Part shown: positions 1 through 64,000 of the stretch, one piece after another
Layout of the letters: each line of letters begins with the position of its first letter
Numbering within the stretch: the first letter of the stretch is position 1
Source: Flavobacteriia bacterium
GTDB taxonomy: Bacteria; Bacteroidota; Bacteroidia; Flavobacteriales_D; Crocinitomicaceae
Length of the DNA: 64,000 bases
Assembly (NCBI GenBank): GCA_947446925.1
Contig: CANFHU010000001.1
Span: forward strand, 62,001 to 126,000
Reading direction: 5' to 3'
The notes under the pieces: model-generated
Database searches by the model: none
Seen by the model: only the letters and a program-made list of their open reading frames with translations
What the model was told of the DNA's origin: nothing
Position numbers and translations under genes: made by a program

Positions 1-1230
1 GGTCAGATTATTCTTATTTACAAAGATTCAATTGATGGTTCAGGGAATTTATACCATACCCATTTGCAAGGAAATCGTTGGACCAAACCAGAAAAATTAA
101 ATGACAATGTAAATACGAAAGGATGGGAACCAAGTGCTTTCATGTCTGCCGATGAAGAAAAATTGTATTTTGTAAGTGATCGACCTGGTGGATATGGTGG
201 GCGTGACATTTATGTAAGTAATAAACTTCCAACAGGAGAATGGGCTAAAGCAACGAATTTAGGTCCAACGATAAATACACGCTTTGAAGAAGATGCGCCA
301 TTTATTCACCCAGATGGAAAAACAGTGTATTTCAGTTCAAATGGACATGAGACGATGGGTGGCTTTGATATTTTCTCTAGCACATTATCGCCTACCAATC
401 AATGGGAAAAACCTGTAAACATCGGTTATCCAATTAATTCACCGGAGGATGATATCTATTTTGTAGTTAGCCCAAACAAACAACGGGCCTATTACTCTTC
501 TTTTAAAGCAGGTGGATACGGCGAAAAAGACATTTATAAAATCACGTTTAAAAACTTTGTGGAGCCACAACTTACTGTTCTTAAAGGGTGTGTAACCGAT
601 GCCTACGGAAACCCAATTATAGGGGATGTATTTATCACTGTTACAGACAATGAAACAGGGATCGTATCGGGAACCTACCATGTAAATACCGTGAGTGGCT
701 GTTATATTCTGATTCTTCCTTCTGGAAAAAATTACAATGTGACCTACGAAGTAGAAAATTACTTGTTTCAATCGACAAACATCGATGTGGCAGAGAGTTC
801 CAGTTATAAAGAAATTCACGATGTAATTCAACTTCAGCCTTTGGTAGTTGGTTCAAAAATTATACTCAAAAATCTATTTTTTGACTTTGATAAATCGAGT
901 CTCCGACCAGCATCGAATGTGGAATTAAACAAACTTATCGCCATTTTAACAAAGTACCCAAACATGGTGGTAGAAATTTCTGCGCATACCGATTCGCAAG
1001 GTACAGACGCATACAACTTAGTGCTCTCCGAACAACGTGCAAAATCGGTCGTTGATTTTCTAATCCATCATGGAATTCCGAGTTTCCAATTGGTTTCGAA
1101 AGGCTATGGAGAAACCCAACCTGCTCAGCGTAATACAAATCCCGACGGGAGCGATAATCCTGTCAACAGACAATTAAATCGTCGGGTGGAGTTGAAAATA
1201 TTACGTATAGATGGAGCAAAAAAGAATTAA
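1..1230 (+). CDS. OmpA-family envelope protein with PD40 repeats (5' end cut by window)
   Basis: The reading frame is open from base 1, so the start lies outside the window. About 410 residues are visible. The first half holds PD40/WD40-like beta-propeller repeats (blocks such as LYFVSDRPGGYGG and VYFSSNGHETMGG, then YYSSFKAGGYGEKDIY). A carboxypeptidase-regulatory-like beta domain follows (KGCVTDAYGNPIIG). The C-terminus is a complete OmpA peptidoglycan-binding domain: it starts at LFFDFDKSSLRP, has the HTDSQG motif and ends with NRRVELKIL. The Asp of HTDS and the Arg of NRRVE are the expected diaminopimelate-binding residues. Family role: anchors the outer membrane to peptidoglycan. The stop codon overlaps the stop of the convergent methyltransferase gene. 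Confidence 0.9.
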   Translation, partial: GQIILIYKDSIDGSGNLYHTHLQGNRWTKPEKLNDNVNTKGWEPSAFMSADEEKLYFVSDRPGGYGGRDIYVSNKLPTGEWAKATNLGPTINTRFEEDAPFIHPDGKTVYFSSNGHETMGGFDIFSSTLSPTNQWEKPVNIGYPINSPEDDIYFVVSPNKQRAYYSSFKAGGYGEKDIYKITFKNFVEPQLTVLKGCVTDAYGNPIIGDVFITVTDNETGIVSGTYHVNTVSGCYILILPSGKNYNVTYEVENYLFQSTNIDVAESSSYKEIHDVIQLQPLVVGSKIILKNLFFDFDKSSLRPASNVELNKLIAILTKYPNMVVEISAHTDSQGTDAYNLVLSEQRAKSVVDFLIHHGIPSFQLVSKGYGETQPAQRNTNPDGSDNPVNRQLNRRVELKILRIDGAKKN

Positions 1231-1889
1231 AATAGATACAAGGTTGTCACAATCCTTCCTCTTCCATTACCTAATTCCAAAGACAGTAATTCGTTTACAT
1301 CTTTCACTTTCCAATAAAAAGGTTGCGCCAACACATCTATCCCGCTGTTTTGTTTTAAGCGTATCCCCTGACCCGAAATTTTATCTTTGTTTGGTTCGAA
1401 ATCTCCAGAAGGAATGTGTTCGGTGATGATGACGTAACGATAGCGCGATAACTTATCTAGTATCTGCTGTACTTCTTGATTGGATAAATGTTGTAGTACT
1501 TGTCGTACCAACGCGCAATCACCCGAAGGTAGTTCATCCACCGCCACATCCAAACAATGAAATGAAAGATTTTCAGTATTAAAAAGGGTCTTATTTCGTT
1601 CTATCAAGGCAGGAACTATATCTATTGCGTGATAATGTGCTGCAAATTCAACCAATTCCTTTCCAATATTAAAATCACCACAACCCAAATCGCATACGGT
1701 GATTGGTTCATCAAAAGACTGTAAAAAATCAGATATAATGTTAATGTATGGCGTTACAATATGTGGATCATGTGAACCTTCCCCCGAATAAAATTCAGCA
1801 GGATTTCCGCCCCACAGATTCTTTTCATAGATCTGTGACATGGCGGCTTTGGTAGGCCAAGGGATTTTTACTTTTGGAGATTGTTTCAC
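1227..1889 (-). CDS. SAM-dependent class I methyltransferase
   Basis: A 220-residue protein with a Rossmann-type methyltransferase core. The SAM-binding glycine-rich loop is VCDLGCGDFNIG at about residue 63, the acidic end of strand 2 is HAIDIVP, and later core elements are LSFHCLDV and LVRQVLQHLSN. The substrate cannot be told from sequence. The start codon is GTG; the N-terminal KIPWPTK segment begins a few residues in, so little can be missing. The gene converges on the OmpA gene and the two stop codons share bases in the palindrome TTAA. Confidence 0.85.
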   Translation of the reverse strand: MKQSPKVKIPWPTKAAMSQIYEKNLWGGNPAEFYSGEGSHDPHIVTPYINIISDFLQSFDEPITVCDLGCGDFNIGKELVEFAAHYHAIDIVPALIERNKTLFNTENLSFHCLDVAVDELPSGDCALVRQVLQHLSNQEVQQILDKLSRYRYVIITEHIPSGDFEPNKDKISGQGIRLKQNSGIDVLAQPFYWKVKDVNELLSLELGNGRGRIVTTLYLF

Positions 1890-1954
1890 TTTAGAAATTT
1901 ATTTATCAAATTGAAAGGTTGTCACCCCTCATCTCCCATCAAGTGGAAAAACAA

Positions 1955-3811
1955 TTATATCTCTTTCACAAAATCCAAAAACACTTTCTTATGCAATTCC
2001 AAATCTAAGGAAGGTGAAAGTGCAACGCGCGCAATATAATCTTTGTCGCCTTCTTTTGTTGTTCCTTGTGTGGAAGTTGCAGGAATGGTCCAATAACAAC
2101 CCTTTAATTGTCCATAACTTACACAGTACTTACTTTCCGTTGGGATTTCAGTAATCATTCGATTAATCAACTTCAAATTCAATTCCCTTTTGTACGCCTC
2201 TTTTTCTTCGTGCGTAGTTCCTTTTGTAGGAAGATCCAAAGAAAAAACGGAAGGTGTGAATCCTTGCTGCGCTAACTCTTCCGATACAAAATTGATTTTC
2301 GCTTCTGGCAATGTTTCGCTGATAAAATTCACAAATTCACGTGTATTTATATAGGCGTCTTGAATGCGTTGATTCATTGAAGGCAATTGTTTCGCTAAGA
2401 TCTCCATTTGTAGCGATGTCGCTTCATTATCACATAAATGTAAATGAACTTCGATTTTCTCCATTAAATCTTTTGCTTTCTCGTTCGATACGCAATAGCC
2501 TGCGGTACATTTTCCGCCACTCGGGAATTTAGATCCACTTACATACGCAATCGTTCGAACCGTTGACAGGATATTATTTTCTCCTAAGAAGTGAACATTC
2601 GGACAAAACGTTTGGTCTAAAATAAACACTGGGTCTATCGCCAATGCACCGGTTGTAGTTTTACGTTCTTTGCTTAATACATCTCTTAATTGAAGTAAGT
2701 CTGGAACTTCAACACGTGGATTGGTTGGGATCTCCGCGATAATGTATGGAATGGCATCTTCTAGTGCGATCTTTTCTAATAATGCATCAATACAAGCCAC
2801 CATGTTATTTCCACCATCCACTGGTAAATCTAACACCTCCACATTTTGTAAACATGCAGCAATTCTTCTAGCTTGGTCATTTGTACCACCATAACAATTC
2901 GGAGGAACGACAATTTTGATGGCTTTTCCAGGATGATTTTCTACTGCATCGTGAATCAGTCCCATGACAATCGCATATTGTGTTGATAATCCACTCGAAG
3001 CGACCAAGGCTTTAATATTCGTATTAGTAATTTCTTTTATAGAATTTAAAACAATTGATTGATGTTGATCGTAATTGCTTTCTTCCTGTTGGTTTGCGTT
3101 TGTATTCGTTAAAAATTGAAGCACTTTCAAGGTATTTGCCGGAGTCATGGCAATCGTCTCTCTTCTTCGTACGTGTTGAATTTCTGAAACGTAATTGTCG
3201 TTTTTGTCTCCGTTTACAAGTAAGATACTTCCTAATTGATTATCGATATGAATGTAAAAATCAACCGTAGGAACTAACTCAAAATGACAAATAGATGCTG
3301 GTTGAGTAATAAAAATGGTAGTTCCATCTATCGGAGTAACATCCTGTAAATTATTCACTTTCAACAAGTCAAAATGATACCCATACACGTTTTTGACTAG
3401 TTCCGCATCAAAAAACGCTGGTAATTCTCCAACATAGGCAATCTGCGTATTTTTATTTGCTAATAAGTTCTTTCGTAAAACAGCTAAGATTGGCGTTGTT
3501 TTAGAAGAAAAACTGATCACATTTTCTGTTTTGATGCCATGCAACTTAGCGATCGCCCATTCCAACACACACGATAAGGGGTGACCTAAACGGATGTAAT
3601 CATATGCAGTACGTAATTCACTAAGAGCAGCAGTATTTGCATTATTCGCGCTAAATAAACGTTCAAATTGGTCTAAAAATTCAGTTTTAGCTAACTTTTC
3701 ATCATAAATATCTAAACGATGTGTGGTAAGATTTAGCCAATCCGATGGCATATTTTCCAATACATTTTTAATGTAGCTTAGCATTTTAGTCTGTTCCATA
3801 AGCGTAACCAA
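1955..3811 (-). CDS. Cys/Met-metabolism-type PLP-dependent enzyme with long N-terminal extension
   Basis: A 618-residue protein. The C-terminal two thirds resemble the fold-type I Cys/Met metabolism family: PNCYGGTNDQARR (cofactor and substrate loop), AEIPTNPRVEVPDL, and the probable Schiff-base lysine in YVSGSKFPSGGKCTAGY. Family members such as cystathionine synthases and lyases have about 400 residues; here roughly 230 extra residues precede the catalytic core and resemble a degenerate aminotransferase-like half. Exact substrate is unknown. The ATG at 3811 was kept, but a second Met four codons downstream (MEQTKML) is equally possible. It is divergent from the oxidoreductase gene. Confidence 0.75.
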   Translation of the reverse strand: MVTLMEQTKMLSYIKNVLENMPSDWLNLTTHRLDIYDEKLAKTEFLDQFERLFSANNANTAALSELRTAYDYIRLGHPLSCVLEWAIAKLHGIKTENVISFSSKTTPILAVLRKNLLANKNTQIAYVGELPAFFDAELVKNVYGYHFDLLKVNNLQDVTPIDGTTIFITQPASICHFELVPTVDFYIHIDNQLGSILLVNGDKNDNYVSEIQHVRRRETIAMTPANTLKVLQFLTNTNANQQEESNYDQHQSIVLNSIKEITNTNIKALVASSGLSTQYAIVMGLIHDAVENHPGKAIKIVVPPNCYGGTNDQARRIAACLQNVEVLDLPVDGGNNMVACIDALLEKIALEDAIPYIIAEIPTNPRVEVPDLLQLRDVLSKERKTTTGALAIDPVFILDQTFCPNVHFLGENNILSTVRTIAYVSGSKFPSGGKCTAGYCVSNEKAKDLMEKIEVHLHLCDNEATSLQMEILAKQLPSMNQRIQDAYINTREFVNFISETLPEAKINFVSEELAQQGFTPSVFSLDLPTKGTTHEEKEAYKRELNLKLINRMITEIPTESKYCVSYGQLKGCYWTIPATSTQGTTKEGDKDYIARVALSPSLDLELHKKVFLDFVKEI

Positions 3812-3948
3812 ATTGATTTATTTATCTTCTGGCAAAGTTACATAAAGTTCTAGGAATGGATTTTCAATCATTGATTTTGTTTTGTGTCGATTTATTTCAC
3901 CCTTGCTTTTTGGATTCTATTACTTTTGCAGGTAGATAGTTCCGAATT

Positions 3949-4974
3949 ATGTTAAAAAAAGAAGTTGCTTACTCCATCCTTGACCTTGCAGTTGTTTCAC
4001 AAGGTAAATCGTTTCGTCAAACCTTTGAGGATTCCGTGGCAATTGCGAAACTTGCTGAAAATACTGGTTACAAAAGATATTGGTTAGCCGAACACCACAA
4101 TATGGATGCTATCGGCAGTAGCGCGACTTCTATTTTAATCGGAAAAATTGCGGAGGAAACACAACACATACGGGTAGGTTCGGGTGGAATTATGTTACCC
4201 AATCATTCTCCGCTTATCATTGCCGAACAATTTGGCACCTTAGGCACTCTTTATCCTAATCGCATTGATTTAGGTTTAGGAAGAGCACCGGGAACAGACC
4301 AAGCTACTGCAAGTGCCATTCGTTCTGATTTTTACGAAGCGGCGATGCAGTTTCCTTCTGAAATTCAAAAAATTCAAGATTATTTTTCAGTGGACAATAA
4401 ACACGAATCCGTTCGTGCAAACGTGGCTGAAGGAGTGGATGTTCCGCTTTACATACTTGGTTCAAGTACAACAAGTGCCTATTTAGCCGCTGAAAAAGGA
4501 TTGCCTTACGCTTTTGCAAGTCATTTTTCGAGTGCACAATTAGTGGATGCACTAAAGATTTACAATACACATTTTCAACCTTCATCTACCTTAACTCAAC
4601 CGTACACAATTGCAGGAATTTCCGTCATTATCGCTGATACGGACGAAGAAGCGGCATTTCTATCCACTTCTTACTATTCAAGGGTAATCGGGATTTTGAC
4701 AGGAGATAGAAATCCATTAGAGCCCCCTTTTGAAGTAACAAACGAATTTCGAAACATGATCCAACATCCCGCAGTGCAACAGATGTCCAAATATGCATTT
4801 ATCGGCAGCAAAGAAACGGTAAAAAAGAAAGTAAAAGCTTTTATTGAACAGACAGGAGTCAATGAATTAATCGTTGCGACGCATGTGTTTGACGTGAAAG
4901 ACCGTATTAAATCGGTGGAGCTTTTTGCGGAAGTGATGCGGGAGGTGAATGGGGAGTTGAATTGGGAGTTTTAA
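3949..4974 (+). CDS. LLM-class flavin-dependent oxidoreductase
   Basis: A 341-residue luciferase-like monooxygenase family protein. Typical signatures are present: YWLAEHHNMDAIGSSA near residue 43, IRVGSGGIMLPNHSP near 77, and the stretch RIDLGLGRAPGTD near 105. These enzymes use reduced FMN as co-substrate; the physiological substrate is unknown. A TACTTTTG element at 3922-3929 upstream fits a Bacteroidota -7 box. The last 93 bases of the conserved part (4858-4950) occur again at 6360-6452, beyond the DUF1016 gene, so the 3' end of this gene marks one edge of the accessory island. The C-terminal tail GELNWEF differs from the tail of the second copy. Confidence 0.9.
   Translation: MLKKEVAYSILDLAVVSQGKSFRQTFEDSVAIAKLAENTGYKRYWLAEHHNMDAIGSSATSILIGKIAEETQHIRVGSGGIMLPNHSPLIIAEQFGTLGTLYPNRIDLGLGRAPGTDQATASAIRSDFYEAAMQFPSEIQKIQDYFSVDNKHESVRANVAEGVDVPLYILGSSTTSAYLAAEKGLPYAFASHFSSAQLVDALKIYNTHFQPSSTLTQPYTIAGISVIIADTDEEAAFLSTSYYSRVIGILTGDRNPLEPPFEVTNEFRNMIQHPAVQQMSKYAFIGSKETVKKKVKAFIEQTGVNELIVATHVFDVKDRIKSVELFAEVMREVNGELNWEF
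4858..4950 (+). repeat. Copy 1 of duplicated oxidoreductase 3' end
   Basis: This 93-bp segment inside the oxidoreductase gene matches 6360-6452 with about six substitutions, mostly silent or conservative. The two copies lie in direct orientation and bracket the DUF1016 gene. Confidence 0.85.
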
Positions 4975-5025
4975 GTTTTCGTAACCCAAATGGAAGTGTT
5001 TTTTTGATTCTACGCTTCTTCTGTT

Positions 5026-6057
5026 TTAATTATCATTCATCGAATTCATCTTTGCTATTTCAATTGCTCTATGTAATTTTTCAGCGAACCATTCTTTACT
5101 AGGTAATTCGGTAAGATATTGAGCAACTTTTATATCTTTTTCGTCTAACATCAATAATTCGATATGTTCCGTATTTCCCTCACTGCATAAAATTAAACCG
5201 ATTGGTTTTTCTTCATTTTCTTGCATTTCATTTTTGGTAAGCCATTTTAGATATAATTCCATTTGGGCTTTATGCTCAGGTTTAAATTTCCCTAGTTTTA
5301 GATCAATTGCAATTAGTCTTCTCAATTTTCTGTGGTAAAAAAGTAAGTCTAAATGATAATCAGTTGTATCTATACAAATTCTTTTTTGACGATCTACAAA
5401 TGCAAAACCGACACCTAATTCTAAAATAAATTCTTGAATGTTTGAAATTAGAGCATTTTCCAAGTCCCTTTCTGAATAGAGGTGTGGTAGGTTAAAAAAG
5501 TCTAATACATAGGTGTTTTTAAAAACTAAATCAGGTGATAATTTTTCATTTTGTTTCAATAGTTGAAGTTCTGCTGAAATTTCTTCTTCAGATTTGTTAG
5601 CTATCAACGTACGTTCATATAACATTTTGTCTACCTGTTCTCGAAGTGTTCTTACATCCCATTGTTGCACAATAGTCATTTGTAAATAGAACTCTCTCTT
5701 TACATGCTCCTTTACTGAAAAACTTTCAACAAAATGACTCCAACTCAATTTTGCAGACAATGTCTGCAAAATATTTATATCCGGAAAAAGTTCATAGAAT
5801 TTAATCATATTCGCTAAATTTCTTTGTCTAAAACCCTTTCCAAATTCATTTGTCAATTTTGCAGACACCTTCTGCAAAATTGACTTACCATAATCGGCTC
5901 TTCCATTAGTTAAGAAATAGTTGTGAATATGTTTACCAATAGTCCAATACATTTCTGTAAGAGTAGAATTAACTATTACAGCTACTCTTTGTCGACTTTG
6001 AGAAATTATTTCTGAAAGTTCGAAGTATAATTTTTCGCTTTTTTCTAATTCTGTCAT
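5026..6057 (-). CDS. DUF1016 / YhcG-type PD-(D/E)XK nuclease
   Basis: A 343-residue protein with the two-domain layout of YhcG proteins. The N-terminal helical domain (residues about 1-160) includes MYWTIGKHI, FGKGFRQRNLANM and LSWSHFVE. The C-terminal PD-(D/E)XK nuclease domain has Glu in ENALISNIQEF, Asp in YHLDLLFYHR and Asp-Leu-Lys in IDLKLGKF. Family members occur in defence islands and on mobile DNA; some are linked to restriction systems, and no single function is established. The gene carries two palindromes in its coding sequence (5748-5772 and 5852-5884) encoding ILQTLSAKL at residues 96-104 and ILQKVSAKL at 60-68. It lies between the two copies of the oxidoreductase 3' end, pointing to acquisition by insertion. 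Confidence 0.88.
   Translation of the reverse strand: MTELEKSEKLYFELSEIISQSRQRVAVIVNSTLTEMYWTIGKHIHNYFLTNGRADYGKSILQKVSAKLTNEFGKGFRQRNLANMIKFYELFPDINILQTLSAKLSWSHFVESFSVKEHVKREFYLQMTIVQQWDVRTLREQVDKMLYERTLIANKSEEEISAELQLLKQNEKLSPDLVFKNTYVLDFFNLPHLYSERDLENALISNIQEFILELGVGFAFVDRQKRICIDTTDYHLDLLFYHRKLRRLIAIDLKLGKFKPEHKAQMELYLKWLTKNEMQENEEKPIGLILCSEGNTEHIELLMLDEKDIKVAQYLTELPSKEWFAEKLHRAIEIAKMNSMNDN
5748..5772. repeat. Perfect palindrome inside DUF1016 coding sequence (element 1)
   Basis: Twelve-base arms ATTTTGCAGACA and TGTCTGCAAAAT around a single central base. On the coding (minus) strand it encodes ILQTLSAKL. It is in the same codon phase as element 2, 36 codons away. Confidence 0.9.
5852..5884. 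repeat. Perfect palindrome inside DUF1016 coding sequence (element 2)
   Basis: Fourteen-base arms GTCAATTTTGCAGA and TCTGCAAAATTGAC around a 5-base centre. It encodes ILQKVSAKL. The stem core TTTTGCAGA is identical to element 1, while the flanking gene sequence is unrelated. Confidence 0.9.
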
Positions 6058-6163
6058 TTTTCTAAGTCGTTTAAAGATTGATGTTTATATGCAATTTTGC
6101 GCATAATATAGTTTTTCTTCTTTTGATTTTAAAGGAAATAACTTAATAATATGAGACCTATTT

Positions 6164-6190
6164 AATTTGTGAGACACTGTCTCACAAATT
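6164..6190. repeat. Intergenic palindrome related to the DUF1016 elements (element 3)
   Basis: Perfect 13-base arms AATTTGTGAGACA and TGTCTCACAAATT around one base, in non-coding DNA about 110 bp upstream of the DUF1016 start. Conceptual translation on the minus strand gives ICETVSHKL, matching the peptide pattern of elements 1 and 2, although stop codons separate it from the gene. The rest of the 472-bp gap 6058-6529 holds the oxidoreductase fragment and the hipB promoter; I see no other gene in it. Confidence 0.85.
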
Positions 6191-6359
6191 GGATAACATT
6201 TGTGAAACTAAACCATCATACGAAGTAAATGGATTTGGTCTTATAGAAGTCATTCAATCGATATTTTGATTATTTATTAATCTAATTTACGATTAAAATT
6301 TAAATATTTAGAGAATTCTGGATTTTTAATCTTCCAAGAATATTCTTTAATACAACAAT

Positions 6360-6458
6360 GTGGATGAATTAATTGTTGCTACGCATGTGTTTAACGTGGA
6401 AGATCGTATTAAATCGGTGGAGCTTTTTGCGGAAGTGATGCGGGAGGTGAATAAATAA
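6360..6458 (+). pseudogene. Duplicated 3' fragment of the oxidoreductase gene
   Basis: Translates as VDELIVATHVFNVEDRIK and continues to EVMREVNK followed by TAA. It matches the last conserved 31 codons of the oxidoreductase gene at 3949-4974 and has its own natural-looking C-terminus. No start or 5' part is present, so it is a fragment. It lies directly upstream of the hipB promoter. Confidence 0.85.
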
Positions 6459-6511
6459 GTGCAATAAAAAGCACTATTTATTGTACTATCAAAAAAGAAT
6501 TAGTATCTTCG
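6459..6511 (+). promoter_or_regulatory. Probable hipB promoter and operator
   Basis: Inverted repeat GTGCAATAAA (6459-6468) and TTTATTGTAC (6477-6486), nine of ten positions complementary with an 8-base spacer. A TTG at 6481-6483 followed after 20 bases by TATCTTCG (6504-6511) resembles the Bacteroidota promoter pattern. The repeat overlaps the -33 element, as expected for autorepression by the HipB-type regulator. Confidence 0.5.
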
Positions 6512-6529
6512 CTAAAAAAGAGCAGTATA

Positions 6530-6736
6530 ATGCACTTGTCAGAGTTGATTTTAGAATTAAAAAAGCGAAGAGAAACCTTAAATGTTACGCAAGAACAGTT
6601 AGCTGAAATTGCTGGTGTAGGTTTAAGAACACTCAAACAATTTGAAAGTGGAAAAGGTAATCCTACCCTTCAAACCCTTACGAAATTAGCTGATGCACTT
6701 GGATTAAAATTAAAGTTGGAAGTAAAAGCACTATAA
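6530..6736 (+). CDS. hipB: HipB-like XRE-family antitoxin/repressor
   Basis: A 68-residue single-domain helix-turn-helix protein (LNVTQEQLAEIAGVGLRTLK, then QFESGKGNPTLQTL). It is the first gene of a three-gene unit with HipA N-domain and kinase-domain genes directly downstream, which is the usual place of HipB. In the family it binds operator DNA, represses its own operon and helps control the kinase. The inverted repeat at 6459-6486 is its likely operator. Confidence 0.85.
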   Translation: MHLSELILELKKRRETLNVTQEQLAEIAGVGLRTLKQFESGKGNPTLQTLTKLADALGLKLKLEVKAL

Positions 6737-6743
6737 CGAATAG

Positions 6744-7073
6744 ATGAGAAAAGCGATTGTTTTATATAAGAAAGAACCTGCTGCAGAATTACACCAATTG
6801 GATGATGGGACTTTTGTTTTTCACTATTTAGATACTTGGTTTACTGATAATCGTAAACCCGCTATTAGTTTAACTTTACCTAAAAAGCAACAAGAATATA
6901 AATCGGTAACGTTATTTTCCTTTTTCTTTAATATGCTTCCGGAGGGAACAAACAAACAATCTGTCTGCTTTCAAAATAGAATTGATGAGAAGGATGATTT
7001 TGGATTATTATTAATAACGGCTGCTAACGACACAATTGGTGCTGTTACGGTTGAAAAAATTGATAATCAATGA
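6744..7073 (+). CDS. hipS: HipS-like protein (stand-alone HipA N-terminal domain)
   Basis: A 109-residue protein matching the N-terminal subdomain of HipA kinases (LDDGTFVFHYLDTWF, then LFSFFFNMLPEGTN and DDFGLLLITAANDTIGAV). It is separate here from the kinase core, as in the tripartite HipBST toxin systems, where the small HipS protein rather than HipB acts as antitoxin. The stop overlaps the kinase start (ATGA at 7070-7073), so the two are translationally coupled. The HipS role is inferred from gene order and size. Confidence 0.75.
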   Translation: MRKAIVLYKKEPAAELHQLDDGTFVFHYLDTWFTDNRKPAISLTLPKKQQEYKSVTLFSFFFNMLPEGTNKQSVCFQNRIDEKDDFGLLLITAANDTIGAVTVEKIDNQ

Positions 7074-8077
7074 AAAACAATAATGTAAGCACAGTAGAAA
7101 AGTTGGATCGTTGTCCTGGGACATTAAATCGTGGTTACACGACCTATTCATCACTATGTTTGAAAAAGGTTTTCAATGGAAAAAAAGTAAGTCATTATTT
7201 AAATTATCCATCCCCCTCATCAAATGAAGTTTCTGATGAAATGTTTGCCAATAATAGAAGGCGAATCTCTATATCTGGAGTACAAGAAAAATTCTCGGTT
7301 ATCCAAGAAAAAAATCAGTTACGATTGATTAACGAAGGCGAACAAGGAACACACATCTTAAAACCCATTCCAAATGCAGGAAAAAATGCAGATCAGATGC
7401 CCGCTAATGAACATCTAACTATGCAAATTGCATCCCAAGTTTTTGGAATTGAAACCGCAGAAAATGCACTTATTTTTTTTAAAGATGGCGCACCAGCGTA
7501 TATTACTAAACGGTTTGATGTTTTACCAGATGGCTCAAAATTAGCACAAGAAGATTTTGCTTCATTGGCACTAAGAACTCCACAAACACACGGAGAACAT
7601 TACAAGTATGAAGGGAATTATTTTCAACTCTTTGAATTGCTAAAACAATATGTGCCAGCTTACCCCATTGAATCGGTTAAACTATTCAAATTAATCGTAT
7701 TCAATTACTTGTTTTCTAATGGAGATGCCCATTTCAAAAACTTTTCATTAATTGAAACCCCTCAAGGAGATTTTAAACTTAGCCCAGCGTATGATTTACT
7801 AAATAGTAGAATCCACATTAACGATAAGGATTTTGCTTTAGAAGATGGACTATTGCCTATACAATTTGCTCAAGGAAAAATTCTTCAACAGTTTTATAAA
7901 TTAGCAGAAATGGCATCTATTTCGGAAAAACAAGTGAAAAAGGTTTTTGATAATTTGCTGACTAATGAAGATAAAATTGCTGTTTTAGTTAACGCATCGT
8001 TACTATCGGATCCATTAAAAAGAAACTATTTACAAGCCTATCAAACTAGGTTAAAAAAGTTGAAGCGAATGGTGTAA
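7070..8077 (+). CDS. hipT: HipT-like Ser/Thr kinase toxin (HipA C-terminal domain)
   Basis: A 335-residue HipA-family kinase without the N-terminal subdomain. Key elements: the Gly-rich loop with the SIS pair, ISISGVQEKF at about residue 66 (in HipT these serines are autophosphorylated); the conserved NYLFSNGDAHFKNFS at about 212-226 with catalytic Asp and Asn; and the metal-binding SPAYDLLNS near 246. HipA phosphorylates glutamyl-tRNA synthetase and HipT tryptophanyl-tRNA synthetase; the target of this one is not known. All key kinase residues are intact, so it is probably active. Start chosen by ATGA coupling to the upstream gene. Confidence 0.85.
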   Translation: MKNNNVSTVEKLDRCPGTLNRGYTTYSSLCLKKVFNGKKVSHYLNYPSPSSNEVSDEMFANNRRRISISGVQEKFSVIQEKNQLRLINEGEQGTHILKPIPNAGKNADQMPANEHLTMQIASQVFGIETAENALIFFKDGAPAYITKRFDVLPDGSKLAQEDFASLALRTPQTHGEHYKYEGNYFQLFELLKQYVPAYPIESVKLFKLIVFNYLFSNGDAHFKNFSLIETPQGDFKLSPAYDLLNSRIHINDKDFALEDGLLPIQFAQGKILQQFYKLAEMASISEKQVKKVFDNLLTNEDKIAVLVNASLLSDPLKRNYLQAYQTRLKKLKRMV

Positions 8078-8139
8078 TACATTCCCTTTTTGACAGTCAA
8101 TATAATTTAAAGAGATTTTTACATACAAGAATGAAGCAT

Positions 8140-10776
8140 CTACAACTGCCTAATCAACTCTTTTGCTTTGTCTAAGGTATATGCACCTTCAACGGATGCT
8201 CTATCAAATATCATGAAATAACGAAAATTATTACCTACCAATTCAGCCCATTTATTGCCTAAACGACATTTTGCAGCACTGTCTGAATTATCTCTGTCGT
8301 CGCCCTTTGTTTCTAAAAGTAAGATTTTTCCGCTTTTTGTTACTGCTATGAAATCTGGGTAATGATTGGATTTGTATCCGTTGATGGCAAACCCTTTTCC
8401 TCTGCCTAAATTACGATGCCAAAATGCAATGTTTGCTAAACTTGAAATATCTGTAACTACTGAGATTTCAAAATTATTCATTTCACCCTCTCTTTCATAT
8501 AAAGAATTACCAATTGAAGGACCTAATTTACCAGGAACAATAATTTCTGAAAATTTCCATTTAGGTTGAGTTGTAATACGTCCAATTGTAATGAAGTCTT
8601 TAAATTGATTTTCTGCATAAACATCCGCTAATGAACGAATTTTTGCTTTTATTTTTTCTGAATAGCTATATTTTCTTGTTAAGATGTCTTGTAATTGTTC
8701 TGCGCTTAAATTGTTTAATATTCTTTCAACATATAACCTAATTTCTTGGTCTGAAATGGGATACATATCACCCACTAACTTAACAATTTGGTGCGCTATA
8801 TCTTTTACTTGATTTTCTTTCGGTTTTGCTAATATGTATTCTGTAATTGGATCACGTACAACTTGGTCTTCTATCTTTGTAAAACGTGGAGTGTACTCAT
8901 TTGTTTTGATTTGCTCAATATCTACTTTGTATAAATCTGAATTAATTCTCTCAAAATCTATGTTTGAATCTGCTTTACTAAGTTTGAAATTTTTCAGTAA
9001 TGATTCTTGATTTAACAATACATTTTCTGAACCGAAAATATCATTCTTTTGAGTTTCTAAAATAAATTGCGGAAATTCAATTGATAAAGCAAGTTCTTTG
9101 TGTGAATCAATAATTTTATATCGTTTTACTTTCTCTCCCATTTCCTGGAATATATTCTCGTCTACTGGTTGCTTTTTCTGTTCTTCTATAATTTGCTCCA
9201 TTTCTTTCGTTTGCTCTTCTGCAATTGACTCTATTTCAGTTAAAATTGGAGTATCAATAACAATTGATTCTTCGATAACAGGATTAAATTGAATTCTTGA
9301 AGCAATTATATCATCAGTATTTGTTTCTTCCTTAGATTCAGGGAATAGGAAATTATCTAATGGTTGTTGAGCCACAACTTTCTTATCCTCTTCAGGCATT
9401 ATATCCTTCTGACGATAATCTTTATCGCTAAAACCTGATGCTTGAAGTCCTTTAACAATGTTTTGAAGTGTATCATTGAATTTAGCTGATGCCGTTAACA
9501 CGTATGAGATATTCAATAATGAAGCTTTGTGTTTTGTAACGTATGGTTGTCTTAAAACACGACCTAAGATTTGTTCCACATCAACTGCTGAGGATTTATC
9601 TGCTAAGGATGCTAATATATAGGCAAATGGGCAATCCCAACCTTCTTTTAGTGCGTTGATAGTGATAATGTAACGAACTTCACACGTTTTACTCATTAAA
9701 TCAATTCCTTTTATTTCATCTTTGTTTGCTGTTTTGATTTTGATTTGTACTTCTGGAATACCAATTGCAAGTAATTGTTCTTTTAATTTTTCAAAAGTGG
9801 TGTTATCATCCGAAGTTTTTGGTTGCGCTTGAAATAAAACAATTGGACGAATATATTTACCTCCACTTTTTTCTTCCTCAATTGCAAGTAATTCTAACTT
9901 ACGTTGTAAGTGTAAAGCACTATTAATAACTTCTGTTTTGTCGTGATGATTATAAACAATGACAGGCAGTTTAACCATATGTTCCTTTTTCAATTCTATT
10001 GCAGGAACAAGACTTACAATGTTACTGTTGTTTTTTGGGGTTGCAGTTAAATCCAACACAAAAGAAGGATTTAAATTATTCAGCATCTCAACACTCAAAT
10101 CACTTTCAGCATTGTGACTTTCATCCACTACTAAAACTGGATTTAAACTTCTGATTACATTGATTAATGCTGTATCATCAACATCCTCTAATAGGTGAGA
10201 TTTATCTTGGTATTCACCCGCAAATGAAGCCAACTGCCCATTTTCTTGATAAACCTTTCTATCGTCTTTATTTCTTGCTCTAAGGCTTGAAAAACTCATC
10301 ACTATAATGGAAAGTTGATCTTTAACTACACTTGGATTAAAATTAGAACCTTGTAACAAATCTTTCTTTTCGTACACCTCCACACGGTGGTTAAACAAAC
10401 TATTTAATTTTTGTCGGTAAGGATGGTCTGGATTACTTAAACTCGCCACCGTTTGGTCTAATAAATTACTCCAAGGTACTAACCAAATTACTGCTTTTGG
10501 TAAATCAGAGTGGTATGCATTAAAAATCGTGCTTAAAGCGTTGCAAGCTATAAACGTTTTTCCTCCTGCTGTTGGAACTTTCACACATACGTGCGGTGCT
10601 TTTTTAATCGTATTTTTATACGGTTGCATTCCTTCACCTGACAATGGATTATAGGGGCCAATTTTGTCTTCCCAATAGATATTAAACGATTCATCTATTC
10701 TTTTGTGAATCTGCAAGTATTCTAAAAAACGTTCTAAATCCTTGATTACTTTATGTTGGTAGCTTTTTAATTCCAT
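8140..10776 (-). CDS. res: Type III restriction enzyme, Res subunit (helicase-nuclease)
   Basis: An 878-residue superfamily 2 helicase fused to a nuclease. Walker A is VPTAGGKTF at about residue 67, the Walker B/DEAH-type box is VVDESHNAE, motif III-like is DLTATPKN, and motif VI is QILGRVLRQPY. Near the C-terminus YPDFIAV followed by LLLETKGDD forms a PD-(D/E)XK endonuclease site. It acts with the Mod methyltransferase encoded immediately upstream (1 bp gap). Length and domain order are normal for type III Res. The long region rich in Glu and Lys around residues 480-560 is a linker. No frameshift is visible. Confidence 0.93.
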   Translation of the reverse strand: MELKSYQHKVIKDLERFLEYLQIHKRIDESFNIYWEDKIGPYNPLSGEGMQPYKNTIKKAPHVCVKVPTAGGKTFIACNALSTIFNAYHSDLPKAVIWLVPWSNLLDQTVASLSNPDHPYRQKLNSLFNHRVEVYEKKDLLQGSNFNPSVVKDQLSIIVMSFSSLRARNKDDRKVYQENGQLASFAGEYQDKSHLLEDVDDTALINVIRSLNPVLVVDESHNAESDLSVEMLNNLNPSFVLDLTATPKNNSNIVSLVPAIELKKEHMVKLPVIVYNHHDKTEVINSALHLQRKLELLAIEEEKSGGKYIRPIVLFQAQPKTSDDNTTFEKLKEQLLAIGIPEVQIKIKTANKDEIKGIDLMSKTCEVRYIITINALKEGWDCPFAYILASLADKSSAVDVEQILGRVLRQPYVTKHKASLLNISYVLTASAKFNDTLQNIVKGLQASGFSDKDYRQKDIMPEEDKKVVAQQPLDNFLFPESKEETNTDDIIASRIQFNPVIEESIVIDTPILTEIESIAEEQTKEMEQIIEEQKKQPVDENIFQEMGEKVKRYKIIDSHKELALSIEFPQFILETQKNDIFGSENVLLNQESLLKNFKLSKADSNIDFERINSDLYKVDIEQIKTNEYTPRFTKIEDQVVRDPITEYILAKPKENQVKDIAHQIVKLVGDMYPISDQEIRLYVERILNNLSAEQLQDILTRKYSYSEKIKAKIRSLADVYAENQFKDFITIGRITTQPKWKFSEIIVPGKLGPSIGNSLYEREGEMNNFEISVVTDISSLANIAFWHRNLGRGKGFAINGYKSNHYPDFIAVTKSGKILLLETKGDDRDNSDSAAKCRLGNKWAELVGNNFRYFMIFDRASVEGAYTLDKAKELIRQL

Positions 10777-10777
10777 A

Positions 10778-12361
10778 TTAGAAACGAGTTACATCGCGGG
10801 GGATTTTTTTGAAAATGATATTATTTGTCATCATAAATTCTTTGGATAACAAACAATTATCTGCATAAATCACATACTGTTGACTTTTAGTTTTTATTTC
10901 GGAAAGCAAATCATAATCTAAGGTTGTTTCAGCAGATTTATCATAAATAAAATAGTAGGAAGTTTCTTCCTTTTTACCTAAAAAATAATCTGAATCATCA
11001 TTTGTAGGTTTTATATAAGGACTTCTTGTTTCGCTGTACCAAATGTATTCGCTAATTTTTTCTAAATTAATTTCTTCGTTAAGGTATTCGCTATTATCAC
11101 CTACAAAAATTGGTTGACCTAATTCGTAGAAATCAAAACTACCATTTGTTCCTTCAACTTTTTTTGTTCCAGAACCATAACCTTTTATTACTCTTTTGAC
11201 TCTTTCTGCGGTTACTGTTTCCGCATAATCTTCCATTTCGATACAAATGAATTTACGATTGCCCCCGTCCTTATTTGAATTCATAACAGCATGAGCAGTA
11301 GTTCCAGAGCCTGAGAATGAATCTAAAATTATTGATTCTTTATTTGTACAAATATTTATTACTCTTTCGATAAGTTGATATGGTTTTGGAGTGTCAAACG
11401 GTAAATCTTGGTCGAAAATTTCTTTTAGTGTTTTATTTGCGTCTCTTGTTGTGCCAACATCTTGACCAAACCAAATTGTTTCAGGAGCACGACCTTCTAA
11501 TGTATCTAAGTAAATCTTTCGAATAATATTTGTTTCAGTTTTATTAAAAATAATTTCACCAGTTTTTATTTTTTCATCTATAGTTGATTTACTCCAGCGC
11601 CAACCATTTTTTGGGGGTGGGATTATTTTACCTGAAGGTGTTTGAATATCATAAATTAGATTTGGACGATATAATGCATTTCTTACATCACCTGTTCTCC
11701 ATAAACCTCTTGGATCATTATCAGGATTTGAATATGCTTTATTGTGTTCATCGGTTCTCTCTAAATTACCTATACTAAATGTGGAAGATTTTGAGAAAAT
11801 TAATGTATGATTATGATGAACTGAAAACTTACCAAGATAACCTTTTGGTTGAATACTATGCTGCCAAATTACATTTGCTACAAAATTATTAATACCGAAA
11901 ATTTCATCGCAAATTAGTTTTAGATTAGCTTGTTCATTATCATCGCAATAAATAAATATAGCTCCATTTTTCGATAGCAATTGATGAAGCAATTTTAATC
12001 TTGGATACATCATACACAACCACTTATCGTGACGGCTTAAATCCTCCCCATCTTTACCAACAACTTCCCCTAACCATTTTTTTATTTTTGGATGGTTTAC
12101 ATTGTCGTTATATACCCAATGTTCATTACCTGTATTATAAGGAGGGTCTATACAGATACAATCTACTTTTCCTTCGTATTGAGGAAGTAACGCTTTTAAA
12201 GCTTCAAGATTATCGCCATGTATGATTAAATTACCAGAATTGGTTGGATCATTGGATTGAATACCGTTGTCAAAACCGTATTTATGTTCTAACACTTTAA
12301 ATGGAACATCTCTATGATGATTAATGACTTTCTCTTTTCCTATCCAATGTAATGTCGGCAT
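10778..12361 (-). CDS. mod: Type III restriction-modification DNA methyltransferase (Mod)
   Basis: A beta-class adenine-N6 methyltransferase. The catalytic DPPY motif is at about residue 72 (CICIDPPYNTG) and the SAM-binding FSGSGTTAH motif is downstream at about 350, with the variable target-recognition region between. I chose the Met at 12361 (MPTLHWIGKEK, 527 residues) because family members start there; an in-frame ATG at 12385 adds eight basic residues. Mod sets the recognition sequence for the pair. No simple repeat tract suggesting phase variation was seen in the gene. Confidence 0.9.
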   Translation of the reverse strand: MPTLHWIGKEKVINHHRDVPFKVLEHKYGFDNGIQSNDPTNSGNLIIHGDNLEALKALLPQYEGKVDCICIDPPYNTGNEHWVYNDNVNHPKIKKWLGEVVGKDGEDLSRHDKWLCMMYPRLKLLHQLLSKNGAIFIYCDDNEQANLKLICDEIFGINNFVANVIWQHSIQPKGYLGKFSVHHNHTLIFSKSSTFSIGNLERTDEHNKAYSNPDNDPRGLWRTGDVRNALYRPNLIYDIQTPSGKIIPPPKNGWRWSKSTIDEKIKTGEIIFNKTETNIIRKIYLDTLEGRAPETIWFGQDVGTTRDANKTLKEIFDQDLPFDTPKPYQLIERVINICTNKESIILDSFSGSGTTAHAVMNSNKDGGNRKFICIEMEDYAETVTAERVKRVIKGYGSGTKKVEGTNGSFDFYELGQPIFVGDNSEYLNEEINLEKISEYIWYSETRSPYIKPTNDDSDYFLGKKEETSYYFIYDKSAETTLDYDLLSEIKTKSQQYVIYADNCLLSKEFMMTNNIIFKKIPRDVTRF

Positions 12362-12396
12362 CCTACTTCGTTTTCGTTTTTGCAAACAAAAATAAC

Positions 12397-12422
12397 ATAA
12401 TCAGTTGTAAACAACCGATTAT
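12397..12422. promoter_or_regulatory. Dyad between mod and the divergent XRE regulator
   Basis: Arms ATAATCAGTTGT and ACAACCGATTAT separated by AA, complementary at 11 of 12 positions. It sits in the 104-bp gap between the mod start and the XRE gene start, where a shared operator is expected. Confidence 0.5.
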
Positions 12423-12465
12423 TATCAATCATAATATTTCAATCAGTTGCTTATAATTTTCCGTT

Positions 12466-12720
12466 ATGGAAAACAAAGGAAATACAAGGGTTAGAAAATC
12501 AGAAATACCATCAGAAGTAGTTGATTTTGGCATTCGTATTTCTGAAATAATAAAAGAAAAAGGTTTAAAATTAAGACACGTTGCTCACGATTCAGACCTA
12601 GACGTTGAGAATCTTCGCAAATACATTAAAGGAAAACAAGAAATGAAAATAAGCACGATGTTAAAAATCGCTCGTGCTTTGGAAGTTGAAATTGGGGAAT
12701 TGTTTGAGGGGATAAGATAA
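12466..12720 (+). CDS. XRE-family transcriptional regulator, possible R-M controller
   Basis: An 84-residue helix-turn-helix protein (IIKEKGLKLRHVAHDSDLDV, then ENLRKYIKGKQEMKISTML). It is divergently transcribed from mod with a dyad in the shared intergenic region. Small HTH controller proteins often regulate restriction-modification expression, so a controller role is plausible but inferred from context only. Confidence 0.8.
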   Translation: MENKGNTRVRKSEIPSEVVDFGIRISEIIKEKGLKLRHVAHDSDLDVENLRKYIKGKQEMKISTMLKIARALEVEIGELFEGIR

Positions 12721-12860
12721 ATAAAGAACGAAGAACATAAAAACAACACCCCTGTTTTTATAGGGTTTTTTACGCTAAGTTGAGGGAAATTGAATTTTCT
12801 ATTAGTATAATAAAAGAAATATTTCTTAAATTAAGGATAATTATTTAAGAAACATTAAAA

Positions 12861-13733
12861 ATGGGAAGGACTGCTACTACCACTATCGAACAGATTGATT
12901 TGTTAAAAAATCGTGGGATGATACTAGATATGGAAGTGGAGAAAGTAAAAGAAATTTTACATGACATCGGCTACTATCGATTGGGATTTTACTGGCATCC
13001 TTTTGAAAAAGATAAAAATCATAATTTTATTGAGGGTACAAAATTTTCAAGTATTGTTGACTTATATTATTTAGACGTTGACTTAAGATATCTACTTATT
13101 AGAGCATTAAATCGAATTGAAATCAACTTTAGAACTAATGTTGTTTACTATGTTTCTAATACATATAAGCATTCACCAACATGGTTTATTGATTCTTCAG
13201 TTGTTGAACAAGACTTCATTAATAACATTGGCTCGCAGTACAATGAAAAGTTTAAAAAACAAAATAAAGTAATTCAATCTCATCATAATAAATACATCAA
13301 TGATAAATTTGCTCCAGCATGGAAAACACTTGAATTTTTTACATTCGGCTCTATGCTGAAATTATACTCCTCATTAAAAAGTGAAGATTTACAAAACAAA
13401 ATAAGCTTGAAATATGGCGTAAAAAATATAGATAAATTCAAAAATCTTATTAATACTATCGTTTATGTAAGAAATGCTTGTGCGCATGGAGGAGTAATTT
13501 TCGATTTAAAAACTCCAAAAGGTATTTCACAGCTACCTCATTTTAAATTTAACAACGGAAATAGACATAGTTTAGATACCACAATTCGTGTAATCTCTTT
13601 TTTTCTAAATCAAATTTCCAATAATCGAAAAAATGAATTAGATAAAGAAATTGAATTACTCTTTAATTCTCATAGGGAAAATAATGAAATTAAAACGATT
13701 ATAGAAGAAAAAATTGGTTACTCCTATATATAA
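12861..13733 (+). CDS. Abi_2 family abortive-infection protein (AbiD/F-like)
   Basis: A 290-residue protein with Abi_2 hallmarks: an N-terminal segment IGYYRLGFYWHPF at about residue 36, LYYLDVDLRYLLIRALNRIE near 72, and a C-terminal RX4H motif in VYVRNACAHGG near residue 205. The RX4H motif is shared with HEPN RNases, so RNA cleavage on phage infection is a reasonable guess. It lies next to the type III system and is transcribed away from it. The start ATG at 12861 follows an AT-rich gap with no clear operator. Confidence 0.87.
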   Translation: MGRTATTTIEQIDLLKNRGMILDMEVEKVKEILHDIGYYRLGFYWHPFEKDKNHNFIEGTKFSSIVDLYYLDVDLRYLLIRALNRIEINFRTNVVYYVSNTYKHSPTWFIDSSVVEQDFINNIGSQYNEKFKKQNKVIQSHHNKYINDKFAPAWKTLEFFTFGSMLKLYSSLKSEDLQNKISLKYGVKNIDKFKNLINTIVYVRNACAHGGVIFDLKTPKGISQLPHFKFNNGNRHSLDTTIRVISFFLNQISNNRKNELDKEIELLFNSHRENNEIKTIIEEKIGYSYI

Positions 13734-13836
13734 TTTATATATACTCTTTTTTTTATCAATCTTGTGTTGTACATTTGTTAATACAAAGTGCCCCAATGAA
13801 CAAGCATTATTGCTGCACTCTAAAATAAGAATTCAT

Positions 13837-13863
13837 AAGCCTTGACTAGCTCAAGGCTTTTTT
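13837..13863 (+). terminator. Intrinsic terminator downstream of the Abi gene
   Basis: Hairpin AAGCCTTGA / TCAAGGCTT with a 5-base loop followed by a T run. It overlaps the stop of the truncated RhuM gene on the other strand. The gap 13734-13836 also holds a TACATTTG box (13774-13781) that could start a short RNA ending here. Confidence 0.7.
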
Positions 13864-14361
13864 ATTTCTAATAACCCCTTTAAATATCTGATACACCTGC
13901 CTGTACATTACTTTTTCACTGGAACGAATTTCACGGATTCTATCCAATAACTCTTTCCAAAATACACCACCTCCGAGATTTTTTAGACGTTCATCGTCCA
14001 TTGTAAATCCTTTTACAATGTATTCTTTCAGTCGTTGGGTTGCCCATTGACGAAAACGAGTGCCTTGAATAGATTTCACTCGATAACCAACAGAAATGAT
14101 TACATCGAGGTTGTAGTATTCTATCTCTCTTTCTACCTCACGATTTCCTTCCATTCGAACTTGTCGGAAATTCCGACGAGTTGAATTTTGTTCTAATTCT
14201 TCTTCTTTATATATGTTAGAAATATGTTCTGTAATAGTGCTTCTGCCTTTGCCAAAAAGTTGAGCCATTTGCTCTTGCGTAAGCCATACGGTTTCATTCT
14301 CTAGTTTAACATCTACTTTCGTTAAACCATCCTCAGTTGTATACAATATAATTTCACTCAT
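13846..14361 (-). pseudogene. Truncated RhuM-family gene
   Basis: The first 150 or so residues match the RhuM/virulence-protein family: ENETVWLTQEQMAQLFGKGR, then IEYYNLDVIISVGYRVKS and GTRFRQWATQRL. Full-length members have about 330 residues; this one stops at 171, just after KVMYRQVYQIF, and its last codons run into a terminator hairpin. The 3' half has been lost. The family is linked to KilA-N/ORF6N-like DNA-binding proteins on mobile DNA; function unknown. A 25-bp palindrome at 14158-14182 lies within the coding region. Confidence 0.75.
14158..14182. repeat. Palindrome inside the truncated RhuM gene
   Basis: Ten-base arms AACTTGTCGG and CCGACGAGTT (one G-T wobble) around a 5-base centre. 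It encodes STRRNFRQVR at residues 60-69. A second RhuM-type gene has a palindrome of the same layout at the same codon position (37122-37146) but with a different stem. Confidence 0.85.
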
Positions 14362-14507
14362 AGCTCAATAAAATCAGTAAAACTCACTTATTCAACAAAA
14401 AAGGTAACTAGTATTCCTAAATTTTCCAAAAAATCCAACGATAAAAAATACTAAACATTCTAAGATAAAAAGTAATTTTATCAGTATTTACAGGGGTTTC
14501 AGCGCTC

Positions 14508-15890
14508 CTATTTACCGATGCAAAACTTACTAAAGATATTACCCAACAAGTCATCTGTACTTATATCTCCCGTAATATTCCCCAAGTGGTACATCCCTTG
14601 ACGAATGTCCATCGCGATAAAATCACCTGTCGTTCCGTTTTCTAATCCTTCGGAAGCCGCTTGAAGCGCCGTGGCAGTTTTTTGTAACTCCTCCACGTGA
14701 CGCGCATTGGTTACAATCACCTCTTGTTGGATATCCACACCTTTGGTAATTTTCTCCACCATCCACGTCGATAATTCGGAAATTCCTGCGCCTGTTAAAG
14801 CAGATAAGGACAAGAATGGAACATTTTCAGTTAAGGCAACTTTTTGTACATCCGTTTTATTGAGAACTAACAATACATGTTTGTCGGGATTGATTGCTTG
14901 AATTTCGCTAGCCCAATGAGCGACTTCTTGAACATCGCTGCGGGTTGCATCTGCTAAGACCAACACCAATTGGGCTTGTTGTATTTTTTGTTTGGAACGT
15001 TCAATACCAATCGCTTCTATCTTATCACTGTCTGAATCACTTAAACCTTCACGAATTCCTGCGGTATCGATCAAACGGAATAGAATTCCATCAATGTTTA
15101 AGGTTTCTTCGATCACGTCACGTGTTGTACCGGCGATATCACTCACGATGGCACGTTCTTCGCCCAATAATTGGTTCAACAAGGTACTTTTCCCTGTATT
15201 TGGTGCGCCGACAATGGCCACTGGAACGCCATTCTTTAAGGCATTCCCTAAATCAAACGAGCGAATTAATTTTTGGATATACGTCAACACCTCTTTTACC
15301 AAGGCTTTTAATTCTGTACGATCTGCAAATTCGACGTCTTCTTCCGCGAAATCCAACTCCAACTCTACCAAACTCGCAAAGTGGATTAACTTCTCGCGTA
15401 AATCGCGCAATTCATTCGAAAACGAACCGCGTAATTGGTTCATCGCGACTTGGTGTGCACGCTTGCTTTGGGACGAAATCAAATCTGCCACCGCTTCTGC
15501 TTGCGACAAATCCATTTTTCCGTTCATAAACGCACGCATGGTAAATTCACCCGGCTGCGCTGTACGACATCCCTTTGCTATGAGTAATTGTAAAATTTGT
15601 TGTTGAATATAGGTCGAACCGTGACACGCAATTTCAACGGTTGGTTCTCCGGTAAAACTCTTCCCGCCATGCAATACAGTCAACAATACCTCATCGATAA
15701 TCTCTTCTCCATTGCGAATGCGACCAAAATGTGCAGTATGTGTTGCAACAACACTTAAATCCTTCGAAAAAATTGCCGAAACAATCGCCAATGCTTTTTC
15801 GCCAGAAACTCGAATGACAGCAATTGCCCCCATGCCGTTTGCCGTTGAAAGGGCACAAATTGTATCGTTGTTATGACCGAAATGGTTCAT
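14508..15890 (-). CDS. mnmE: tRNA uridine-5-carboxymethylaminomethyl GTPase MnmE
   Basis: A 460-residue protein of normal length. It has the N-terminal tetrahydrofolate-binding domain (NDTICALSTANGMGAIAVIR), the inserted G domain (P-loop VGAPNTGKSTLLN near residue 227, LIDTAGIR, and NKTD) and the invariant C-terminal CIGK. With MnmG it modifies the wobble uridine of several tRNAs. Its ATG overlaps the stop of der by one base (TAATG), so the two are co-translated. Confidence 0.97.
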   Translation of the reverse strand: MNHFGHNNDTICALSTANGMGAIAVIRVSGEKALAIVSAIFSKDLSVVATHTAHFGRIRNGEEIIDEVLLTVLHGGKSFTGEPTVEIACHGSTYIQQQILQLLIAKGCRTAQPGEFTMRAFMNGKMDLSQAEAVADLISSQSKRAHQVAMNQLRGSFSNELRDLREKLIHFASLVELELDFAEEDVEFADRTELKALVKEVLTYIQKLIRSFDLGNALKNGVPVAIVGAPNTGKSTLLNQLLGEERAIVSDIAGTTRDVIEETLNIDGILFRLIDTAGIREGLSDSDSDKIEAIGIERSKQKIQQAQLVLVLADATRSDVQEVAHWASEIQAINPDKHVLLVLNKTDVQKVALTENVPFLSLSALTGAGISELSTWMVEKITKGVDIQQEVIVTNARHVEELQKTATALQAASEGLENGTTGDFIAMDIRQGMYHLGNITGDISTDDLLGNIFSKFCIGK

Positions 15891-17197
15891 TATTTTTTTC
15901 TAAAGAATATACGAATTGGAATCCCAGAAAAGTTAAAGTTTTCACGAATTTTATTCTCCAAGAAACGCTTGTAACTCTCCGCAACGTATTGTGGTAAATT
16001 ACAGAAAAATGCAAATGCTGGCGCATGTGTTGGTAATTGCGTCACATACTTAATTTGCACGTATTTACTTTTTACAGATGGCGGTGGAGTTGCATCAATG
16101 ATTGGCAATAACAAGTCATTCAAGTCCGAAGTAGAAACTTTCTTAATACGGTTGGAATAAACTTCCATCGCTGTTTCCAATGCTTTATGTATACGTTGTT
16201 TGGTTACCGTAGAAGTAAAAATAATTGGAACATCGTTGTATGGTGCCAACTCTTCGCGTAATTTCTCTTCGTATTGTATCATGGTCATGTGATCCTTCTC
16301 TACTAAATCCCATTTATTTACCAATACCACTACTCCTTTATGATTTTTTTCAATCATATAGTAGATCACCAAATCTTGTTTTTGCAATCCTTCCGTAGCG
16401 TCAATCATCAAGACACATACATCTGAATTTTCAATCGTTCTCACCGAACGAAGGGTCGAATAGTATTCAATGTCTTCCGTAACTTTCGCTTTTTTACGAA
16501 TTCCTGCGGTATCCACCAAGATAAAGTCGAATCCAAAGGCTTTATAACGCGTATTAATCGCGTCACGCGTTGTTCCAGAGATATCGGTTACAATATTTCG
16601 TTCTTGACCTGTAATCGCGTTTACAAACGAGGATTTGCCCACATTTGGTTTTCCAACAATAGCAATACGAGGTGTTTCCGTATCGTCAACAAATGGTGCA
16701 TTTTTATCAAAACATTTTACAAGATCATCTAATAATTCACCTGTTCCACTACCATTGGCAGCAGAAAGATCATATACTTCTCCTAATCCCAAAGACCAGA
16801 ATTCAGCCGACATTCCAAAACGTAAAGCACTATCTACTTTATTCGCAACGATAAACACTTTCTTTTTAGACTTACGAAGCATCGCCGCAACTGTCTCGTC
16901 TAAATCTACAATTCCAGTTGTAACGTCCAACACAAACAAAATCACGTTTGCTTCTTCAATCGCTAATTTTACTTGTTTACGGATTTCCCCTTCGAAAATA
17001 TCTTCCGAACCATGTACATATCCTCCTGTATCGATTACCGAGAAAGGTACGCCATTCCATTCACCACGTCCGTAAATACGGTCACGTGTTACCCCACTCA
17101 CCTCTTTCACGATCGCGTTTTGCGATTCCGTTAATCGATTGAAAATTGTAGATTTTCCTACGTTTGGTCTACCTACGATTGCTATTATATTGCTCAT
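15890..17197 (-). CDS. der: Ribosome biogenesis GTPase Der (EngA)
   Basis: A 435-residue protein with two tandem G domains (P-loops [12 protein letters not shown] near the N-terminus and [12 protein letters not shown] near residue 182; [11 protein letters not shown] switch in the second) and a C-terminal KH-like domain ending in [11 protein letters not shown]. It acts in maturation of the 50S subunit. I chose the ATG at 17197 ([12 protein letters not shown]), as in other Der proteins; the longer open frame to 17257 runs into a large palindrome. It forms an operon with mnmE. Confidence 0.96.
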
Positions 17198-17209
17198 TAT
17201 CTTTATTTG

Positions 17210-17332
17210 TTGAAGGGAAAATAAATTGCTTTTTCTTCGTTCAACTTCAAAATTCACTTTATCATTTACTCTAGTAAACTCAAAAGTAAATTTTTTGTTT
17301 GCCTCAAAAAACCTAATTTATTTTCCCTTCAA
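17210..17332. repeat. Large imperfect palindrome upstream of der
   Basis: The outer 17-bp arms are perfect (TTGAAGGGAAAATAAAT at 17210-17226 and its complement at 17316-17332). The centre holds TTTACT-CT-AGTAAA at 17265-17278 and much of the interior pairs with mismatches. It looks like a hairpin-forming miniature element occupying the whole leader of der. Confidence 0.7.
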
Positions 17333-17380
17333 ACTTTTTAATTACTATTTATATTTTCCTCTCGCCTCACAACGTCTCTC

Positions 17381-17484
17381 GGTTCCTGAGCCTGCCGAAG
17401 GATCGTCACTTCGTCACTTGGTTCCTGAGCTGCTCCATTGAGCCTGCCGAAGGTCGTCACTCATCACTTCGTCACTCGTCACTC
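17381..17484. repeat. Bacteroidota-type intergenic repeat cluster
   Basis: Two copies of a unit beginning GGTTCCTGAG and containing GAGCCTGCCGAAGG, each followed by tracts rich in CGTCACT. Similar GCCTGCCGAAGG repeats are common between genes in this phylum. It lies directly after the era stop codon. Confidence 0.75.
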
Positions 17485-18360
17485 TCAATACCCGTACTTC
17501 TTCAACTTCACTTCCGATTCTCTCCAATCCTTATCCACTTTCACAAAGGTTTCTAGAAAAACTTGTTTCCCTACAAAACCTTCGATGTCTTTACGTGCTT
17601 CACGACCGATGCGTTTTAGCATCATTCCACCTTTTCCGATGATGATTCCTTTTTGAGAATCTCGTTCAACCACAATTACCGCACGAATACGAATGATATT
17701 TTCTTCCACTTCGTAGGTATCGACTTCTACTTGGCACGAATAAGGAACTTCTTTCTCGCAATGTAAGAAGATTTTCTCGCGTATCATCTCCGAAACGAAG
17801 AAACGTACTGGTCGATCGGATAAATCATCTTTATCGAAATAGGGTGGAGAAACCGGTAATAACTCCAAAATACGTTGCCATACCCAGTCTTTACCAAAAC
17901 CATGTAATGCAGAAACAGCGATTACTTCCGCATTCGGAACTTTTTCTTTCCAATAGGCCAAACGCGTTTCTACTTGTTCTTGTTTTCCAAGATCCACTTT
18001 ATTGACAATACAAAGTACTGGAATTTTTAATTTTTTAACACGCTCTAAAGTTGCAGCGTGATTCATTTCACTTTCGTAAATATCGGTGATAAAAAGTAAA
18101 ATATCTGCGTCTTTGAACGAAGATTCTACGTAACTCATCATCTGTTCATGCAATTTATACGATGCATTTACCACTCCAGGAGTGTCAGAAAAGACGATTT
18201 GGTAGTCTTCTTCGTTCACAATGCCGTGAATTCTGTGTCTTGTTGTCTGTGCTTTGGAAGTAACGATAGAAAGTTTTTCACCCACTAACTGGTTCATTAA
18301 CGTAGACTTACCTACGTTTGGACTTCCTACTATGTTTACAAATCCTGCTTTATGTGACAT
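17485..18360 (-). CDS. era: GTPase Era
   Basis: A 291-residue protein of normal length. The G domain has the P-loop VGSPNVGKSTLMN, the switch sequence TTRHRIHG, DTPG and NKVD. The C-terminal KH domain has GIIIGKGGMMLKRIG near residue 240 and ends LKKYGY. Era binds the 3' end of 16S rRNA during 30S assembly. It is transcribed away from the initiator tRNA gene. Confidence 0.97.
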   Translation of the reverse strand: MSHKAGFVNIVGSPNVGKSTLMNQLVGEKLSIVTSKAQTTRHRIHGIVNEEDYQIVFSDTPGVVNASYKLHEQMMSYVESSFKDADILLFITDIYESEMNHAATLERVKKLKIPVLCIVNKVDLGKQEQVETRLAYWKEKVPNAEVIAVSALHGFGKDWVWQRILELLPVSPPYFDKDDLSDRPVRFFVSEMIREKIFLHCEKEVPYSCQVEVDTYEVEENIIRIRAVIVVERDSQKGIIIGKGGMMLKRIGREARKDIEGFVGKQVFLETFVKVDKDWRESEVKLKKYGY

Positions 18361-18387
18361 TATTATGAATTATTTATTAAATAAAGT

Positions 18388-18418
18388 TTGGAGTACAAAG
18401 AAACAAATTATATCTTTG
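18388..18418 (+). promoter_or_regulatory. Promoter of the initiator tRNA gene
   Basis: TTG at 18388-18390, a 20-base spacer and TATCTTTG at 18411-18418 match the Bacteroidota housekeeping promoter. The predicted start is about 30 bases before the tRNA. Confidence 0.65.
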
Positions 18419-18455
18419 TACCGCAATTAAAGTTTACTACTTTATTTGAATATAG

Positions 18456-18531
<76 letters not shown>

Positions 18532-18538
18532 AAACAAA

Positions 18539-18567
18539 AGCAATCTAGAAATAGGTTGCTTTTTTTG
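18539..18567 (+). terminator. Intrinsic terminator of the tRNA transcript
   Basis: Stem AGCAATCTA / TAGGTTGCT with a GAAA tetraloop followed by seven T, starting eight bases after the tRNA 3' end. Confidence 0.85.
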
Positions 18568-18586
18568 TTTTTATTAATTTTTATCA

Positions 18587-19105
18587 ATGAAAAATAAACT
18601 ACAAAAATTTATATTTGAATTCGCTACATATACTTTGTTATTTTGCGTCTCATTAATCATTTTTCCAATTTGTAACGAATACTACTTAGGGGAAAATGAA
18701 TCTGTAATAACAAAGCCTCAATATATAAATCATTTCTACTTAGCTTTTTTATATCCAGTATTATTTACACTTGTAATTACAGGATTCTTAACACTAAAAA
18801 AAAGTGTGATTAAAATAACTAACATTACTATAGTAGTTTTACTAGTACTCTATTTTTTTTATGTTTTGCTCCTATTTGGAATTGGATGGGGCGCAAGTCC
18901 TATTCATCCGGATTTTCAACTCGGTTATTGGCTTTGCAACATCTTTGTTATTCTTGCTGTTGTTAGAACTTTTAAATTATCTAGTTATTTAGATGAATAT
19001 CCCCTTTCAGTAAAAACACGACGTATATTTTTTATTATTACCATTGGAATTCCAATGATAATACTATCATTTATCATTATTCAAATCAATAATTCAAATA
19101 ATTAA
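18587..19105 (+). CDS. Hypothetical four-helix membrane protein
   Basis: A 172-residue protein that I do not recognise. Four hydrophobic segments are visible: about residues 12-28, 50-67, 77-101 and 148-166, with a short extracytoplasmic or loop region in between. It follows the tRNA terminator by 20 bases. The frame stays open for another 83 codons after its TAA, with protein-like composition, so it may once have been followed by or fused to a second gene (next entry). Confidence 0.6.
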   Translation: MKNKLQKFIFEFATYTLLFCVSLIIFPICNEYYLGENESVITKPQYINHFYLAFLYPVLFTLVITGFLTLKKSVIKITNITIVVLLVLYFFYVLLLFGIGWGASPIHPDFQLGYWLCNIFVILAVVRTFKLSSYLDEYPLSVKTRRIFFIITIGIPMIILSFIIIQINNSNN

Positions 19106-19455
19106 CCTAGATCTACTGATTCATCAAGTTTTAATACGTCATTAAAAATTATTTATCAAGAAGGTTGGGAATATCCTGCTTACAATAATGCATATATTTC
19201 AAAATATTATAGTAAAGATTTACACTCAACTAAAAAGTTAAAGTTAGATAGTGTAATCTTTACTTTTATGAAGAATAATGAGATAGAAAAAAGTTTCACC
19301 AAAAGTAATAAAAATGGAAAATTAGATATCGAAGCAATTTTAGAGGAAAACGATTGACCAAAGTAATACTAGAAATTGAACTCATATTATATGCATCTAA
19401 ACCTCTTGAATCTGTATGGGTATCAATTTCCACAAATGAATTTCTCTGCTACTAA
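19106..19455 (+). pseudogene. Decayed gene remnant with frameshift
   Basis: After the preceding stop, the same frame encodes 83 protein-like codons (including IIYQEGWEYPAYNNAYIS and KNGKLDIEAILEEND) without a start codon, ending at 19357. In another frame the sequence continues as KRLTKVILEIELILYASKP and stops at 19455. Five instead of four A at about 19347-19350 would join the two pieces into ILEEKRLTKVILEIEL. It is therefore the 3' part of a broken gene of unknown function. The remaining gap 19456-19720 holds nothing I can recognise. Confidence 0.55.
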
Positions 19456-19720
19456 TCCAACATTTTGAATTTTCTTTCTACGAAATATCTGCTAACCTGC
19501 GATGTCTTGCGCATGAAAAGTTAGTGAAACTTACATTAATAAAAATTTACCTTTCAATATAATGATAAACCATATACTATAAATGTCAATCTTAAAACTA
19601 ATTAGAAAATCAAGTGATAAATTAGCGTCAAATCAACTGAAATTGAAAAAGTTATTTAATTTTATTAACAAAAAGTAAATACGTAAAAAGACGTATTATT
19701 AAACAGTTGAAAATATAGAC

Positions 19721-19751
19721 AAAAAAAGGGCCGACGTACAATCGGCCCTTT
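19721..19751 (-). terminator. Intrinsic terminator of the Lys/Glu-rich gene
   Basis: Perfect 10-bp stem AAAGGGCCGA / TCGGCCCTTT with a 7-base loop; on the minus strand it is followed by a run of T. It lies six bases after the stop of the gene at 19758-20156. Confidence 0.85.
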
Positions 19752-19757
19752 ACAATT

Positions 19758-20156
19758 TTATTTTTTTTCTTCTGGTTTTTCTTCTTTTTTAACCTCTTCC
19801 TCTTTCTTCACCTCCTCTTTTTTCTCTTTCTCTTCTTTTTTAGCTTTTTCGACTTTCATCGCTTTATCTTTTTCAAGTTTCGCTTCGTCTTCCTTCAGTT
19901 TTTTCTGATCTTCTTTCAGTTTTTTCTGATCCGCTTTTTTCTTTTCTGCCAATGCTTTTTTAGCAGCCTTATCTTTTTCAGCTTTCAATGCTTCGTCATC
20001 GGAAACTAACGCTTTCTCATCTTCTTTAAGTGCTTCTTTATCGGATGCGATTGCCGCTTTGTCTTCTTTAATTATTGCCTTTTTAGTCTCTTTATCTTGG
20101 GAAAAAGTGAAACCTGAAATAATTAGTATTGCTAGGGTAAGTATTAAATTTTTCAT
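19758..20156 (-). CDS. Secreted Lys/Glu/Ala-rich low-complexity protein
   Basis: A 132-residue protein with a clear signal peptide (MKNLILTLAILIISGFTFSQ). The mature part consists almost wholly of charged repeats such as KEALKEDEKAL, KKLKEDQKKLKEDE and EEVKKEEE. This predicts a long charged helix or coiled coil in the periplasm or at the cell surface. No enzymatic domain is present and the function is unknown. It is monocistronic with its own terminator. Confidence 0.75.
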   Translation of the reverse strand: MKNLILTLAILIISGFTFSQDKETKKAIIKEDKAAIASDKEALKEDEKALVSDDEALKAEKDKAAKKALAEKKKADQKKLKEDQKKLKEDEAKLEKDKAMKVEKAKKEEKEKKEEVKKEEEVKKEEKPEEKK

Positions 20157-20295
20157 AACGATTTATTTTAAGTTTTTCTTGAATATATACAATTACAAGT
20201 ACAAAAACAAACTTTAAGGATAAAAATTAATTGTAGGAAAGATAAAAATACTAACTACAAACAAATATTAAAATACTGAAATACAGTTTTTTAAA

Positions 20296-21405
20296 CTACA
20301 ATTTAGAATGAAGAATCACCTCCCATATTTTTTCTGCACTCGCGTCCCAACTAAACTGATTACTTCTTTCCAAGGATTTTTTTGCTAATTCCTGACGTAA
20401 TACCTCATCTTCCGCAACGTTCACCAATCCAATTGAAATTTCTTCGATAGAAAATGGATTTACTAACAAACCTGCATCACCAACTACCTCTGGAAGAGAG
20501 GTTCTATTTCCAGCAATTATCGGAACACCACAGCGCATTGCTTCTACCAAGGGAATTCCAAAGCCTTCAAAGTAAGGAATATATACAAAACAAGCAGCAG
20601 CACCCATGACTCGGACTAATTTCTGAATGGTTAAATGTCCCGTATAATGTATGCTTTCATGTTTTAATGCTAACAATTCTTGGTTATGTTTCCACATCGG
20701 TTCTCCTACAACAACTAAATCAAAAGAAGTATTTTTCTCCCGGTATTTTAGATAGGATTCTATTAAACGCTTGACATTTTTTCGTGGATGAATCGAACCA
20801 ACAAATAAAAAATAGGGTTTACCTTGGGTTAAATTACCGCGCACATGTTCTATGTCGTGTTGTGAAAGCGGTATAAAAACATCGTTTGCTCCATTCCAAG
20901 CAACGGTTATTTTACTTTCTAGAACTTGATAGGTATCCATTAAATCCTGTTTGGTATAATTAGAAACCGTCACAATATGTTTGGCTTTCTTCGCAAACTT
21001 CGGAAAGAAATAATTGTAATACACCCGCGAACTCAAAGGTAAATCTTTCGGGTAATGTGCAAAATTTAAATCGTGTATGACATTCACTTGTGGAACCTTA
21101 CTACGCAAACTTAAATACCCATCCGGAGAGAAAAACACATCCGCTTTGTATTTTTTTAAAGCACGTTTGACTGCAAATTCAAACCAAAGAATAAATAAAA
21201 TTGGATGACGTGCAGGTGGACGCAAAACTACCGGAATAACATTGGGAGCAAATAAATAACGACTATCGTAGGCACGATCAAAGAAAAACACAAAGATATG
21301 TTCTGGGTGATTTTCTACCATACGTTTCACCACTTCGTAGGTAAACCAACCGAAGCCTTCCATTTTTGCAGGAAGTAAGAAACGTGTATTAATGGCGATA
21401 ATCAT
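20296..21405 (-). CDS. Glycosyltransferase family 4 (GT-B fold)
   Basis: A 369-residue protein. The N-terminal part contains NVIHDLNFAHYP and a YNYFFPKFAKKAKHIVTVS segment. The C-terminal Glyco_transf_1 domain has GSIHPRKNVKRLIESY near residue 200 and the nucleotide-sugar binding EGFGIPLVEAMRCGVPII near 280. It probably transfers a sugar in envelope polysaccharide or glycolipid assembly; donor and acceptor are unknown. It is last in an operon with higBA and an acyltransferase gene. Confidence 0.9.
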   Translation of the reverse strand: MIIAINTRFLLPAKMEGFGWFTYEVVKRMVENHPEHIFVFFFDRAYDSRYLFAPNVIPVVLRPPARHPILFILWFEFAVKRALKKYKADVFFSPDGYLSLRSKVPQVNVIHDLNFAHYPKDLPLSSRVYYNYFFPKFAKKAKHIVTVSNYTKQDLMDTYQVLESKITVAWNGANDVFIPLSQHDIEHVRGNLTQGKPYFLFVGSIHPRKNVKRLIESYLKYREKNTSFDLVVVGEPMWKHNQELLALKHESIHYTGHLTIQKLVRVMGAAACFVYIPYFEGFGIPLVEAMRCGVPIIAGNRTSLPEVVGDAGLLVNPFSIEEISIGLVNVAEDEVLRQELAKKSLERSNQFSWDASAEKIWEVILHSKL

Positions 21406-21408
21406 TCC

Positions 21409-21711
21409 TTATGCTGCATTACCTTTTGTAGAAGGAATGATGTTGTTCAATTCACTTGATTTTTGAGAAGATTCCACTTCTAAATCAAAATCATCTTGTA
21501 AACCCAACCAAAATCTAGGTGAAGTCCCAAAATATTTCGCAAAACGAAGGGCCGTATCCGCAGTAATTCTTCTTTTACCTTTGATTATTTCACTAATTCT
21601 AGTTTGAGGAATAAACGTATCCTTTGCTAAACGGTATGCTGTAATTTCTAAAGGAATTAAAAACTCTTCTAGCAATATCTCTCCTGGATGTATGTTGTTT
21701 AATTTTTCCAT
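21409..21711 (-). CDS. higA: HigA-family antitoxin
   Basis: A 100-residue XRE-type protein of the VapI/HigA addiction-module group: IHPGEILLEEFLIPL at the N-terminus, then ITAYRLAKDTFIPQTRISEI and ITADTALRFAKYFGTSPRFW. It follows the higB toxin gene by 11 bases, the order typical for higBA. It should neutralise the toxin and bind the operon promoter. Confidence 0.92.
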   Translation of the reverse strand: MEKLNNIHPGEILLEEFLIPLEITAYRLAKDTFIPQTRISEIIKGKRRITADTALRFAKYFGTSPRFWLGLQDDFDLEVESSQKSSELNNIIPSTKGNAA

Positions 21712-21722
21712 TGCTTTTATAC

Positions 21723-22004
21723 TTAATGATAATCGACAATTGTTACTTCATATGCATCGTCATTTTTCCATTCAAAAATAATACGCCATTGATTACTTAT
21801 TCGAATGCTATGAAAGGAGCTTAAATTTCCTTTCAATTTTTCTAATCTGTATGCCGGTGGAATTCGCAAATCGTTAATATCTTGCGAGCTATTAATCATT
21901 CTTAATTTTCTACGTGCAACATTTTGAATATCAAAAGGTAATTTTCTAGAAACAATACCATCCCAAATTTTTTCCGTCTCTTTGTCCCCAAAACTCCTAA
22001 TCAT
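21723..22004 (-). CDS. higB: HigB/RelE-type mRNA interferase toxin
   Basis: A 93-residue RelE/ParE-superfamily toxin. The family pattern is clear: the N-terminal IRSFGDKETEKIWDG, then RRKLRMINSSQDINDLRIPP, RLEKLKG, and a C-terminal WRIIFEWKNDDAYEVTIVDY. HigB toxins cut mRNA on the ribosome. Its ATG overlaps the stop of the upstream acyltransferase gene by one base (TAATG), so toxin translation is tied to that gene. Confidence 0.92.
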   Translation of the reverse strand: MIRSFGDKETEKIWDGIVSRKLPFDIQNVARRKLRMINSSQDINDLRIPPAYRLEKLKGNLSSFHSIRISNQWRIIFEWKNDDAYEVTIVDYH

Positions 22005-23341
22005 TACTTATGACTTGCGTTACTAACGTCAAAGATAAGTAATTTTATCTTTTCTTCCAATTCTTTTCTTTTCTGGATAAAATCCTTCAAGTCCATCTTG
22101 TTCAGTTTTCGTTTTGTTTGAAAATCAACAAAAGCACGTTTCCAGTTGTATGCGATTAAACCAAACAAGGGAATCGTGAAAAAATAGGCCAACGATAACC
22201 AACCATTATGAATAAGATATGCATTTAGTAATGAAACTATCGGCCACGTGAATAAAGCCATAACCAGCATTCCGACCATCATTTTTACAGACGACCAAAA
22301 CACACGACGTTTAAATGTTTTTTCGGTAAATTTCTTCACCAACAAATAGGGTGCTATTAAATGTGCCGAACCTAATAAGGCAATTGGTAAAGCACTTATT
22401 AAATAAAAGAGTTCTTTGCCTACCGATAATTTCCCGGTACTTGCTTTTTCGGAGACGTATTTTTCGGAGAGACCGAGGCGTTTTTGTAAACGGAAATAGG
22501 TATCTGCTTGCTTCTTTAAAGCGATTAATTCTTCGTTTTCAAGGTTTTGTTGATTGATCCATGCTGCTAACTTTTTTGAATTTTCATACCGTTGTTGGAG
22601 TGGAATAGAAAAATCCGTATTTTCTGGATGTAGTCCATCGCGACGAATTTGCATCACTTGTTCGTGGAATTCAGCCCAATCTTTATGCTCCACATGGGTA
22701 ATCAGGGGTTTCAACATCGCTTCAATGCGCCGTGTTACTTCCGTAATCGCCTTGTTTGGATTTTCTTTATATACCGTTTGGTAATCATTCAAACAGAAGC
22801 GATCTGAATTTGCAATTACGACATCACTGCGCAAATAATTCGGTTGACCGTAATTGATTCCGATCATTGAAACATAGACTTTTTTCTTCCAGTCCATCGC
22901 CTCTAAAGCAATGAAACCAATACGTGCCGGTCCCTTTTTGATTGGTTTCAAGCGACGAATAAATACATCATCCGTAAATCCTTCTCCGAAAATCAATAAG
23001 TTACGACCACCTTTTAATACGTTAGAAGTTGCTTTAAATACCTCCGCGTTTTTTCCAACAGCACCATCTCCATCTAATTGTCGGTAGATAGGTAACATCT
23101 GCGCCAACCACAAAATTGGTTTCATCATCGGGGTAAAAATATCTGAACGAGTCATGAAGAAAACTATCGGTCGTTGAAGCACTCCCAATAATACGGGATC
23201 CATAAAAGATGCTGGATGATTGCTCACATAAATCGTTCTTCCGTAATTTTTTTTGGGTGCATTGATTTTTAAAATTCTCGGGAAATAAATTCGTAACGAA
23301 TATTGTGCGAAGATTTTAACTAGGAGGTATAGAAAACGCAT
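22004..23341 (-). CDS. PlsC-like 1-acyl-glycerol-3-phosphate acyltransferase family protein
   Basis: A 445-residue membrane protein. The acyltransferase motif is VSNHPASFMDPVLLG near residue 39 (HX5D spacing, as in some members). A second motif is LLIFGEGFTDDVF near 137, in place of the usual FPEGTR. The C-terminal third has several hydrophobic segments (for example ALPIALLGSAHLIAPYLL and MMVGMLVMALFTWPIVSLL). Likely role: acyl transfer in phospholipid or ornithine-lipid synthesis. Its stop overlaps the start of higB. Confidence 0.85.
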   Translation of the reverse strand: MRFLYLLVKIFAQYSLRIYFPRILKINAPKKNYGRTIYVSNHPASFMDPVLLGVLQRPIVFFMTRSDIFTPMMKPILWLAQMLPIYRQLDGDGAVGKNAEVFKATSNVLKGGRNLLIFGEGFTDDVFIRRLKPIKKGPARIGFIALEAMDWKKKVYVSMIGINYGQPNYLRSDVVIANSDRFCLNDYQTVYKENPNKAITEVTRRIEAMLKPLITHVEHKDWAEFHEQVMQIRRDGLHPENTDFSIPLQQRYENSKKLAAWINQQNLENEELIALKKQADTYFRLQKRLGLSEKYVSEKASTGKLSVGKELFYLISALPIALLGSAHLIAPYLLVKKFTEKTFKRRVFWSSVKMMVGMLVMALFTWPIVSLLNAYLIHNGWLSLAYFFTIPLFGLIAYNWKRAFVDFQTKRKLNKMDLKDFIQKRKELEEKIKLLIFDVSNASHK

Positions 23342-23345
23342 ATTT

Positions 23346-23389
23346 TAGACAAAAGACTGTTAGACAAAAGACTGTTAGACAAAAGACTT
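23346..23389. repeat. 15-bp tandem repeat, three copies
   Basis: Three consecutive copies of TAGACAAAAGACTGT, the last slightly degraded, directly upstream of the acyltransferase gene start. Position suggests a promoter or leader region. Confidence 0.85.
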
Positions 23390-23560
23390 TGTGCTTTCAA
23401 CTATAGACTTACTTACGACTTCAAATATACGAAGTAGAATACGAATGAAGGAAAAGTTAAGAATGAAATATTAAACATAAATATTTCTTATAATTAACAT
23501 TTAAAATATAAATAAAAACATCGAGCATTTAATTCTCAACTTTGAAGCAATCGATGCGAC

Positions 23561-24397
23561 ATGTTTGAAGGAAGAAAGTTGTTAATTGCAAGTAAACACA
23601 GGAAGGAGCAAGTAATTTCTCCTTTGGTAATTCAAGAATTAGGCATAAAAGAGGTATTAATTACCAATTTTGATACGGATACTTTTGGGACTTTTTCGGG
23701 TGAAATTGATCGTAAAGACGACCCAATTACAACCGTTCGCAACAAATGCTTAAAAGCCATGGAACTTGGAGATTATGATCTAGCGATTGCCAACGAAGGT
23801 TCCTTTGGACCTCATCCTACCTTGTTTTTTTGTGCTGCGAATGAAGAGTTGATGATTTTGATTGATAAAAAAAACACCTTAGAAATTACTGAAAGGGTAA
23901 TATCTACGGAAACAAATTTTGATGCAAAAGAAATCGCTTCCGAGGATGGACTTTTCGAATTTTGTAAAAGAGTACAATTTCCTTCCCATGCGGTTATTCT
24001 TCGTCCTGCAGAAAATGATTATCGAAAAATTTTTAAAGGTATTCAAGAGGTTAATGAATTAAAGGAAGCCTATAAACATTTGCTTTCGACCTATTCCTCT
24101 GTGTATATCGAAACCGACATGCGTGCACACAAGAATCCAAGTCGGATGAAAGTGATTGAGGAAGTGACTAAAAAATTAATAGAAAAAATAAAATCCACTT
24201 GTCCCACTTGTAGTCATCCAGGTTACAGTATTACGAATGCACAACCAGGTCTTCCTTGCCAACAATGTCATTTACCCACAAAATCCACATTAAGTTACAT
24301 TTATTCTTGTGTTGGCTGTGGACACTACGAAGAAAAAAAACACCCTCGTGGAAAATCATGGGAAGATCCGATGTATTGTGATTTTTGCAACCCTTAA
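23561..24397 (+). CDS. DUF6671-like protein with zinc ribbons
   Basis: A 278-residue protein. The N-terminal 200 residues are conserved-looking (LLIASKHRKEQVISPLV, FGTFSGEIDRKDDP and ANEGSFGPHPTLFF). The C-terminal 60 residues carry four Cys pairs, CPTC, CQQC, CVGC and CDFC, that should bind zinc. Function is not established. It is 10 bp upstream of bioA on the same strand. Confidence 0.7.
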   Translation: MFEGRKLLIASKHRKEQVISPLVIQELGIKEVLITNFDTDTFGTFSGEIDRKDDPITTVRNKCLKAMELGDYDLAIANEGSFGPHPTLFFCAANEELMILIDKKNTLEITERVISTETNFDAKEIASEDGLFEFCKRVQFPSHAVILRPAENDYRKIFKGIQEVNELKEAYKHLLSTYSSVYIETDMRAHKNPSRMKVIEEVTKKLIEKIKSTCPTCSHPGYSITNAQPGLPCQQCHLPTKSTLSYIYSCVGCGHYEEKKHPRGKSWEDPMYCDFCNP

Positions 24398-24407
24398 CAA
24401 ATAAAGA

Positions 24408-25640
24408 ATGTCCATTTGGTATCCTTATAAACAAATGCAATCCCTAGGAAAAATTCCTACTGTAATAAAAGCAAAAGGTTCGATGCTATATTTTGAAGAT
24501 GGAACCCAGGCGATTGATGCTATAAGTTCCTGGTGGGCATGTATTCATGGATATGCCTATAGACCATTAAATCGCACGTTAAAAAAACAAGTGGATAGGT
24601 TTTCGCACGTTATGTTGGGTGGTTTAACACATACTCCTGCATTAAAACTAGCAGCGAAATTAGTAGAAATTACACCAAAAGGATTAAATCACGTTTTCTT
24701 TTCCGATAGTGGCTCAGTTGCAGTAGAAGTAGCGCTTAAAATGGCCATTCAGTTTTGGTCAAACCAAGGAAATAAAGAAAAAATAAAACTAATTTCTTGT
24801 AAAAATAGTTACCATGGGGATACCTTCAAAGCCATGCAGTTAAGCGATGACGGTGATTTTACAGCAGCATTTTCACATATATTAGAAAAAGATTTTGAAA
24901 TACAAATCCCAGAAAACACAAATGAATACACCCAAGAATTACAAAATTTTGAAGCACTACTCATCACTCATTCACACACCATAGCTGCTTTAGTCATAGA
25001 ACCTATAATTCAATGTGCAGGAGGATTTAATGTATATTCCTCCGATTACTTGGATGCATTAAATTGTTTGTGCGTGAAATACAATGTGCTCACCATTTAC
25101 GATGAAGTTGCTACTGGTTTTGGTCGAACGGGAAAATTATTTGCCACCAATCATGCTAAATGTGTTCCGGATATTATGGTGTTAGGAAAAGGATTAACAG
25201 CAGGATACATTGGTCATGCTGCAACGATTGCTTCGACGAAGGTGTATGAAGCATTTTTATCCGACGAACACAACAAAGCACTGATGCATGGACCAACATT
25301 TATGGGGAATCCTTTGGCGTGTGCTGTGGCTTTAAAAAGTATTGAAATTTTTCAGAAAAAAGAGTATGAAAAGAAAATTCTCAAAATAGAAAGTACGATT
25401 ACTCATTTTTTTGACACGATACAATCCGAAGACATTCAAGGAAAAAGAGTTCTAGGCGCTGTAGGAATCATCGAGGTAAAAAACGAAAAATCAATCGTTG
25501 GACTGAAAGAATTTGCCTTAGAAAATAAGGTATTTATTCGTCCCATAGGTAAAATGGTTTACCTCATGCCTTCTTATCGCATGAAAAAAAAAGAACTGCT
25601 TACCATTTTGAAAACAATGAAACGTTGGTTTGAAAAGTAA
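24408..25640 (+). CDS. bioA: Adenosylmethionine-8-amino-7-oxononanoate aminotransferase
   Basis: A 410-residue class III aminotransferase of the BioA type: WYPYKQM near the N-terminus, SSWWACIHGYAYRPLN near residue 42, FSDSGSVAVEVALKMA near 100, IYDEVATGFGRTGKLF near 230, and the PLP lysine in VLGKGLTAGYIG near 264. It makes 7,8-diaminopelargonate in biotin synthesis. No other biotin genes are in the window. A biotin-dependent carboxylase subunit (pccB) is encoded 5 kb away. Confidence 0.93.
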   Translation: MSIWYPYKQMQSLGKIPTVIKAKGSMLYFEDGTQAIDAISSWWACIHGYAYRPLNRTLKKQVDRFSHVMLGGLTHTPALKLAAKLVEITPKGLNHVFFSDSGSVAVEVALKMAIQFWSNQGNKEKIKLISCKNSYHGDTFKAMQLSDDGDFTAAFSHILEKDFEIQIPENTNEYTQELQNFEALLITHSHTIAALVIEPIIQCAGGFNVYSSDYLDALNCLCVKYNVLTIYDEVATGFGRTGKLFATNHAKCVPDIMVLGKGLTAGYIGHAATIASTKVYEAFLSDEHNKALMHGPTFMGNPLACAVALKSIEIFQKKEYEKKILKIESTITHFFDTIQSEDIQGKRVLGAVGIIEVKNEKSIVGLKEFALENKVFIRPIGKMVYLMPSYRMKKKELLTILKTMKRWFEK

Positions 25641-25645
25641 AACAT

Positions 25646-26605
25646 ATGATAACAAAAGACATAGAAAAAGCATTGGAGGTTTTAAAGCAAGGAAAATTGG
25701 TAGCAATCCCAACAGAAACGGTTTATGGCTTAGCAGGAAATGCATGCAATGAAACAGCAATTACATCCATTTTTGCATTGAAACAACGACCAACTACTAA
25801 CCCATTAATTGTTCATATTAAATCGATAAAAGATTTAGAAAAAGTATCGGAAAATATTCCGTACAAAGCGTATATATTAGCGGAACATTTTTGGCCAGGA
25901 CCATTGACATTAATTCTACCAAAAAAACCAGAAGTTTCCTCTTTAATCACTGCCGGAAATGATACTGTTGCAGTTCGTGTACCTGATCACCCAATGACCA
26001 TCGAATTATTAAACAAACTTGATTTTCCTTTAGTGGCTCCCAGTGCAAATCCATATGGTTCGATTAGCCCCACATCTCCTAAACATGTTGCAGGATATTT
26101 TGATTCTGAATTAGAAGTGATTTTGGATGGTGGAGCATGCAGAATAGGAATCGAATCGACTATTGTTGGATTTGAAAAAGAGGAAGTAATTGTGTATCGT
26201 TTAGGTAGTTTACTTCTAGACGAAATTGAAACGCTTGTTGGACCTGTAAAATTGAAAAATTCAACCAGTGCGAATCCTCAAGCACCAGGAATGCAGGAAA
26301 AACATTATGCGCCAAATAAGCAATCGTATCTGACTGAAAATGTAGACCAATTTTTAACGCTGAATTCCCTTAGTAATGCAGGAGTTATTAGTTTTCAATC
26401 CGAAATACTATCTCCTAGAATTTCTCAACAAATCGTTCTTTCTCCAAAAGGCGACCTGAAAGAAGCTTCTCGAAATTTATACAAAGCGATGCACCAACTC
26501 GATCTTTCATCGGTCGATTGCATCGTATTTGAATCGATGCCAAAAGTAGGTTTAGGACGCACAATCAACGATAAATTAAACAGAGCAACCACCAAAAAGC
26601 AATGA
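25646..26605 (+). CDS. tsaC: L-threonylcarbamoyladenylate synthase (TsaC/Sua5)
   Basis: A 319-residue Sua5-type protein: the catalytic YrdC domain (IPTETVYGLAGNA at about residue 20, LKQRPTTNPLIVH near 50, VAPSANPYGSISPT near 130) plus a C-terminal Sua5 domain (APGMQEKHYAPNK near 210). It makes threonylcarbamoyl-AMP for t6A37 modification of tRNAs. The stop overlaps the start of pyrC by four bases (ATGA). Confidence 0.95.
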   Translation: MITKDIEKALEVLKQGKLVAIPTETVYGLAGNACNETAITSIFALKQRPTTNPLIVHIKSIKDLEKVSENIPYKAYILAEHFWPGPLTLILPKKPEVSSLITAGNDTVAVRVPDHPMTIELLNKLDFPLVAPSANPYGSISPTSPKHVAGYFDSELEVILDGGACRIGIESTIVGFEKEEVIVYRLGSLLLDEIETLVGPVKLKNSTSANPQAPGMQEKHYAPNKQSYLTENVDQFLTLNSLSNAGVISFQSEILSPRISQQIVLSPKGDLKEASRNLYKAMHQLDLSSVDCIVFESMPKVGLGRTINDKLNRATTKKQ

Positions 26606-27954
26606 AAACAATTATTAGAAATGCCAACGTAGTCAACGAAGGAAAAATTACGGTAACAGATGTATTAATTCATAGAGAAAGAATTGAAAAAATTGCATCT
26701 TCCATCCAAATAAACAACTTGGAAAAGTACCATGAAATTGATGCAGAAGGATTGTATTTATTGCCAGGAATGATTGACGACCAGGTACATTTTCGTGATC
26801 CTGGTTTAACCCATAAAGCCACCATTACTTCTGAATCAAGAGCAGCAGTCGCCGGTGGAATCACCTCGTTTATGGAAATGCCTAATACGCTACCGAATGT
26901 ATTGACGCAAGAGTTATTGGAAGAAAAATACCAACTTGCATCCAACGCTTCTTTGGCAAATTATTCTTTTTTTATGGGAATTAATCAAGATAATTTGGAA
27001 GAGGCCTTGAAAACAGACACCGAAATGGTGTGTGGAATAACAGACGATGGACTTTATTTTAATAATGAACATGGAATATTGGCTAATTTTCCGGAATATT
27101 TGGACAAACTATTCGCGCGATCTAACACATTAATAGCCTTGCACAGTGAAGACGATCAAGTAATTCAACGAAATACGAATCATTACAAAGCAATCTATGG
27201 GGACAATATCCCTTTCGGACTACATGCTGAAATACGTTCTACAGAAGCATGTGTTAAAGCAACCAAAAGGGTACTTGAATTAGCAAAAAAGCATTCGAAT
27301 AGACTCCATTTATTTCATATTTCCTCTGCAGAAGAAGCAAAATTATTTGATAATTCTCTCCCATTACGTCAAAAAAGAATTACAGCAGAAGTTTGTGTTC
27401 ACCATCTTTGGTTTACGGATAAGGATTACCCTTCGTTGGGGTCTCACATAAAATGGAACCCATCCGTCAAAACTGAACAAGATAAAGAAGGACTTCTTAA
27501 AGCCTTACTCGAAAATAAAATTGACATCATTGCAACGGACCACGCTCCACATACGTTGGAAGAAAAAAGTGGTAATTATTTTCAAGCAATGTCCGGCGGA
27601 CCTCTTGTTCAACATGCTTTAGTCACACTATTAGAACTCTATCACCAAAAGAAAATCTCCTTGGAAAAAATAGTTGAAAAAACGAGCCATCATGTAGCAG
27701 AAATATACCGCATGAAAGAGCGCGGATACATTCGTGAGGGATATTATGCGGACGTAGTATTGGTAGATTTAAAACAAGCTTGGACAGTTACCCAGCAAAA
27801 TATAGCATATAAATGTAACTGGTCACCTTTTAAAAATCAACTATTTCAAAGTAAAATCATGCAAACTTTTGTAAATGGAAATTTAGTGTACGCAGCAAAT
27901 CAATGGAACGACGAAAGACTTGGTAAGCGACTTTTATTTGAAAAAGAGCGTTGA
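26602..27954 (+). CDS. pyrC: Dihydroorotase
   Basis: A 450-residue amidohydrolase close to dihydroorotases (GMIDDQVHFRDPGLTHKA at about residue 52, GGITSFMEMPNTLPNV near 84, ATDHAPHTLEEK near 312). It converts carbamoyl-aspartate to dihydroorotate in pyrimidine synthesis. The usual HxH metal motif reads QxH: the first His is Gln. This variant is known to me in Bacteroidota homologues, but it leaves metal binding uncertain. It is translationally coupled to tsaC. Confidence 0.88.
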   Translation: MKTIIRNANVVNEGKITVTDVLIHRERIEKIASSIQINNLEKYHEIDAEGLYLLPGMIDDQVHFRDPGLTHKATITSESRAAVAGGITSFMEMPNTLPNVLTQELLEEKYQLASNASLANYSFFMGINQDNLEEALKTDTEMVCGITDDGLYFNNEHGILANFPEYLDKLFARSNTLIALHSEDDQVIQRNTNHYKAIYGDNIPFGLHAEIRSTEACVKATKRVLELAKKHSNRLHLFHISSAEEAKLFDNSLPLRQKRITAEVCVHHLWFTDKDYPSLGSHIKWNPSVKTEQDKEGLLKALLENKIDIIATDHAPHTLEEKSGNYFQAMSGGPLVQHALVTLLELYHQKKISLEKIVEKTSHHVAEIYRMKERGYIREGYYADVVLVDLKQAWTVTQQNIAYKCNWSPFKNQLFQSKIMQTFVNGNLVYAANQWNDERLGKRLLFEKER

Positions 27955-27955
27955 T

Positions 27956-28882
27956 TTATTCATACGCTTCATACCAATTAAAATCCTGTTGTATGATTCT
28001 GTCTTTTTCCTCGCGTAAATACTGTAAAAACGCAGAAGCAACTGGTGAGAATCCTTTATTTTTTTGCCAGATCATTTGCCAAGAAGATTTAATGGGCAAA
28101 CCTTTAACCGGAATAATTTTTAAATCTCCAGAATAAATTTCATTTTTCAAACCAATCAAAGGCATAATGGAACTACCCAATCCTGCAATAATCGCTTGTT
28201 TAACCGCTTCATTCGAAGTTAATTCCATTTGTTTTTGTAGTTTAACTCCTTTACTTTCAAAATAACGTTCCATGGTATACCGTGTTCCAGAACCTTTTTC
28301 TCGGTAAATAATTGGCAGTGATTCAAATATGGAAACATCATATTTCTTCTTCGGGTAATTCATTTCTTTACCTGTTACCAAGTATAATTTATTTTGAAGC
28401 AACTCTAAATTTTCAATATTCATTTCACTTGGGAGTACCGAAACTAATGAAAAGTCAACTTCATTTTGGGCAATATTTTCCAACACCTGTTCTTTATTCG
28501 TTACATCTAATTTTAATGCAACTCCAGGATGTTTCTTTAAAAAACCAGCAAGGAAAAATGGCATTACATATTTCCCCGTAGATACTACTGAAATTTTTAA
28601 TTTACCAATTAATTCTCCTTTAAATGCTTTCGATTTATGCGCAATTTCATGCGCCTGAAAAATAATATTTTCGGCCATTTTAGCCACTTCTTTTCCAAAA
28701 TCGGTCACATATAACTTTCTCCCTATTACTTCTGTAAGTGGGATATCAAACTGATTTTGTAGGTTTTTTAACTGGATGGATACCGCAGGTTGGGTTAAAT
28801 GTAACTCTTCAGCTGCCTTTGTAATACTTTGGTTTTGGCAAATTTTGAGGAAAATCTCAAGTTGACTTAAAGTATAATTCAT
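27956..28882 (-). CDS. LysR-family transcriptional regulator
   Basis: A 308-residue LysR regulator. The N-terminal winged helix is LEIFLKICQNQSITKAAEEL followed by HLTQPAVSIQLKNLQ. The effector-binding half has the periplasmic-binding-protein-like fold (KLKISVVSTGKYVMPFFLAG near residue 92). It is divergent from the bicarbonate-transporter gene 256 bp away, so it probably controls that gene, possibly in response to inorganic carbon; CbbR/CmpR-type regulators do this in other bacteria. Confidence 0.9.
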   Translation of the reverse strand: MNYTLSQLEIFLKICQNQSITKAAEELHLTQPAVSIQLKNLQNQFDIPLTEVIGRKLYVTDFGKEVAKMAENIIFQAHEIAHKSKAFKGELIGKLKISVVSTGKYVMPFFLAGFLKKHPGVALKLDVTNKEQVLENIAQNEVDFSLVSVLPSEMNIENLELLQNKLYLVTGKEMNYPKKKYDVSIFESLPIIYREKGSGTRYTMERYFESKGVKLQKQMELTSNEAVKQAIIAGLGSSIMPLIGLKNEIYSGDLKIIPVKGLPIKSSWQMIWQKNKGFSPVASAFLQYLREEKDRIIQQDFNWYEAYE

Positions 28883-28977
28883 AAATATTTTTTATGCTTT
28901 TCATATCAAATATAAATAAAAATATTCAACTAGGAAATCTAAACTTTGCAGAAATAATTAACTAAATAATTTAAAAG

Positions 28978-29088
28978 ATGGATGGATTAAAAAGAATGTG
29001 GAGAAACTGGAAAACCTATGACCTCAAAAAAGACCAAGCAGTGAGTGATAATTTTTACCGCTACCTAATTGATTTGGATTCCATGTAA
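28978..29088 (+). CDS. Small ORF (36 codons) upstream of the bicarbonate transporter gene
   Basis: Encodes MDGLKRMWRNWKTYDLKKDQ, then 16 more residues ending LIDLDSM. It starts with ATG 95 bp after the LysR divergent region and ends 49 bp before the transporter start. It is basic and aromatic at the N-terminus and acidic at the end, with no membrane segment. I do not recognise it. Position suggests a small partner protein or leader peptide of the transporter operon. Confidence 0.5.
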   Translation: MDGLKRMWRNWKTYDLKKDQAVSDNFYRYLIDLDSM

Positions 29089-29137
29089 TCCAACTTTCAA
29101 TTTAAACTTTTTGTATATAAACTAAAAACCAAAAAAC

Positions 29138-30094
29138 ATGAATTTTAACCTACTTTTTGAAAACCTAACAAATCCAGCGCTTTTATTCTTTGTATTAGGA
29201 ATCATTGCTGTAAAAGTGAAATCTGATTTAGAAATCCCACCTAGTACTTCCAAGTTTATTTCCTTGTACCTACTCTTCTCTATTGGTTTCAAAGGAGGAC
29301 AAGAATTAGCGCATAGCCACTTCACTACTGAAATTCTATGGACGGTCATTTTTGGAATGTTTCTAGCATTTATAATTCCTTTTTATACATTTTTTATTCT
29401 AAAACGAAAACTATCCATCGAAAATGCTGGCGCGATTGCAGCTGCCTATGGATCGGTGAGTGCTGTGACATTCGTAACAGGAATTGCTTTTTTGGAGGCG
29501 CACAAGTTAACTTCTGATGGTCACATGGTAGCAGTAATGGCATTGATGGAGGCTCCAGCGATTATTGTTGGAGTAGTACTTATTAGAATGTTTGGTAAAA
29601 ACACGAAATCAACAACTAAAATCAGTAATCTAATCGGTCATTCATTTACCAATGGGAGTGTGCTGTTAATCCTTGGTAGTTTAATAATAGGCTTTATCGC
29701 CAATGAAAAGGCTGCAGAAGGAATCAAACCCTTTACCAATGATTTATTCAAAGGCTTCCTAGCTATCTTTCTGTTAGATATGGGAATTATCAGCGGACGT
29801 AAACTAAACGACTTCTTTAAAAACGGTTGGTTTACAGCACTATTTGCCATACTGATTCCATTGGTCAATGGTTGTATTGTAGCATATACAAGTCAATTTA
29901 TAACACCTGAAGTTGGAAATCGCTTTATGTTAGCAGTACTTGCTGCAAGCGCTTCCTACATTGCAGTGCCTGCAGCAATGAAAATTGCAGTGCCTGATGC
30001 CAATCCGAGTATCTATCTACCCATGGCTTTAGCAGTTACATTTCCATTTAATATTACGATAGGAATGCCGATTTACTTAACGATAATTTGGTAG
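29138..30094 (+). CDS. SbtA-like sodium-dependent bicarbonate transporter
   Basis: A 318-residue, ten-helix membrane protein of the SbtA family (formerly DUF897). Family features: NPALLFFVLGIIAVKVKSDL and IPPSTSKFISLYLLFSIGFK at the N-terminus, AAAYGSVSAVTFVTGIAFL near residue 105 and AVLAASASYIAVPAAMKIA in the second half. SbtA imports bicarbonate with Na+. It may supply the biotin-dependent carboxylase and other carboxylation reactions. Divergent LysR gene upstream. Confidence 0.88.
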   Translation: MNFNLLFENLTNPALLFFVLGIIAVKVKSDLEIPPSTSKFISLYLLFSIGFKGGQELAHSHFTTEILWTVIFGMFLAFIIPFYTFFILKRKLSIENAGAIAAAYGSVSAVTFVTGIAFLEAHKLTSDGHMVAVMALMEAPAIIVGVVLIRMFGKNTKSTTKISNLIGHSFTNGSVLLILGSLIIGFIANEKAAEGIKPFTNDLFKGFLAIFLLDMGIISGRKLNDFFKNGWFTALFAILIPLVNGCIVAYTSQFITPEVGNRFMLAVLAASASYIAVPAAMKIAVPDANPSIYLPMALAVTFPFNITIGMPIYLTIIW

Positions 30095-30155
30095 AATTAA
30101 CACCTGGTTGAAATAGCCTATATAAAATATACAGTATGGAGATGGAATGATTTAC

Positions 30156-30189
30156 ATCGTAGGGATATGGCATGCCATATCTCTACGAT
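30156..30189. repeat. REP-like palindrome between the transporter gene and pccB
   Basis: Fifteen-base arms with one mismatch around CATG: ATCGTAGGGATATGG and CCATATCTCTACGAT. This resembles REP-like repeats with a GCATGC centre seen in many genomes. It lies between convergent genes. Confidence 0.75.
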
Positions 30190-30214
30190 ACATCACCCCA
30201 AAAATAAAACATCC

Positions 30215-31762
30215 TTACAACGGTATATTCCCGTGTTTTTTCTGCGGTAAATGTTCTGCCTTATTCTCCAACATCTTAAAAGCATGAATCAATTTTGCAC
30301 GTGTCTCTTCCGGTAAAATAACCTCATCCACAAAACCACGTTCTGCTGCACGATACGGATTAGCAAACATTTCAGCATATTCTGCTTCTTTCTCCAACCA
30401 TTTCGCTTGTGGATCAGGTGCACTAGAAATTTCACGTTTAAAAATAATCTCTGCTGCACCTTTTGCTCCCATAACGGCAATCTCCGCTGTAGGCCATGCA
30501 AAATTCATATCTGCACCAATGTTTTTAGAATTCATCACATCGTATGCGCCACCATATGCTTTACGCGTAATGACAGTCACACGCGGTACAGTAGCTTCTG
30601 AAAATGCATACAATAACTTCGCACCATGTGAAATAATACCGCGCCATTCTTGGTCGGTTCCTGGCAAGAATCCTGGTACATCCTCTAATACCAATAATGG
30701 AATATTGAATGAATCACAGAAACGTACAAAACGTGCTCCTTTTCGAGAAGAATCTATATCTAATACACCTGCCATGGATTGCGGTTGATTCGCAATTACA
30801 CCAATGGTTCTACCTTCCAAACGCGCCATACCAACCACAATATTTGTAGCGAAATCGGCATGTACCTCCCGGAAAGATGCATCATCAATAATACACTCAA
30901 TTACTTCACGAATATCGTATGGAAAAGAAGCATTGTCTGGTAAAATGGTTTGTATTTGGTTTAATTTAGTTTTAGAAAATTCAAAGGAAGTTGTTGGTGC
31001 ATATTCGCCATAATTCTGTGGTAAATAGGTCATGAAATCCCTCACCTGACGTAAAGTCGTAACATCATTGGAAGACGTAAAGTGGGTAACCCCTGATTTT
31101 TCTGCGTGGGTTTTAGCACCGCCTAAATCTTCGGAGGTAACCTCTTCATGCGTGACAGTTTTAACCACATTGGGGCCTGTTACAAACATATAAGAAGTAT
31201 CTTCCACCATGAACACAAAGTCTGTCAATGCTGGACTATACACTGCTCCACCGGCACAAGGTCCCATAATGACACTTATCTGCGGAATCACGCCAGATGC
31301 ACGTGTATTACGGTAAAAAATATCTGCATAACCAGCCAACGAAACAACCCCTTCTTGGATACGAGCACCTCCTGAATCGTTCAAACCAATCACTGGCGCA
31401 CCATTTTTCAATGCTAAATCCATGATTTTACAAATCTTCTCGGCATGTGTTTCAGATAATGAACCGCCAAGTACTGTAAAATCTTGGGAAAAAAGATATA
31501 CCATACGTCCATGAATAGTACCATACCCTGTTACAACCCCATCTCCAGGATAATGTTGTTCATCTAAACCAAAATAGGTCGAACGATGCGTAATAAACAT
31601 TCCAATTTCTTGGAACGAACCTTCATCCAATAACAATTCAATACGCTCACGCGCAGTTAGTTTTCCTTGACTATGTTGTTTGTCGATACGTGTTTGTCCG
31701 CCTCCTAATTGAGATTCTTCACGACGTACTAGTAATTCTTGTCTTTTAATGTTGTTGTTCAT
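30215..31762 (-). CDS. pccB: Acyl-CoA (propionyl-CoA) carboxylase beta subunit
   Basis: A 515-residue carboxyltransferase. Typical segments: [20 protein letters not shown] near residue 30, [20 protein letters not shown] near 122, [17 protein letters not shown] near 165, and [20 protein letters not shown] near 365. It carboxylates propionyl- or methylcrotonyl-type CoA esters together with a biotin-carrying alpha subunit, which is not in the window. The upstream leader holds a large palindrome (31783-31912). Confidence 0.93.
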
Positions 31763-31782
31763 AGTTGGTTGACGGGTTTTTC

Positions 31783-31912
31783 ACCATTAAGAAATTTAGG
31801 ACGAAATAGCGTGTGTAGGGTTGAGAAATTTTAAGTAAAACATACGTGTTTAATTCTTAATTTTCTCAATTTAAACAGAGTGACTAAACTATTACCTCAA
31901 CTTCTTAATGGT
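31783..31912. repeat. Large imperfect palindrome upstream of pccB
   Basis: Outer arms ACCATTAAGAA (31783-31793) and TTCTTAATGGT (31902-31912) are perfect. Nested arms TTGAGAAATTTTAAG (31821-31835) and CTTAATTTTCTCAA (31856-31869) pair with one indel, and the centre is AAACA-TACG-TGTTT. It fills the gap between mtnB and pccB. Confidence 0.65.
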
Positions 31913-31937
31913 AAATTAAATATTTTCGTTATCGAAT

Positions 31938-32558
31938 TTACTTATTTATCGCTTTCAATTTATAATTCACTTCCAACAAATATTCCAAAGTTTCTAAATG
32001 TCTTTTCGCTTCAAACAAATTTTTACCCCAAGCATAAGTTCCGTGGTTACGAATCACAAAGGCATGGTGCTGAAATTCGTCTTTACGTGCTTCCATCCAT
32101 GTAGAAAATTCAACCATATCTTGCGAATTTGGTAAAATCGGTATGTGAATTTTATTGTCGTGGGTTGTTTGCCCTGCGAAACCTTTTTGTATCTCATATC
32201 CTTCAAACGGTATGGTTTCTTCATATAATTGAGAATTTAGTACCGAATACACCGAATGACTATGTAAAATCACTGTATTCTCTGGGAATAAACGATACAA
32301 TACACAATGAATCAATGTTTCAGCAGAAGGTTTGATCCCACGGTCTTCTAGTACTGGGTGACCATCCATGGCAACACGCATAAAATCTTCTTCGTGAAAT
32401 TGGGATTTGTCAATACCCGAACGTGAAACATAAATTACATCCGCTTCCGCATTTTCACGGAAAGAATAGTTGGTGGATGTTGCTGGCGACCAACCTTTGG
32501 CATGATACGCGCGTATGGTTTGTGCTAAGTGTTCTTTTAAGTCGTAAATATCTTGCAT
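31938..32558 (-). CDS. mtnB: Methylthioribulose-1-phosphate dehydratase
   Basis: A 206-residue class II aldolase/adducin-family protein of the MtnB type. It has AKGWSPATSTNYSFR near residue 20, the zinc-binding HSHSVYSVL near 100 and HHAFVIRNHGTYAWG near 170. It acts in the methionine salvage pathway. The other salvage genes (mtnA, mtnD) are not nearby. It is close to and in line with the LEA-like lipoprotein gene (12 bp). Confidence 0.88.
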   Translation of the reverse strand: MQDIYDLKEHLAQTIRAYHAKGWSPATSTNYSFRENAEADVIYVSRSGIDKSQFHEEDFMRVAMDGHPVLEDRGIKPSAETLIHCVLYRLFPENTVILHSHSVYSVLNSQLYEETIPFEGYEIQKGFAGQTTHDNKIHIPILPNSQDMVEFSTWMEARKDEFQHHAFVIRNHGTYAWGKNLFEAKRHLETLEYLLEVNYKLKAINK

Positions 32559-32570
32559 ACCTACCTGTTT

Positions 32571-33044
32571 TTAGTTAGAAAGTGATTTTAACAAGTTTCC
32601 ATCAATGGTCTTGGTTTCATTAATGGCTATCGTTTTTGGAATACCTAAAGCAGAACCTTTCAATGTTCCTTGAATATTGATTGCTACTTCTTTTTTGAAT
32701 GCGTTTCGTAAGAGCATAAAAAGTGCTCCATCCGCTAATTTTACTTTAAGTTTGACTGGATAGGAGTTATCGCTTTTGCGTTTAAATAGTACCTTTTCTG
32801 CTAAGGTTAAATCTCCCAATTCTTTTTCATCGATGCTGATTTTTAAAGCAGAATTTTTCAATTTAACCGTATAGAAATTATCATTTTGCACTTGTACATC
32901 TAATTTTAATACCAACTCTTTATTTTCAAATGTTGGAGTAATATTAGAAACGTTTTTGAATTTCACATCGTTGACAAGCGAGCAGGAGGATAAGAGTAGG
33001 ATATAAGTTACGAGTGACGTGAGACGAGTGAAGAAGGATTTCAT
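32571..33044 (-). CDS. LEA type 2 (WHy domain) lipoprotein
   Basis: A 157-residue protein with a lipoprotein signal (hydrophobic TSLVTYILLLSSC; Cys at about 21). The mature part is a single beta domain with alternating hydrophobic strands: VKFKNVSNITPTF, LVLKLDVQVQNDN and ALKISIDEKELGD. This matches LEA14/WHy-like proteins. Function in bacteria is unclear. Confidence 0.7.
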   Translation of the reverse strand: MKSFFTRLTSLVTYILLLSSCSLVNDVKFKNVSNITPTFENKELVLKLDVQVQNDNFYTVKLKNSALKISIDEKELGDLTLAEKVLFKRKSDNSYPVKLKVKLADGALFMLLRNAFKKEVAINIQGTLKGSALGIPKTIAINETKTIDGNLLKSLSN

Positions 33045-33059
33045 GGATTATATTTATAA

Positions 33060-33575
33060 TTATTCCCCCAAAAACAAAGCCTTAATTTCCGTAGCGTCAC
33101 TTGGTTTCATCTTACCTGCTAAAATCAAACTTAATTGTCTACGTAACAAAGCTCCTTCATATCGTTTTATCTCTTCTTCTGTTTCTGGAATCAATTCTGG
33201 AACATGGATAGGTCCACCTAATTGATCAACAGCTACAAACGTATAAATCGCTTCGTTACACTTTCTGCGTTGCCCTGAAACTGGATCTTCCACAAAAACA
33301 TCTACAAAAATCTCCATAGAAGAACTAAATGCACGTGAAACCTTTGCCTCCAAGGTAACTATCGATGAATGCAATATTGGTTCTTGAAACGAAACATTAT
33401 TTACCGAAGCGGTTACCACTACTCGGCGACAATGTCTTTGCGCAGAAACACTTGCAATAACATCCATCCAGGCAAGAAGTTGACCTCCAAATAAATTACC
33501 CAATGTGTTAGTGTCGTTTGGTAGTACGATATGTGTCGTAATCGCTACTGTTTCTGATGCTTTTTTTGATTTCAT
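33060..33575 (-). CDS. Hot-dog acyl-CoA thioesterase
   Basis: A 171-residue YciA/ACOT-type hot-dog protein: IVLPNDTNTLGNLFGGQLLA near residue 17 with the catalytic Asn/Asp region, VVVTASVNNVSFQEPILHSS near 48 and the C-terminal EIKALFLGE. It hydrolyses acyl-CoA esters; chain preference cannot be told. Its ATG overlaps the stop of the upstream glycosyltransferase gene by four bases. Confidence 0.88.
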   Translation of the reverse strand: MKSKKASETVAITTHIVLPNDTNTLGNLFGGQLLAWMDVIASVSAQRHCRRVVVTASVNNVSFQEPILHSSIVTLEAKVSRAFSSSMEIFVDVFVEDPVSGQRRKCNEAIYTFVAVDQLGGPIHVPELIPETEEEIKRYEGALLRRQLSLILAGKMKPSDATEIKALFLGE

Positions 33576-34441
33576 AACTTGCTGTAGTTTTTATAGCGGA
33601 TATCGATACCCACATACGTGCGTAAAAAACGTTTAAAACGGTCTTTTAATTTTGTTTTGTTGAAGGAGATATCGTATTCGAAAGACCAATTCTTCGCTGC
33701 AATCCGGGCTTGCATTACTGCTGGATGTGTCTCTTTAAATTCTGCTAATGCATCGATATTTGCAAAATAATCAAATGCTTCTGCTTGTTTCACATTATCT
33801 TTTATCCAGGTATCATCGTGCCACATTTTATTAAATGACTCCTGTTTTTTCTGCATTTTTTCTGGTGGCTTTACCCAACCATAGTGATACACATGTGCAT
33901 CTATTTTTTTTATTGAAAGTTTGTCATTTGGTAACTTACGAAACCCTTGTGCATCTCGATAAGAAAAGATATCTGGACGGTTACGAATGATTCGAATCTC
34001 ATCCAAATACCAACTAATCGATGTTCCTACATAATCATAGGAACCATAAAAATGCTGGTAATTAAACAATAATCCCTCAACGCGCGAATCGTGTTTAAAA
34101 CGTTCCATTGCTTCCCGAATTACTGGTAGGTATTTTTCATGAATGACCTCATCCCCTTGGATATAGAATGCCCAATCGCTTGCAGGATCTATTGCTTTAA
34201 AGGCTTTATCTGTCTCTAATGCTAACGTCCTTCCCCCCTCACGAACACTATCGTCCCAGGTGGTTTCAATAATCCGAACTTTAGGATCAATCCCTTGAAT
34301 CAATGCATAGGTCTCATCTTCTGAATTACCAACAGCAACAACAACTTCATCACACAATGGAAGAATGGAACGAATTGCCTCTACTATTGGGTAATCGTAT
34401 TTGATTGCATTGCGAATAAAGGTAAATCCACTAACTTTCAT
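33572..34441 (-). CDS. Glycosyltransferase family 2-like protein
   Basis: A 289-residue protein with a GT-A start (VSGFTFIRNAIKYDYPIVEA) and acidic segments VVVAVGNSEDETY and WAFYIQGDEVIHEK, where QGDE replaces the usual DxD. Roughly the second half is divergent. Donor and acceptor are unknown. It sits two bases downstream of an arsC-like gene and overlaps the thioesterase gene, so the group is one transcription unit. Confidence 0.75.
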   Translation of the reverse strand: MKVSGFTFIRNAIKYDYPIVEAIRSILPLCDEVVVAVGNSEDETYALIQGIDPKVRIIETTWDDSVREGGRTLALETDKAFKAIDPASDWAFYIQGDEVIHEKYLPVIREAMERFKHDSRVEGLLFNYQHFYGSYDYVGTSISWYLDEIRIIRNRPDIFSYRDAQGFRKLPNDKLSIKKIDAHVYHYGWVKPPEKMQKKQESFNKMWHDDTWIKDNVKQAEAFDYFANIDALAEFKETHPAVMQARIAAKNWSFEYDISFNKTKLKDRFKRFLRTYVGIDIRYKNYSKL

Positions 34442-34442
34442 C

Positions 34443-34793
34443 TTAAACTAATAAATCGATTACTTTCTCTAATGGACGACCAATAACCGCTTGATTTCCT
34501 CTAATAACAATCGGACGCTCAATTAATACTGGATATTGCACCAAAATCTTACGCCATTCCTCTTCGCTAAATTTTTTGTCTTTGAAATTCGACTTGTATA
34601 CTTCTTCTCCTTTACGAATCAATGCCTCCGCTGGGATTTGTAATTTTTCTAATACGAGATTAATATCCTCTAATGTTAGCGTAGTTTTTAGGTATTCAAA
34701 AACAGTAGTGTTTTGATTATTTTCTTGCAGATAACATAATGAATCGCGACTTTTTGAACAGCGATTGTTATGCCAAATTGTAATTTGTTCCAT
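34443..34793 (-). CDS. arsC: ArsC-family arsenate reductase-like protein
   Basis: A 116-residue thioredoxin-fold protein of the glutaredoxin-dependent ArsC/Spx group, with WHNNRCSKSRDSLCYL near the N-terminus (catalytic Cys in CSKSR) and the C-terminal PIVIRGNQAVIGRPLEKV. No other arsenic genes are adjacent, so a role in arsenate reduction is only one possibility for this family. Confidence 0.85.
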   Translation of the reverse strand: MEQITIWHNNRCSKSRDSLCYLQENNQNTTVFEYLKTTLTLEDINLVLEKLQIPAEALIRKGEEVYKSNFKDKKFSEEEWRKILVQYPVLIERPIVIRGNQAVIGRPLEKVIDLLV

Positions 34794-34797
34794 CGTA

Positions 34798-35208
34798 TTA
34801 ATATATTACCACCCCTTTTACACCTAATTGCGGAATCGCTTTCATGTTTTTCTCTACAATCGTTTCTGGTAAAAACAAAAATTTCTTGTCATACATGACA
34901 TCGTTTACCCAAAAACTTACCCAATATTCATTGGTTAATCCAAAAACATCTTCCATCACAGGTTCAATTTTTGCCGCTTCATTAGGTAACATCAATTCAA
35001 TGCAGTGTCTTAATGTAGAAGTATTTATTTTCTCACCGGTTACCACATTTTCACCATAACCACAACTTGTGATGATGATGCCTTCCATAATATCATCGCG
35101 TAAATTCAATAAATAGGCGTAGTAATTCGTATTATTCTCTTCATCAAGCTGTTTCACAATTGCTACAGCAACTCCTTCCACTTTAGGTCCTAATAATTCT
35201 TCTCTCAT
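34798..35208 (-). CDS. Conserved hypothetical protein
   Basis: A 136-residue protein with no domain I can name. Visible segments: GVAVAIVKQLDEENNTNYYA, then LLNLRDDIMEGIIITSCGYG, STLRHCIELMLP and FGLTNEYWVSFWVNDVMYDK. The composition and alternating pattern suggest a soluble alpha/beta protein. It lies between the serine hydrolase and arsC genes with 4-5 bp gaps, so it is co-transcribed. Confidence 0.6.
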   Translation of the reverse strand: MREELLGPKVEGVAVAIVKQLDEENNTNYYAYLLNLRDDIMEGIIITSCGYGENVVTGEKINTSTLRHCIELMLPNEAAKIEPVMEDVFGLTNEYWVSFWVNDVMYDKKFLFLPETIVEKNMKAIPQLGVKGVVIY

Positions 35209-35213
35209 TGCTA

Positions 35214-36467
35214 TTATTTTATCATTCGATCACCAATTTTAAGGTAGGTGAACAAATCATCTGGATGTCCAAATTTAAATTTATATTTTTCAATATAGGC
35301 TTTGTCGTGCTCTTTTTCTTTCGGTAAATAAATATTTTTTCCACGTTTAGAACCAGTTCGAACAATTACTAAATTTTTGGATGGAATAGAAATGATAAAT
35401 TGTCCAAGAATTCCACGACAATAATATACTGGATGTGATGTATTTCCTAAATACGTCCATATATGTAACCCGTAACGATAGTTTGGCACTTTATCCTCCG
35501 TTGTCATGGTTGGATTGGAAACAAATTCTTGCATATATGCTTCTGGAACAAGTTGTTTACCGTTCCATTTTCCTTGTTGATTAATTAATTTGCCTAATCG
35601 CGCAAAATCGCGAGAGGTACTGTACAAACAACAAAAAGACTTTTCATCGCCATTTTCCTTGTCTAAACTCCAATATGCATCGTGCTCTGTACCAATTTTT
35701 TTCCATAATTTCTCTTCTGCATAGGATGATAATTGCTTCCCTGTCGCTTTTTCTATTACAAAACCTAATAATTCGGTATTCCCACTTTGGTATTCAAAAC
35801 GTACACCTGGTTTTTCAATTGCTTCTTGTCCTGTAACATGGGTATATAAATCGGTACCATAATAGGATTCAGCATTGTCCGATAATGGATTTTTTCCACT
35901 TTCTTCCCAATCTAACCCGGAAGACATCATTAATAAATGACGAATCGTAACCGCTTTTTTCTTGCCATTTGCAAACGCTGGGAGATAATTTCCAATAGAT
36001 TCATCTAGACTTTTAATTTTTCCATCTCCAAGTGCACAACCAACCAATAATCCAACAAATGATTTAGCGGCTGAAAAACTATTCGTAACTGTCTGCGGGT
36101 TATGTTTTCCCCAATATTTTTCAAAAATCAGGGTATCTCCATGGAACACTAAAAAGGACGAAATATCCAATTTCTCCAAAGTTTCAATCTCACTTGAAGT
36201 TAATTGTGGTTTGATTTTGTTAGAATTATGTTTCCATGCCAAACTTTTGGAAGATTTATGTAATGTAGCATTATAAAACACCTCTTTATCAAAAATTCCT
36301 GGAGCTGTTCTTCCTTGTAAATAGGTGTTATAAATCCCTTTATATAAATAGGTTCTACCAGAAATCAAGATAAAAAGATTTGCTAAGACCAACAAAACTA
36401 GGATCGTTAAGGAAAGGTATTTTACGGTCTTCCGTAAAAAAGTTATCCAAGTAGAGAAGCGATTCAT
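35214..36467 (-). CDS. Serine hydrolase, beta-lactamase/PBP class C family
   Basis: A 417-residue protein with an N-terminal membrane anchor (LSLTILVLLVLANLFILISG). The catalytic Ser-x-x-Lys is in SFSAAKSFVG near residue 132, the second motif in YQSGNTELLG near 222, and a KTG-like RTGSKRG near the C-terminus. Members hydrolyse beta-lactams, peptides or esters; this one probably acts in the periplasm, substrate unknown. Confidence 0.88.
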   Translation of the reverse strand: MNRFSTWITFLRKTVKYLSLTILVLLVLANLFILISGRTYLYKGIYNTYLQGRTAPGIFDKEVFYNATLHKSSKSLAWKHNSNKIKPQLTSSEIETLEKLDISSFLVFHGDTLIFEKYWGKHNPQTVTNSFSAAKSFVGLLVGCALGDGKIKSLDESIGNYLPAFANGKKKAVTIRHLLMMSSGLDWEESGKNPLSDNAESYYGTDLYTHVTGQEAIEKPGVRFEYQSGNTELLGFVIEKATGKQLSSYAEEKLWKKIGTEHDAYWSLDKENGDEKSFCCLYSTSRDFARLGKLINQQGKWNGKQLVPEAYMQEFVSNPTMTTEDKVPNYRYGLHIWTYLGNTSHPVYYCRGILGQFIISIPSKNLVIVRTGSKRGKNIYLPKEKEHDKAYIEKYKFKFGHPDDLFTYLKIGDRMIK

Positions 36468-36473
36468 AGTTAT

Positions 36474-37328
36474 TTAGTTAATAATTTCATTTAATATGGA
36501 AGATACTGAATTTTTATCCATTTTAGTAAATGCAAACCATTTTTTTCCTAAATCTTTCAGCGAAGCACCTAAATGAAATATTTCCGTATTGTCAATTATC
36601 AAGAAACGATCATGACTTTTATGAAATTCTTTTACCTCAAAATTACCATATTGTTCGTTCGCTTTTTTGAGATCTAAAACAAGTTGTTGTGTCACTTTTT
36701 TGGTAAACAAAGTCACTTTTACTCCTTTATTCTTTTTACTTAGTTGTGTCAATGTATTTTCATCCACATAATTATCGATTAAGACGATTGAATATTTTGC
36801 AGAACGAATTAATCTTGACGTGAGTTCATATGCATCAAATACTTGACCGTCAAAAAATACACCTTGGTTAGGAATTAAATGACTACTAATTTGAATATCT
36901 ATTTCACTTACTTTATTGCTAAGTATTTCCAACTTATTTTCAAGAAGATTCATCCTAGAATTAACAGTATATCCCTTTAACAAATATTCTTTTACTATTC
37001 TATTTGCCCAAATTCGAAATTGTGTTCCCTCTTTAGATTTTACGCGATATCCTACTGATATTATAACATCCAAATTATAATATTCAATCAAGCGATTTAC
37101 ATTTCTAGAACCCTCTTTTTGAACTGTCAAGTATTCCTTGACAGTTGAAGCTTTCTCTAATTCGTTTTCCTTAAAACAATTATGGATGTGTAAACTTATA
37201 TTTTGTTTAGTCTTACTAAAAAGAGTTGCCATTTGTTGTTGGGATAACCAAACAGTATCTTCTTCAAATTTTACCTCAATATGCTCTGTAATTTCATTTG
37301 GACGATATAAAATAATCTCATTTTTCAT
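36474..37328 (-). CDS. RhuM-type N-terminal domain fused to a PLD-like C-terminal domain
   Basis: A 284-residue protein. The first 125 residues are RhuM-like (FEEDTVWLSQQQMATLFSKT, IEYYNLDVIISVGYRVKS and GTQFRIWANRIVKEYL). A short linker leads to a C-terminal domain with KYSIVLIDNYVDENTL, FHKSHDRFLIIDNTEIFHLG and ASLKDLGKKWFAF, a phospholipase D-like fold with a degenerate HxK motif. Such proteins are common on Bacteroidota mobile DNA; function unknown. It carries a 25-bp palindrome at codons 61-70, the same place as in the truncated gene at 13846-14361. It sits between housekeeping genes. Confidence 0.8.
   Translation of the reverse strand: MKNEIILYRPNEITEHIEVKFEEDTVWLSQQQMATLFSKTKQNISLHIHNCFKENELEKASTVKEYLTVQKEGSRNVNRLIEYYNLDVIISVGYRVKSKEGTQFRIWANRIVKEYLLKGYTVNSRMNLLENKLEILSNKVSEIDIQISSHLIPNQGVFFDGQVFDAYELTSRLIRSAKYSIVLIDNYVDENTLTQLSKKNKGVKVTLFTKKVTQQLVLDLKKANEQYGNFEVKEFHKSHDRFLIIDNTEIFHLGASLKDLGKKWFAFTKMDKNSVSSILNEIIN
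37122..37146. repeat. Palindrome inside the RhuM-PLD gene
   Basis: Perfect arms AACTGTCAAG and CTTGACAGTT around a 5-base centre. It encodes STVKEYLTVQ. Layout and position match 14158-14182, with identical outer AACT/AGTT and unrelated stem bases. Confidence 0.88.
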
Positions 37329-37371
37329 GTAAAATCACTTTGTAGGTTATATTTGAATAGAATTGTGTGTT

Positions 37372-38064
37372 TTAGATATATTGAAAACCAAATAATGAAG
37401 CTAATTTTTCTTTTAGAATCGTAGAAACCTCCTCGAAATCGACAGGCCTTCCTAATTCCTTTTGTAAGGAAGTTACAGATTTATCTTCAATTCCACAAGG
37501 GATAATGTGATTAAAATAAGTCAAATCGGTATTGATATTAAACCCAATACCGTGCATAGTCACCCAGCGCGAACATTTTACACCAAAAGCACATATTTTA
37601 CGTTCACGTGGCGTATTTGGTTCAATCCAAACACCAGTCAAGCCATCCATTCGTTCGCCTATGACACCGTATTCAGCAATTGTCTGAATTACAGCTTCTT
37701 CTAAGTAACGTAAATACTTATGAATGTCTGAAAAAAAATAATCCAAGTCTAAAATTGGGTACACCACCAATTGACCTGGACCGTGATAGGTAATATCTCC
37801 CCCACGATTTATCTTGTAGTAGGTTGCATGGTATAATGCTAATGTTTTTTCATTCAATAAAAAATGATTTTCATTCCCACTTTTACCCAAAGTATATACA
37901 TGTGGATGTTCGCAAAACAAAATACGATTTTGGGTTGGTTCATCCGTTTCTCCATTGCGACGTGCAATTTTTAATGCAATCGTTTCTGCAAATAAGGATT
38001 CTTGTAGATCCCATGCCTCCTTGTAGTCAACAAGCCCTAAATTGGTATAGTGTACGTCTATCAT
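37372..38064 (-). CDS. lipB: Lipoyl(octanoyl) transferase
   Basis: A 230-residue LipB. Motifs: KINRGGDITYHGPGQLVVYP near residue 82, KICAFGVKCSRWVTMHGIG near 152 and HIIPCGIEDKSVTSLQ near 187, the last carrying the catalytic Cys. It transfers octanoate from acyl carrier protein to lipoyl domains. No lipA is nearby. Confidence 0.95.
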   Translation of the reverse strand: MIDVHYTNLGLVDYKEAWDLQESLFAETIALKIARRNGETDEPTQNRILFCEHPHVYTLGKSGNENHFLLNEKTLALYHATYYKINRGGDITYHGPGQLVVYPILDLDYFFSDIHKYLRYLEEAVIQTIAEYGVIGERMDGLTGVWIEPNTPRERKICAFGVKCSRWVTMHGIGFNINTDLTYFNHIIPCGIEDKSVTSLQKELGRPVDFEEVSTILKEKLASLFGFQYI

Positions 38065-38199
38065 TTTATTAAATTGTGATCAAATGTACATAATTTAGCT
38101 AAAAAAGGGTTTGTAGATTGTTCAATTATAGTAATAAGTGATTACATTTGCCTCGGATGATTTTTTGTCCAAAATTTGAACATATAAAAAAAACAGTTT

Positions 38200-38559
38200 A
38201 TGAAAATTGCTGCTGCAAATAAAAAATTAGATGCAATCATCGAAAAAGTAGAGAAAGAAGGGATTACAGCTGCTGGACTAATTGAAGATTTAAAAGAATT
38301 ACGTGAATTTGCATTGAAAGAAGCAGATCCATTAGTAACTAAAGTTATTCGTTTATCTTATGAATTCTTAACTGAAAAAGAAGCGTTTAACGTGCAAGCA
38401 CAATACGATGAAGATGAAGATGGAAGTGAATATCCTATCGAAATTGAAGATAAAGACAACTTTTTATATTTATTGAATTTGTTGAAAAACGCAGATCATA
38501 AAATTAACCGAGAAGAAATTAAAGATTATAGAACGGCTTTGAAAGAAGAGTTATATTAA
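38200..38559 (+). CDS. Conserved hypothetical protein
   Basis: A 119-residue soluble, mostly helical, acidic protein (long helices around residues 1-60, then [20 protein letters not shown]). I do not recognise it. It is followed by an intrinsic terminator at 38579-38606 and is transcribed alone, upstream of pyrF. Confidence 0.6.
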
Positions 38560-38578
38560 TTGCAACTTTAATGAGAAG

Positions 38579-38606
38579 AAAGCGAGCAGAAATGTTCGCT
38601 TTTTTT
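38579..38606 (+). terminator. Intrinsic terminator
   Basis: Stem AAAGCGA / TCGCTTT, followed by a T run, 20 bases after the stop of the hypothetical gene. Confidence 0.75.
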
Positions 38607-38650
38607 ATGCCCTAGAATTTCTTTCTTTTGGTATCTTTGCGACAAATAAA

Positions 38651-39481
38651 ATGCCCAATCTAATGACACGTCACGAATTAATTGAACAAATACGCGCTAA
38701 AAAATCTTTCCTTTGTGTAGGACTAGACACAGATCTGAACAAAATTCCAGCACACTTATTAAATACCGAAGACCCAATTTTTGAATTCAATAAAGCGATT
38801 ATTGACGCAACCAAAGATTTTTGTGTGGCATATAAACCCAACATCGCATTTTACGAACAATATGGAGAAAAAGGCTGGGCTTCACTAGAAAAAACATTAA
38901 ACTATATTCCAAAAGACATTTTCACTATTGCAGATGCAAAACGTGGAGATATTGGTAATACATCTACCTATTACGCTAAAACATTTTTTGAATATTTACA
39001 CTTTGACTCTGTAACCATTGCGCCATACATGGGAGAAGACAGTGTAACACCTTTTTTAGAATTTCCAGGGAAATGGGCAATAGTATTGGCGCTGACTTCT
39101 AACAAGGGAGCCATGGATTTCCAAACGATCAAAGATGAAAACGGGGAAGCATTTTATAAATCGGTATTACGTAAAACAAGTACTTGGGGAACTCCTGAAA
39201 ATATGATGTATGTCGTTGGAGCCACACGAGCAGAACAAATTGGAGAAGTTCGTGCGATAGTTCCAGACAATTTCTTCTTAGTACCTGGTGTTGGTGCACA
39301 AGGTGGAAGTTTAGAGGATGTTTGTCAGTATGGATGGAACAAAGATTGTGGATTATTGGTAAACTCATCCCGTGCTATTTTATATGCTTCCAATGGGAAA
39401 GATTTTGCTGAAAAAGCAAGAGAAGAAGCGCAAAAAGTTCAAACAGAAATGGCTAATATATTAGTGGCAAAAGCATTTTAA
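38651..39481 (+). CDS. pyrF: Orotidine-5'-phosphate decarboxylase
   Basis: A 276-residue type 2 Pyr[15 protein letters not shown] near residue 20, [20 protein letters not shown] near 96 (the Lys is catalytic), [13 protein letters not shown], and VPGVGAQGG near 211. It makes UMP from OMP. A TATCTTTG -7 box lies at 38632-38639, 12 bases before the ATG. The first start at 38651 gives [10 protein letters not shown]; the Met at residue 5 is an alternative. Confidence 0.93.
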
Positions 39482-39676
39482 GATTATACTTAACTATATT
39501 GTTAAAATTCACAACCTGCTTTACTCTTTTGTGCAAATTCTTCACTTAAGTTGTCTATAATAAATTATCTTGTAGTCAATTTTTTGTACTAAGTGTAAAA
39601 TATATGTAAATTAGTGTAAAATTATGTTGAATTAACGTAATTAAATTATTTACACTTTCGTTCGTATAATTGTCCT

Positions 39677-40006
39677 ATGGAACATCGAGGTGAAATAATT
39701 GAAAAGGCTATACGGAATAGTGGGATCCCTTTAACTGCTATTGCCCGTAGAATTGGTAAAAGTAGACAATGGATTTATCTTTTATTCCAAAATCCAAATG
39801 TACCTTTACACATTGTTGTTCAAATTGGTAAAATCATTTACTACGATTTTAACGAAGAAATCAATGGATTATCTGCAGGAAATTATAATTTGATAAACTC
39901 CCAACATGAATTATCAAAAGAAGAAGAATCCTGGAAAGAAAAATATTATAAATTGATGGAAGAATACCTCAAATTACTTAAAAAAGAATCGAAAGAATCA
40001 TACTAA
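39677..40006 (+). CDS. Helix-turn-helix protein
   Basis: A 109-residue protein: N-terminal HTH (IEKAIRNSGIPLTAIARRIG, then KSRQWIYLLFQNPNVP) and a C-terminal charged helix (SWKEKYYKLMEEYLKLLKKE) that may form a coiled coil. Probably DNA-binding; target unknown. Its 3' end overlaps the 3' end of rnr by nine bases. The 195-bp gap upstream is AT-rich with no hairpin of note. Confidence 0.75.
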   Translation: MEHRGEIIEKAIRNSGIPLTAIARRIGKSRQWIYLLFQNPNVPLHIVVQIGKIIYYDFNEEINGLSAGNYNLINSQHELSKEEESWKEKYYKLMEEYLKLLKKESKESY

Positions 40007-42133
40007 TTCTAGCGTGATTTGACGTTTACGTGTATCAACCGCAATCACTTGAACTTCTACTGCATCCCCAAAATTATATTGTTTTTTACTTCGAGTTCCA
40101 ACAATACAAAAATGCTCTGCATCAAAAACGAAACGATCTCCTGGTATATCTTGTAATGAAATCATTCCTTCACAGTGTGTCTCATTCAATTTCACAAACA
40201 TTCCGAAATCCGAAACTCCCGAAACTGTTCCTTCAAACACCTCGCCTAAATGATCTTTCATAAATAAGGCTTGAAAATATTTGGTCGACTCACGTTCTGC
40301 TTCCACTGCTTTTCGCTCCATCTTAGAAATATGCTTACAAACCATGCCTAACTCTTTGCCGTAGGAATGTTTTTGATGGGTCAATTCTTCTAATAAAATG
40401 CGATGTACCAATAGATCTGCATAGCGTCGAATAGGAGATGTGAAATGGGCGTAATAATCAAATGCTAATCCAAAGTGTCCAATATTGTTCGTTTCGTAAC
40501 TTGCTTTTGCCATCGATCGTATCGCCATGGTTTGTACCAAAGAATATTCATTGCTATCTACAATTTCTTTAAATAAATTATTGATGGATTTAGCAACGTC
40601 TTCGATTTTTCCAATCTTTATTTCGTGACCAAATTTTTGGATAAATAGTTTGAAAGTTTCAATCTTCGCTGGATCTGGTTTGTCGTGACAACGATAAACA
40701 AATGGGATAACATCTTTGTTTTTCTCTTTCGAATGAATATATAACGCAACATGTTTATTTGCCATCAACATAAATTCCTCCACCAACTTGTGGGCATCCT
40801 TAGATGTTTTGGAATATACTCCTTCTGGATTTCCTTCGTCGTTTAATTTAAATCGAACTTCTTCCGATTCAATATTTAATGCGCCATGATTCAGTCGAAT
40901 ATTACGATGAATTTTGGCGATACTATCTAATAAATGTAACTCAGGTTTATAATCTCCTTCTGCCCCTTCTAATATTTCTTGTGCTTCCTCGTAGGTAAAA
41001 CGACGATCAGAATGAATTACGGTCTTACCAAACCATTGCTTCAGAATTTCACCCTCTTTTGTTAATTGAAACACGGCTGAAAATGTAAATTTATCTTCAT
41101 GCGGGCGAAGCGAACAAGCCAAATTAGAAATTTGTTCTGGTAACATCGGAACCACGCGATCTACTAAATATACCGAGTTACCACGCTTTGCTGCTTCTCT
41201 ATCCAATACAGACCCTTCGCGAACATAATAACTTACATCGGCAATATGTACGCCGACTTCAATATTATCATTGTCCAAATATTCAATGGAAATAGCGTCA
41301 TCAAAATCTTTTGCATCGATTGGATCAATGGTAAATGTTGTAATCCCTCTAAAATCTCTTCGTTTTGCAACCTCCTCCGGATCTAATTCCATGGTAACTA
41401 ATTCGGCTGCTTCGATGACTTCTTGTGGAAATTTATAATCAATACCTTGCGAACATAGAATTCCAATCATCTCAATGTTATTGGAGTTCTTTTTCCCCAG
41501 AACTTCCACTACTTCTCCAAACGGAAACTCTGCAGATTTTGGCCAAACGGTAATTTTTGCAATCACTTTATCTTGGTCCTTTGCACCATTTAACTTCTCT
41601 TTTGGTATCTGTATTTGAACACCTGACTTTTGGTTATCTGGCATTAAATATGCAAACTTTTCTTTCAATACAATTGTACCCACAAACTGCGTACGTTCCC
41701 GGTGTAATAATTCAATCACTACTCCTTCACGACGGCCTCCTCCATCTTTCGATAAAATTACACGCACTAAATCTCCATGCATTGCCTGACCCAAATTTTG
41801 AGGTGCAATAAATACATCGGTTGCTTTATTTCCAGTCAGTAAAAACCCAGCGCCACGAGCAGTTATTTGAAGTTCTCCTTCTAAAGTAACCACCTCTTTA
41901 TTCAACATAAATACACCATGCGTTTTCTCTTTCAAGAAATTAGAGGTACATAAATAACGAAGGGCATCGTATACTTGTTTACGTAATTCATTTTCGCGAA
42001 CACTCAAAAAAGAACATACTTCTTGATGCGTTAATTCCTTTCCGAAATTTTTCTCAAAGAGTCTGCGTATGGAATAAGTTAAACTATCTTTTGTTTTAGA
42101 CTTTGAGTTTTTATGTTTGGATTTTCTAGACAT
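39998..42133 (-). CDS. rnr: Ribonuclease R
   Basis: A 711-residue RNase II/RNB-family exoribonuclease. The order is N-terminal winged-helix, cold-shock domains (GVFMLNKEVVTLEGELQITA), RNB catalytic domain with ITTFTIDPIDAKDFDDAISI near residue 260 (the Asp cluster binds Mg), and a C-terminal S1 domain (GTVSGVSDFGMFVKL). I chose MSRKSKHKNSK at 42133; the longer frame to 42238 lacks family similarity. It degrades structured RNA. Confidence 0.95.
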   Translation of the reverse strand: MSRKSKHKNSKSKTKDSLTYSIRRLFEKNFGKELTHQEVCSFLSVRENELRKQVYDALRYLCTSNFLKEKTHGVFMLNKEVVTLEGELQITARGAGFLLTGNKATDVFIAPQNLGQAMHGDLVRVILSKDGGGRREGVVIELLHRERTQFVGTIVLKEKFAYLMPDNQKSGVQIQIPKEKLNGAKDQDKVIAKITVWPKSAEFPFGEVVEVLGKKNSNNIEMIGILCSQGIDYKFPQEVIEAAELVTMELDPEEVAKRRDFRGITTFTIDPIDAKDFDDAISIEYLDNDNIEVGVHIADVSYYVREGSVLDREAAKRGNSVYLVDRVVPMLPEQISNLACSLRPHEDKFTFSAVFQLTKEGEILKQWFGKTVIHSDRRFTYEEAQEILEGAEGDYKPELHLLDSIAKIHRNIRLNHGALNIESEEVRFKLNDEGNPEGVYSKTSKDAHKLVEEFMLMANKHVALYIHSKEKNKDVIPFVYRCHDKPDPAKIETFKLFIQKFGHEIKIGKIEDVAKSINNLFKEIVDSNEYSLVQTMAIRSMAKASYETNNIGHFGLAFDYYAHFTSPIRRYADLLVHRILLEELTHQKHSYGKELGMVCKHISKMERKAVEAERESTKYFQALFMKDHLGEVFEGTVSGVSDFGMFVKLNETHCEGMISLQDIPGDRFVFDAEHFCIVGTRSKKQYNFGDAVEVQVIAVDTRKRQITLELV

Positions 42134-42289
42134 AGTTGTAATAATTAGTACTAATATAAGATTTATTAGTAGTTTGTAGTGTTTCTTATCATAAGTTACG
42201 AATAAATATGCTGGACCGCAATTTTTTATTGTTTCCAAGGCATAGATTTGTATTAATTTTAACTTTGCATAACCAAAAAATTTCGAACT

Positions 42290-42808
42290 ATGAATACACG
42301 TGTTGAAGCAGCATTAAACGATCAGGTAACTAAAGAAAGTTTTTCCTCCCAATTTTATTTGGCAATGGCTTCTTGGGCAGAAAACCAAGGTTTAAATGGC
42401 ACTGCAAAGTTTTTGTATTTACACTCCGATGAAGAGCGTTTTCATATGTTAAAATTGATTAAATTCATCAATGAACGCGGTGGAAAAGCAATTATTCCTT
42501 CCGTGGAAAAACCACCGGTAGAATTTGAAAATATCATCCATATATTCGAATTGCTATTAAAACACGAATTAATGGTAACGGAAAGCATCAATAATTTAGT
42601 GGATGTTTGTTTACAAGAAAAAGATTACACTACACACAATTTTGTGCAATGGTATGTTTCTGAACAATTAGAAGAGGAAGCCATGGCACGTTCATTAGTA
42701 GATAAATTAAAATTAATCGGTGGTGATTCAGGAGGAATCTACATTTTTGATCGCGACTTAGAGAAATTTATACCTGCAACGAATGGGGCAGAAATTAGCG
42801 CAAATTAA
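42290..42808 (+). CDS. ftnA: Ferritin
   Basis: A 172-residue non-haem ferritin of FtnA type. Ferroxidase-site residues lie in FYLAMASWAENQGLNGTAK, HSDEERFHMLKLIKFINERG and NFVQWYVSEQLEEE. It stores iron, which fits the feo iron-uptake genes further on. A TAACTTTG box is 22 bases before the ATG. Confidence 0.93.
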   Translation: MNTRVEAALNDQVTKESFSSQFYLAMASWAENQGLNGTAKFLYLHSDEERFHMLKLIKFINERGGKAIIPSVEKPPVEFENIIHIFELLLKHELMVTESINNLVDVCLQEKDYTTHNFVQWYVSEQLEEEAMARSLVDKLKLIGGDSGGIYIFDRDLEKFIPATNGAEISAN

Positions 42809-42814
42809 TGAAAC

Positions 42815-42854
42815 AAACCTGTAGATATACATTACATTGTGTGTCTACAGGTTT
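42815..42854 (+). terminator. Hairpin after ferritin
   Basis: Arms AAACCTGTAGA and TCTACAGGTTT, extendable with G-T pairs to about 17 bp around a 7-base loop. No long T run follows, so it may act as an mRNA-stabilising hairpin as much as a terminator. Confidence 0.6.
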
Positions 42855-42937
42855 ATTAACGCTAATCTATTCAAAACAAACCCTATATTTCCTATTTTAC
42901 AGCCTTTTAAATCCTTAATTTCGGATAAAATTTTGCT

Positions 42938-45900
42938 ATGCGGTTATTCTTTGTTTTTCTATTCCTTTTTCTAACAACATTATCCTTTTCCCAAAATGCG
43001 TATCGTTTTAGAAACTATACGATTAGTGATGGATTATCACAGTCCGCAATTAGTACCTTAATTCAAGATAATATAGGTTCCATTTGGATTGGAACACAAG
43101 ATGGTCTAAATCGTTTTGATGGACAAACTTTCGAAACATTCAATCCTGACAATTCAGATGGGATAGAAAATGGGGATTTTTTAAGTGCGATTAAATCCAC
43201 TAACGGAATGCTCTGGTTTGGTACCTCGAATGGATTAACGCAATACGACCCAAATACCGAGAATTTTAAAACTTATCTTGCACCTAATCTAGAAGTACTT
43301 CAAGCAAAATCCATTATTGAAGATAAAAACGGAAATATTTGGATTGGTAGTTACAATGCCGGTATTTTATTTTTTGATGCAAAAACGAAAAAAATCACTA
43401 AAGTAAAACAAGCAAAACTTCCAACCGAAAAAATTCTATACATCACGTTAATTTCACCAGAAGAATTATTAATTAGTACAGAAGATAAAGGGATTTTTAT
43501 CTATTATATACCGCAACAAAAAAGTTATCCGCTTGTAGCCAAAGCAAAAACAGACAAACAATTTAAAGCATATTCCGTTAAAGCATTTGACCATAATGAA
43601 TGGATTATCTGCTCTAACCAAGGACTTTATTTTCTAAATGTTCGAACAAAAAAAATTAGACCTTGTTTTCGTAAATTAGATAATTTGTATGGCTGGTTGG
43701 AAATACATGACATCTTAATACTGAACGAACATAAGTTCATAATCACTTCAAAATCAGATGGTTTATTTACTTTGGAACATGCAAAATTCAATAGCCAAGT
43801 AAACATTTATCAATCTTCTCAAGATATTTTTCAAAAACACGCCTTATTATATAACGCGACCAATGTATTGATGCGTGATAAAAATGGTACGTATTGGGTA
43901 GGAACTGAACGTGGACTTTGTAGTTTTGACCCACTCAATCAAGGTTTTTTAGGAAACGGTCCAAGCCAAGATTTAACACGTGGTATTCCATCAGCAAGTG
44001 TGTGGAGTTTTACGGAAGAACCAAGTAACCGTTTCTTTTATGTTGGATCCGACAACTCTGTATCCCGATATGACAATCGTACCGGTAAATTTACACAGTA
44101 CTTTCGAGAATTCAATTTCAATAAAAAAATCAATAATTCTAGTTTCTTAAGTATGTATGCATTTGATGCAAACAACATACTATTAGGTGCTAGCGATGGA
44201 TTAAGTATATTAAAAATTAATTCTGAAACATCGTATTCTTTTACTAAAATTCCATACAAAGGAATTCAAAACCCTGCTGATTTTGAACGTATTTACCAAA
44301 TAAAAAAATACAAGGAGGGTCAATATTTTTTAGCGACAAAAGGTGGTGTTTTATTATATAATCAAAATAAAGGAACCTTTAAAGTATTTGAACATGACGA
44401 AGAAAACCCAAACAAAACAATTGGTGGTGGGGTTTGTAAATTAATTTTTAAAGACGTAAATGACGACTTTTGGTTTACTGCTGGTACAGGTGGTTTATTT
44501 AAATTAACAGAAAACACAGAGGGAGAGTTATTCATCAAACCTTATAAATACAACAATCTGATAGCAAATATTTCCAAAGAATATATTGCATCCATTTACC
44601 AAGAGGATGAAAATACCATTTGGTTAGGAACGATGGGTGCAGGTATGATAAAATGGAACTTAAAGACAAAAAAAGGTAAATTATATAACAAGAAAAATGG
44701 CCTTCCAAATAACGTAATCTACGCTATCTTAAATGAAAACAACAGTAATAATATTTGGCTAAGTACGAATAAAGGTATTTCTAAGTTTAATACAAAAACA
44801 GAGGCTGTCCTAAACTTCACGGAGCAAGATGGATTAATGTCGAATGAGTTTAATCAAGGAGCATATTTTAAGTCCAAAACAGGAATGTTATACTTTGGAG
44901 GTATTTATGGGTATAACTTTTTTGACCCACACAATCTTTCCACCAAAGAAAAGATGGTAGACGTTTTCTTTACAAAAATCAAATTAGAGGAACATTGGTT
45001 AAAACCACATGAAAGTAAAGGTTTATTGAAGAAGGCCATTCCATACATGAAACATATCTATTTGACGTACAAAAAACGAAGCGTTACGTTAAAATTTATG
45101 GCAACAGAATTAAGTAATCCTAATCTAATATCTTATAAATATATACTAGAAGGATCGGAAGAAGGATCGGAAGAAGTGTTTTTAGGAAATACGAATCAAT
45201 TACACTTAAATTCGATACAACCTGGTGAATACAACTTAAAAGTGTATGCGAAATTTGCGAATGGACCTTGGAGTGAACGACCAGCAACCTTGTCAATTAC
45301 TGTAGAAACCCCTTATTGGAAAACAGTTTGGTTTTGGATTGGAATAGCCATGGTAATTGCTTTACTAACCATTTTCTATTTCCGTAAAAAAATTGAATAC
45401 GAGCGCAGACAACAAGTGAAATTAGAAATGAAAATCGCAGAACGTACACGCGAGATTCGAGAACAAAATGTAAAAATAGAGAAACAAAAAGAAATGATCG
45501 AGGAAAAGAAAAACAACCTCGAAGAACAAAAGAAATTACTAGAAATTGAGAAAGAAAAAACAGAAAAAGTATTAAAAAATATTCTACCAGTCTCGACATA
45601 TGAAGAAATAAAAGCAACAGGAAGAGCAAGTGCACGTGCATACAGTCGTGTATCGGTGTTGTTTACCGATTTTGTTGGATTTACTAAAATTGCAGAGACC
45701 ATGACGCCTTCTCAATTGGTAAGTGAATTGGATATCTATTTCCGTAAATTCGATGAAATCATTGTACGTAACAACTTAGAGAAAATTAAAACAATTGGGG
45801 ATGCGTATATGTGTGCAGGAGGAGTACCTGTACGAAACAAAACCAACCCTGTGGATGCATGCTTAGCAGCGTTACAAATCCAAGACACCATGCAACAAAT

Positions 45901-46867
45901 GCGCGATAAAGCGATTGCAGAAGGTGGTCAAGTTTGGAACTTACGTCTAGGAATCAATACTGGAGAGGTAACCGCTGGTGTGATAGGAACGGAAAAACTA
46001 GCATACGATATTTGGGGGTCTACGGTGAATCAAGCGCAACGTATGGAAATGTTAGGAGAGCCTGGAAAAGTAAATATTTCCGGACAAACTTTTAAATACA
46101 TAGAGCCCTATTTCATTTGTACCTTCCGTGGAAAAGCAAAAACAAAAAGTCAGGGTTTAATTGATATGTATACCGTAGAAGGTATCAAACCGGAACTTTC
46201 CATCGATGGGAAAGGTCTATACCCGAATGAGCGTTTTCATCAAATACTCAACTTGCACCAATACAGTAGTATCAATTACTACAAAGCAGAACACCATATT
46301 ATGAAAGTATTAGAGGAGCAACTTTCCCCAAAATTACACTACCATAGTATTACACACACAGTAGATGTGGTGAAATCCATCGAACGTATTGCTTTATTAG
46401 AAGGTGTTACCGATGAAGGTCTGTTCTTGCTTAAGTCCGCTGCTTCCTACCACGATGCTGGATTTATTGAGTCGTATGACAACAACGAACCAAATGGTGC
46501 ACGGTTGGCAGAAGAAATTTTACCGAATTATGGATATTCCAAAGAACACATTGCAATTATCAAAGAATTAATTTACGTAACTGCTATTCCGCACAAACCA
46601 AAAAATCATTTAGAAGAAATTATTTGTGATGCAGATTTAGATTATTTGGGTAGAGAAGATTTCCATGAAATAGCCGATAAATTGCGTGTAGAACTTCGTG
46701 AAAATGGAAAAATAAATAGCGATCGCAAGTGGGATGAAATACAAGTGTCCTTCTTAACAAACCATCGTTATTTTACACAAACTGCCATTAATACGCGTAA
46801 TGAAGGGAAGGCAAAGCATTTAGAAGAAATCAAAGAACGTTTGCTTAAAAATAATTACGCAGATTAA
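42938..46867 (+). CDS. Sensor adenylate cyclase fused to an HD-domain hydrolase
   Basis: A 1309-residue membrane protein. Order: signal peptide (LFFVFLFLFLTTLSFSQ), about 650 residues of two-component-regulator propeller repeats (NIGSIWIGTQDGLNRFDGQT and similar), a Y_Y_Y domain, a membrane helix near 794-815 (VWFWIGIAMVIALLTIFYF), a coiled coil, a class III cyclase domain and a C-terminal HD domain. Cyclase residues are complete: metal Asp in LFTDFVGFT (about 909) and IGDAYM (about 955), adenine-type Lys in EKIKTIGD and Asp in YDIWG, and VNQAQRME. The HD domain has HSITH and SYHDAGF (HD at about 1172), then CDADLDYLG. It may sense a periplasmic ligand, make cAMP and hydrolyse a nucleotide or phosphoester. 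Confidence 0.88.
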   Translation: MRLFFVFLFLFLTTLSFSQNAYRFRNYTISDGLSQSAISTLIQDNIGSIWIGTQDGLNRFDGQTFETFNPDNSDGIENGDFLSAIKSTNGMLWFGTSNGLTQYDPNTENFKTYLAPNLEVLQAKSIIEDKNGNIWIGSYNAGILFFDAKTKKITKVKQAKLPTEKILYITLISPEELLISTEDKGIFIYYIPQQKSYPLVAKAKTDKQFKAYSVKAFDHNEWIICSNQGLYFLNVRTKKIRPCFRKLDNLYGWLEIHDILILNEHKFIITSKSDGLFTLEHAKFNSQVNIYQSSQDIFQKHALLYNATNVLMRDKNGTYWVGTERGLCSFDPLNQGFLGNGPSQDLTRGIPSASVWSFTEEPSNRFFYVGSDNSVSRYDNRTGKFTQYFREFNFNKKINNSSFLSMYAFDANNILLGASDGLSILKINSETSYSFTKIPYKGIQNPADFERIYQIKKYKEGQYFLATKGGVLLYNQNKGTFKVFEHDEENPNKTIGGGVCKLIFKDVNDDFWFTAGTGGLFKLTENTEGELFIKPYKYNNLIANISKEYIASIYQEDENTIWLGTMGAGMIKWNLKTKKGKLYNKKNGLPNNVIYAILNENNSNNIWLSTNKGISKFNTKTEAVLNFTEQDGLMSNEFNQGAYFKSKTGMLYFGGIYGYNFFDPHNLSTKEKMVDVFFTKIKLEEHWLKPHESKGLLKKAIPYMKHIYLTYKKRSVTLKFMATELSNPNLISYKYILEGSEEGSEEVFLGNTNQLHLNSIQPGEYNLKVYAKFANGPWSERPATLSITVETPYWKTVWFWIGIAMVIALLTIFYFRKKIEYERRQQVKLEMKIAERTREIREQNVKIEKQKEMIEEKKNNLEEQKKLLEIEKEKTEKVLKNILPVSTYEEIKATGRASARAYSRVSVLFTDFVGFTKIAETMTPSQLVSELDIYFRKFDEIIVRNNLEKIKTIGDAYMCAGGVPVRNKTNPVDACLAALQIQDTMQQMRDKAIAEGGQVWNLRLGINTGEVTAGVIGTEKLAYDIWGSTVNQAQRMEMLGEPGKVNISGQTFKYIEPYFICTFRGKAKTKSQGLIDMYTVEGIKPELSIDGKGLYPNERFHQILNLHQYSSINYYKAEHHIMKVLEEQLSPKLHYHSITHTVDVVKSIERIALLEGVTDEGLFLLKSAASYHDAGFIESYDNNEPNGARLAEEILPNYGYSKEHIAIIKELIYVTAIPHKPKNHLEEIICDADLDYLGREDFHEIADKLRVELRENGKINSDRKWDEIQVSFLTNHRYFTQTAINTRNEGKAKHLEEIKERLLKNNYAD

Positions 46868-46889
46868 TAAATATTTTCTAAGAAAAGGA

Positions 46890-46917
46890 TTGTGGAAAAC
46901 TTTTTTTTATATCTTTG
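46890..46917 (+). promoter_or_regulatory. Promoter of rplU-rpmA
   Basis: TTG at 46890-46892, a 17-base spacer and TATCTTTG at 46910-46917 match the Bacteroidota housekeeping consensus. The rplU ATG is 29 bases downstream. Confidence 0.75.
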
Positions 46918-46945
46918 ATGTTCAAATAATTTTAAAACAAGCTAT

Positions 46946-47257
46946 ATGTACGCAATTGTAGAGATAGCAGGGCAGCAATTTAAAGTGCAAAAAGATCAAA
47001 AGATTTTTGTACACCGTTTAGCAGCTGAAGCAGGATCAAATGTAGAATTTGATAAAGTGCTTTTAGTAGATAACGGAGGAAAAATTTCTTTAGGCGCCCC
47101 AGCTATAAATGGAGCTAAAGTTACCGCAACGGTAAACGAGCACGTTAAAGGAGACAAAGTAATTGTTTTCCGTAAAAAAAGAAGAAAAGGATACAAGAAA
47201 AGAAACGGTCACCGTCAATCTTTCACTTCTATCACTATTTCAGATATTAAAGCGTAA
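46946..47257 (+). CDS. rplU: 50S ribosomal protein L21
   Basis: A 103-residue L21: [18 protein letters not shown] at the N-terminus, [19 protein letters not shown], and the basic [15 protein letters not shown] near the end that binds 23S rRNA. It is followed by rpmA as in most bacteria. Confidence 0.98.
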
Positions 47258-47301
47258 AATAATCTTATTCTGAGTTAAATTAGAATACAAAACAAAAAAT
47301 T

Positions 47302-47571
47302 ATGGCACATAAGAAAGGAGCCGGAAGTTCGAACAACGGTCGTGAATCAGCAAGTAAACGTTTAGGCGTTAAAATCTTTGGTGGTCAAGCAGCTATCGCT
47401 GGAAACATCATTATCCGTCAAAGAGGAACACAACACCATCCAGGTAAAAATGTTGGGATTGGAAAAGATCACACTATTTACGCATTAACAGATGGATTAG
47501 TTGAATTCCGTAAGAAAAAAGATAATCGTTCTTTTGTATCTATAGTTCCATTTGAAACTACGGAGGCATAA
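47302..47571 (+). CDS. rpmA: 50S ribosomal protein L27
   Basis: An 89-residue L27: [20 protein letters not shown], then [20 protein letters not shown]. The N-terminal tail reaches toward the peptidyl-transferase centre. It starts directly with MAHKK, without the cleaved N-terminal extension found in Firmicutes. Ends before a strong terminator. Confidence 0.98.
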
Positions 47572-47594
47572 GTAAAGAATTATAAAATTTAATG

Positions 47595-47622
47595 AAGGCG
47601 GACAGCAATGTTCGCCTTTTTT
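47595..47622 (+). terminator. Intrinsic terminator after rpmA
   Basis: Stem AAGGCGGAC / GTTCGCCTT with one G-T pair, a 6-base loop and a following T run. Confidence 0.85.
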
Positions 47623-47657
47623 GTTTTAAATTCGCGTAGAAAATAAATCACAATTCA

Positions 47658-48929
47658 ATGCTTGAAATACAACGCTTAAGAACTGAGAAAGATGCTGTCT
47701 TACAAGGTTTACAAAAAAGAAACATCGACGCTACTACAACTGTAGATGCTATTTTAACAAAAGACACTGAATGGAGAGCAAAAAAAACAGAATTAGAAAT
47801 AATTTCTGCCGAGTTAAATCGTATTGCAAAACAAATAGGTGAGTTGTTTCAACAAGGCAAACAGGCGGAAGCAAATGAAGCGAAAGCAAAAACTGTTACC
47901 TTAAAAGAGCAAGAAGCTGGATTAAAAGCGGCTGTACAAGCGGTGGAAGAGGAAATACAACAATTAATGTATCAACTTCCAAACGTTCCAAACGAATTGG
48001 TTCCTGCTGGTAAAAATGAATTGGATAATATAACAGTGGAAGAAGTTGGTAGTAAAACTACTTTCTCAGGTGAAGCATTGCCACACTGGGAAATCACTAA
48101 AAAGTATGATTTAATTGACTTTGAAACTGGTGTGAAAGTAACTGGAGCTGGATTTCCTATTTACAAAGGAAAAGGCGCTAAATTACAACGTGCATTGATT
48201 TCTTTTTTCCTAGACGAAGCAGATAAAGCAGGATACGAAGAATTCATTCCACCATTGGTAGTAAATGAAGCTAGTGGATATGGAACTGGACAATTACCAG
48301 ATAAAGAAGGACAAATGTATTACGTTGGTGAAGATGATTTATACCTCATCCCTACTGCAGAGGTGCCGTTGACAAACATCTACCGCGACGTAATTCTTCC
48401 AAATGAGAACTTTTCCATCAAATTAACTGGTTATACACCATGTTTCCGTCGTGAAGCTGGTTCTTACGGTAAAGATGTGCGTGGTTTAAATCGCTTACAC
48501 CAATTTGATAAAGTAGAAATTGTACGTATCGAACACCCTTCAAACACGGCTAAGGCATTGGATGAAATGGTGGAACACGTAAGAGGTTTGTTAGCTAAAT
48601 TAGGTCTACATTACCGTATTTTACGTTTATGTGGTGGAGATACAGGATTCGCATCAGCAATGACGTACGATTTTGAAGTATATTCGGCAGCACAAGAAAA
48701 ATGGTTGGAAGTAAGTTCCGTTTCCCGTTTTGATACCTTCCAAGCAAACCGTTTGAAGTTACGTTTCAAAACAGAAGATAAGAAAACACAATTATGCCAT
48801 ACCTTAAACGGAAGTGCATTGGCCTTACCGCGTATCGTGGCAGCCTTGTTGGAAAACAACCAAACATCGGAAGGAATTGTAGTTCCAGAATGTTTACACA
48901 AATATTTGAATTTTACCGTAATTAATTAA
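47658..48929 (+). CDS. serS: Seryl-tRNA synthetase
   Basis: A 423-residue class II synthetase. The N-terminal long coiled-coil arm binds tRNA-Ser (about residues 25-105). Motif 2 is in PCFRREAGSYGKDVRGLNRL near residue 258, and motif 3 in LNGSALALPRIVAALLENNQ near 378. TAEVPLTN near 233 is part of the serine site. Normal length and complete. Confidence 0.97.
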   Translation: MLEIQRLRTEKDAVLQGLQKRNIDATTTVDAILTKDTEWRAKKTELEIISAELNRIAKQIGELFQQGKQAEANEAKAKTVTLKEQEAGLKAAVQAVEEEIQQLMYQLPNVPNELVPAGKNELDNITVEEVGSKTTFSGEALPHWEITKKYDLIDFETGVKVTGAGFPIYKGKGAKLQRALISFFLDEADKAGYEEFIPPLVVNEASGYGTGQLPDKEGQMYYVGEDDLYLIPTAEVPLTNIYRDVILPNENFSIKLTGYTPCFRREAGSYGKDVRGLNRLHQFDKVEIVRIEHPSNTAKALDEMVEHVRGLLAKLGLHYRILRLCGGDTGFASAMTYDFEVYSAAQEKWLEVSSVSRFDTFQANRLKLRFKTEDKKTQLCHTLNGSALALPRIVAALLENNQTSEGIVVPECLHKYLNFTVIN

Positions 48930-48935
48930 CTATAG

Positions 48936-49015
48936 TTTCCCTCCTTGAGGAAGGATAAAGGGAGGTGACAGTACATCATTTTGTCACCCTCCTTTGTCCT
49001 CCCTCAAGGGAGGAT
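48936..49015. repeat. REP-like inverted repeat copy 1
   Basis: Two arms built on CCCTCCTTGAGGAAGGA and its near complement (ending CCTCCCTCAAGGGAGGA), separated by about 10 bases, lie between serS and fbp. A related element occurs at 50564-50670, so the two flank fbp and the MNT gene. Confidence 0.8.
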
Positions 49016-49032
49016 ACAAATACCAACTACCT

Positions 49033-50052
49033 ATGTCAAAACTTACAACTCTTAACGAATTCATCATGAAAAAGCAAGCCGATTTCCCAGGCGCTTCTGG
49101 TGAATTATCTCGTTTATTAAATGATATTGCTGTTGCTGCAAAAATTGTAACACGTGACGTTCGTCGGGCTGGTTTGGTCGATAACATTTTAGGCGCGCAA
49201 GGAGAAATCAATATACAAGGTGAACAACAACAAAAATTGGACGTTGTTGCAGATAACCAATTCATTAAAATGTTTGAACTTGGTGGGGAAGTTTGTGGTA
49301 TCGGTTCGGAAGAAAACGACAACTACATGGCTTTTAAAAGCGAAATGTCTAAAAATGGTAAATATGTTGTATTATTTGACCCATTAGATGGTTCTTCTAA
49401 TATTGATGTAAATGTATCTATTGGTACAATTTTCTCTATTTATCACCGTGTTTCCCCAATTGGGACAGAAGCAACGTTAGAAGATATGTTACAACCTGGC
49501 GACAAACAAGTGGCTGGTGGATATGTATTATATGGGTCTTCTACGATGTTAGTATATACTACCGGAAATGGTGTCAATGGATTTACATTGGACCCATCTA
49601 TTGGTGAATTCTGCTTATCACACCCAAACATGAAAACTCCGGAAACTGGTCGTATTTACTCGATGAACGAAGGAAACATTGCTGTTTGTCACCCAGGATA
49701 TAGAAAATATACCGAATATTGCCAAGAAGAGGATGCATCTACAGGTCGTCCATATTCTGGTCGTTATATCGGTTCATTAGTTGCTGATTTTCACCGTAAC
49801 TTAATCAAAGGTGGAATCTACTTCTACCCTACCACGCCAGCAGCACCAAAAGGAAGATTACGTTTATTGTATGAATGTAACCCATTAGCGTTTGTGATAG
49901 AACAAGCAGGAGGTTTAGCAACAGATGGTGCACAACGTATTATGAGTATTAAACCTACAGAACTACACCAACGTGTAGGATTCATCGTAGGTTCTAAACA
50001 AATGGTAGAGAAATTACAAGAATGTTTAGATACTACTTCGGTAGAAGCATAA
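49033..50052 (+). CDS. fbp: Fructose-1,6-bisphosphatase class I
   Basis: A 339-residue class I FBPase. Metal and phosphate-binding motifs: [11 protein letters not shown] near residue 86, [20 protein letters not shown] near 110 and [20 protein letters not shown] near 262, with [10 protein letters not shown] near the end. Start at [10 protein letters not shown]; an upstream in-frame ATG at 48994 lies in the REP repeat. Gluconeogenic enzyme. Confidence 0.96.
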
Positions 50053-50072
50053 ACAAGTTAAGATTAGATTTT

Positions 50073-50099
50073 AAAAGAGGCTCACAAGGCCTCTTTTTT
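50073..50099 (+). terminator. Intrinsic terminator after fbp
   Basis: Perfect stem AAAAGAGGC / GCCTCTTTT with a 7-base loop and further T residues. Confidence 0.9.
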
Positions 50100-50114
50100 G
50101 TTTTTGTAAAGCTA

Positions 50115-50211
50115 AAAGTGGCTTAATCTATACTTTTTATACCACTTTAAGCCAAATTAAATTTCTAAAGTGGCTTTATCTACGTATTTTTATACCAATA
50201 AAGCCACTTTA
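50115..50211. repeat. Paired direct and inverted repeats upstream of the MNT gene
   Basis: Two related units start AAAGTGGCTT and end TTTTTATACCA (50115-50144 and 50167-50197). The second also forms a perfect 14-bp inverted repeat, TAAAGTGGCTTTAT at 50166-50179 with its complement at 50198-50211. The first has shorter inverted matches. Position suggests a regulatory or mobile element before the MNT gene. Confidence 0.7.
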
Positions 50212-50261
50212 GAATATGATTGATTCATTATTAAAGTTTAAAAAAGATTTATATTTGTTAT

Positions 50262-50543
50262 ATGAATCCGCTGCAATTATATAGTGCTCAAATCCATGAA
50301 CTTTGTCTCAAACATTCTGTTGGAGAATTAGCGGAATTCGGCTCTATACTAACAGATAAATTCAACGCTACAAGTGATATTGATTTAGTTGTTGATTTCA
50401 CACGTATTGAACGCAAAGAATATGCAGGAAACTATTTCAATTTCAAGAAATCCTTGGAAGAATTATTTCAACGAAAAGTAGATTTATTAGAAAAATCGGC
50501 CTTAAAAAACCCGTTTTTTTCTGGAAGTGCTTCAAAACACTAA
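50262..50543 (+). CDS. MNT-type nucleotidyltransferase, C-terminus frameshifted
   Basis: A 93-residue minimal nucleotidyltransferase: catalytic GS...DxD in EFGSILTDKFNATSDIDLVV, then VDLLEKSALKNPFF. Such proteins pair with HEPN proteins as toxin-antitoxin or defence modules; no HEPN partner is next to it. The frame ends SGSASKH. Removing one T from the seven-T run at 50514-50520 restores LEVLQNTKK and a stop at 50550, which resembles the family's normal end. So a one-base homopolymer indel has altered the C-terminus. Orphan or decaying module. Confidence 0.75.
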   Translation: MNPLQLYSAQIHELCLKHSVGELAEFGSILTDKFNATSDIDLVVDFTRIERKEYAGNYFNFKKSLEELFQRKVDLLEKSALKNPFFSGSASKH

Positions 50544-50563
50544 AAAATAATTGTATTTAAAGC

Positions 50564-50670
50564 TTCCTCCCTTGAGGGAGGATAGAGGAGGGTGAAAGAA
50601 TATACTTTAACTAATATATTTAAATATCTCAATTAGTGTCACCTACCTTTAATCCCTCCTCAAAGAGGGA
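50564..50670. repeat. REP-like inverted repeat copy 2
   Basis: Contains CCTCCCTTGAGGGAGG at one end and CCCTCCTCAAAGAGGGA at the other, with GGTGA and TCACC inner segments. It is related to 48936-49015. Confidence 0.75.
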
Positions 50671-50700
50671 AAACTAAAGAACTCAATAAAATTCTATTCT

Positions 50701-51585
50701 ATGAACAACATCCTTATCGCTGGAGGAACCGGCCTCATCGGAAAACGATTGACGACTTACCTCGAATCCACTGGAAATACGGTGTTTATTCTTACGCGTA
50801 AACCAACTGCTGCTAACCACATTTTCTGGAATCCAAGTACTAACGAAATCGACACCACAAAATTAGAAAGCACCACGCACCTCATCAATTTGTGTGGTGC
50901 ATCTTTGGCCGGAAAACGTTGGTCGCATGCGTACAAAAAGGAATTATTAGATTCACGTATTCAACCGGCTCAATTTCTATTGGCAAACATCCAACATTTT
51001 CCAAAACTAAGTCATTACATCACTGCTTCAGGGATTAATTGTTACCCGTTGAACCAAGCAAAAGTCTATACCGAAAGCGATGGCTTCGGGACTGACTTCG
51101 TTTCTCAACTGGTCAAACAATGGGAAGAAACTGCGAATCTTTTTAGTAAGCATTGTTTGGTTAGCAAAATTCGAATTAGTCCTGTATTAGACGCGCAAGG
51201 TGGTGCTTTAGTAGAAATTATGAAGCCTATTCAAGCTGGATTTGGTGCAGCATTAGGAGATGGTAAACAAGCGATGCCTTGGATCCATTATGAAGATTTA
51301 GTGGGGATTTTTGATTTTGTGTTACAACACCAACTTGCAGGAGCATTTAATGCAGTCGCAGGGACATCCACTAATAAGGAATTTACAGCAATTTGTGCGG
51401 AAAGTATTTCTAAAAAAATATGGTTACCGAATCTACCTGCATTTATGGTAAAACTCCTCTTTGGGGAAATGGCGATACTACTCTTAGAAGGTGTAAAGAC
51501 AAGTAACGAAACACTAATAAAAGCAGGTTTTAAATTCAAATATACCGAATTAAAAGCAGCGATATCTTCCTGCACAAAGGGGTAA
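50701..51585 (+). CDS. TIGR01777-type NAD(P)-dependent epimerase-like protein
   Basis: A 294-residue SDR protein. The nucleotide-binding loop is ILIAGGTGLIGKRLTTYLES at the N-terminus; CGASLAGKRWSHAYKKELLD near 62 is typical of the TIGR01777/YfcH group; the C-terminal DUF1731 segment is VKLLFGEMAILLLEGVKTSN. The reaction is unknown. Stands alone between the REP element and tatA. Confidence 0.85.
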   Translation: MNNILIAGGTGLIGKRLTTYLESTGNTVFILTRKPTAANHIFWNPSTNEIDTTKLESTTHLINLCGASLAGKRWSHAYKKELLDSRIQPAQFLLANIQHFPKLSHYITASGINCYPLNQAKVYTESDGFGTDFVSQLVKQWEETANLFSKHCLVSKIRISPVLDAQGGALVEIMKPIQAGFGAALGDGKQAMPWIHYEDLVGIFDFVLQHQLAGAFNAVAGTSTNKEFTAICAESISKKIWLPNLPAFMVKLLFGEMAILLLEGVKTSNETLIKAGFKFKYTELKAAISSCTKG

Positions 51586-51661
51586 AAAGATTAGAATTCG
51601 TACCTTAAAAATGTTTTTATTGAGTAACTTTGTACTTCGTTAAATAAATATACTATTCGTA

Positions 51662-51829
51662 ATGGGAAAATTTGGAGCAACAGAAATCATTCTTATCGCT
51701 ATTGTTTTACTTTTATTTTTTGGAGGTAAAAAAATTCCAGAATTAATGAAAGGCCTTGGAAAAGGGATGAAAGAGTTCAAAGATGCCTCTAAAGGGGAAG
51801 CAACAGACGAAGACAAAAAAGAAGCTTAA
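51662..51829 (+). CDS. tatA: Sec-independent translocase TatA/E-type subunit
   Basis: A 55-residue protein: an N-terminal membrane helix ([20 protein letters not shown]) then an amphipathic helix ([20 protein letters not shown]) and a charged tail. The FG hinge after the helix is the TatA hallmark. It forms the pore component of twin-arginine translocation. A TAACTTTG box at 51625-51632 is upstream. The gatA ATG is 11 bp downstream; tatC is not in the window. Confidence 0.92.
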
Positions 51830-51840
51830 TACTTCCTTCT

Positions 51841-53259
51841 ATGTATAAAAATTTTGCTGAAGTAAAGTCTGCACTTGCTTCAGGTGTTTCTGTATTGGAA
51901 ATAACGGAAAGTTACCTGAAACGTATTGATGCACATAAAGAACTAAATGCTTTTTTAGAAGTATTTGCGGAATCCGTGCGTGCAAATGCATTACGTGTAG
52001 ACGAAAAAATCAAAGCAGGTAATGCTGGTCGTTTGGCAGGTATGGTCATTGGTATCAAGGACAATATTTGTTACAAAGGACATAAAGTTTCTGCTTCTTC
52101 TAAAATCTTAGAAGGATTTGAATCTTTATACACAGCTACCGCTTTAGAACGTTTATTAAACGAAGATGCAATCGTAATTGGACGATTAAATTGTGATGAA
52201 TTTGCCATGGGAAGTTCCAATGAAAATTCTGCATTTGGTCCGGTACGTAACCCTCTTAACATAAATACGGTTCCTGGTGGTTCATCGGGAGGTTCTGCAG
52301 CAGCAGTTGCAGCAAATCTTTGCACAGTTTCTCTTGGTAGCGATACAGGTGGATCTATCCGTCAACCTGCTTCCTTCACTGGAACCTACGGCATCAAACC
52401 AACCTATGGTAGAATAAGCCGTTATGGATTAATTGCTTATGCATCTTCCTTTGATCAACTAGGTGCTTTTACAAATACCCTGGAAGACAATGCTTTGGTG
52501 ACAGAAATTATGTCAGGTAAAGATCCAATGGATAGTACTTCGACTTCTAGAGAAGTTGGCTCGTATGCATTGACCCCATCTTCAAATAAAAAACGCATTG
52601 CTTATATCCAAGAAGCGTATGAAATGGAAGGTATGCAGCCAGAAGTGAAAGCGCGTATGGATGAAGTAATCGCAACCTTAAAAGCAGACGGACATACTGT
52701 TGAACCTGTTTCTTTCCCATATTTGGACTACATGGTTCCAACCTATTATGTACTTTCTACAGCAGAAGCTTCCTCTAACTTATCTCGCTTTGATGGTGTG
52801 CATTATGGCTACCGTGCAAAAGATGCAGTCGGTGTGGAAGCAACCTATAAAAAATCACGCTCAGAAGGATTTGGTCCGGAAGTAAAACGTAGAATCATGG
52901 CAGGTACTTTCGTACTATCAAATGAATTTTACGAAGCATATTATTCTAAAGGACAGAAAGTTAGAAGGGTATTACAAAACAAAACAAAGGCAATTTTTGA
53001 GGATTTTGACTTTGTGTTAACACCTACTACTCCTGCAACTGCTTTTGAATTGAATGCTGTAAATGATCCAATCCAAATGTATTTACAAGATATTTTTACC
53101 GTACATGCAAACTTAACTGGTAACCCAGCAATTTCATTACCTTATGGGAAAGGAAACGACGGAATGCCTTTTGGAATTCAATTAATGTCTGCGCCGTTCA
53201 CAGAAAAAAATCTGTATGATTTCTCTGCATATTTAGAAACTAAGTTTAAACGTAACTAA
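51841..53259 (+). CDS. gatA: Asp-tRNA(Asn)/Glu-tRNA(Gln) amidotransferase subunit A
   Basis: A 472-residue amidase-signature enzyme. The Ser-cisSer-Lys triad is visible: Lys in IGIKDNICYKG near residue 75, Ser in GGSSGGSAAAVA near 150 and Ser in GSDTGGSIRQPASF near 175. It releases ammonia from glutamine for tRNA-dependent Gln/Asn synthesis. GatB and GatC are not nearby. Confidence 0.95.
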   Translation: MYKNFAEVKSALASGVSVLEITESYLKRIDAHKELNAFLEVFAESVRANALRVDEKIKAGNAGRLAGMVIGIKDNICYKGHKVSASSKILEGFESLYTATALERLLNEDAIVIGRLNCDEFAMGSSNENSAFGPVRNPLNINTVPGGSSGGSAAAVAANLCTVSLGSDTGGSIRQPASFTGTYGIKPTYGRISRYGLIAYASSFDQLGAFTNTLEDNALVTEIMSGKDPMDSTSTSREVGSYALTPSSNKKRIAYIQEAYEMEGMQPEVKARMDEVIATLKADGHTVEPVSFPYLDYMVPTYYVLSTAEASSNLSRFDGVHYGYRAKDAVGVEATYKKSRSEGFGPEVKRRIMAGTFVLSNEFYEAYYSKGQKVRRVLQNKTKAIFEDFDFVLTPTTPATAFELNAVNDPIQMYLQDIFTVHANLTGNPAISLPYGKGNDGMPFGIQLMSAPFTEKNLYDFSAYLETKFKRN

Positions 53260-53264
53260 AAAGG

Positions 53265-55121
53265 ATGAGAGGTCTTGTATTCATACTATGTTTGCTTGGC
53301 ATTCAATTGACCACTTTTTCTCAAACTAGAACCCCTAAACCGACGGTTAAACATCCAATGGATAGTGAAGCATATTTGAAAATGCTTGACGAAACATTAA
53401 TGGACTACTATTCCAGTGTCGCTAACGATAAAAAAGTAGATTCGCTTATCGATGCATTAGAAATGGATTCGGATAATATTGGAGATATTTCAGACGATGA
53501 ATATTGCGTAAGACTTGAAAAAATTAATGCATTATCCCCTTTTCATCTAGACTGTAATGATATTACCTTAGGCATGATCAAATTCTTCGTAAAAAACAGA
53601 CGAGGATTTGCAAAAATTGTATTGGGTAGATCTAAACTTTATTTTGATTTATACGAACAAACATTGGCAAAATACGACATGCCAATTGAATTAAAATACC
53701 TATCCGTTATTGAAAGTGGGCTGCGTCCGCAAGTAAAATCGCCTGCTGGAGCACTAGGATTATGGCAATTTATGTATGGAACAGGAAAGATGTATGGACT
53801 TACAGAAAACTCCTACATCGATGATCGTATGGATCCGGTGAAAGCTACCGAAGCTGCATGTAAATTCTTGAATAAATTATATGGTATTTATGGCGACTGG
53901 AATTTAGCATTAGCGGCGTATAATGCAGGACCTGGAAATGTAAATAAAGCAATTCGTAGATCTGGTGGAAAAAGAACGTATTGGGAAGTTCGTCCTTTTT
54001 TACCTCGGGAAACCCAGGGTTATGTTCCCAATTTTATCGCTGCTGCCTACTTACTGACCTACCATAAAGAACATAATATTAAACCAGCAACTGCAAAAAA
54101 TACGTTTTATCAATTAGATACGATATGTTTATCGAAAGGTGTGCACATGTCTACGATTGAAAAATTAACTGCTTGGTCGGAAGATGAAGTTGCCGCATTA
54201 AATCCTATCTATAAAACGCGCTATATCCCCGGAACTGATCCAAAACAGTGTATAACGGGCCCTTTTTCTGAAATCGGAAAATTAGTTTCATTTGGGGATT
54301 CCTTGTATAACTTAGAAAAAAGCATCTACGCTCCAAAACCAAAGCCAGTGGAAATTGTAGATACCTCCAAACTAGTATTAGATAGTAACGGTGTAGTGCT
54401 AAAAACTCCTGTTTTAGTGACACCAATTGCAAACGTTAAACCAACCACTATTTGGCATCGTGTAGCACGAGGAGAAACATTACATAGCATCTCCGTAAAA
54501 TACGAAGTTACCATTGAGGAGATTAAAAAATGGAATTATTTACGAAACAATACAGCACCTTTAGGTAGAAACCTTAAAATTATTAAAACTAATAATACTA
54601 CTATTACTGCTACACCAACAAATGTAGTTCCGGAGAAACCGATTGAAATCGTAAAACCTACACCAAAACCAATCGAAAAAATCAAAGAGAAAGAGGTTGA
54701 AATTATTGAAAATAAAGCAATAACAGAAGTACAAGCGAAACCCGTTGTTTTTGATTCGGTAGTTACCATTTTTCATACCGTTGCGCGTAATGAATCTATC
54801 GAAGCTATTGCGGAACGTTATAATGTCACCTTAGAAAATATTAAAACTTGGAATGGACTTACCTCTTCTTGGGTAAATATCGATCAGAAATTAAAAATCT
54901 TAATTAATGTCAAATTGTTTCAACCTGAACTTGGCGGTAAGCAAAAACCTATAGAGCGCGTGAAACCAATCGAAAAAAAGCGTTTTTATACCGTTAAACC
55001 AGGGGACATGTTTATTCATATCGCGGAAAATCATTCTTTATCCCCAGAAGAACTTCACGAATTAAATCCGAAAATAGACCCTAACACAATTCGTGTCGGA
55101 GAAATTTTACGTGTAAAATAA
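53265..55121 (+). CDS. MltD-like lytic transglycosylase with three LysM domains
   Basis: A 618-residue secreted protein. It has a signal peptide (GLVFILCLLGIQLTTFS) and an SLT domain with catalytic Glu in VIESGLRPQVKSPAGALGLW near residue 150, then GDWNLALAAYNAGPGNVNKA. Three LysM repeats follow: RVARGETLHSISVKYEV near 405, TVARNESIEAIAERYNV near 505, and YTVKPGDMFIHIAENHSL near 575. Pro/Thr/Lys-rich linkers separate them. It cleaves peptidoglycan with anhydro-muramyl ends. Confidence 0.92.
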   Translation: MRGLVFILCLLGIQLTTFSQTRTPKPTVKHPMDSEAYLKMLDETLMDYYSSVANDKKVDSLIDALEMDSDNIGDISDDEYCVRLEKINALSPFHLDCNDITLGMIKFFVKNRRGFAKIVLGRSKLYFDLYEQTLAKYDMPIELKYLSVIESGLRPQVKSPAGALGLWQFMYGTGKMYGLTENSYIDDRMDPVKATEAACKFLNKLYGIYGDWNLALAAYNAGPGNVNKAIRRSGGKRTYWEVRPFLPRETQGYVPNFIAAAYLLTYHKEHNIKPATAKNTFYQLDTICLSKGVHMSTIEKLTAWSEDEVAALNPIYKTRYIPGTDPKQCITGPFSEIGKLVSFGDSLYNLEKSIYAPKPKPVEIVDTSKLVLDSNGVVLKTPVLVTPIANVKPTTIWHRVARGETLHSISVKYEVTIEEIKKWNYLRNNTAPLGRNLKIIKTNNTTITATPTNVVPEKPIEIVKPTPKPIEKIKEKEVEIIENKAITEVQAKPVVFDSVVTIFHTVARNESIEAIAERYNVTLENIKTWNGLTSSWVNIDQKLKILINVKLFQPELGGKQKPIERVKPIEKKRFYTVKPGDMFIHIAENHSLSPEELHELNPKIDPNTIRVGEILRVK

Positions 55122-55127
55122 GTAGCA

Positions 55128-55880
55128 ATGACACCTATTTCTGCAGTCATAATAACGTACAATGAAGAACGAAATATAGGAAGATGTTTAGCGTCTTTAG
55201 AATTGGTTGCAGATGAAATCATAGTAATTGACTCTTATTCAACAGATAACACAAAAGAAATTTGTTTAAAATACAAAGCCAAATTCATAGAATTGAATTG
55301 GTTAGGTTATTCGGAATCTAAAAATTTCGGAAATAAACAAGCGTTATATCCATGGATTTTATCCTTAGATGCAGATGAAGTTTTATCAGAAAAATTAATA
55401 CAATCAATCCTTGAAAAGAAAAAAAAGGGGTTAAAAGGTAACTATTCATTTAATCGTTTAACAAATTATTGTGGAAAATGGATAAAATACGGTGGTTGGT
55501 ACCCAGATAAGAAAACTAGAATCTTTCATAGAGAAAATGCTGAATGGGTTGGTAAAATACATGAAACATTACAATTTAACTACGACAATTCTACAACACA
55601 CTTAAACGGTGATTGTCTACATTATAGTTACTATACGATCGAAGAACACATAAATCAAACCATAAAATTCAGTACAACAACCGCAAAAATGCTTCATGAA
55701 AACGGGAAAAAATCAACTATAATTAAACGTTATTTTAGTCCGTTTTTTAAATTTATAAAGGATTACTTTTTCAAATTGTGTTTTTTACATGGAATAACAG
55801 GATTTAGAATTTGTATTATTTCAGCATATGCTACGTATTTAAAATACAAAACATTACATGAGTTAAACAAAATCAACTAG
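55128..55880 (+). CDS. Glycosyltransferase family 2 (KdtX/WaaE-like)
   Basis: A 250-residue GT-A protein: SAVIITYNEERNIGRCLASL at the N-terminus, DEIIVIDSYSTDNT and WILSLDADEVLSEKL near 85 with the DxD-type motif. The C-terminal segment (HINQTIKFSTTTAKML and FKFIKDYFFKLCFLHGITGF) is that of WaaE-like lipopolysaccharide core transferases. It is one base from the GT9 gene, consistent with lipopolysaccharide core assembly. Confidence 0.88.
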   Translation: MTPISAVIITYNEERNIGRCLASLELVADEIIVIDSYSTDNTKEICLKYKAKFIELNWLGYSESKNFGNKQALYPWILSLDADEVLSEKLIQSILEKKKKGLKGNYSFNRLTNYCGKWIKYGGWYPDKKTRIFHRENAEWVGKIHETLQFNYDNSTTHLNGDCLHYSYYTIEEHINQTIKFSTTTAKMLHENGKKSTIIKRYFSPFFKFIKDYFFKLCFLHGITGFRICIISAYATYLKYKTLHELNKIN

Positions 55881-56900
55881 ATGAAAAATGAAATTAATCC
55901 AAAAACAATATTAATCAGTCGCACTGACAGTATTGGCGATGTTGTACTTACACTTCCTTGTTGTGTTTGGATTAAACGTCAATTCCCAGATTGTAAACTA
56001 CTATTTTTAGGAAACAGTTATACAAAACCTGTTTTACGTTGTCTTCCAGAAATTGATGAAATATTAGATTGGAAGGATATACAGAATTTGCCCCTACAAG
56101 AACGCGTAAGATTTATTAAAGAAAAAAACATAGATACTGCCATTCATATTTTTCCAAATAAAGAAATCGCAAGTCTATTACGCAGAGCGCAAATACCGCA
56201 TCGTATTGGAACTTCCCATCGTGTTTATCACCTGTTAACGTGTAATTTGCGCCCAAATTTTACGCGAAAAAATTCTGAGTTACATGAATCGCAACTCAAT
56301 TTTGAATTACTAAGACATTTGGGTGTCAAAACATTACCGAGTATCGCGGAAAACTCCGCTTTCTTAAGCTCTTTTCAAGCTCCAACGATCGATTTACCGC
56401 AAGATATTTCGACATTTTTAGCAACAGGTAATAAAACCATACTATTACATCCTAAATCACAAGGAAGCGCATTAGAATGGGGTGTTTCAAACTATGTTAC
56501 GTTAGCAAAGAAATTAGTTGAAAATGGTATTCAAGTAATTTTCACGGGGACTGAAAAAGAAGGTAGTCAATTTCGTTCACAAATACCTGTACATCCATTC
56601 ATTTTAGACTCAACGGGTAAACTATACTTAGACCAACTAATTACCTTAATTGCAACTGCAAATGGCTTAGTTGCCTGTTCTACTGGACCACTTCATATTG
56701 CTGGAATACTCGGTAAAACGACTATTGGCTTATTTTCACCTCGAAAACCGATTCACCCTGGAAGGTGGCGTGCTTTGGGCCAGCATGTTTCTATATTGGT
56801 ACACGATGAAAAATGTCCGAAGTGTGCTAAAAAACAAGTGTGTGACTGCATAGAACACATTTCCGTAAATCGTGTTTTCGAACAACTTATACATGTCTAA
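55881..56900 (+). CDS. Glycosyltransferase family 9 (heptosyltransferase-like)
   Basis: A 339-residue GT9 protein: ILISRTDSIGDVVLTLPCCV at the N-terminus, the HPKSQGSALEWGVSNYVTLA stretch near 193, and ACSTGPLHIAGILGKTTIGL near 265 that binds the nucleotide sugar. Probably adds heptose or another sugar to the lipopolysaccharide core. It ends with a Cys cluster (CPKCAKKQVCDC), a metal-binding-like tail seen in some members. Its last eight bases overlap the next gene. Confidence 0.9.
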   Translation: MKNEINPKTILISRTDSIGDVVLTLPCCVWIKRQFPDCKLLFLGNSYTKPVLRCLPEIDEILDWKDIQNLPLQERVRFIKEKNIDTAIHIFPNKEIASLLRRAQIPHRIGTSHRVYHLLTCNLRPNFTRKNSELHESQLNFELLRHLGVKTLPSIAENSAFLSSFQAPTIDLPQDISTFLATGNKTILLHPKSQGSALEWGVSNYVTLAKKLVENGIQVIFTGTEKEGSQFRSQIPVHPFILDSTGKLYLDQLITLIATANGLVACSTGPLHIAGILGKTTIGLFSPRKPIHPGRWRALGQHVSILVHDEKCPKCAKKQVCDCIEHISVNRVFEQLIHV

Positions 56901-57648
56901 TTTTCCAAAGTTTTGGATCGTTGCATTTGCTGGAGCAGCTTTAAGTATCGGGATCTCTTCCCATTTTCATTATGGTAATGTGCGAGAGAATGGTATTCTC
57001 ACTTTTCTCGGTGTATTTCTCGTTTACAACCATTATTTATTGACCGAAAACAAACGACCAATACTAATTCGTATCGCAATGCTTGTTCTGTTGCTGATTA
57101 CACTTGGATTAGCAATTCAGATAGCATCTACTTTTGTTTCTTTTTTAATTTTAAGTATCTCAGGAATTATTGGCGTCCTTTATTCCTTTAAAATAAAAAC
57201 CTCGTCTGTGGCTATTCGGGATATTCCGTTTCTGAAAATTGGTTTAGTTGTTGGAGTTTGGACTTTTGTTTGCTGTATTTTTCCCTGGTTTAACTCCCCA
57301 ATAAAAGGGAATTTCTCACTAGTTTTACTGCATCATGTATTCTATCTTTTTGCTATCGCATTAGCATTTGATATTCGAGATATTGATATAGATTCTTCCA
57401 AACGAAAAACTATACCTCAAGTAATCGGCATAAAACCTGCAAAAGCGGTAGTAATTACCTCGCTGGTATTCTTTTTCATCGGAAGTACTGTAATTCCTCT
57501 AATTCCAAACTATAAAGATTTATTTATCCTCGCTATTGGTACACCAATAATCACTTTATTAGTTCAAAAAGACATTCGTCCAAAGGTATATGGCATCTTG
57601 TTAGAAATGTCCTTATTAATGTTAGGTATAAGCTATTTTAGTTTGTAA
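56893..57648 (+). CDS. UbiA-like membrane protein lacking the first Asp motif
   Basis: A 251-residue protein with seven or more hydrophobic segments. FDIRDIDIDSSKRKTIPQVI near residue 160 resembles the second Asp-rich motif of UbiA prenyltransferases. The first Asp motif (NDxxDxxxD) is not visible: the corresponding loop reads VYNHYLLTENKR. It may be a relative that has lost activity or uses another substrate. ATG at 56893 was chosen, since it overlaps the upstream stop by eight bases. Confidence 0.65.
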   Translation: MSNFPKFWIVAFAGAALSIGISSHFHYGNVRENGILTFLGVFLVYNHYLLTENKRPILIRIAMLVLLLITLGLAIQIASTFVSFLILSISGIIGVLYSFKIKTSSVAIRDIPFLKIGLVVGVWTFVCCIFPWFNSPIKGNFSLVLLHHVFYLFAIALAFDIRDIDIDSSKRKTIPQVIGIKPAKAVVITSLVFFFIGSTVIPLIPNYKDLFILAIGTPIITLLVQKDIRPKVYGILLEMSLLMLGISYFSL

Positions 57649-57704
57649 TTCTCTCTATATTTGTGTCAAACGTCACTAAAGACACGTCACTCAAAACTCA
57701 TTTT

Positions 57705-58217
57705 ATGGCTTTAATTAAAGAATGTAGAGGTTTCGCACCAAAATATGGAGAAGATTGTTGGTTTGCTGAAAACGCAACGATTATTGGAGATGTAAGCATG
57801 GGAGATCAGTGTTCGGTGTGGTATTCTGCGGTAGTTCGAGGGGATGTTAATTCTATCACATTTGGAAATAAAGTGAACATTCAAGATGGAGCGGTAATTC
57901 ATGCTACCTATGAAAAAACGAAAACTAATCTAGGCAACAATGTTTCCGTAGGTCATAATGCGTTAGTACATGGTTGTACTGTTGAAGATAACGTATTGAT
58001 TGGCATGGGTGCAATTGTCATGGATAATTGCTATATCGAATCCAACTGTATAATAGCTGCAGGTGCTGTTTTGTTAGAAGGTACACGCGTGGAAGCATGG
58101 AGTGTTTATGCAGGAGTTCCAGCTAAAAAAGTAAAAACTTTATCTCCAGAACTTTTCAAAGGAGAGGTGCAACGCATAGCGGATAATTATGTAATGTACG
58201 CTGGATGGTTTAAGTAA
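57705..58217 (+). CDS. Gamma-carbonic anhydrase family protein
   Basis: A 170-residue left-handed beta-helix protein: GEDCWFAENATIIGDVSMGD, SVWYSAVVRGDVNSITFGNK, SVGHNALVHGCTVEDN and AGVPAKKVKTL. The His residues that bind zinc in Cam-type enzymes are recognisable (VIHATYE, GHNALVHG). The ATG at 57705 fits the family start; an upstream GTG at 57663 would add 14 residues. Together with the SbtA-like transporter it could serve inorganic carbon handling. Confidence 0.9.
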   Translation: MALIKECRGFAPKYGEDCWFAENATIIGDVSMGDQCSVWYSAVVRGDVNSITFGNKVNIQDGAVIHATYEKTKTNLGNNVSVGHNALVHGCTVEDNVLIGMGAIVMDNCYIESNCIIAAGAVLLEGTRVEAWSVYAGVPAKKVKTLSPELFKGEVQRIADNYVMYAGWFK

Positions 58218-58248
58218 TTTGAAAATTTGAAAATTAGTTGATTTGAAA

Positions 58249-58596
58249 ATGGATATAACTACCAAGCATGACGTTGAACATCTTGTAGATACGTTCTATG
58301 GTCGTGTACTTGCTGATGATAGTCTAGCGCCTTTCTTTAAGAATCTAGACTTTCAAGTTCACATGCCAAAGATGGTTCATTTTTGGTCGTTTGTGTTGTT
58401 AGATGAACCTGGATATACTACGAATGTAACAGATAAACATATGCACATGCCATTAACACCAGCACATTTTGAACGTTGGGTAAGTTTGTTTCATGAAACC
58501 GTGGATGCATTATTTTCAGGGGAAAAAGCGGAAATGGCCAAACAACGAGCAAGTTTAATTGCCTGGACAATACAGAATAAAACTGGGGTTAAATAG
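58249..58596 (+). CDS. Group III truncated haemoglobin
   Basis: A 115-residue globin: VEHLVDTFYGRVLADDSLAP, then FKNLDFQVHMPKMVHFWSFV, with the proximal His in the later MHMPLTPAHFERWVSLFHE. Such globins bind O2 or NO. ATG at 58249; an in-frame TTG two codons earlier is less likely. Its 3' end overlaps the convergent carboxypeptidase gene by eight bases. Confidence 0.9.
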   Translation: MDITTKHDVEHLVDTFYGRVLADDSLAPFFKNLDFQVHMPKMVHFWSFVLLDEPGYTTNVTDKHMHMPLTPAHFERWVSLFHETVDALFSGEKAEMAKQRASLIAWTIQNKTGVK

Positions 58597-59473
58597 TTAA
58601 GCTAACTTTTTCAGAAACGTGTAATTGCACTTCTTTTCCAATGATTAATGCACGGTTATCGTTTATATGGCCAGCTGGAAAATCAAAAACGATAGGGATA
58701 TTATGATACGTAAAATGTGACAAAATCAATGCGTAAATATCTTGTCCAAAAGGTACAGCAGTATCTTTTAAATCGGTCATCCCACCAACGATCAAGCCTT
58801 TTAATTTAGCCAAAATTCCTGCCTTTGCAAAAGCATAAAACATACGATCGATGTGGTATAATTGTTCTGCCAAATCTTCGATAAATAAAATACATTCCGA
58901 GTAATCGATACAATCGTCCGTGCCGAGTAAACTATACAAAATGGAAAGGTTACCTCCTACTAATTTTCCGGTTGCATCTCCTGGCTTATTATGCATATTT
59001 CCAATTAACGAGTATGTTAATTTTTTACCGGCTAACGCATCAAATAAAGAATCAATTGCTTCTGGTGTATTTTCTTTAAAATTCAAGGGCATCGATGCAT
59101 GAATACTTGGCAACCCTAACATCCCTATATGTTGATGTAAGACAGTAACATCCGAAAAACCTACTAACCATTTTGGTTCACGGATAAATCCGGCCCATTG
59201 CAAATGATTTAAAATACGAACGCAACCATAACCACCTCTTGCACAAATTATTGCTTTCACCTCTGGATTATCTAATGCCTCTTGTAAATCCGATGCTCGC
59301 TCCAAATCAGTTCCAGAAAAATAATGATGCGCTCCTAAACAATGCGCTCCAACTTGAACTCGGTATCCACGTGATTCAAACAAGGCTTTCGCAAAGGTAA
59401 TATGCGACTCTTCGATGGCTTTTGCTGGTGCCACTATGGTTATTAAATCTCCTATTTGAAGTGGTTTCATCAT
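58589..59473 (-). CDS. LD-carboxypeptidase (peptidase S66)
   Basis: A 294-residue S66 serine peptidase. The nucleophile is in WLVGFSDVTVLHQH near residue 105, Glu in LFIEDLAEQLYHIDRMF near 200 and His in DFPAGHINDNRALIIG near 270, the known Ser-Glu-His triad. The ARGGYGCVRIL motif is also present. It trims the tetrapeptide of recycled murein. Cytoplasmic, no signal peptide. Confidence 0.93.
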   Translation of the reverse strand: MMKPLQIGDLITIVAPAKAIEESHITFAKALFESRGYRVQVGAHCLGAHHYFSGTDLERASDLQEALDNPEVKAIICARGGYGCVRILNHLQWAGFIREPKWLVGFSDVTVLHQHIGMLGLPSIHASMPLNFKENTPEAIDSLFDALAGKKLTYSLIGNMHNKPGDATGKLVGGNLSILYSLLGTDDCIDYSECILFIEDLAEQLYHIDRMFYAFAKAGILAKLKGLIVGGMTDLKDTAVPFGQDIYALILSHFTYHNIPIVFDFPAGHINDNRALIIGKEVQLHVSEKVSLTI

Positions 59474-59479
59474 CCTTAT

Positions 59480-59611
59480 TTATTCTTGACTTGCTTTCCC
59501 AAATGCGCAACCATCACAATCCTCTTTTTTTGGCCGCAACCACACAAACACTTTTTTACCTAAGTATACTATCGCGAAAACTATGAAAAGTGTAACTAAA
59601 ACTTCTTGCAT
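59480..59611 (-). CDS. FeoB-associated Cys-rich membrane protein
   Basis: A 43-residue protein: one membrane helix (LVTLFIVFAIVYLGKKVFVW) and a short Cys-containing tail (EDCDGCAFGK). It matches the FeoB-associated Cys-rich family that follows feoB in many genomes. Its ATG overlaps the feoB stop by one base; I chose MQEVLVTL over the longer frame running back into feoB. Probably helps Fe(II) transport. Confidence 0.85.
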   Translation of the reverse strand: MQEVLVTLFIVFAIVYLGKKVFVWLRPKKEDCDGCAFGKASQE

Positions 59612-61566
59612 TAGGAAAAAATTTGAAAAATAATCCAACTTGAAACATAGGCCATAACTCCCATATATAGTAATTGTATTATAGGCCATTTCCAACTTTT
59701 TGTTTCCCGTTTAACAACTGCAAAAGTAGCCATGCACTGCATTGCATATACATAAAAGACCATTAAGGATAAACCACTTGCTAACGTATACACTGGTTGG
59801 CCATCCGAGTTTTTCTCTTGTTTCATTTTTTCCAACAAGGAACGAGTTTCTTCTCCATCCGCATCTACGCTATAGATTGTAGCCATTGAGCCTACAAACA
59901 CTTCTCGCGCAGCAAAAGAGGTGATTAACGATATTCCTATTTTCCAATCATATCCCAAGGGTTTAATTGCTGGTTCAATTGTTTTCCCTAAAATTCCGAT
60001 ATACGAATTTTCAAATTTTACAGCGTTTACCTGTTTTTCGTAAGCAGCCAATTGGACTGCATTATTGTTAGTAGGTTTTTCTATTTTTTGTACTGCATTC
60101 TGTATGCGTTCCGTTGGACCAAAAGTTCCTAATGCCCACAAAACAATCGAAATCGCTACGATAATCTTTCCTGCACCAACCAAAAATAAGCGTGCTTTAT
60201 CAAAAACTGTAATACCTACATTCTTCCATCGCGGAGATTTTAAATCTGGTAATTCTAACAATAACACACTTTCTTCCTTCGTTTTGATAAACATGCGTAA
60301 TACCACAGAAACGAGTAAAGCACTTATAATTCCCAAGGCATACAATCCAAAAAACGTTAATCCTTGCAAATTCAGAAAGCCAAACACCAAACGATTTGGA
60401 ATTACCAATGAAATGAGAAGTGTATATACTGGAATACGCGCACTACAACTCATCAGTGGCGCAACTAAAATCGTAATCAATCGCTCCTTCCAATTAGAAA
60501 TTGTTCGACTCGCCATTACTCCAGGAATAGCACACGCTGCACTAGATAATAAAGGAACTACACTTTTACCATTTAGGCCAAAAGGTCGCATAATGCGGTC
60601 CATGATAAACACCACACGCGACATATACCCCGTTTCTTCTAAAATTCCGATAAAGAAAAATAACAAAACGATTTGCGGAACAAAAATGATAACACCTCCT
60701 ATTCCTGGTATGATTCCGTTTGCAAGTAGTTCGGTAAACATACCAGCAGGTAACACTCCATGCAGATAAGCACTTAAACTTCCAAACAGACTGTCAATCA
60801 AGTCCATTGGAAAAGAAGCCAGTGTAAATATTAATTGAAAAAGTGCTAATAATATAACTAAAAATATAGAATATCCCCAAATTGGATGGACGAATAATGT
60901 ATCCAAACGGGTTACTTTGCGTCTCGTTTGTGTCGAATTATCTTGTAAAACACATTTTTTGATTAATGCGTTAATTTCTTGAAACTTTTGTTCTGTATCT
61001 TTTTGTTGTGTTAGTACATCTTCTTTTGCAATCAATACTTTTGGAGACCTATGACGAACAAGATTGCCAGCATCTAAGGTATCCATAAGTTGCTTCACCC
61101 CAGATTTTATGCGCGCATTTGTTTCAATAATGGTAGCTTCCGGGAATTCTTCTTGCAGTTTTTCAACTAGAATTTTTTTTCCTTTTCGGAATGCAATATC
61201 CGACATGTTCAACACCAATACAATCGGAATAGCAAGTGCGTAAATCTGTGTAAATAATAATAGATTACGTTCTAAATTAGATGCGTCTACCACCACACAC
61301 ACAGCATCGGGAAAATCAGGGTGTTTGGGATTGGAAAGAATGTCATACACTACCTCTTCGTCTTTCGATCGCGGATAAATGCTATATGTTCCAGGTAAAT
61401 CAATAATTTCTATGGAACGATTGCTCAGTTTTAATTTACCGACTTTTTTGTCTACGGTAACACCTGGGAAATTACCAACTTGCTGATTTAAACCTGTTAA
61501 AGCATTAAACAAGGAAGTTTTTCCCGTATTCGGGTTACCAACTAAAGCAATTTTGTTAACGTTCAT
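59611..61566 (-). CDS. feoB: Ferrous iron transporter FeoB
   Basis: A 651-residue protein. The N-terminal G domain has ALVGNPNTGKTSLFNALTGL, NFPGVTVDKKVG, DLPGTYSIYPRS and NMSD. The membrane part has the gating motifs (SCSARIPVYTLLISL, then RIPV-type and GYDWKIGISLITSFAAREVF). It takes up Fe(II), coupled to the FeoA partner encoded 42 bp upstream. Start chosen at MNVNKIALVGNP. Confidence 0.96.
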   Translation of the reverse strand: MNVNKIALVGNPNTGKTSLFNALTGLNQQVGNFPGVTVDKKVGKLKLSNRSIEIIDLPGTYSIYPRSKDEEVVYDILSNPKHPDFPDAVCVVVDASNLERNLLLFTQIYALAIPIVLVLNMSDIAFRKGKKILVEKLQEEFPEATIIETNARIKSGVKQLMDTLDAGNLVRHRSPKVLIAKEDVLTQQKDTEQKFQEINALIKKCVLQDNSTQTRRKVTRLDTLFVHPIWGYSIFLVILLALFQLIFTLASFPMDLIDSLFGSLSAYLHGVLPAGMFTELLANGIIPGIGGVIIFVPQIVLLFFFIGILEETGYMSRVVFIMDRIMRPFGLNGKSVVPLLSSAACAIPGVMASRTISNWKERLITILVAPLMSCSARIPVYTLLISLVIPNRLVFGFLNLQGLTFFGLYALGIISALLVSVVLRMFIKTKEESVLLLELPDLKSPRWKNVGITVFDKARLFLVGAGKIIVAISIVLWALGTFGPTERIQNAVQKIEKPTNNNAVQLAAYEKQVNAVKFENSYIGILGKTIEPAIKPLGYDWKIGISLITSFAAREVFVGSMATIYSVDADGEETRSLLEKMKQEKNSDGQPVYTLASGLSLMVFYVYAMQCMATFAVVKRETKSWKWPIIQLLYMGVMAYVSSWIIFQIFS

Positions 61567-61608
61567 CTTTTCTTGATTACAACAAAAATACAATAGTTTT
61601 AGAAAACA

Positions 61609-61830
61609 CTAGGCTACTTCAATCAAAGCCGCTTCATTGAGTCGCAGTGATAGTACATAACCACCCACATTTACAGCGATTGGATCTCCAAAAGGAGCGC
61701 TAAAAAGAATTTCTACCTCTTGACCAACATACAAACCCATTTCAATCAACTTGGCAGAAATTGCGGATGTATGTACTGATTGTACATGTAATATTTTTCC
61801 GCGTTCACTTGTTGCCAAAGTTTGTTTCAT
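61609..61830 (-). CDS. feoA: Ferrous iron transport protein A
   Basis: A 73-residue SH3-like FeoA protein: AKLIEMGLYVGQEVEILFSA followed by FGDPIAVNVGGYVLSLRL. It is first in feoA-feoB-feoB-associated. A CAAACTTA box (minus-strand TAAGTTTG) lies 20 bases before its start. Confidence 0.93.
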   Translation of the reverse strand: MKQTLATSERGKILHVQSVHTSAISAKLIEMGLYVGQEVEILFSAPFGDPIAVNVGGYVLSLRLNEAALIEVA

Positions 61831-61878
61831 CGTTTGCTCTTTGTAACTACAAACTTAAGCTGAAAAAAAGGGAAATAC

Positions 61879-61898
61879 TATACCACAAAAAAGGTATA
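61879..61898. promoter_or_regulatory. Possible operator upstream of feoA
   Basis: Inverted repeat TATACC-N8-GGTATA, about 50 bases before the feoA start, in the region where a -33 element would lie. Iron-dependent repression is plausible but the regulator is unknown. Confidence 0.35.
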
Positions 61899-61926
61899 AT
61901 GTAGAATTGGTTTAGATAAAGGATAT

Positions 61927-62286
61927 TCATAAACCTAACTGAAAAGAAAGTGCCTCCTCTATCTCTTTTTGTAAAACAACACCTTCAATTTTGCCATACA
62001 TCTTTGATATTCTTCTTTTATCAATTGTTCGTATTTGATGACAAAGAATAATAGAATCTGTTTCTATCGACAAGCCTTTTGTATCTTTGGATAAGAAAGC
62101 TTCATTGGGATAGATTGTTCTTCCATCTTTTAAAGAAGTTATTGGAATAATGTTAATCGTATTTAATAAATCATTGATTTCATTTTCAGAAATAATTAAA
62201 ACAGGTCTCGATTTGCCCTGCTCTGAACCAATTACAGGATCTAAATTCGCTCTGAAAATTGTCCATTTATTAAATTTCTCCATCAA
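61927..62286 (-). CDS. MazF/PemK-type mRNA interferase toxin
   Basis: A 119-residue PemK/MazF-fold protein: EQGKSRPVLIISENEIN near residue 22, NIIPITSLKDGR near 45 and LCHQIRTIDKRRISKMYG near 80, all family hallmarks. The start overlaps the end of the upstream small gene by 17 bases, as for toxin-antitoxin pairs. Met-Met start: either codon is possible. Expected to cleave mRNA. Confidence 0.9.
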   Translation of the reverse strand: MMEKFNKWTIFRANLDPVIGSEQGKSRPVLIISENEINDLLNTINIIPITSLKDGRTIYPNEAFLSKDTKGLSIETDSIILCHQIRTIDKRRISKMYGKIEGVVLQKEIEEALSFQLGL

Positions 62287-62491
62287 TAAATTTAAAATCT
62301 TGATTAATTTCTTCTATATCAGATAAAAAAAGAGCATCTGATTTTGCTTTTCGCATGATCTCCAACTTACGATCTCTTTCAGAAATTAAATCATCAATTT
62401 CTACATGAACCTCTTTTTGAGAAGCAAATTCAGGCGGTAACGTAACAATAATTTGATTATTGTTTACCTGACAAATCATTGAGACGGTCAT
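62270..62491 (-). CDS. Probable antitoxin of the MazF-like toxin
   Basis: A 73-residue protein with an N-terminal beta part (ICQVNNNQIIVTLPPEF) and a C-terminal acidic helix (KSDALFLSDIEEINQDFKF). It fits the layout of MazE-like antitoxins (DNA-binding strand part plus toxin-wrapping tail), though the sequence is divergent. Overlap with the toxin gene supports the role. Confidence 0.75.
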   Translation of the reverse strand: MTVSMICQVNNNQIIVTLPPEFASQKEVHVEIDDLISERDRKLEIMRKAKSDALFLSDIEEINQDFKFIDGEI

Positions 62492-62556
62492 ATCTGTTCA
62501 GTTAAATGTTAATTAAATTTAATGATTTTTATTGAAAAAGAAAAATAAATCTCTTT

Positions 62557-63158
62557 TTATTTAATTATTAGTCGCTTCAATATCCAAACAAACAATGCTG
62601 CAACTAAAACAGCTACGATACTTACAAAAATAAAATATATTCCAGCTAGTTCATTTCTTTTTTCTGAATAAAAGGTCATCACTTTTTTCAACCTTAATTT
62701 AGGTAACCAAACACGTTCAAGTAATTCGTTTTTAGTTTTATAAGTCTTAAGTTTTTTATTTTTAGAATTAAAATGGAAATATTCATTTTAGAAGTCTTAC
62801 CAACAATTTGATTTTCCGCTTGATTAATAAATGAAACATCTGAAATAATATATTGACCTTCATATTCTAAATAAGCATTTTCTTCTAAATCAATAAATGT
62901 CAATTTACTAGTTCCATTTATCTGTACGTACCAACAATCACCTACTCCTGCATCTATATTTTTTATTTCTGACACAATAAATGCTCCAAAAAGTCCTACA
63001 AAAAACAATGTGTAAAATCCTACCAAAGGGGCAAAACCATAAAATATCAAGCGTTTTTTTCGTTTTTCTTTCTCCGAAAAAATGAATGTAATTACAATTA
63101 AAAGTAATGCAATAAACAAACTCAGGCAAAAAATTGCAATCAAATAAATTATAATCAC
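62557..63158 (-). pseudogene. Frameshifted membrane protein gene
   Basis: The uninterrupted frame (62694-63158) gives 154 residues: two membrane helices (LIAIFCLSLFIALLLIVITF and FYTLFFVGLFGAFIV) then a soluble part, ending in an out-of-frame tail after SKM. A second frame reads on without a break as NEYFHFNSKNKKLKTY, later KVMTFYSEKRNELAGIYFIF, and ends with a third helix and LKRLIIK at 62557. Five instead of four A at about 62772-62775 would fuse them into one 200-residue protein. A 40-codon ORF from the ATG at 62679 could still be made. Function unknown. Confidence 0.7.
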
Positions 63159-63184
63159 GAAGAGTGCGCTGATAAGTTCAACCG

Positions 63185-63481
63185 TTAAATAAACTCCTTA
63201 CCAACTCTTTCAATATGATTAAGTAAATCAGGATTTGAAATCTGATGGAAAATTGAAATATCAAATTTATAAGGCAACAATAAGTCATCCATATCATTTT
63301 CTAATGATTGAAGTAAGGAGAGCGTTAATTTTTCTCCTACCAATGTAAGATCGATATCTGATGCTAGTTTATAATTTCCTTTAGCCCTTGAACCATATAT
63401 AATAACTCGTTCAATTTCCGGAAATTTTGCGAACACTACTTTGATTTTATCGATATCATCGTTAGAAAGTCCAAATTGCAT
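63185..63481 (-). CDS. MNT-type nucleotidyltransferase
   Basis: A 98-residue nucleotidyltransferase with the catalytic GS...DxD motif (IIYGSRAKGNYKLASDIDLT). In HEPN-MNT systems it acts as antitoxin, often by adenylylating the HEPN toxin. Its start overlaps the HEPN gene stop by one base (TAATG). Confidence 0.9.
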   Translation of the reverse strand: MQFGLSNDDIDKIKVVFAKFPEIERVIIYGSRAKGNYKLASDIDLTLVGEKLTLSLLQSLENDMDDLLLPYKFDISIFHQISNPDLLNHIERVGKEFI

Positions 63482-63921
63482 TAGTTTAGTTTTTGTTCCA
63501 TCTTATGTTTAAAATCAAGGAAAAGGGGAAAATATTCCATTAGAATTTTAGTGTAAATTTCATTCGCGGTAACTTCATTATAAGTATGTGAAGATTTATT
63601 TCGACTCGCAATCATATCCATCCATGTGTGTGCTTCCGTGATTAAATGTAATTGAAACGCTTCTCTGGTTGCGTCACGAGAACCAGCAACTTCTGAATTC
63701 CCTTGAAAATGTGCATAATCTTTCATGACATTCCAAGCCAATTCATGCGTATATAAAAAACGTTGAATTAATGCTTCTTTAATCATTTCATCCAACCATT
63801 CCCCTAATTGTAGCGTATCAGCATCAAACGTAGTAGTGATTTGAAAAACTGCTTGCTCTAATTTTGATAATGCTTTTACATAATTTGAAAAGCGCTGCTC
63901 CCAACGAATATCTTGTTCCAC
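63481..63921 (-). CDS. HEPN/HI0074-family partner of the nucleotidyltransferase
   Basis: A 146-residue helical protein of the HI0074 (nucleotidyltransferase substrate-binding) group. It has LYTHELAWNVMKDYAHFQG near residue 68, and the RX4H motif in IASRNKSSHTYNE near 107 that is the RNase site of active HEPN toxins. Encoded upstream of and coupled to the MNT gene, the normal order. Confidence 0.9.
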   Translation of the reverse strand: MEQDIRWEQRFSNYVKALSKLEQAVFQITTTFDADTLQLGEWLDEMIKEALIQRFLYTHELAWNVMKDYAHFQGNSEVAGSRDATREAFQLHLITEAHTWMDMIASRNKSSHTYNEVTANEIYTKILMEYFPLFLDFKHKMEQKLN

Positions 63922-63928
63922 GCTTTTT

Positions 63929-64000
63929 TTATTTCTTATCCGTCACTTTCAACTGGTCCAATGCCATGATACGATCCAAGGATTTTTCCATTCCTTCCGG
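63929..64000 (-). CDS. C-terminal end of an unidentified gene (cut by window)
   Basis: Minus-strand frame open from the window edge: PEGMEKSLDRIMALDQLKVT then DKK and stop. Only 23 codons are visible, too few to identify. Confidence 0.5.
   Translation of the reverse strand, partial: PEGMEKSLDRIMALDQLKVTDKK

Follow-up and report, generated by a model that had tools for sequence, protein, structure and literature searches.

The window, the whole 64,000-nucleotide stretch of Flavobacteriia bacterium DNA analysed here, contains a gene for a membrane sensor with a predicted two-enzyme cAMP switch, a bifunctional cAMP synthase/phosphodiesterase that joins a sensor, a cyclase and an HD domain. We give this reading a probability of about 60%. 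The metal ligands are intact in both catalytic sites, and cyclase and HD domain are conserved together as one unit in the genomes sampled from the window's family. In other families of the phylum, one clade of these HD domains is linked to adenylate-type cyclases. The make-and-break reading is the best supported because of the class I phosphodiesterase (PDE)-like fold of the modelled HD domain, its linkage to adenylate-type cyclases and the invariant Q1269. The open reading frame of 1309 residues starts with an ATG at 42938 and its stop codon ends at 46867, and the features of the locus are as follows.

42290..42808, + strand: ferritin gene, a frequent upstream neighbour (PF00210, E 1.3e-40)
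42815..42854, + strand: 17-bp hairpin between the ferritin and cyclase-HD genes (inverted repeat; minimum free energy, MFE)
42938..46867, + strand: sensor-cyclase-HD gene, whole, 1309 aa (open reading frame, Pfam, relatives)
42938..42994, + strand: putative signal peptide, residues 1-19 (by eye)
42998..45037, + strand: periplasmic propeller, residues ~21-700 (PF07494 Reg_prop, 4 stretches; outer limits by eye)
45113..45304, + strand: Y_Y_Y domain, residues 726-789 (PF07495, E 1.4e-8)
45326..45394, + strand: putative transmembrane helix, residues ~797-819 (by eye)
45404..45577, + strand: long signalling helix / coiled coil, residues 823-880 (AF2 model)
45632..46180, + strand: predicted class III adenylate cyclase domain, residues 899-1081 (PF00211, E 2.7e-44; catalytic residues)
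46181..46267, + strand: cyclase-HD linker, residues 1082-1110 (between the two domains)
46268..46864, + strand: HD domain, class I PDE-like, residues 1111-1309 (alignment, relatives' Pfam matches, AF2 model)

The four Reg_prop stretches match PF07494 at E 1.8e-18, and residues 816-882 form one single helix in the AF2 model. Reg_prop/Y_Y_Y sensors are those of histidine kinases, and the window protein shares with them the periplasmic propeller, the Y_Y_Y domain and the transmembrane helix (by eye), but its output is a cyclase-HD pair instead of a kinase. In the proposed mechanism, a periplasmic ligand would bind the propeller/Y_Y_Y part, and the signal, carried by the transmembrane helix and the coiled coil, would determine the state of a dimeric class III adenylate cyclase, as the cyclase architecture suggests. 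The HD domain would act on cAMP as a metal-dependent cyclic-nucleotide phosphodiesterase of class I PDE-like fold, and the conserved linker could make the two activities reciprocal, by analogy with Rel/SpoT or GGDEF-EAL proteins.

A scan of named genomes confirmed 129 relatives, and the best 80 of the 129, together with the window protein, make up the 81 family rows used below. In 74 of these 80 relatives the alignment starts no later than query residue 65, 5 are truncated by the contig end, and one (L101) is without the propeller. Of 150 genomes sampled from the window's family, 146 have a match to the cyclase-HD half, which also occurs without a sensor and behind a REC domain. Cyclase-HD is therefore a portable output module, as the REC-cyclase-HD paralogue and the copies that lack a sensor indicate. 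The conserved unit is the cyclase-HD pair, and the sensor is the part that can be lost or replaced. An earlier note on this DNA had described one protein with a propeller/Y_Y_Y sensor, a coiled coil, a cyclase and an HD domain. The Pfam domains, the AF2 helix and the aligned relatives support this architecture, but the one-protein frame is too narrow, for the reason just given and because the HD domain belongs to a wider family (below).

A ferritin match is present at 62 of the 80 family loci (best 80 of 129), two of these on the other side and strand, and the median gap between the ferritin and cyclase-HD genes is 33.5 bp in the 56 loci with a measured same-strand gap. At 12 of the 80 loci, that of the closest relative (L031) included, upstream sequence is available and contains no ferritin gene. 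The hairpin between the two genes in the window has an MFE of -24.7 kcal/mol (z -7.0 versus shuffles), is not followed by a long U tract and was not listed by the terminator scan. It is possibly a partial terminator or a processing site.

The cyclase domain matches PF00211 (Guanylate_cyc) with 151.4 bits, above the cut-off of 21.9, and mammalian adenylate cyclases are its best solved relatives. It carries D911 and D955, K951 and D1024, and N1031 and R1035, which in class III cyclases are the metal aspartates, the adenine pair and the transition-state residues, respectively. K951, D955, D1024 and N1031 are identical in 81/81 family rows, D911 in 80/80 (one gap) and R1035 in 78/81, with Gln in the other three (best 80 of 129 relatives plus the window). 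This match and these catalytic residues assign the domain, as a prediction, to the class III (IIIa) adenylate cyclases. PADLOC matches of PycC models to the window protein (best E 7.4e-12) were rejected as evidence of Pycsar and are non-diagnostic, since the same models score a REC-cyclase that has the adenine pair even better (E 8.9e-24). A point against the cAMP reading is that the three CRP-family proteins of the window's genome all lack, by eye, the canonical cAMP-contact Arg.

The HD domain is less readily detected. PF01966 gave no match to the window protein itself in Pfam scans (whole protein at E <= 1, C-terminal 229 residues at E <= 10), HD-CE was the only Pfam match in the C-terminal 229 residues at E <= 10 (E 0.014, below its cut-off), and in the window protein the HD part is named by none of Pfam, NCBIfam and PADLOC. 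PF01966 is matched by 30 of the 36 members of alignment A2 at E <= 0.01, and a relative that is 63% identical (L002/L116) passes its cut-off of 22 with 23.5 bits, so the missing match reflects the sensitivity of the model. H1136, H1140, H1172, D1173, E1184, D1231 and D1233 are identical in 81/81 family rows (the window and the best 80 of 129 relatives), and all seven of these ligand-type residues are kept in 115 of 116 other HD frames (loci among the matches listed, plus paralogues). With H...HD...D metal ligands and a helical fold in the model, the domain belongs to the HD superfamily. The earlier note was right about a cyclase with adenine-specific residues and an HD domain with all metal ligands; K951/D1024 and the HD ligands are identical in 81/81 family rows.

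The AF2 model of the HD domain has a mean pLDDT of 92.8 and an HD/PDE-like fold. It fits the eukaryotic class I cAMP/cGMP PDEs best, over 195 of 219 residues (PDE10A, 4dff, Z 17.9, rmsd 3.1; PDE7A, 1zkl, Z 17.4), followed by bacterial 2pq7 (Z 16.8, 164 aligned), and the identity to class I PDEs in the structural alignments is about 15-19%. Foldseek placed the bacterial HD proteins 2pq7, YpgQ and 2pjq above PDE4D, and PDEs abound in the fold list in part because the PDB contains very many of them. A profile search of the PDB with the HD domain gave 2pq7 (4.3e-8), YedJ (2.3e-6) and PDEs from E 0.087 up, the single domain searched with phmmer against the PDB gave nothing at E <= 1, and hhalign against PDEs gave weak sequence similarity (E 0.0024, probability 12%, 29 columns). 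In a relaxed, low-probability alignment with PDE4D, the HxxxH, HD, ADL and QxxF motifs are in register, with Q1269/F1272 at QxxF. These two would correspond to the purine-clamp Gln and Phe of class I PDEs, and Q1269 is possibly the counterpart of the purine-binding glutamine. PDEase_I (PF00233) weakly matches 3 of the 36 A2 members (best E 0.00027) and is matched in 7 of 395 genomes, five of these matches lying inside members of this HD family; it has no match to the window protein or anywhere in its genome, where class II PDE (PF02112) has no match either. The modelled domain resembles class I PDEs in fold over its whole length but is not matched by PF00233.

This HD family is present in 127 of the 395 sampled genomes of the phylum. 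Outside the window's family, the HD domain often stands alone as a protein encoded close to class III cyclases, or is fused to YitT. One part of the HD family is tied to class III cyclases and another is often PycTM-fused; in the HD tree, many PycTM fusions lie across from the cyclase-linked side. In 30 genomes among those with the best HD matches, a class III cyclase lies within 5 kb of 14 of the 28 non-PycTM HDs (expected 0.17; 3 of the 14 are fusions) and of 1 of the 16 PycTM-type HDs (expected 0.13), where the PycTM tags come mostly from ORF length and the expected values ignore contig ends. Within 11 kb, a limit chosen after seeing the data, the former count is 19/28 (expected 0.36). Among 116 related HD frames, which derive from 118 loci among the matches listed plus paralogues and are not a random draw, 47 are fused to a PycTM-like domain, and PF18967 was confirmed in all four that were scanned. 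A TIR domain at the N-terminus of L133/L134 was suggested by eye and rejected; Pfam gave L133 no TIR at E <= 0.001.

Q1269 is fixed in the cyclase-linked clade, and Gln occurs at this position in 1 of the 47 PycTM fusions (L191). At Q-type HD loci, the adenine pair (Lys + Asp/Thr) is present in 23/23 of the cyclases read, versus Gln + His in 3/3 cyclases beside N-type HD-PycTM, all three from one family (f18). Exceptions are L191, L229 (an N-type HD next to a cyclase scored K + D) and 8 of 41 Q-type rows, which have neither a cyclase nor YitT in the stretch examined. Across 124 rows, Q1269 and gene context are associated (Fisher p 3e-18), but just 2 changes are required on the tree, which offers at most 2 independent pairs, so the association is unreplicated and rests on one clade. 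We tentatively propose, as a possibility that we regard as doubtful, that these HD domains are a large, undescribed bacterial family of cyclic-mononucleotide PDEs with a class I-related fold, which would serve as the off switch of Bacteroidota class III cyclases. Base choice would be tuned at one position, with Gln alongside adenylate-type cyclases and mostly Asn/Thr/Ser in PycTM fusions, whose substrates may be Pycsar-type pyrimidine or other cyclic nucleotides. If the substrate of the PycTM-fused HD is a Pycsar-type cyclic nucleotide, these effectors would carry their own signal-clearing domain.

Position 1183 sets the window's family apart. It is Asn in 81/81 family rows (the window and the best 80 of 129 relatives) and in 8/8 REC-cyclase-HD paralogues read, versus His in 107/107 HD frames outside the family, among the matches listed. 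N1183 is a detail and a caveat that the earlier note did not contain. With Asn in place of the kept His, turnover may be lost or altered, and the HD domain may bind cAMP instead of cutting it. We consider it unlikely that the metal site serves to bind cAMP (or AMP) and so to control the cyclase, perhaps through feedback inhibition, with no meaningful hydrolysis. Such a role would agree with a linker about as conserved as the two enzymes (mean fraction matching the query residue 0.75 for the linker, 0.76 for HD columns and 0.77 for the cyclase) and with the PycTM fusions, in which the HD domain takes the place that one might expect for a ligand-sensing input. However, the conservation of the seven ligand residues, complete in the family rows and nearly so outside the family, is typical of enzymes, and position 1183 is still His in L132, a kinase-AAA-GAF-cyclase-HD protein that does not fall in the fused clade of the family. 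N1183 is also the single point in favour of an HD domain that is merely structural, the leftover of an old fusion; this is very improbable for a domain whose conservation equals that of the cyclase and of which 83 columns are conserved at 97% or more.

Hydrolysis of another nucleotide (by a pyrophosphohydrolase or nucleotidase, or of a 2',3'-cyclic nucleotide or alarmone), as a second output or as housekeeping, seems quite unlikely to us. Weak matches to Ppx-GppA_III, which occurs in pppGpp/polyphosphate enzymes, are present in 2 of the 36 A2 members (best E 5.5e-5), but no SpoT-type HD model is among the 7 Pfam families with A2 matches at E <= 0.01. In its favour, 2pq7 and YedJ are the closest sequences of solved structure, YpgQ is high in the fold ranking, and YpgQ-like proteins are described as broad in substrate (PMC8431786). 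The strong linkage to, and fusions with, class III cyclases argue against it, as do the motifs shared with PDEs and the class I PDE fold match over the whole domain.

In the open-access literature searched, we found no described cAMP-degrading enzyme of Bacteroidota, and neither this cyclase-HD fusion nor this HD family, which is no proof of novelty. A 2005 census, in the part available, lists no adenylate cyclases in its four Bacteroidetes genomes (PMC1183210). If our reading is correct, the phylum would gain a phosphodiesterase family, one bacterial family would have a near-universal sensor-to-cAMP protein whose gene often neighbours a ferritin gene, and adenylate-type signalling would be linked to Pycsar-type effectors by a rule on a single residue that can be tested.

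Pycsar consists of PycC and PycTM/PycTIR, as given in the available part of PMC11224242. PF18967 (PycTM) has no match in the window's genome, the window protein being without PycTM, and with the adenine pair in its cyclase the window system probably lies outside Pycsar. YpgQ/YedJ-type proteins have a small HD domain like that of the window protein (YedJ and 2pq7 best by sequence, 2pq7 and YpgQ by Foldseek in the PDB), and one YpgQ-like protein, plant BDPDE1, hydrolyses cAMP, but cyclase fusion is not mentioned for them in the available part of that source (PMC8431786). Class I PDEs (PDE4, PDE7, PDE10; PF00233) share the HD-superfamily fold over 195 residues, and their HxxxH, HD, ADL and possibly QxxF motifs follow one another as in the window protein, but the window HD domain is smaller. 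A known parallel is CAPE (COMBINED AC with PDE), a protein of streptophytes, Marchantia among them, in which a class III adenylate cyclase and a cyclic-nucleotide PDE occupy one, probably membrane-bound, polypeptide; both activities were shown for recombinant MpCAPE, and its PDE has two His, spaced four residues apart, neither of which can be changed without loss of activity (PMC5159850). H1136/H1140 have the spacing of this essential pair, which suggests a parallel. CAPE is eukaryotic, however, with an N-terminal class I PDE and two predicted transmembrane helices between the enzymes, whereas the window protein is bacterial, with the cyclase first, an HD domain of ~200 aa, a periplasmic propeller sensor and no PDEase_I match. 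It therefore falls outside the definition of CAPE (a class III AC plus a PF00233-type PDE), its HD domain not being PF00233 and lying on the opposite side of the cyclase, and with a class III adenylate cyclase and a PDE-like domain in one polypeptide it would be a bacterial counterpart of the plant protein.

The window encodes a sensor-cyclase-HD protein of 1309 residues, preceded by a ferritin gene and a hairpin:

42290-42808, ferritin gene, upstream of the cyclase-HD gene
42815-42854, strong 17-bp hairpin without a long U tract, inside the 129-bp gap between the two genes
42938-46867, forward strand, sensor-cyclase-HD gene, intact, 1309 codons

The architecture proposed in the earlier note is confirmed. 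Pfam detected the Reg_prop propeller and Y_Y_Y domain of the sensor as well as the class III cyclase, and a signal peptide and a single transmembrane helix were recognized by eye. The HD domain lies in the C-terminal 200 residues. Pfam does not report PF01966 (HD) for the window protein itself; it matches 30 of the 36 members of an alignment of homologues (E <= 0.01) and exceeds the cut-off in a relative 63% identical to the window protein. Mean pLDDT is 92.8 for the AF2 model covering the HD domain and 88.4 (pTM 0.57) for the one covering the cyclase-HD half.

Homologues are nearly universal in the bacterial family of the source genome, which includes the cultured, named Fluviicola and Taishania. 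Judging by these members, the family is probably Crocinitomicaceae, although many of its MAG records go under different names. The cyclase-HD half was matched in 146/150 sampled family genomes, and in 113/114 of those of good quality. From a scan of named genomes, the best 80 of 129 confirmed relatives were kept as loci; where they align, the frames share 42-93% identity with the query. Of the 80 alignments, 74 start at or before query residue 65, five others are truncated by contig ends, and one (L101) has no propeller. Conservation, as the mean fraction of rows that retain the query residue, is 0.47 (propeller), 0.77 (cyclase), 0.75 (linker), and 0.76 (HD domain). The cyclase residues said to be adenine-specific, K951 and D1024, are invariant in 81/81 family rows, as are D955 and N1031; D911 is invariant in 80/80, and R1035 is retained in 78/81. 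The HD metal ligands, claimed to be complete, are likewise invariant in 81/81 rows (H1136, H1140, H1172, D1173, D1231, and D1233), together with E1184, and Q1269 and F1272 in 80/80 readable rows. In one relative (L104), similarity ends at query residue 1265 and the frame continues; a frameshift near the end of the HD domain, or a misassembly there, may explain this. Another locus typical of the family (L067, CP034120.1) carries the record title Glaciecola amylolytica, which is probably wrong because a sampled genome of the family has a match at identical coordinates.

A search for partner genes identified the ferritin gene in 62 of 80 family loci. It is absent from 12 of the 80 that have upstream sequence (L031 included), and six more are ended by the contig; in 2 of 80 it lies on the opposite side and strand. 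The same-strand gap, measured in 56 loci, has a median of 33.5 bp and is <=67 bp in 48/56. Given this pairing, often at about 34 bp, iron storage and cAMP may therefore be co-regulated. The downstream genes rplU and serS are kept in only 5 of 80 loci. The source genome contains one other class III cyclase match (contig C27, 7346-7864), in a 414-residue frame with an extra N-terminal part. No match to PF00233 (PDEase_I), PF02112 (class II PDE), or PF18967 (PycTM) was found in this genome, and the canonical cAMP-contact arginine was not seen by eye in its three CRP-family proteins.

The cyclase-HD output is the unit, and the input part varies. Among the matches listed, 11 loci (62-67% identity) carry shorter open frames, of 524-553 residues. 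The five short frames read (L116, L151-L154) start near the transmembrane helix and contain coiled coil, cyclase, and HD without the propeller. L153 is the same gene as L101, the one of the 80 loci without a propeller, where the ferritin gene is still upstream. A paralogue of 561-573 residues, in eight loci read, joins a receiver domain to cyclase and HD; PF00072, PF00211, and PF01966 all exceed the cut-off in 3/3 scanned.

Across the phylum, a relative of the HD domain occurs in 127/395 sampled genomes (E <= 1e-5). The fetched loci, a non-random choice, gave 116 distinct HD frames: 51 stand-alone, 47 PycTM-like fusions (four confirmed by Pfam), 10 cyclase fusions, 4 YitT fusions, and 4 other long frames. 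Nine of the 10 cyclase fusions belong to the window's family, and L132 is a Pfam-confirmed kinase-AAA-GAF-cyclase-HD protein. The YitT-like fusions (L006, L016, L215, and L233; Pfam-checked in the first two) all have Gln at the 1269 position (4/4). In other families, genes for a histidine kinase, a receiver, a REC-cyclase, YitT, and the HD protein repeatedly lie side by side; the first three were confirmed by Pfam in L122 (2190-6651), and parts of the set were read in L118, L124, L127, L129, and L135. The arrangement resembles a two-component module leading to cAMP, accompanied by a YitT membrane protein. In L119, two cyclases precede HD, the closer ending 37 bp ahead of it. Among 44 HD matches in 30 genomes, a class III cyclase lies within 5 kb of 14/28 non-PycTM-type HDs (0.17 expected; three are fusions) and of 1/16 PycTM-type HDs (0.13 expected). 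Separately, L133 (6102-8741) and L134 (5375-7963) encode proteins of 880 and 863 residues with TPRs, an HD domain, and an N-terminus that resembles TIR; the resemblance was read by eye in L133, and Pfam gave no TIR match at E 0.001.

In a quick unrooted tree built from 124 HD sequences (one from the window, seven from other members of its family, and 116 others), 40 form one group (SH-aLRT 99); of these, 33 either are cyclase or YitT fusions or have such a gene in the fetched stretch. The remaining 84 contain 50/51 rows fused to or beside PycTM. A careful unrooted tree of 36 has the matching split, 29 versus 7 (support 100/99), and places L132 outside the 12-row fused clade of the window's family, which suggests that the cyclase-HD fusion arose more than once. 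At the position of Q1269, Gln occurs in 40/40 of the first group versus 1/84 (L191) of the rest; the 47 PycTM fusions mostly have Asn there (33), followed by Ser (5), Thr (4), and Asp (2), with Gly, Glu, and Gln once each. Since Gln changes only twice on the quick tree, this association is at the level of the clade and does not reflect repeated evolution. Of 27 cyclases read, those at Gln-type loci have Lys plus Asp/Thr in 23/23, and those adjoining Asn-type HD-PycTM have Gln plus His as the base-selecting pair instead of Lys/Asp in 3/3 (L027, L157, and L206, one family), possibly a Pycsar variant. L229, an Asn-type HD with a Lys plus Asp cyclase, is an exception.

We consider that the window protein is probably a cAMP switch combining a cyclase with a putative phosphodiesterase (probability about 0.6). 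A periplasmic signal would pass through the coiled coil to the cyclase, the HD domain would act as phosphodiesterase, and the conserved linker would couple the two. As in Rel/SpoT and GGDEF-EAL proteins, the two activities might be under reciprocal control. The earlier interpretation is partly supported and extended; the main doubt for the HD domain as a putative phosphodiesterase is N1183, where 107/107 HD frames outside the family have His.

In structural comparisons of the HD model by VIA-align, the top matches are class I cyclic-nucleotide PDEs of eukaryotes (PDE10A 4dff, Z 17.9, 195 aligned, rmsd 3.1; PDE7A 1zkl, Z 17.4; PDE5 6l6e, Z 16.8), with bacterial HD 2pq7 at Z 16.8 over 164 residues. 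Foldseek places 2pq7, YpgQ, and 2pjq at the top and PDE4D just after, and the profile sequence search favors 2pq7 (E 4.3e-8) and YedJ (2.3e-6), the PDEs having E >= 0.087. PDEase_I is matched weakly in 7/395 sampled genomes, and five of these matches, one over cut-off, fall within members of this HD family. By hhalign, HD and PDE4D align over 29 columns (E 0.0024, though with a probability of 12%); a full-length relaxed alignment brings YHxxxH, HD, ADL, and QxxF into register. The class I PDE resemblance is a lead, not proof.

In Brachypodium, cAMP is hydrolyzed by a YpgQ-like HD protein (PMC8431786). The nearest proven case of both activities in one protein is the plant cyclase-phosphodiesterase fusion CAPE; both were shown for MpCAPE, whose PDE activity disappears on mutation of either of two His that are four residues apart (PMC5159850). 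H1136 and H1140 have the same spacing and may be the counterparts of this pair. The window protein would be a cyclase-phosphodiesterase fusion, a kind already known.
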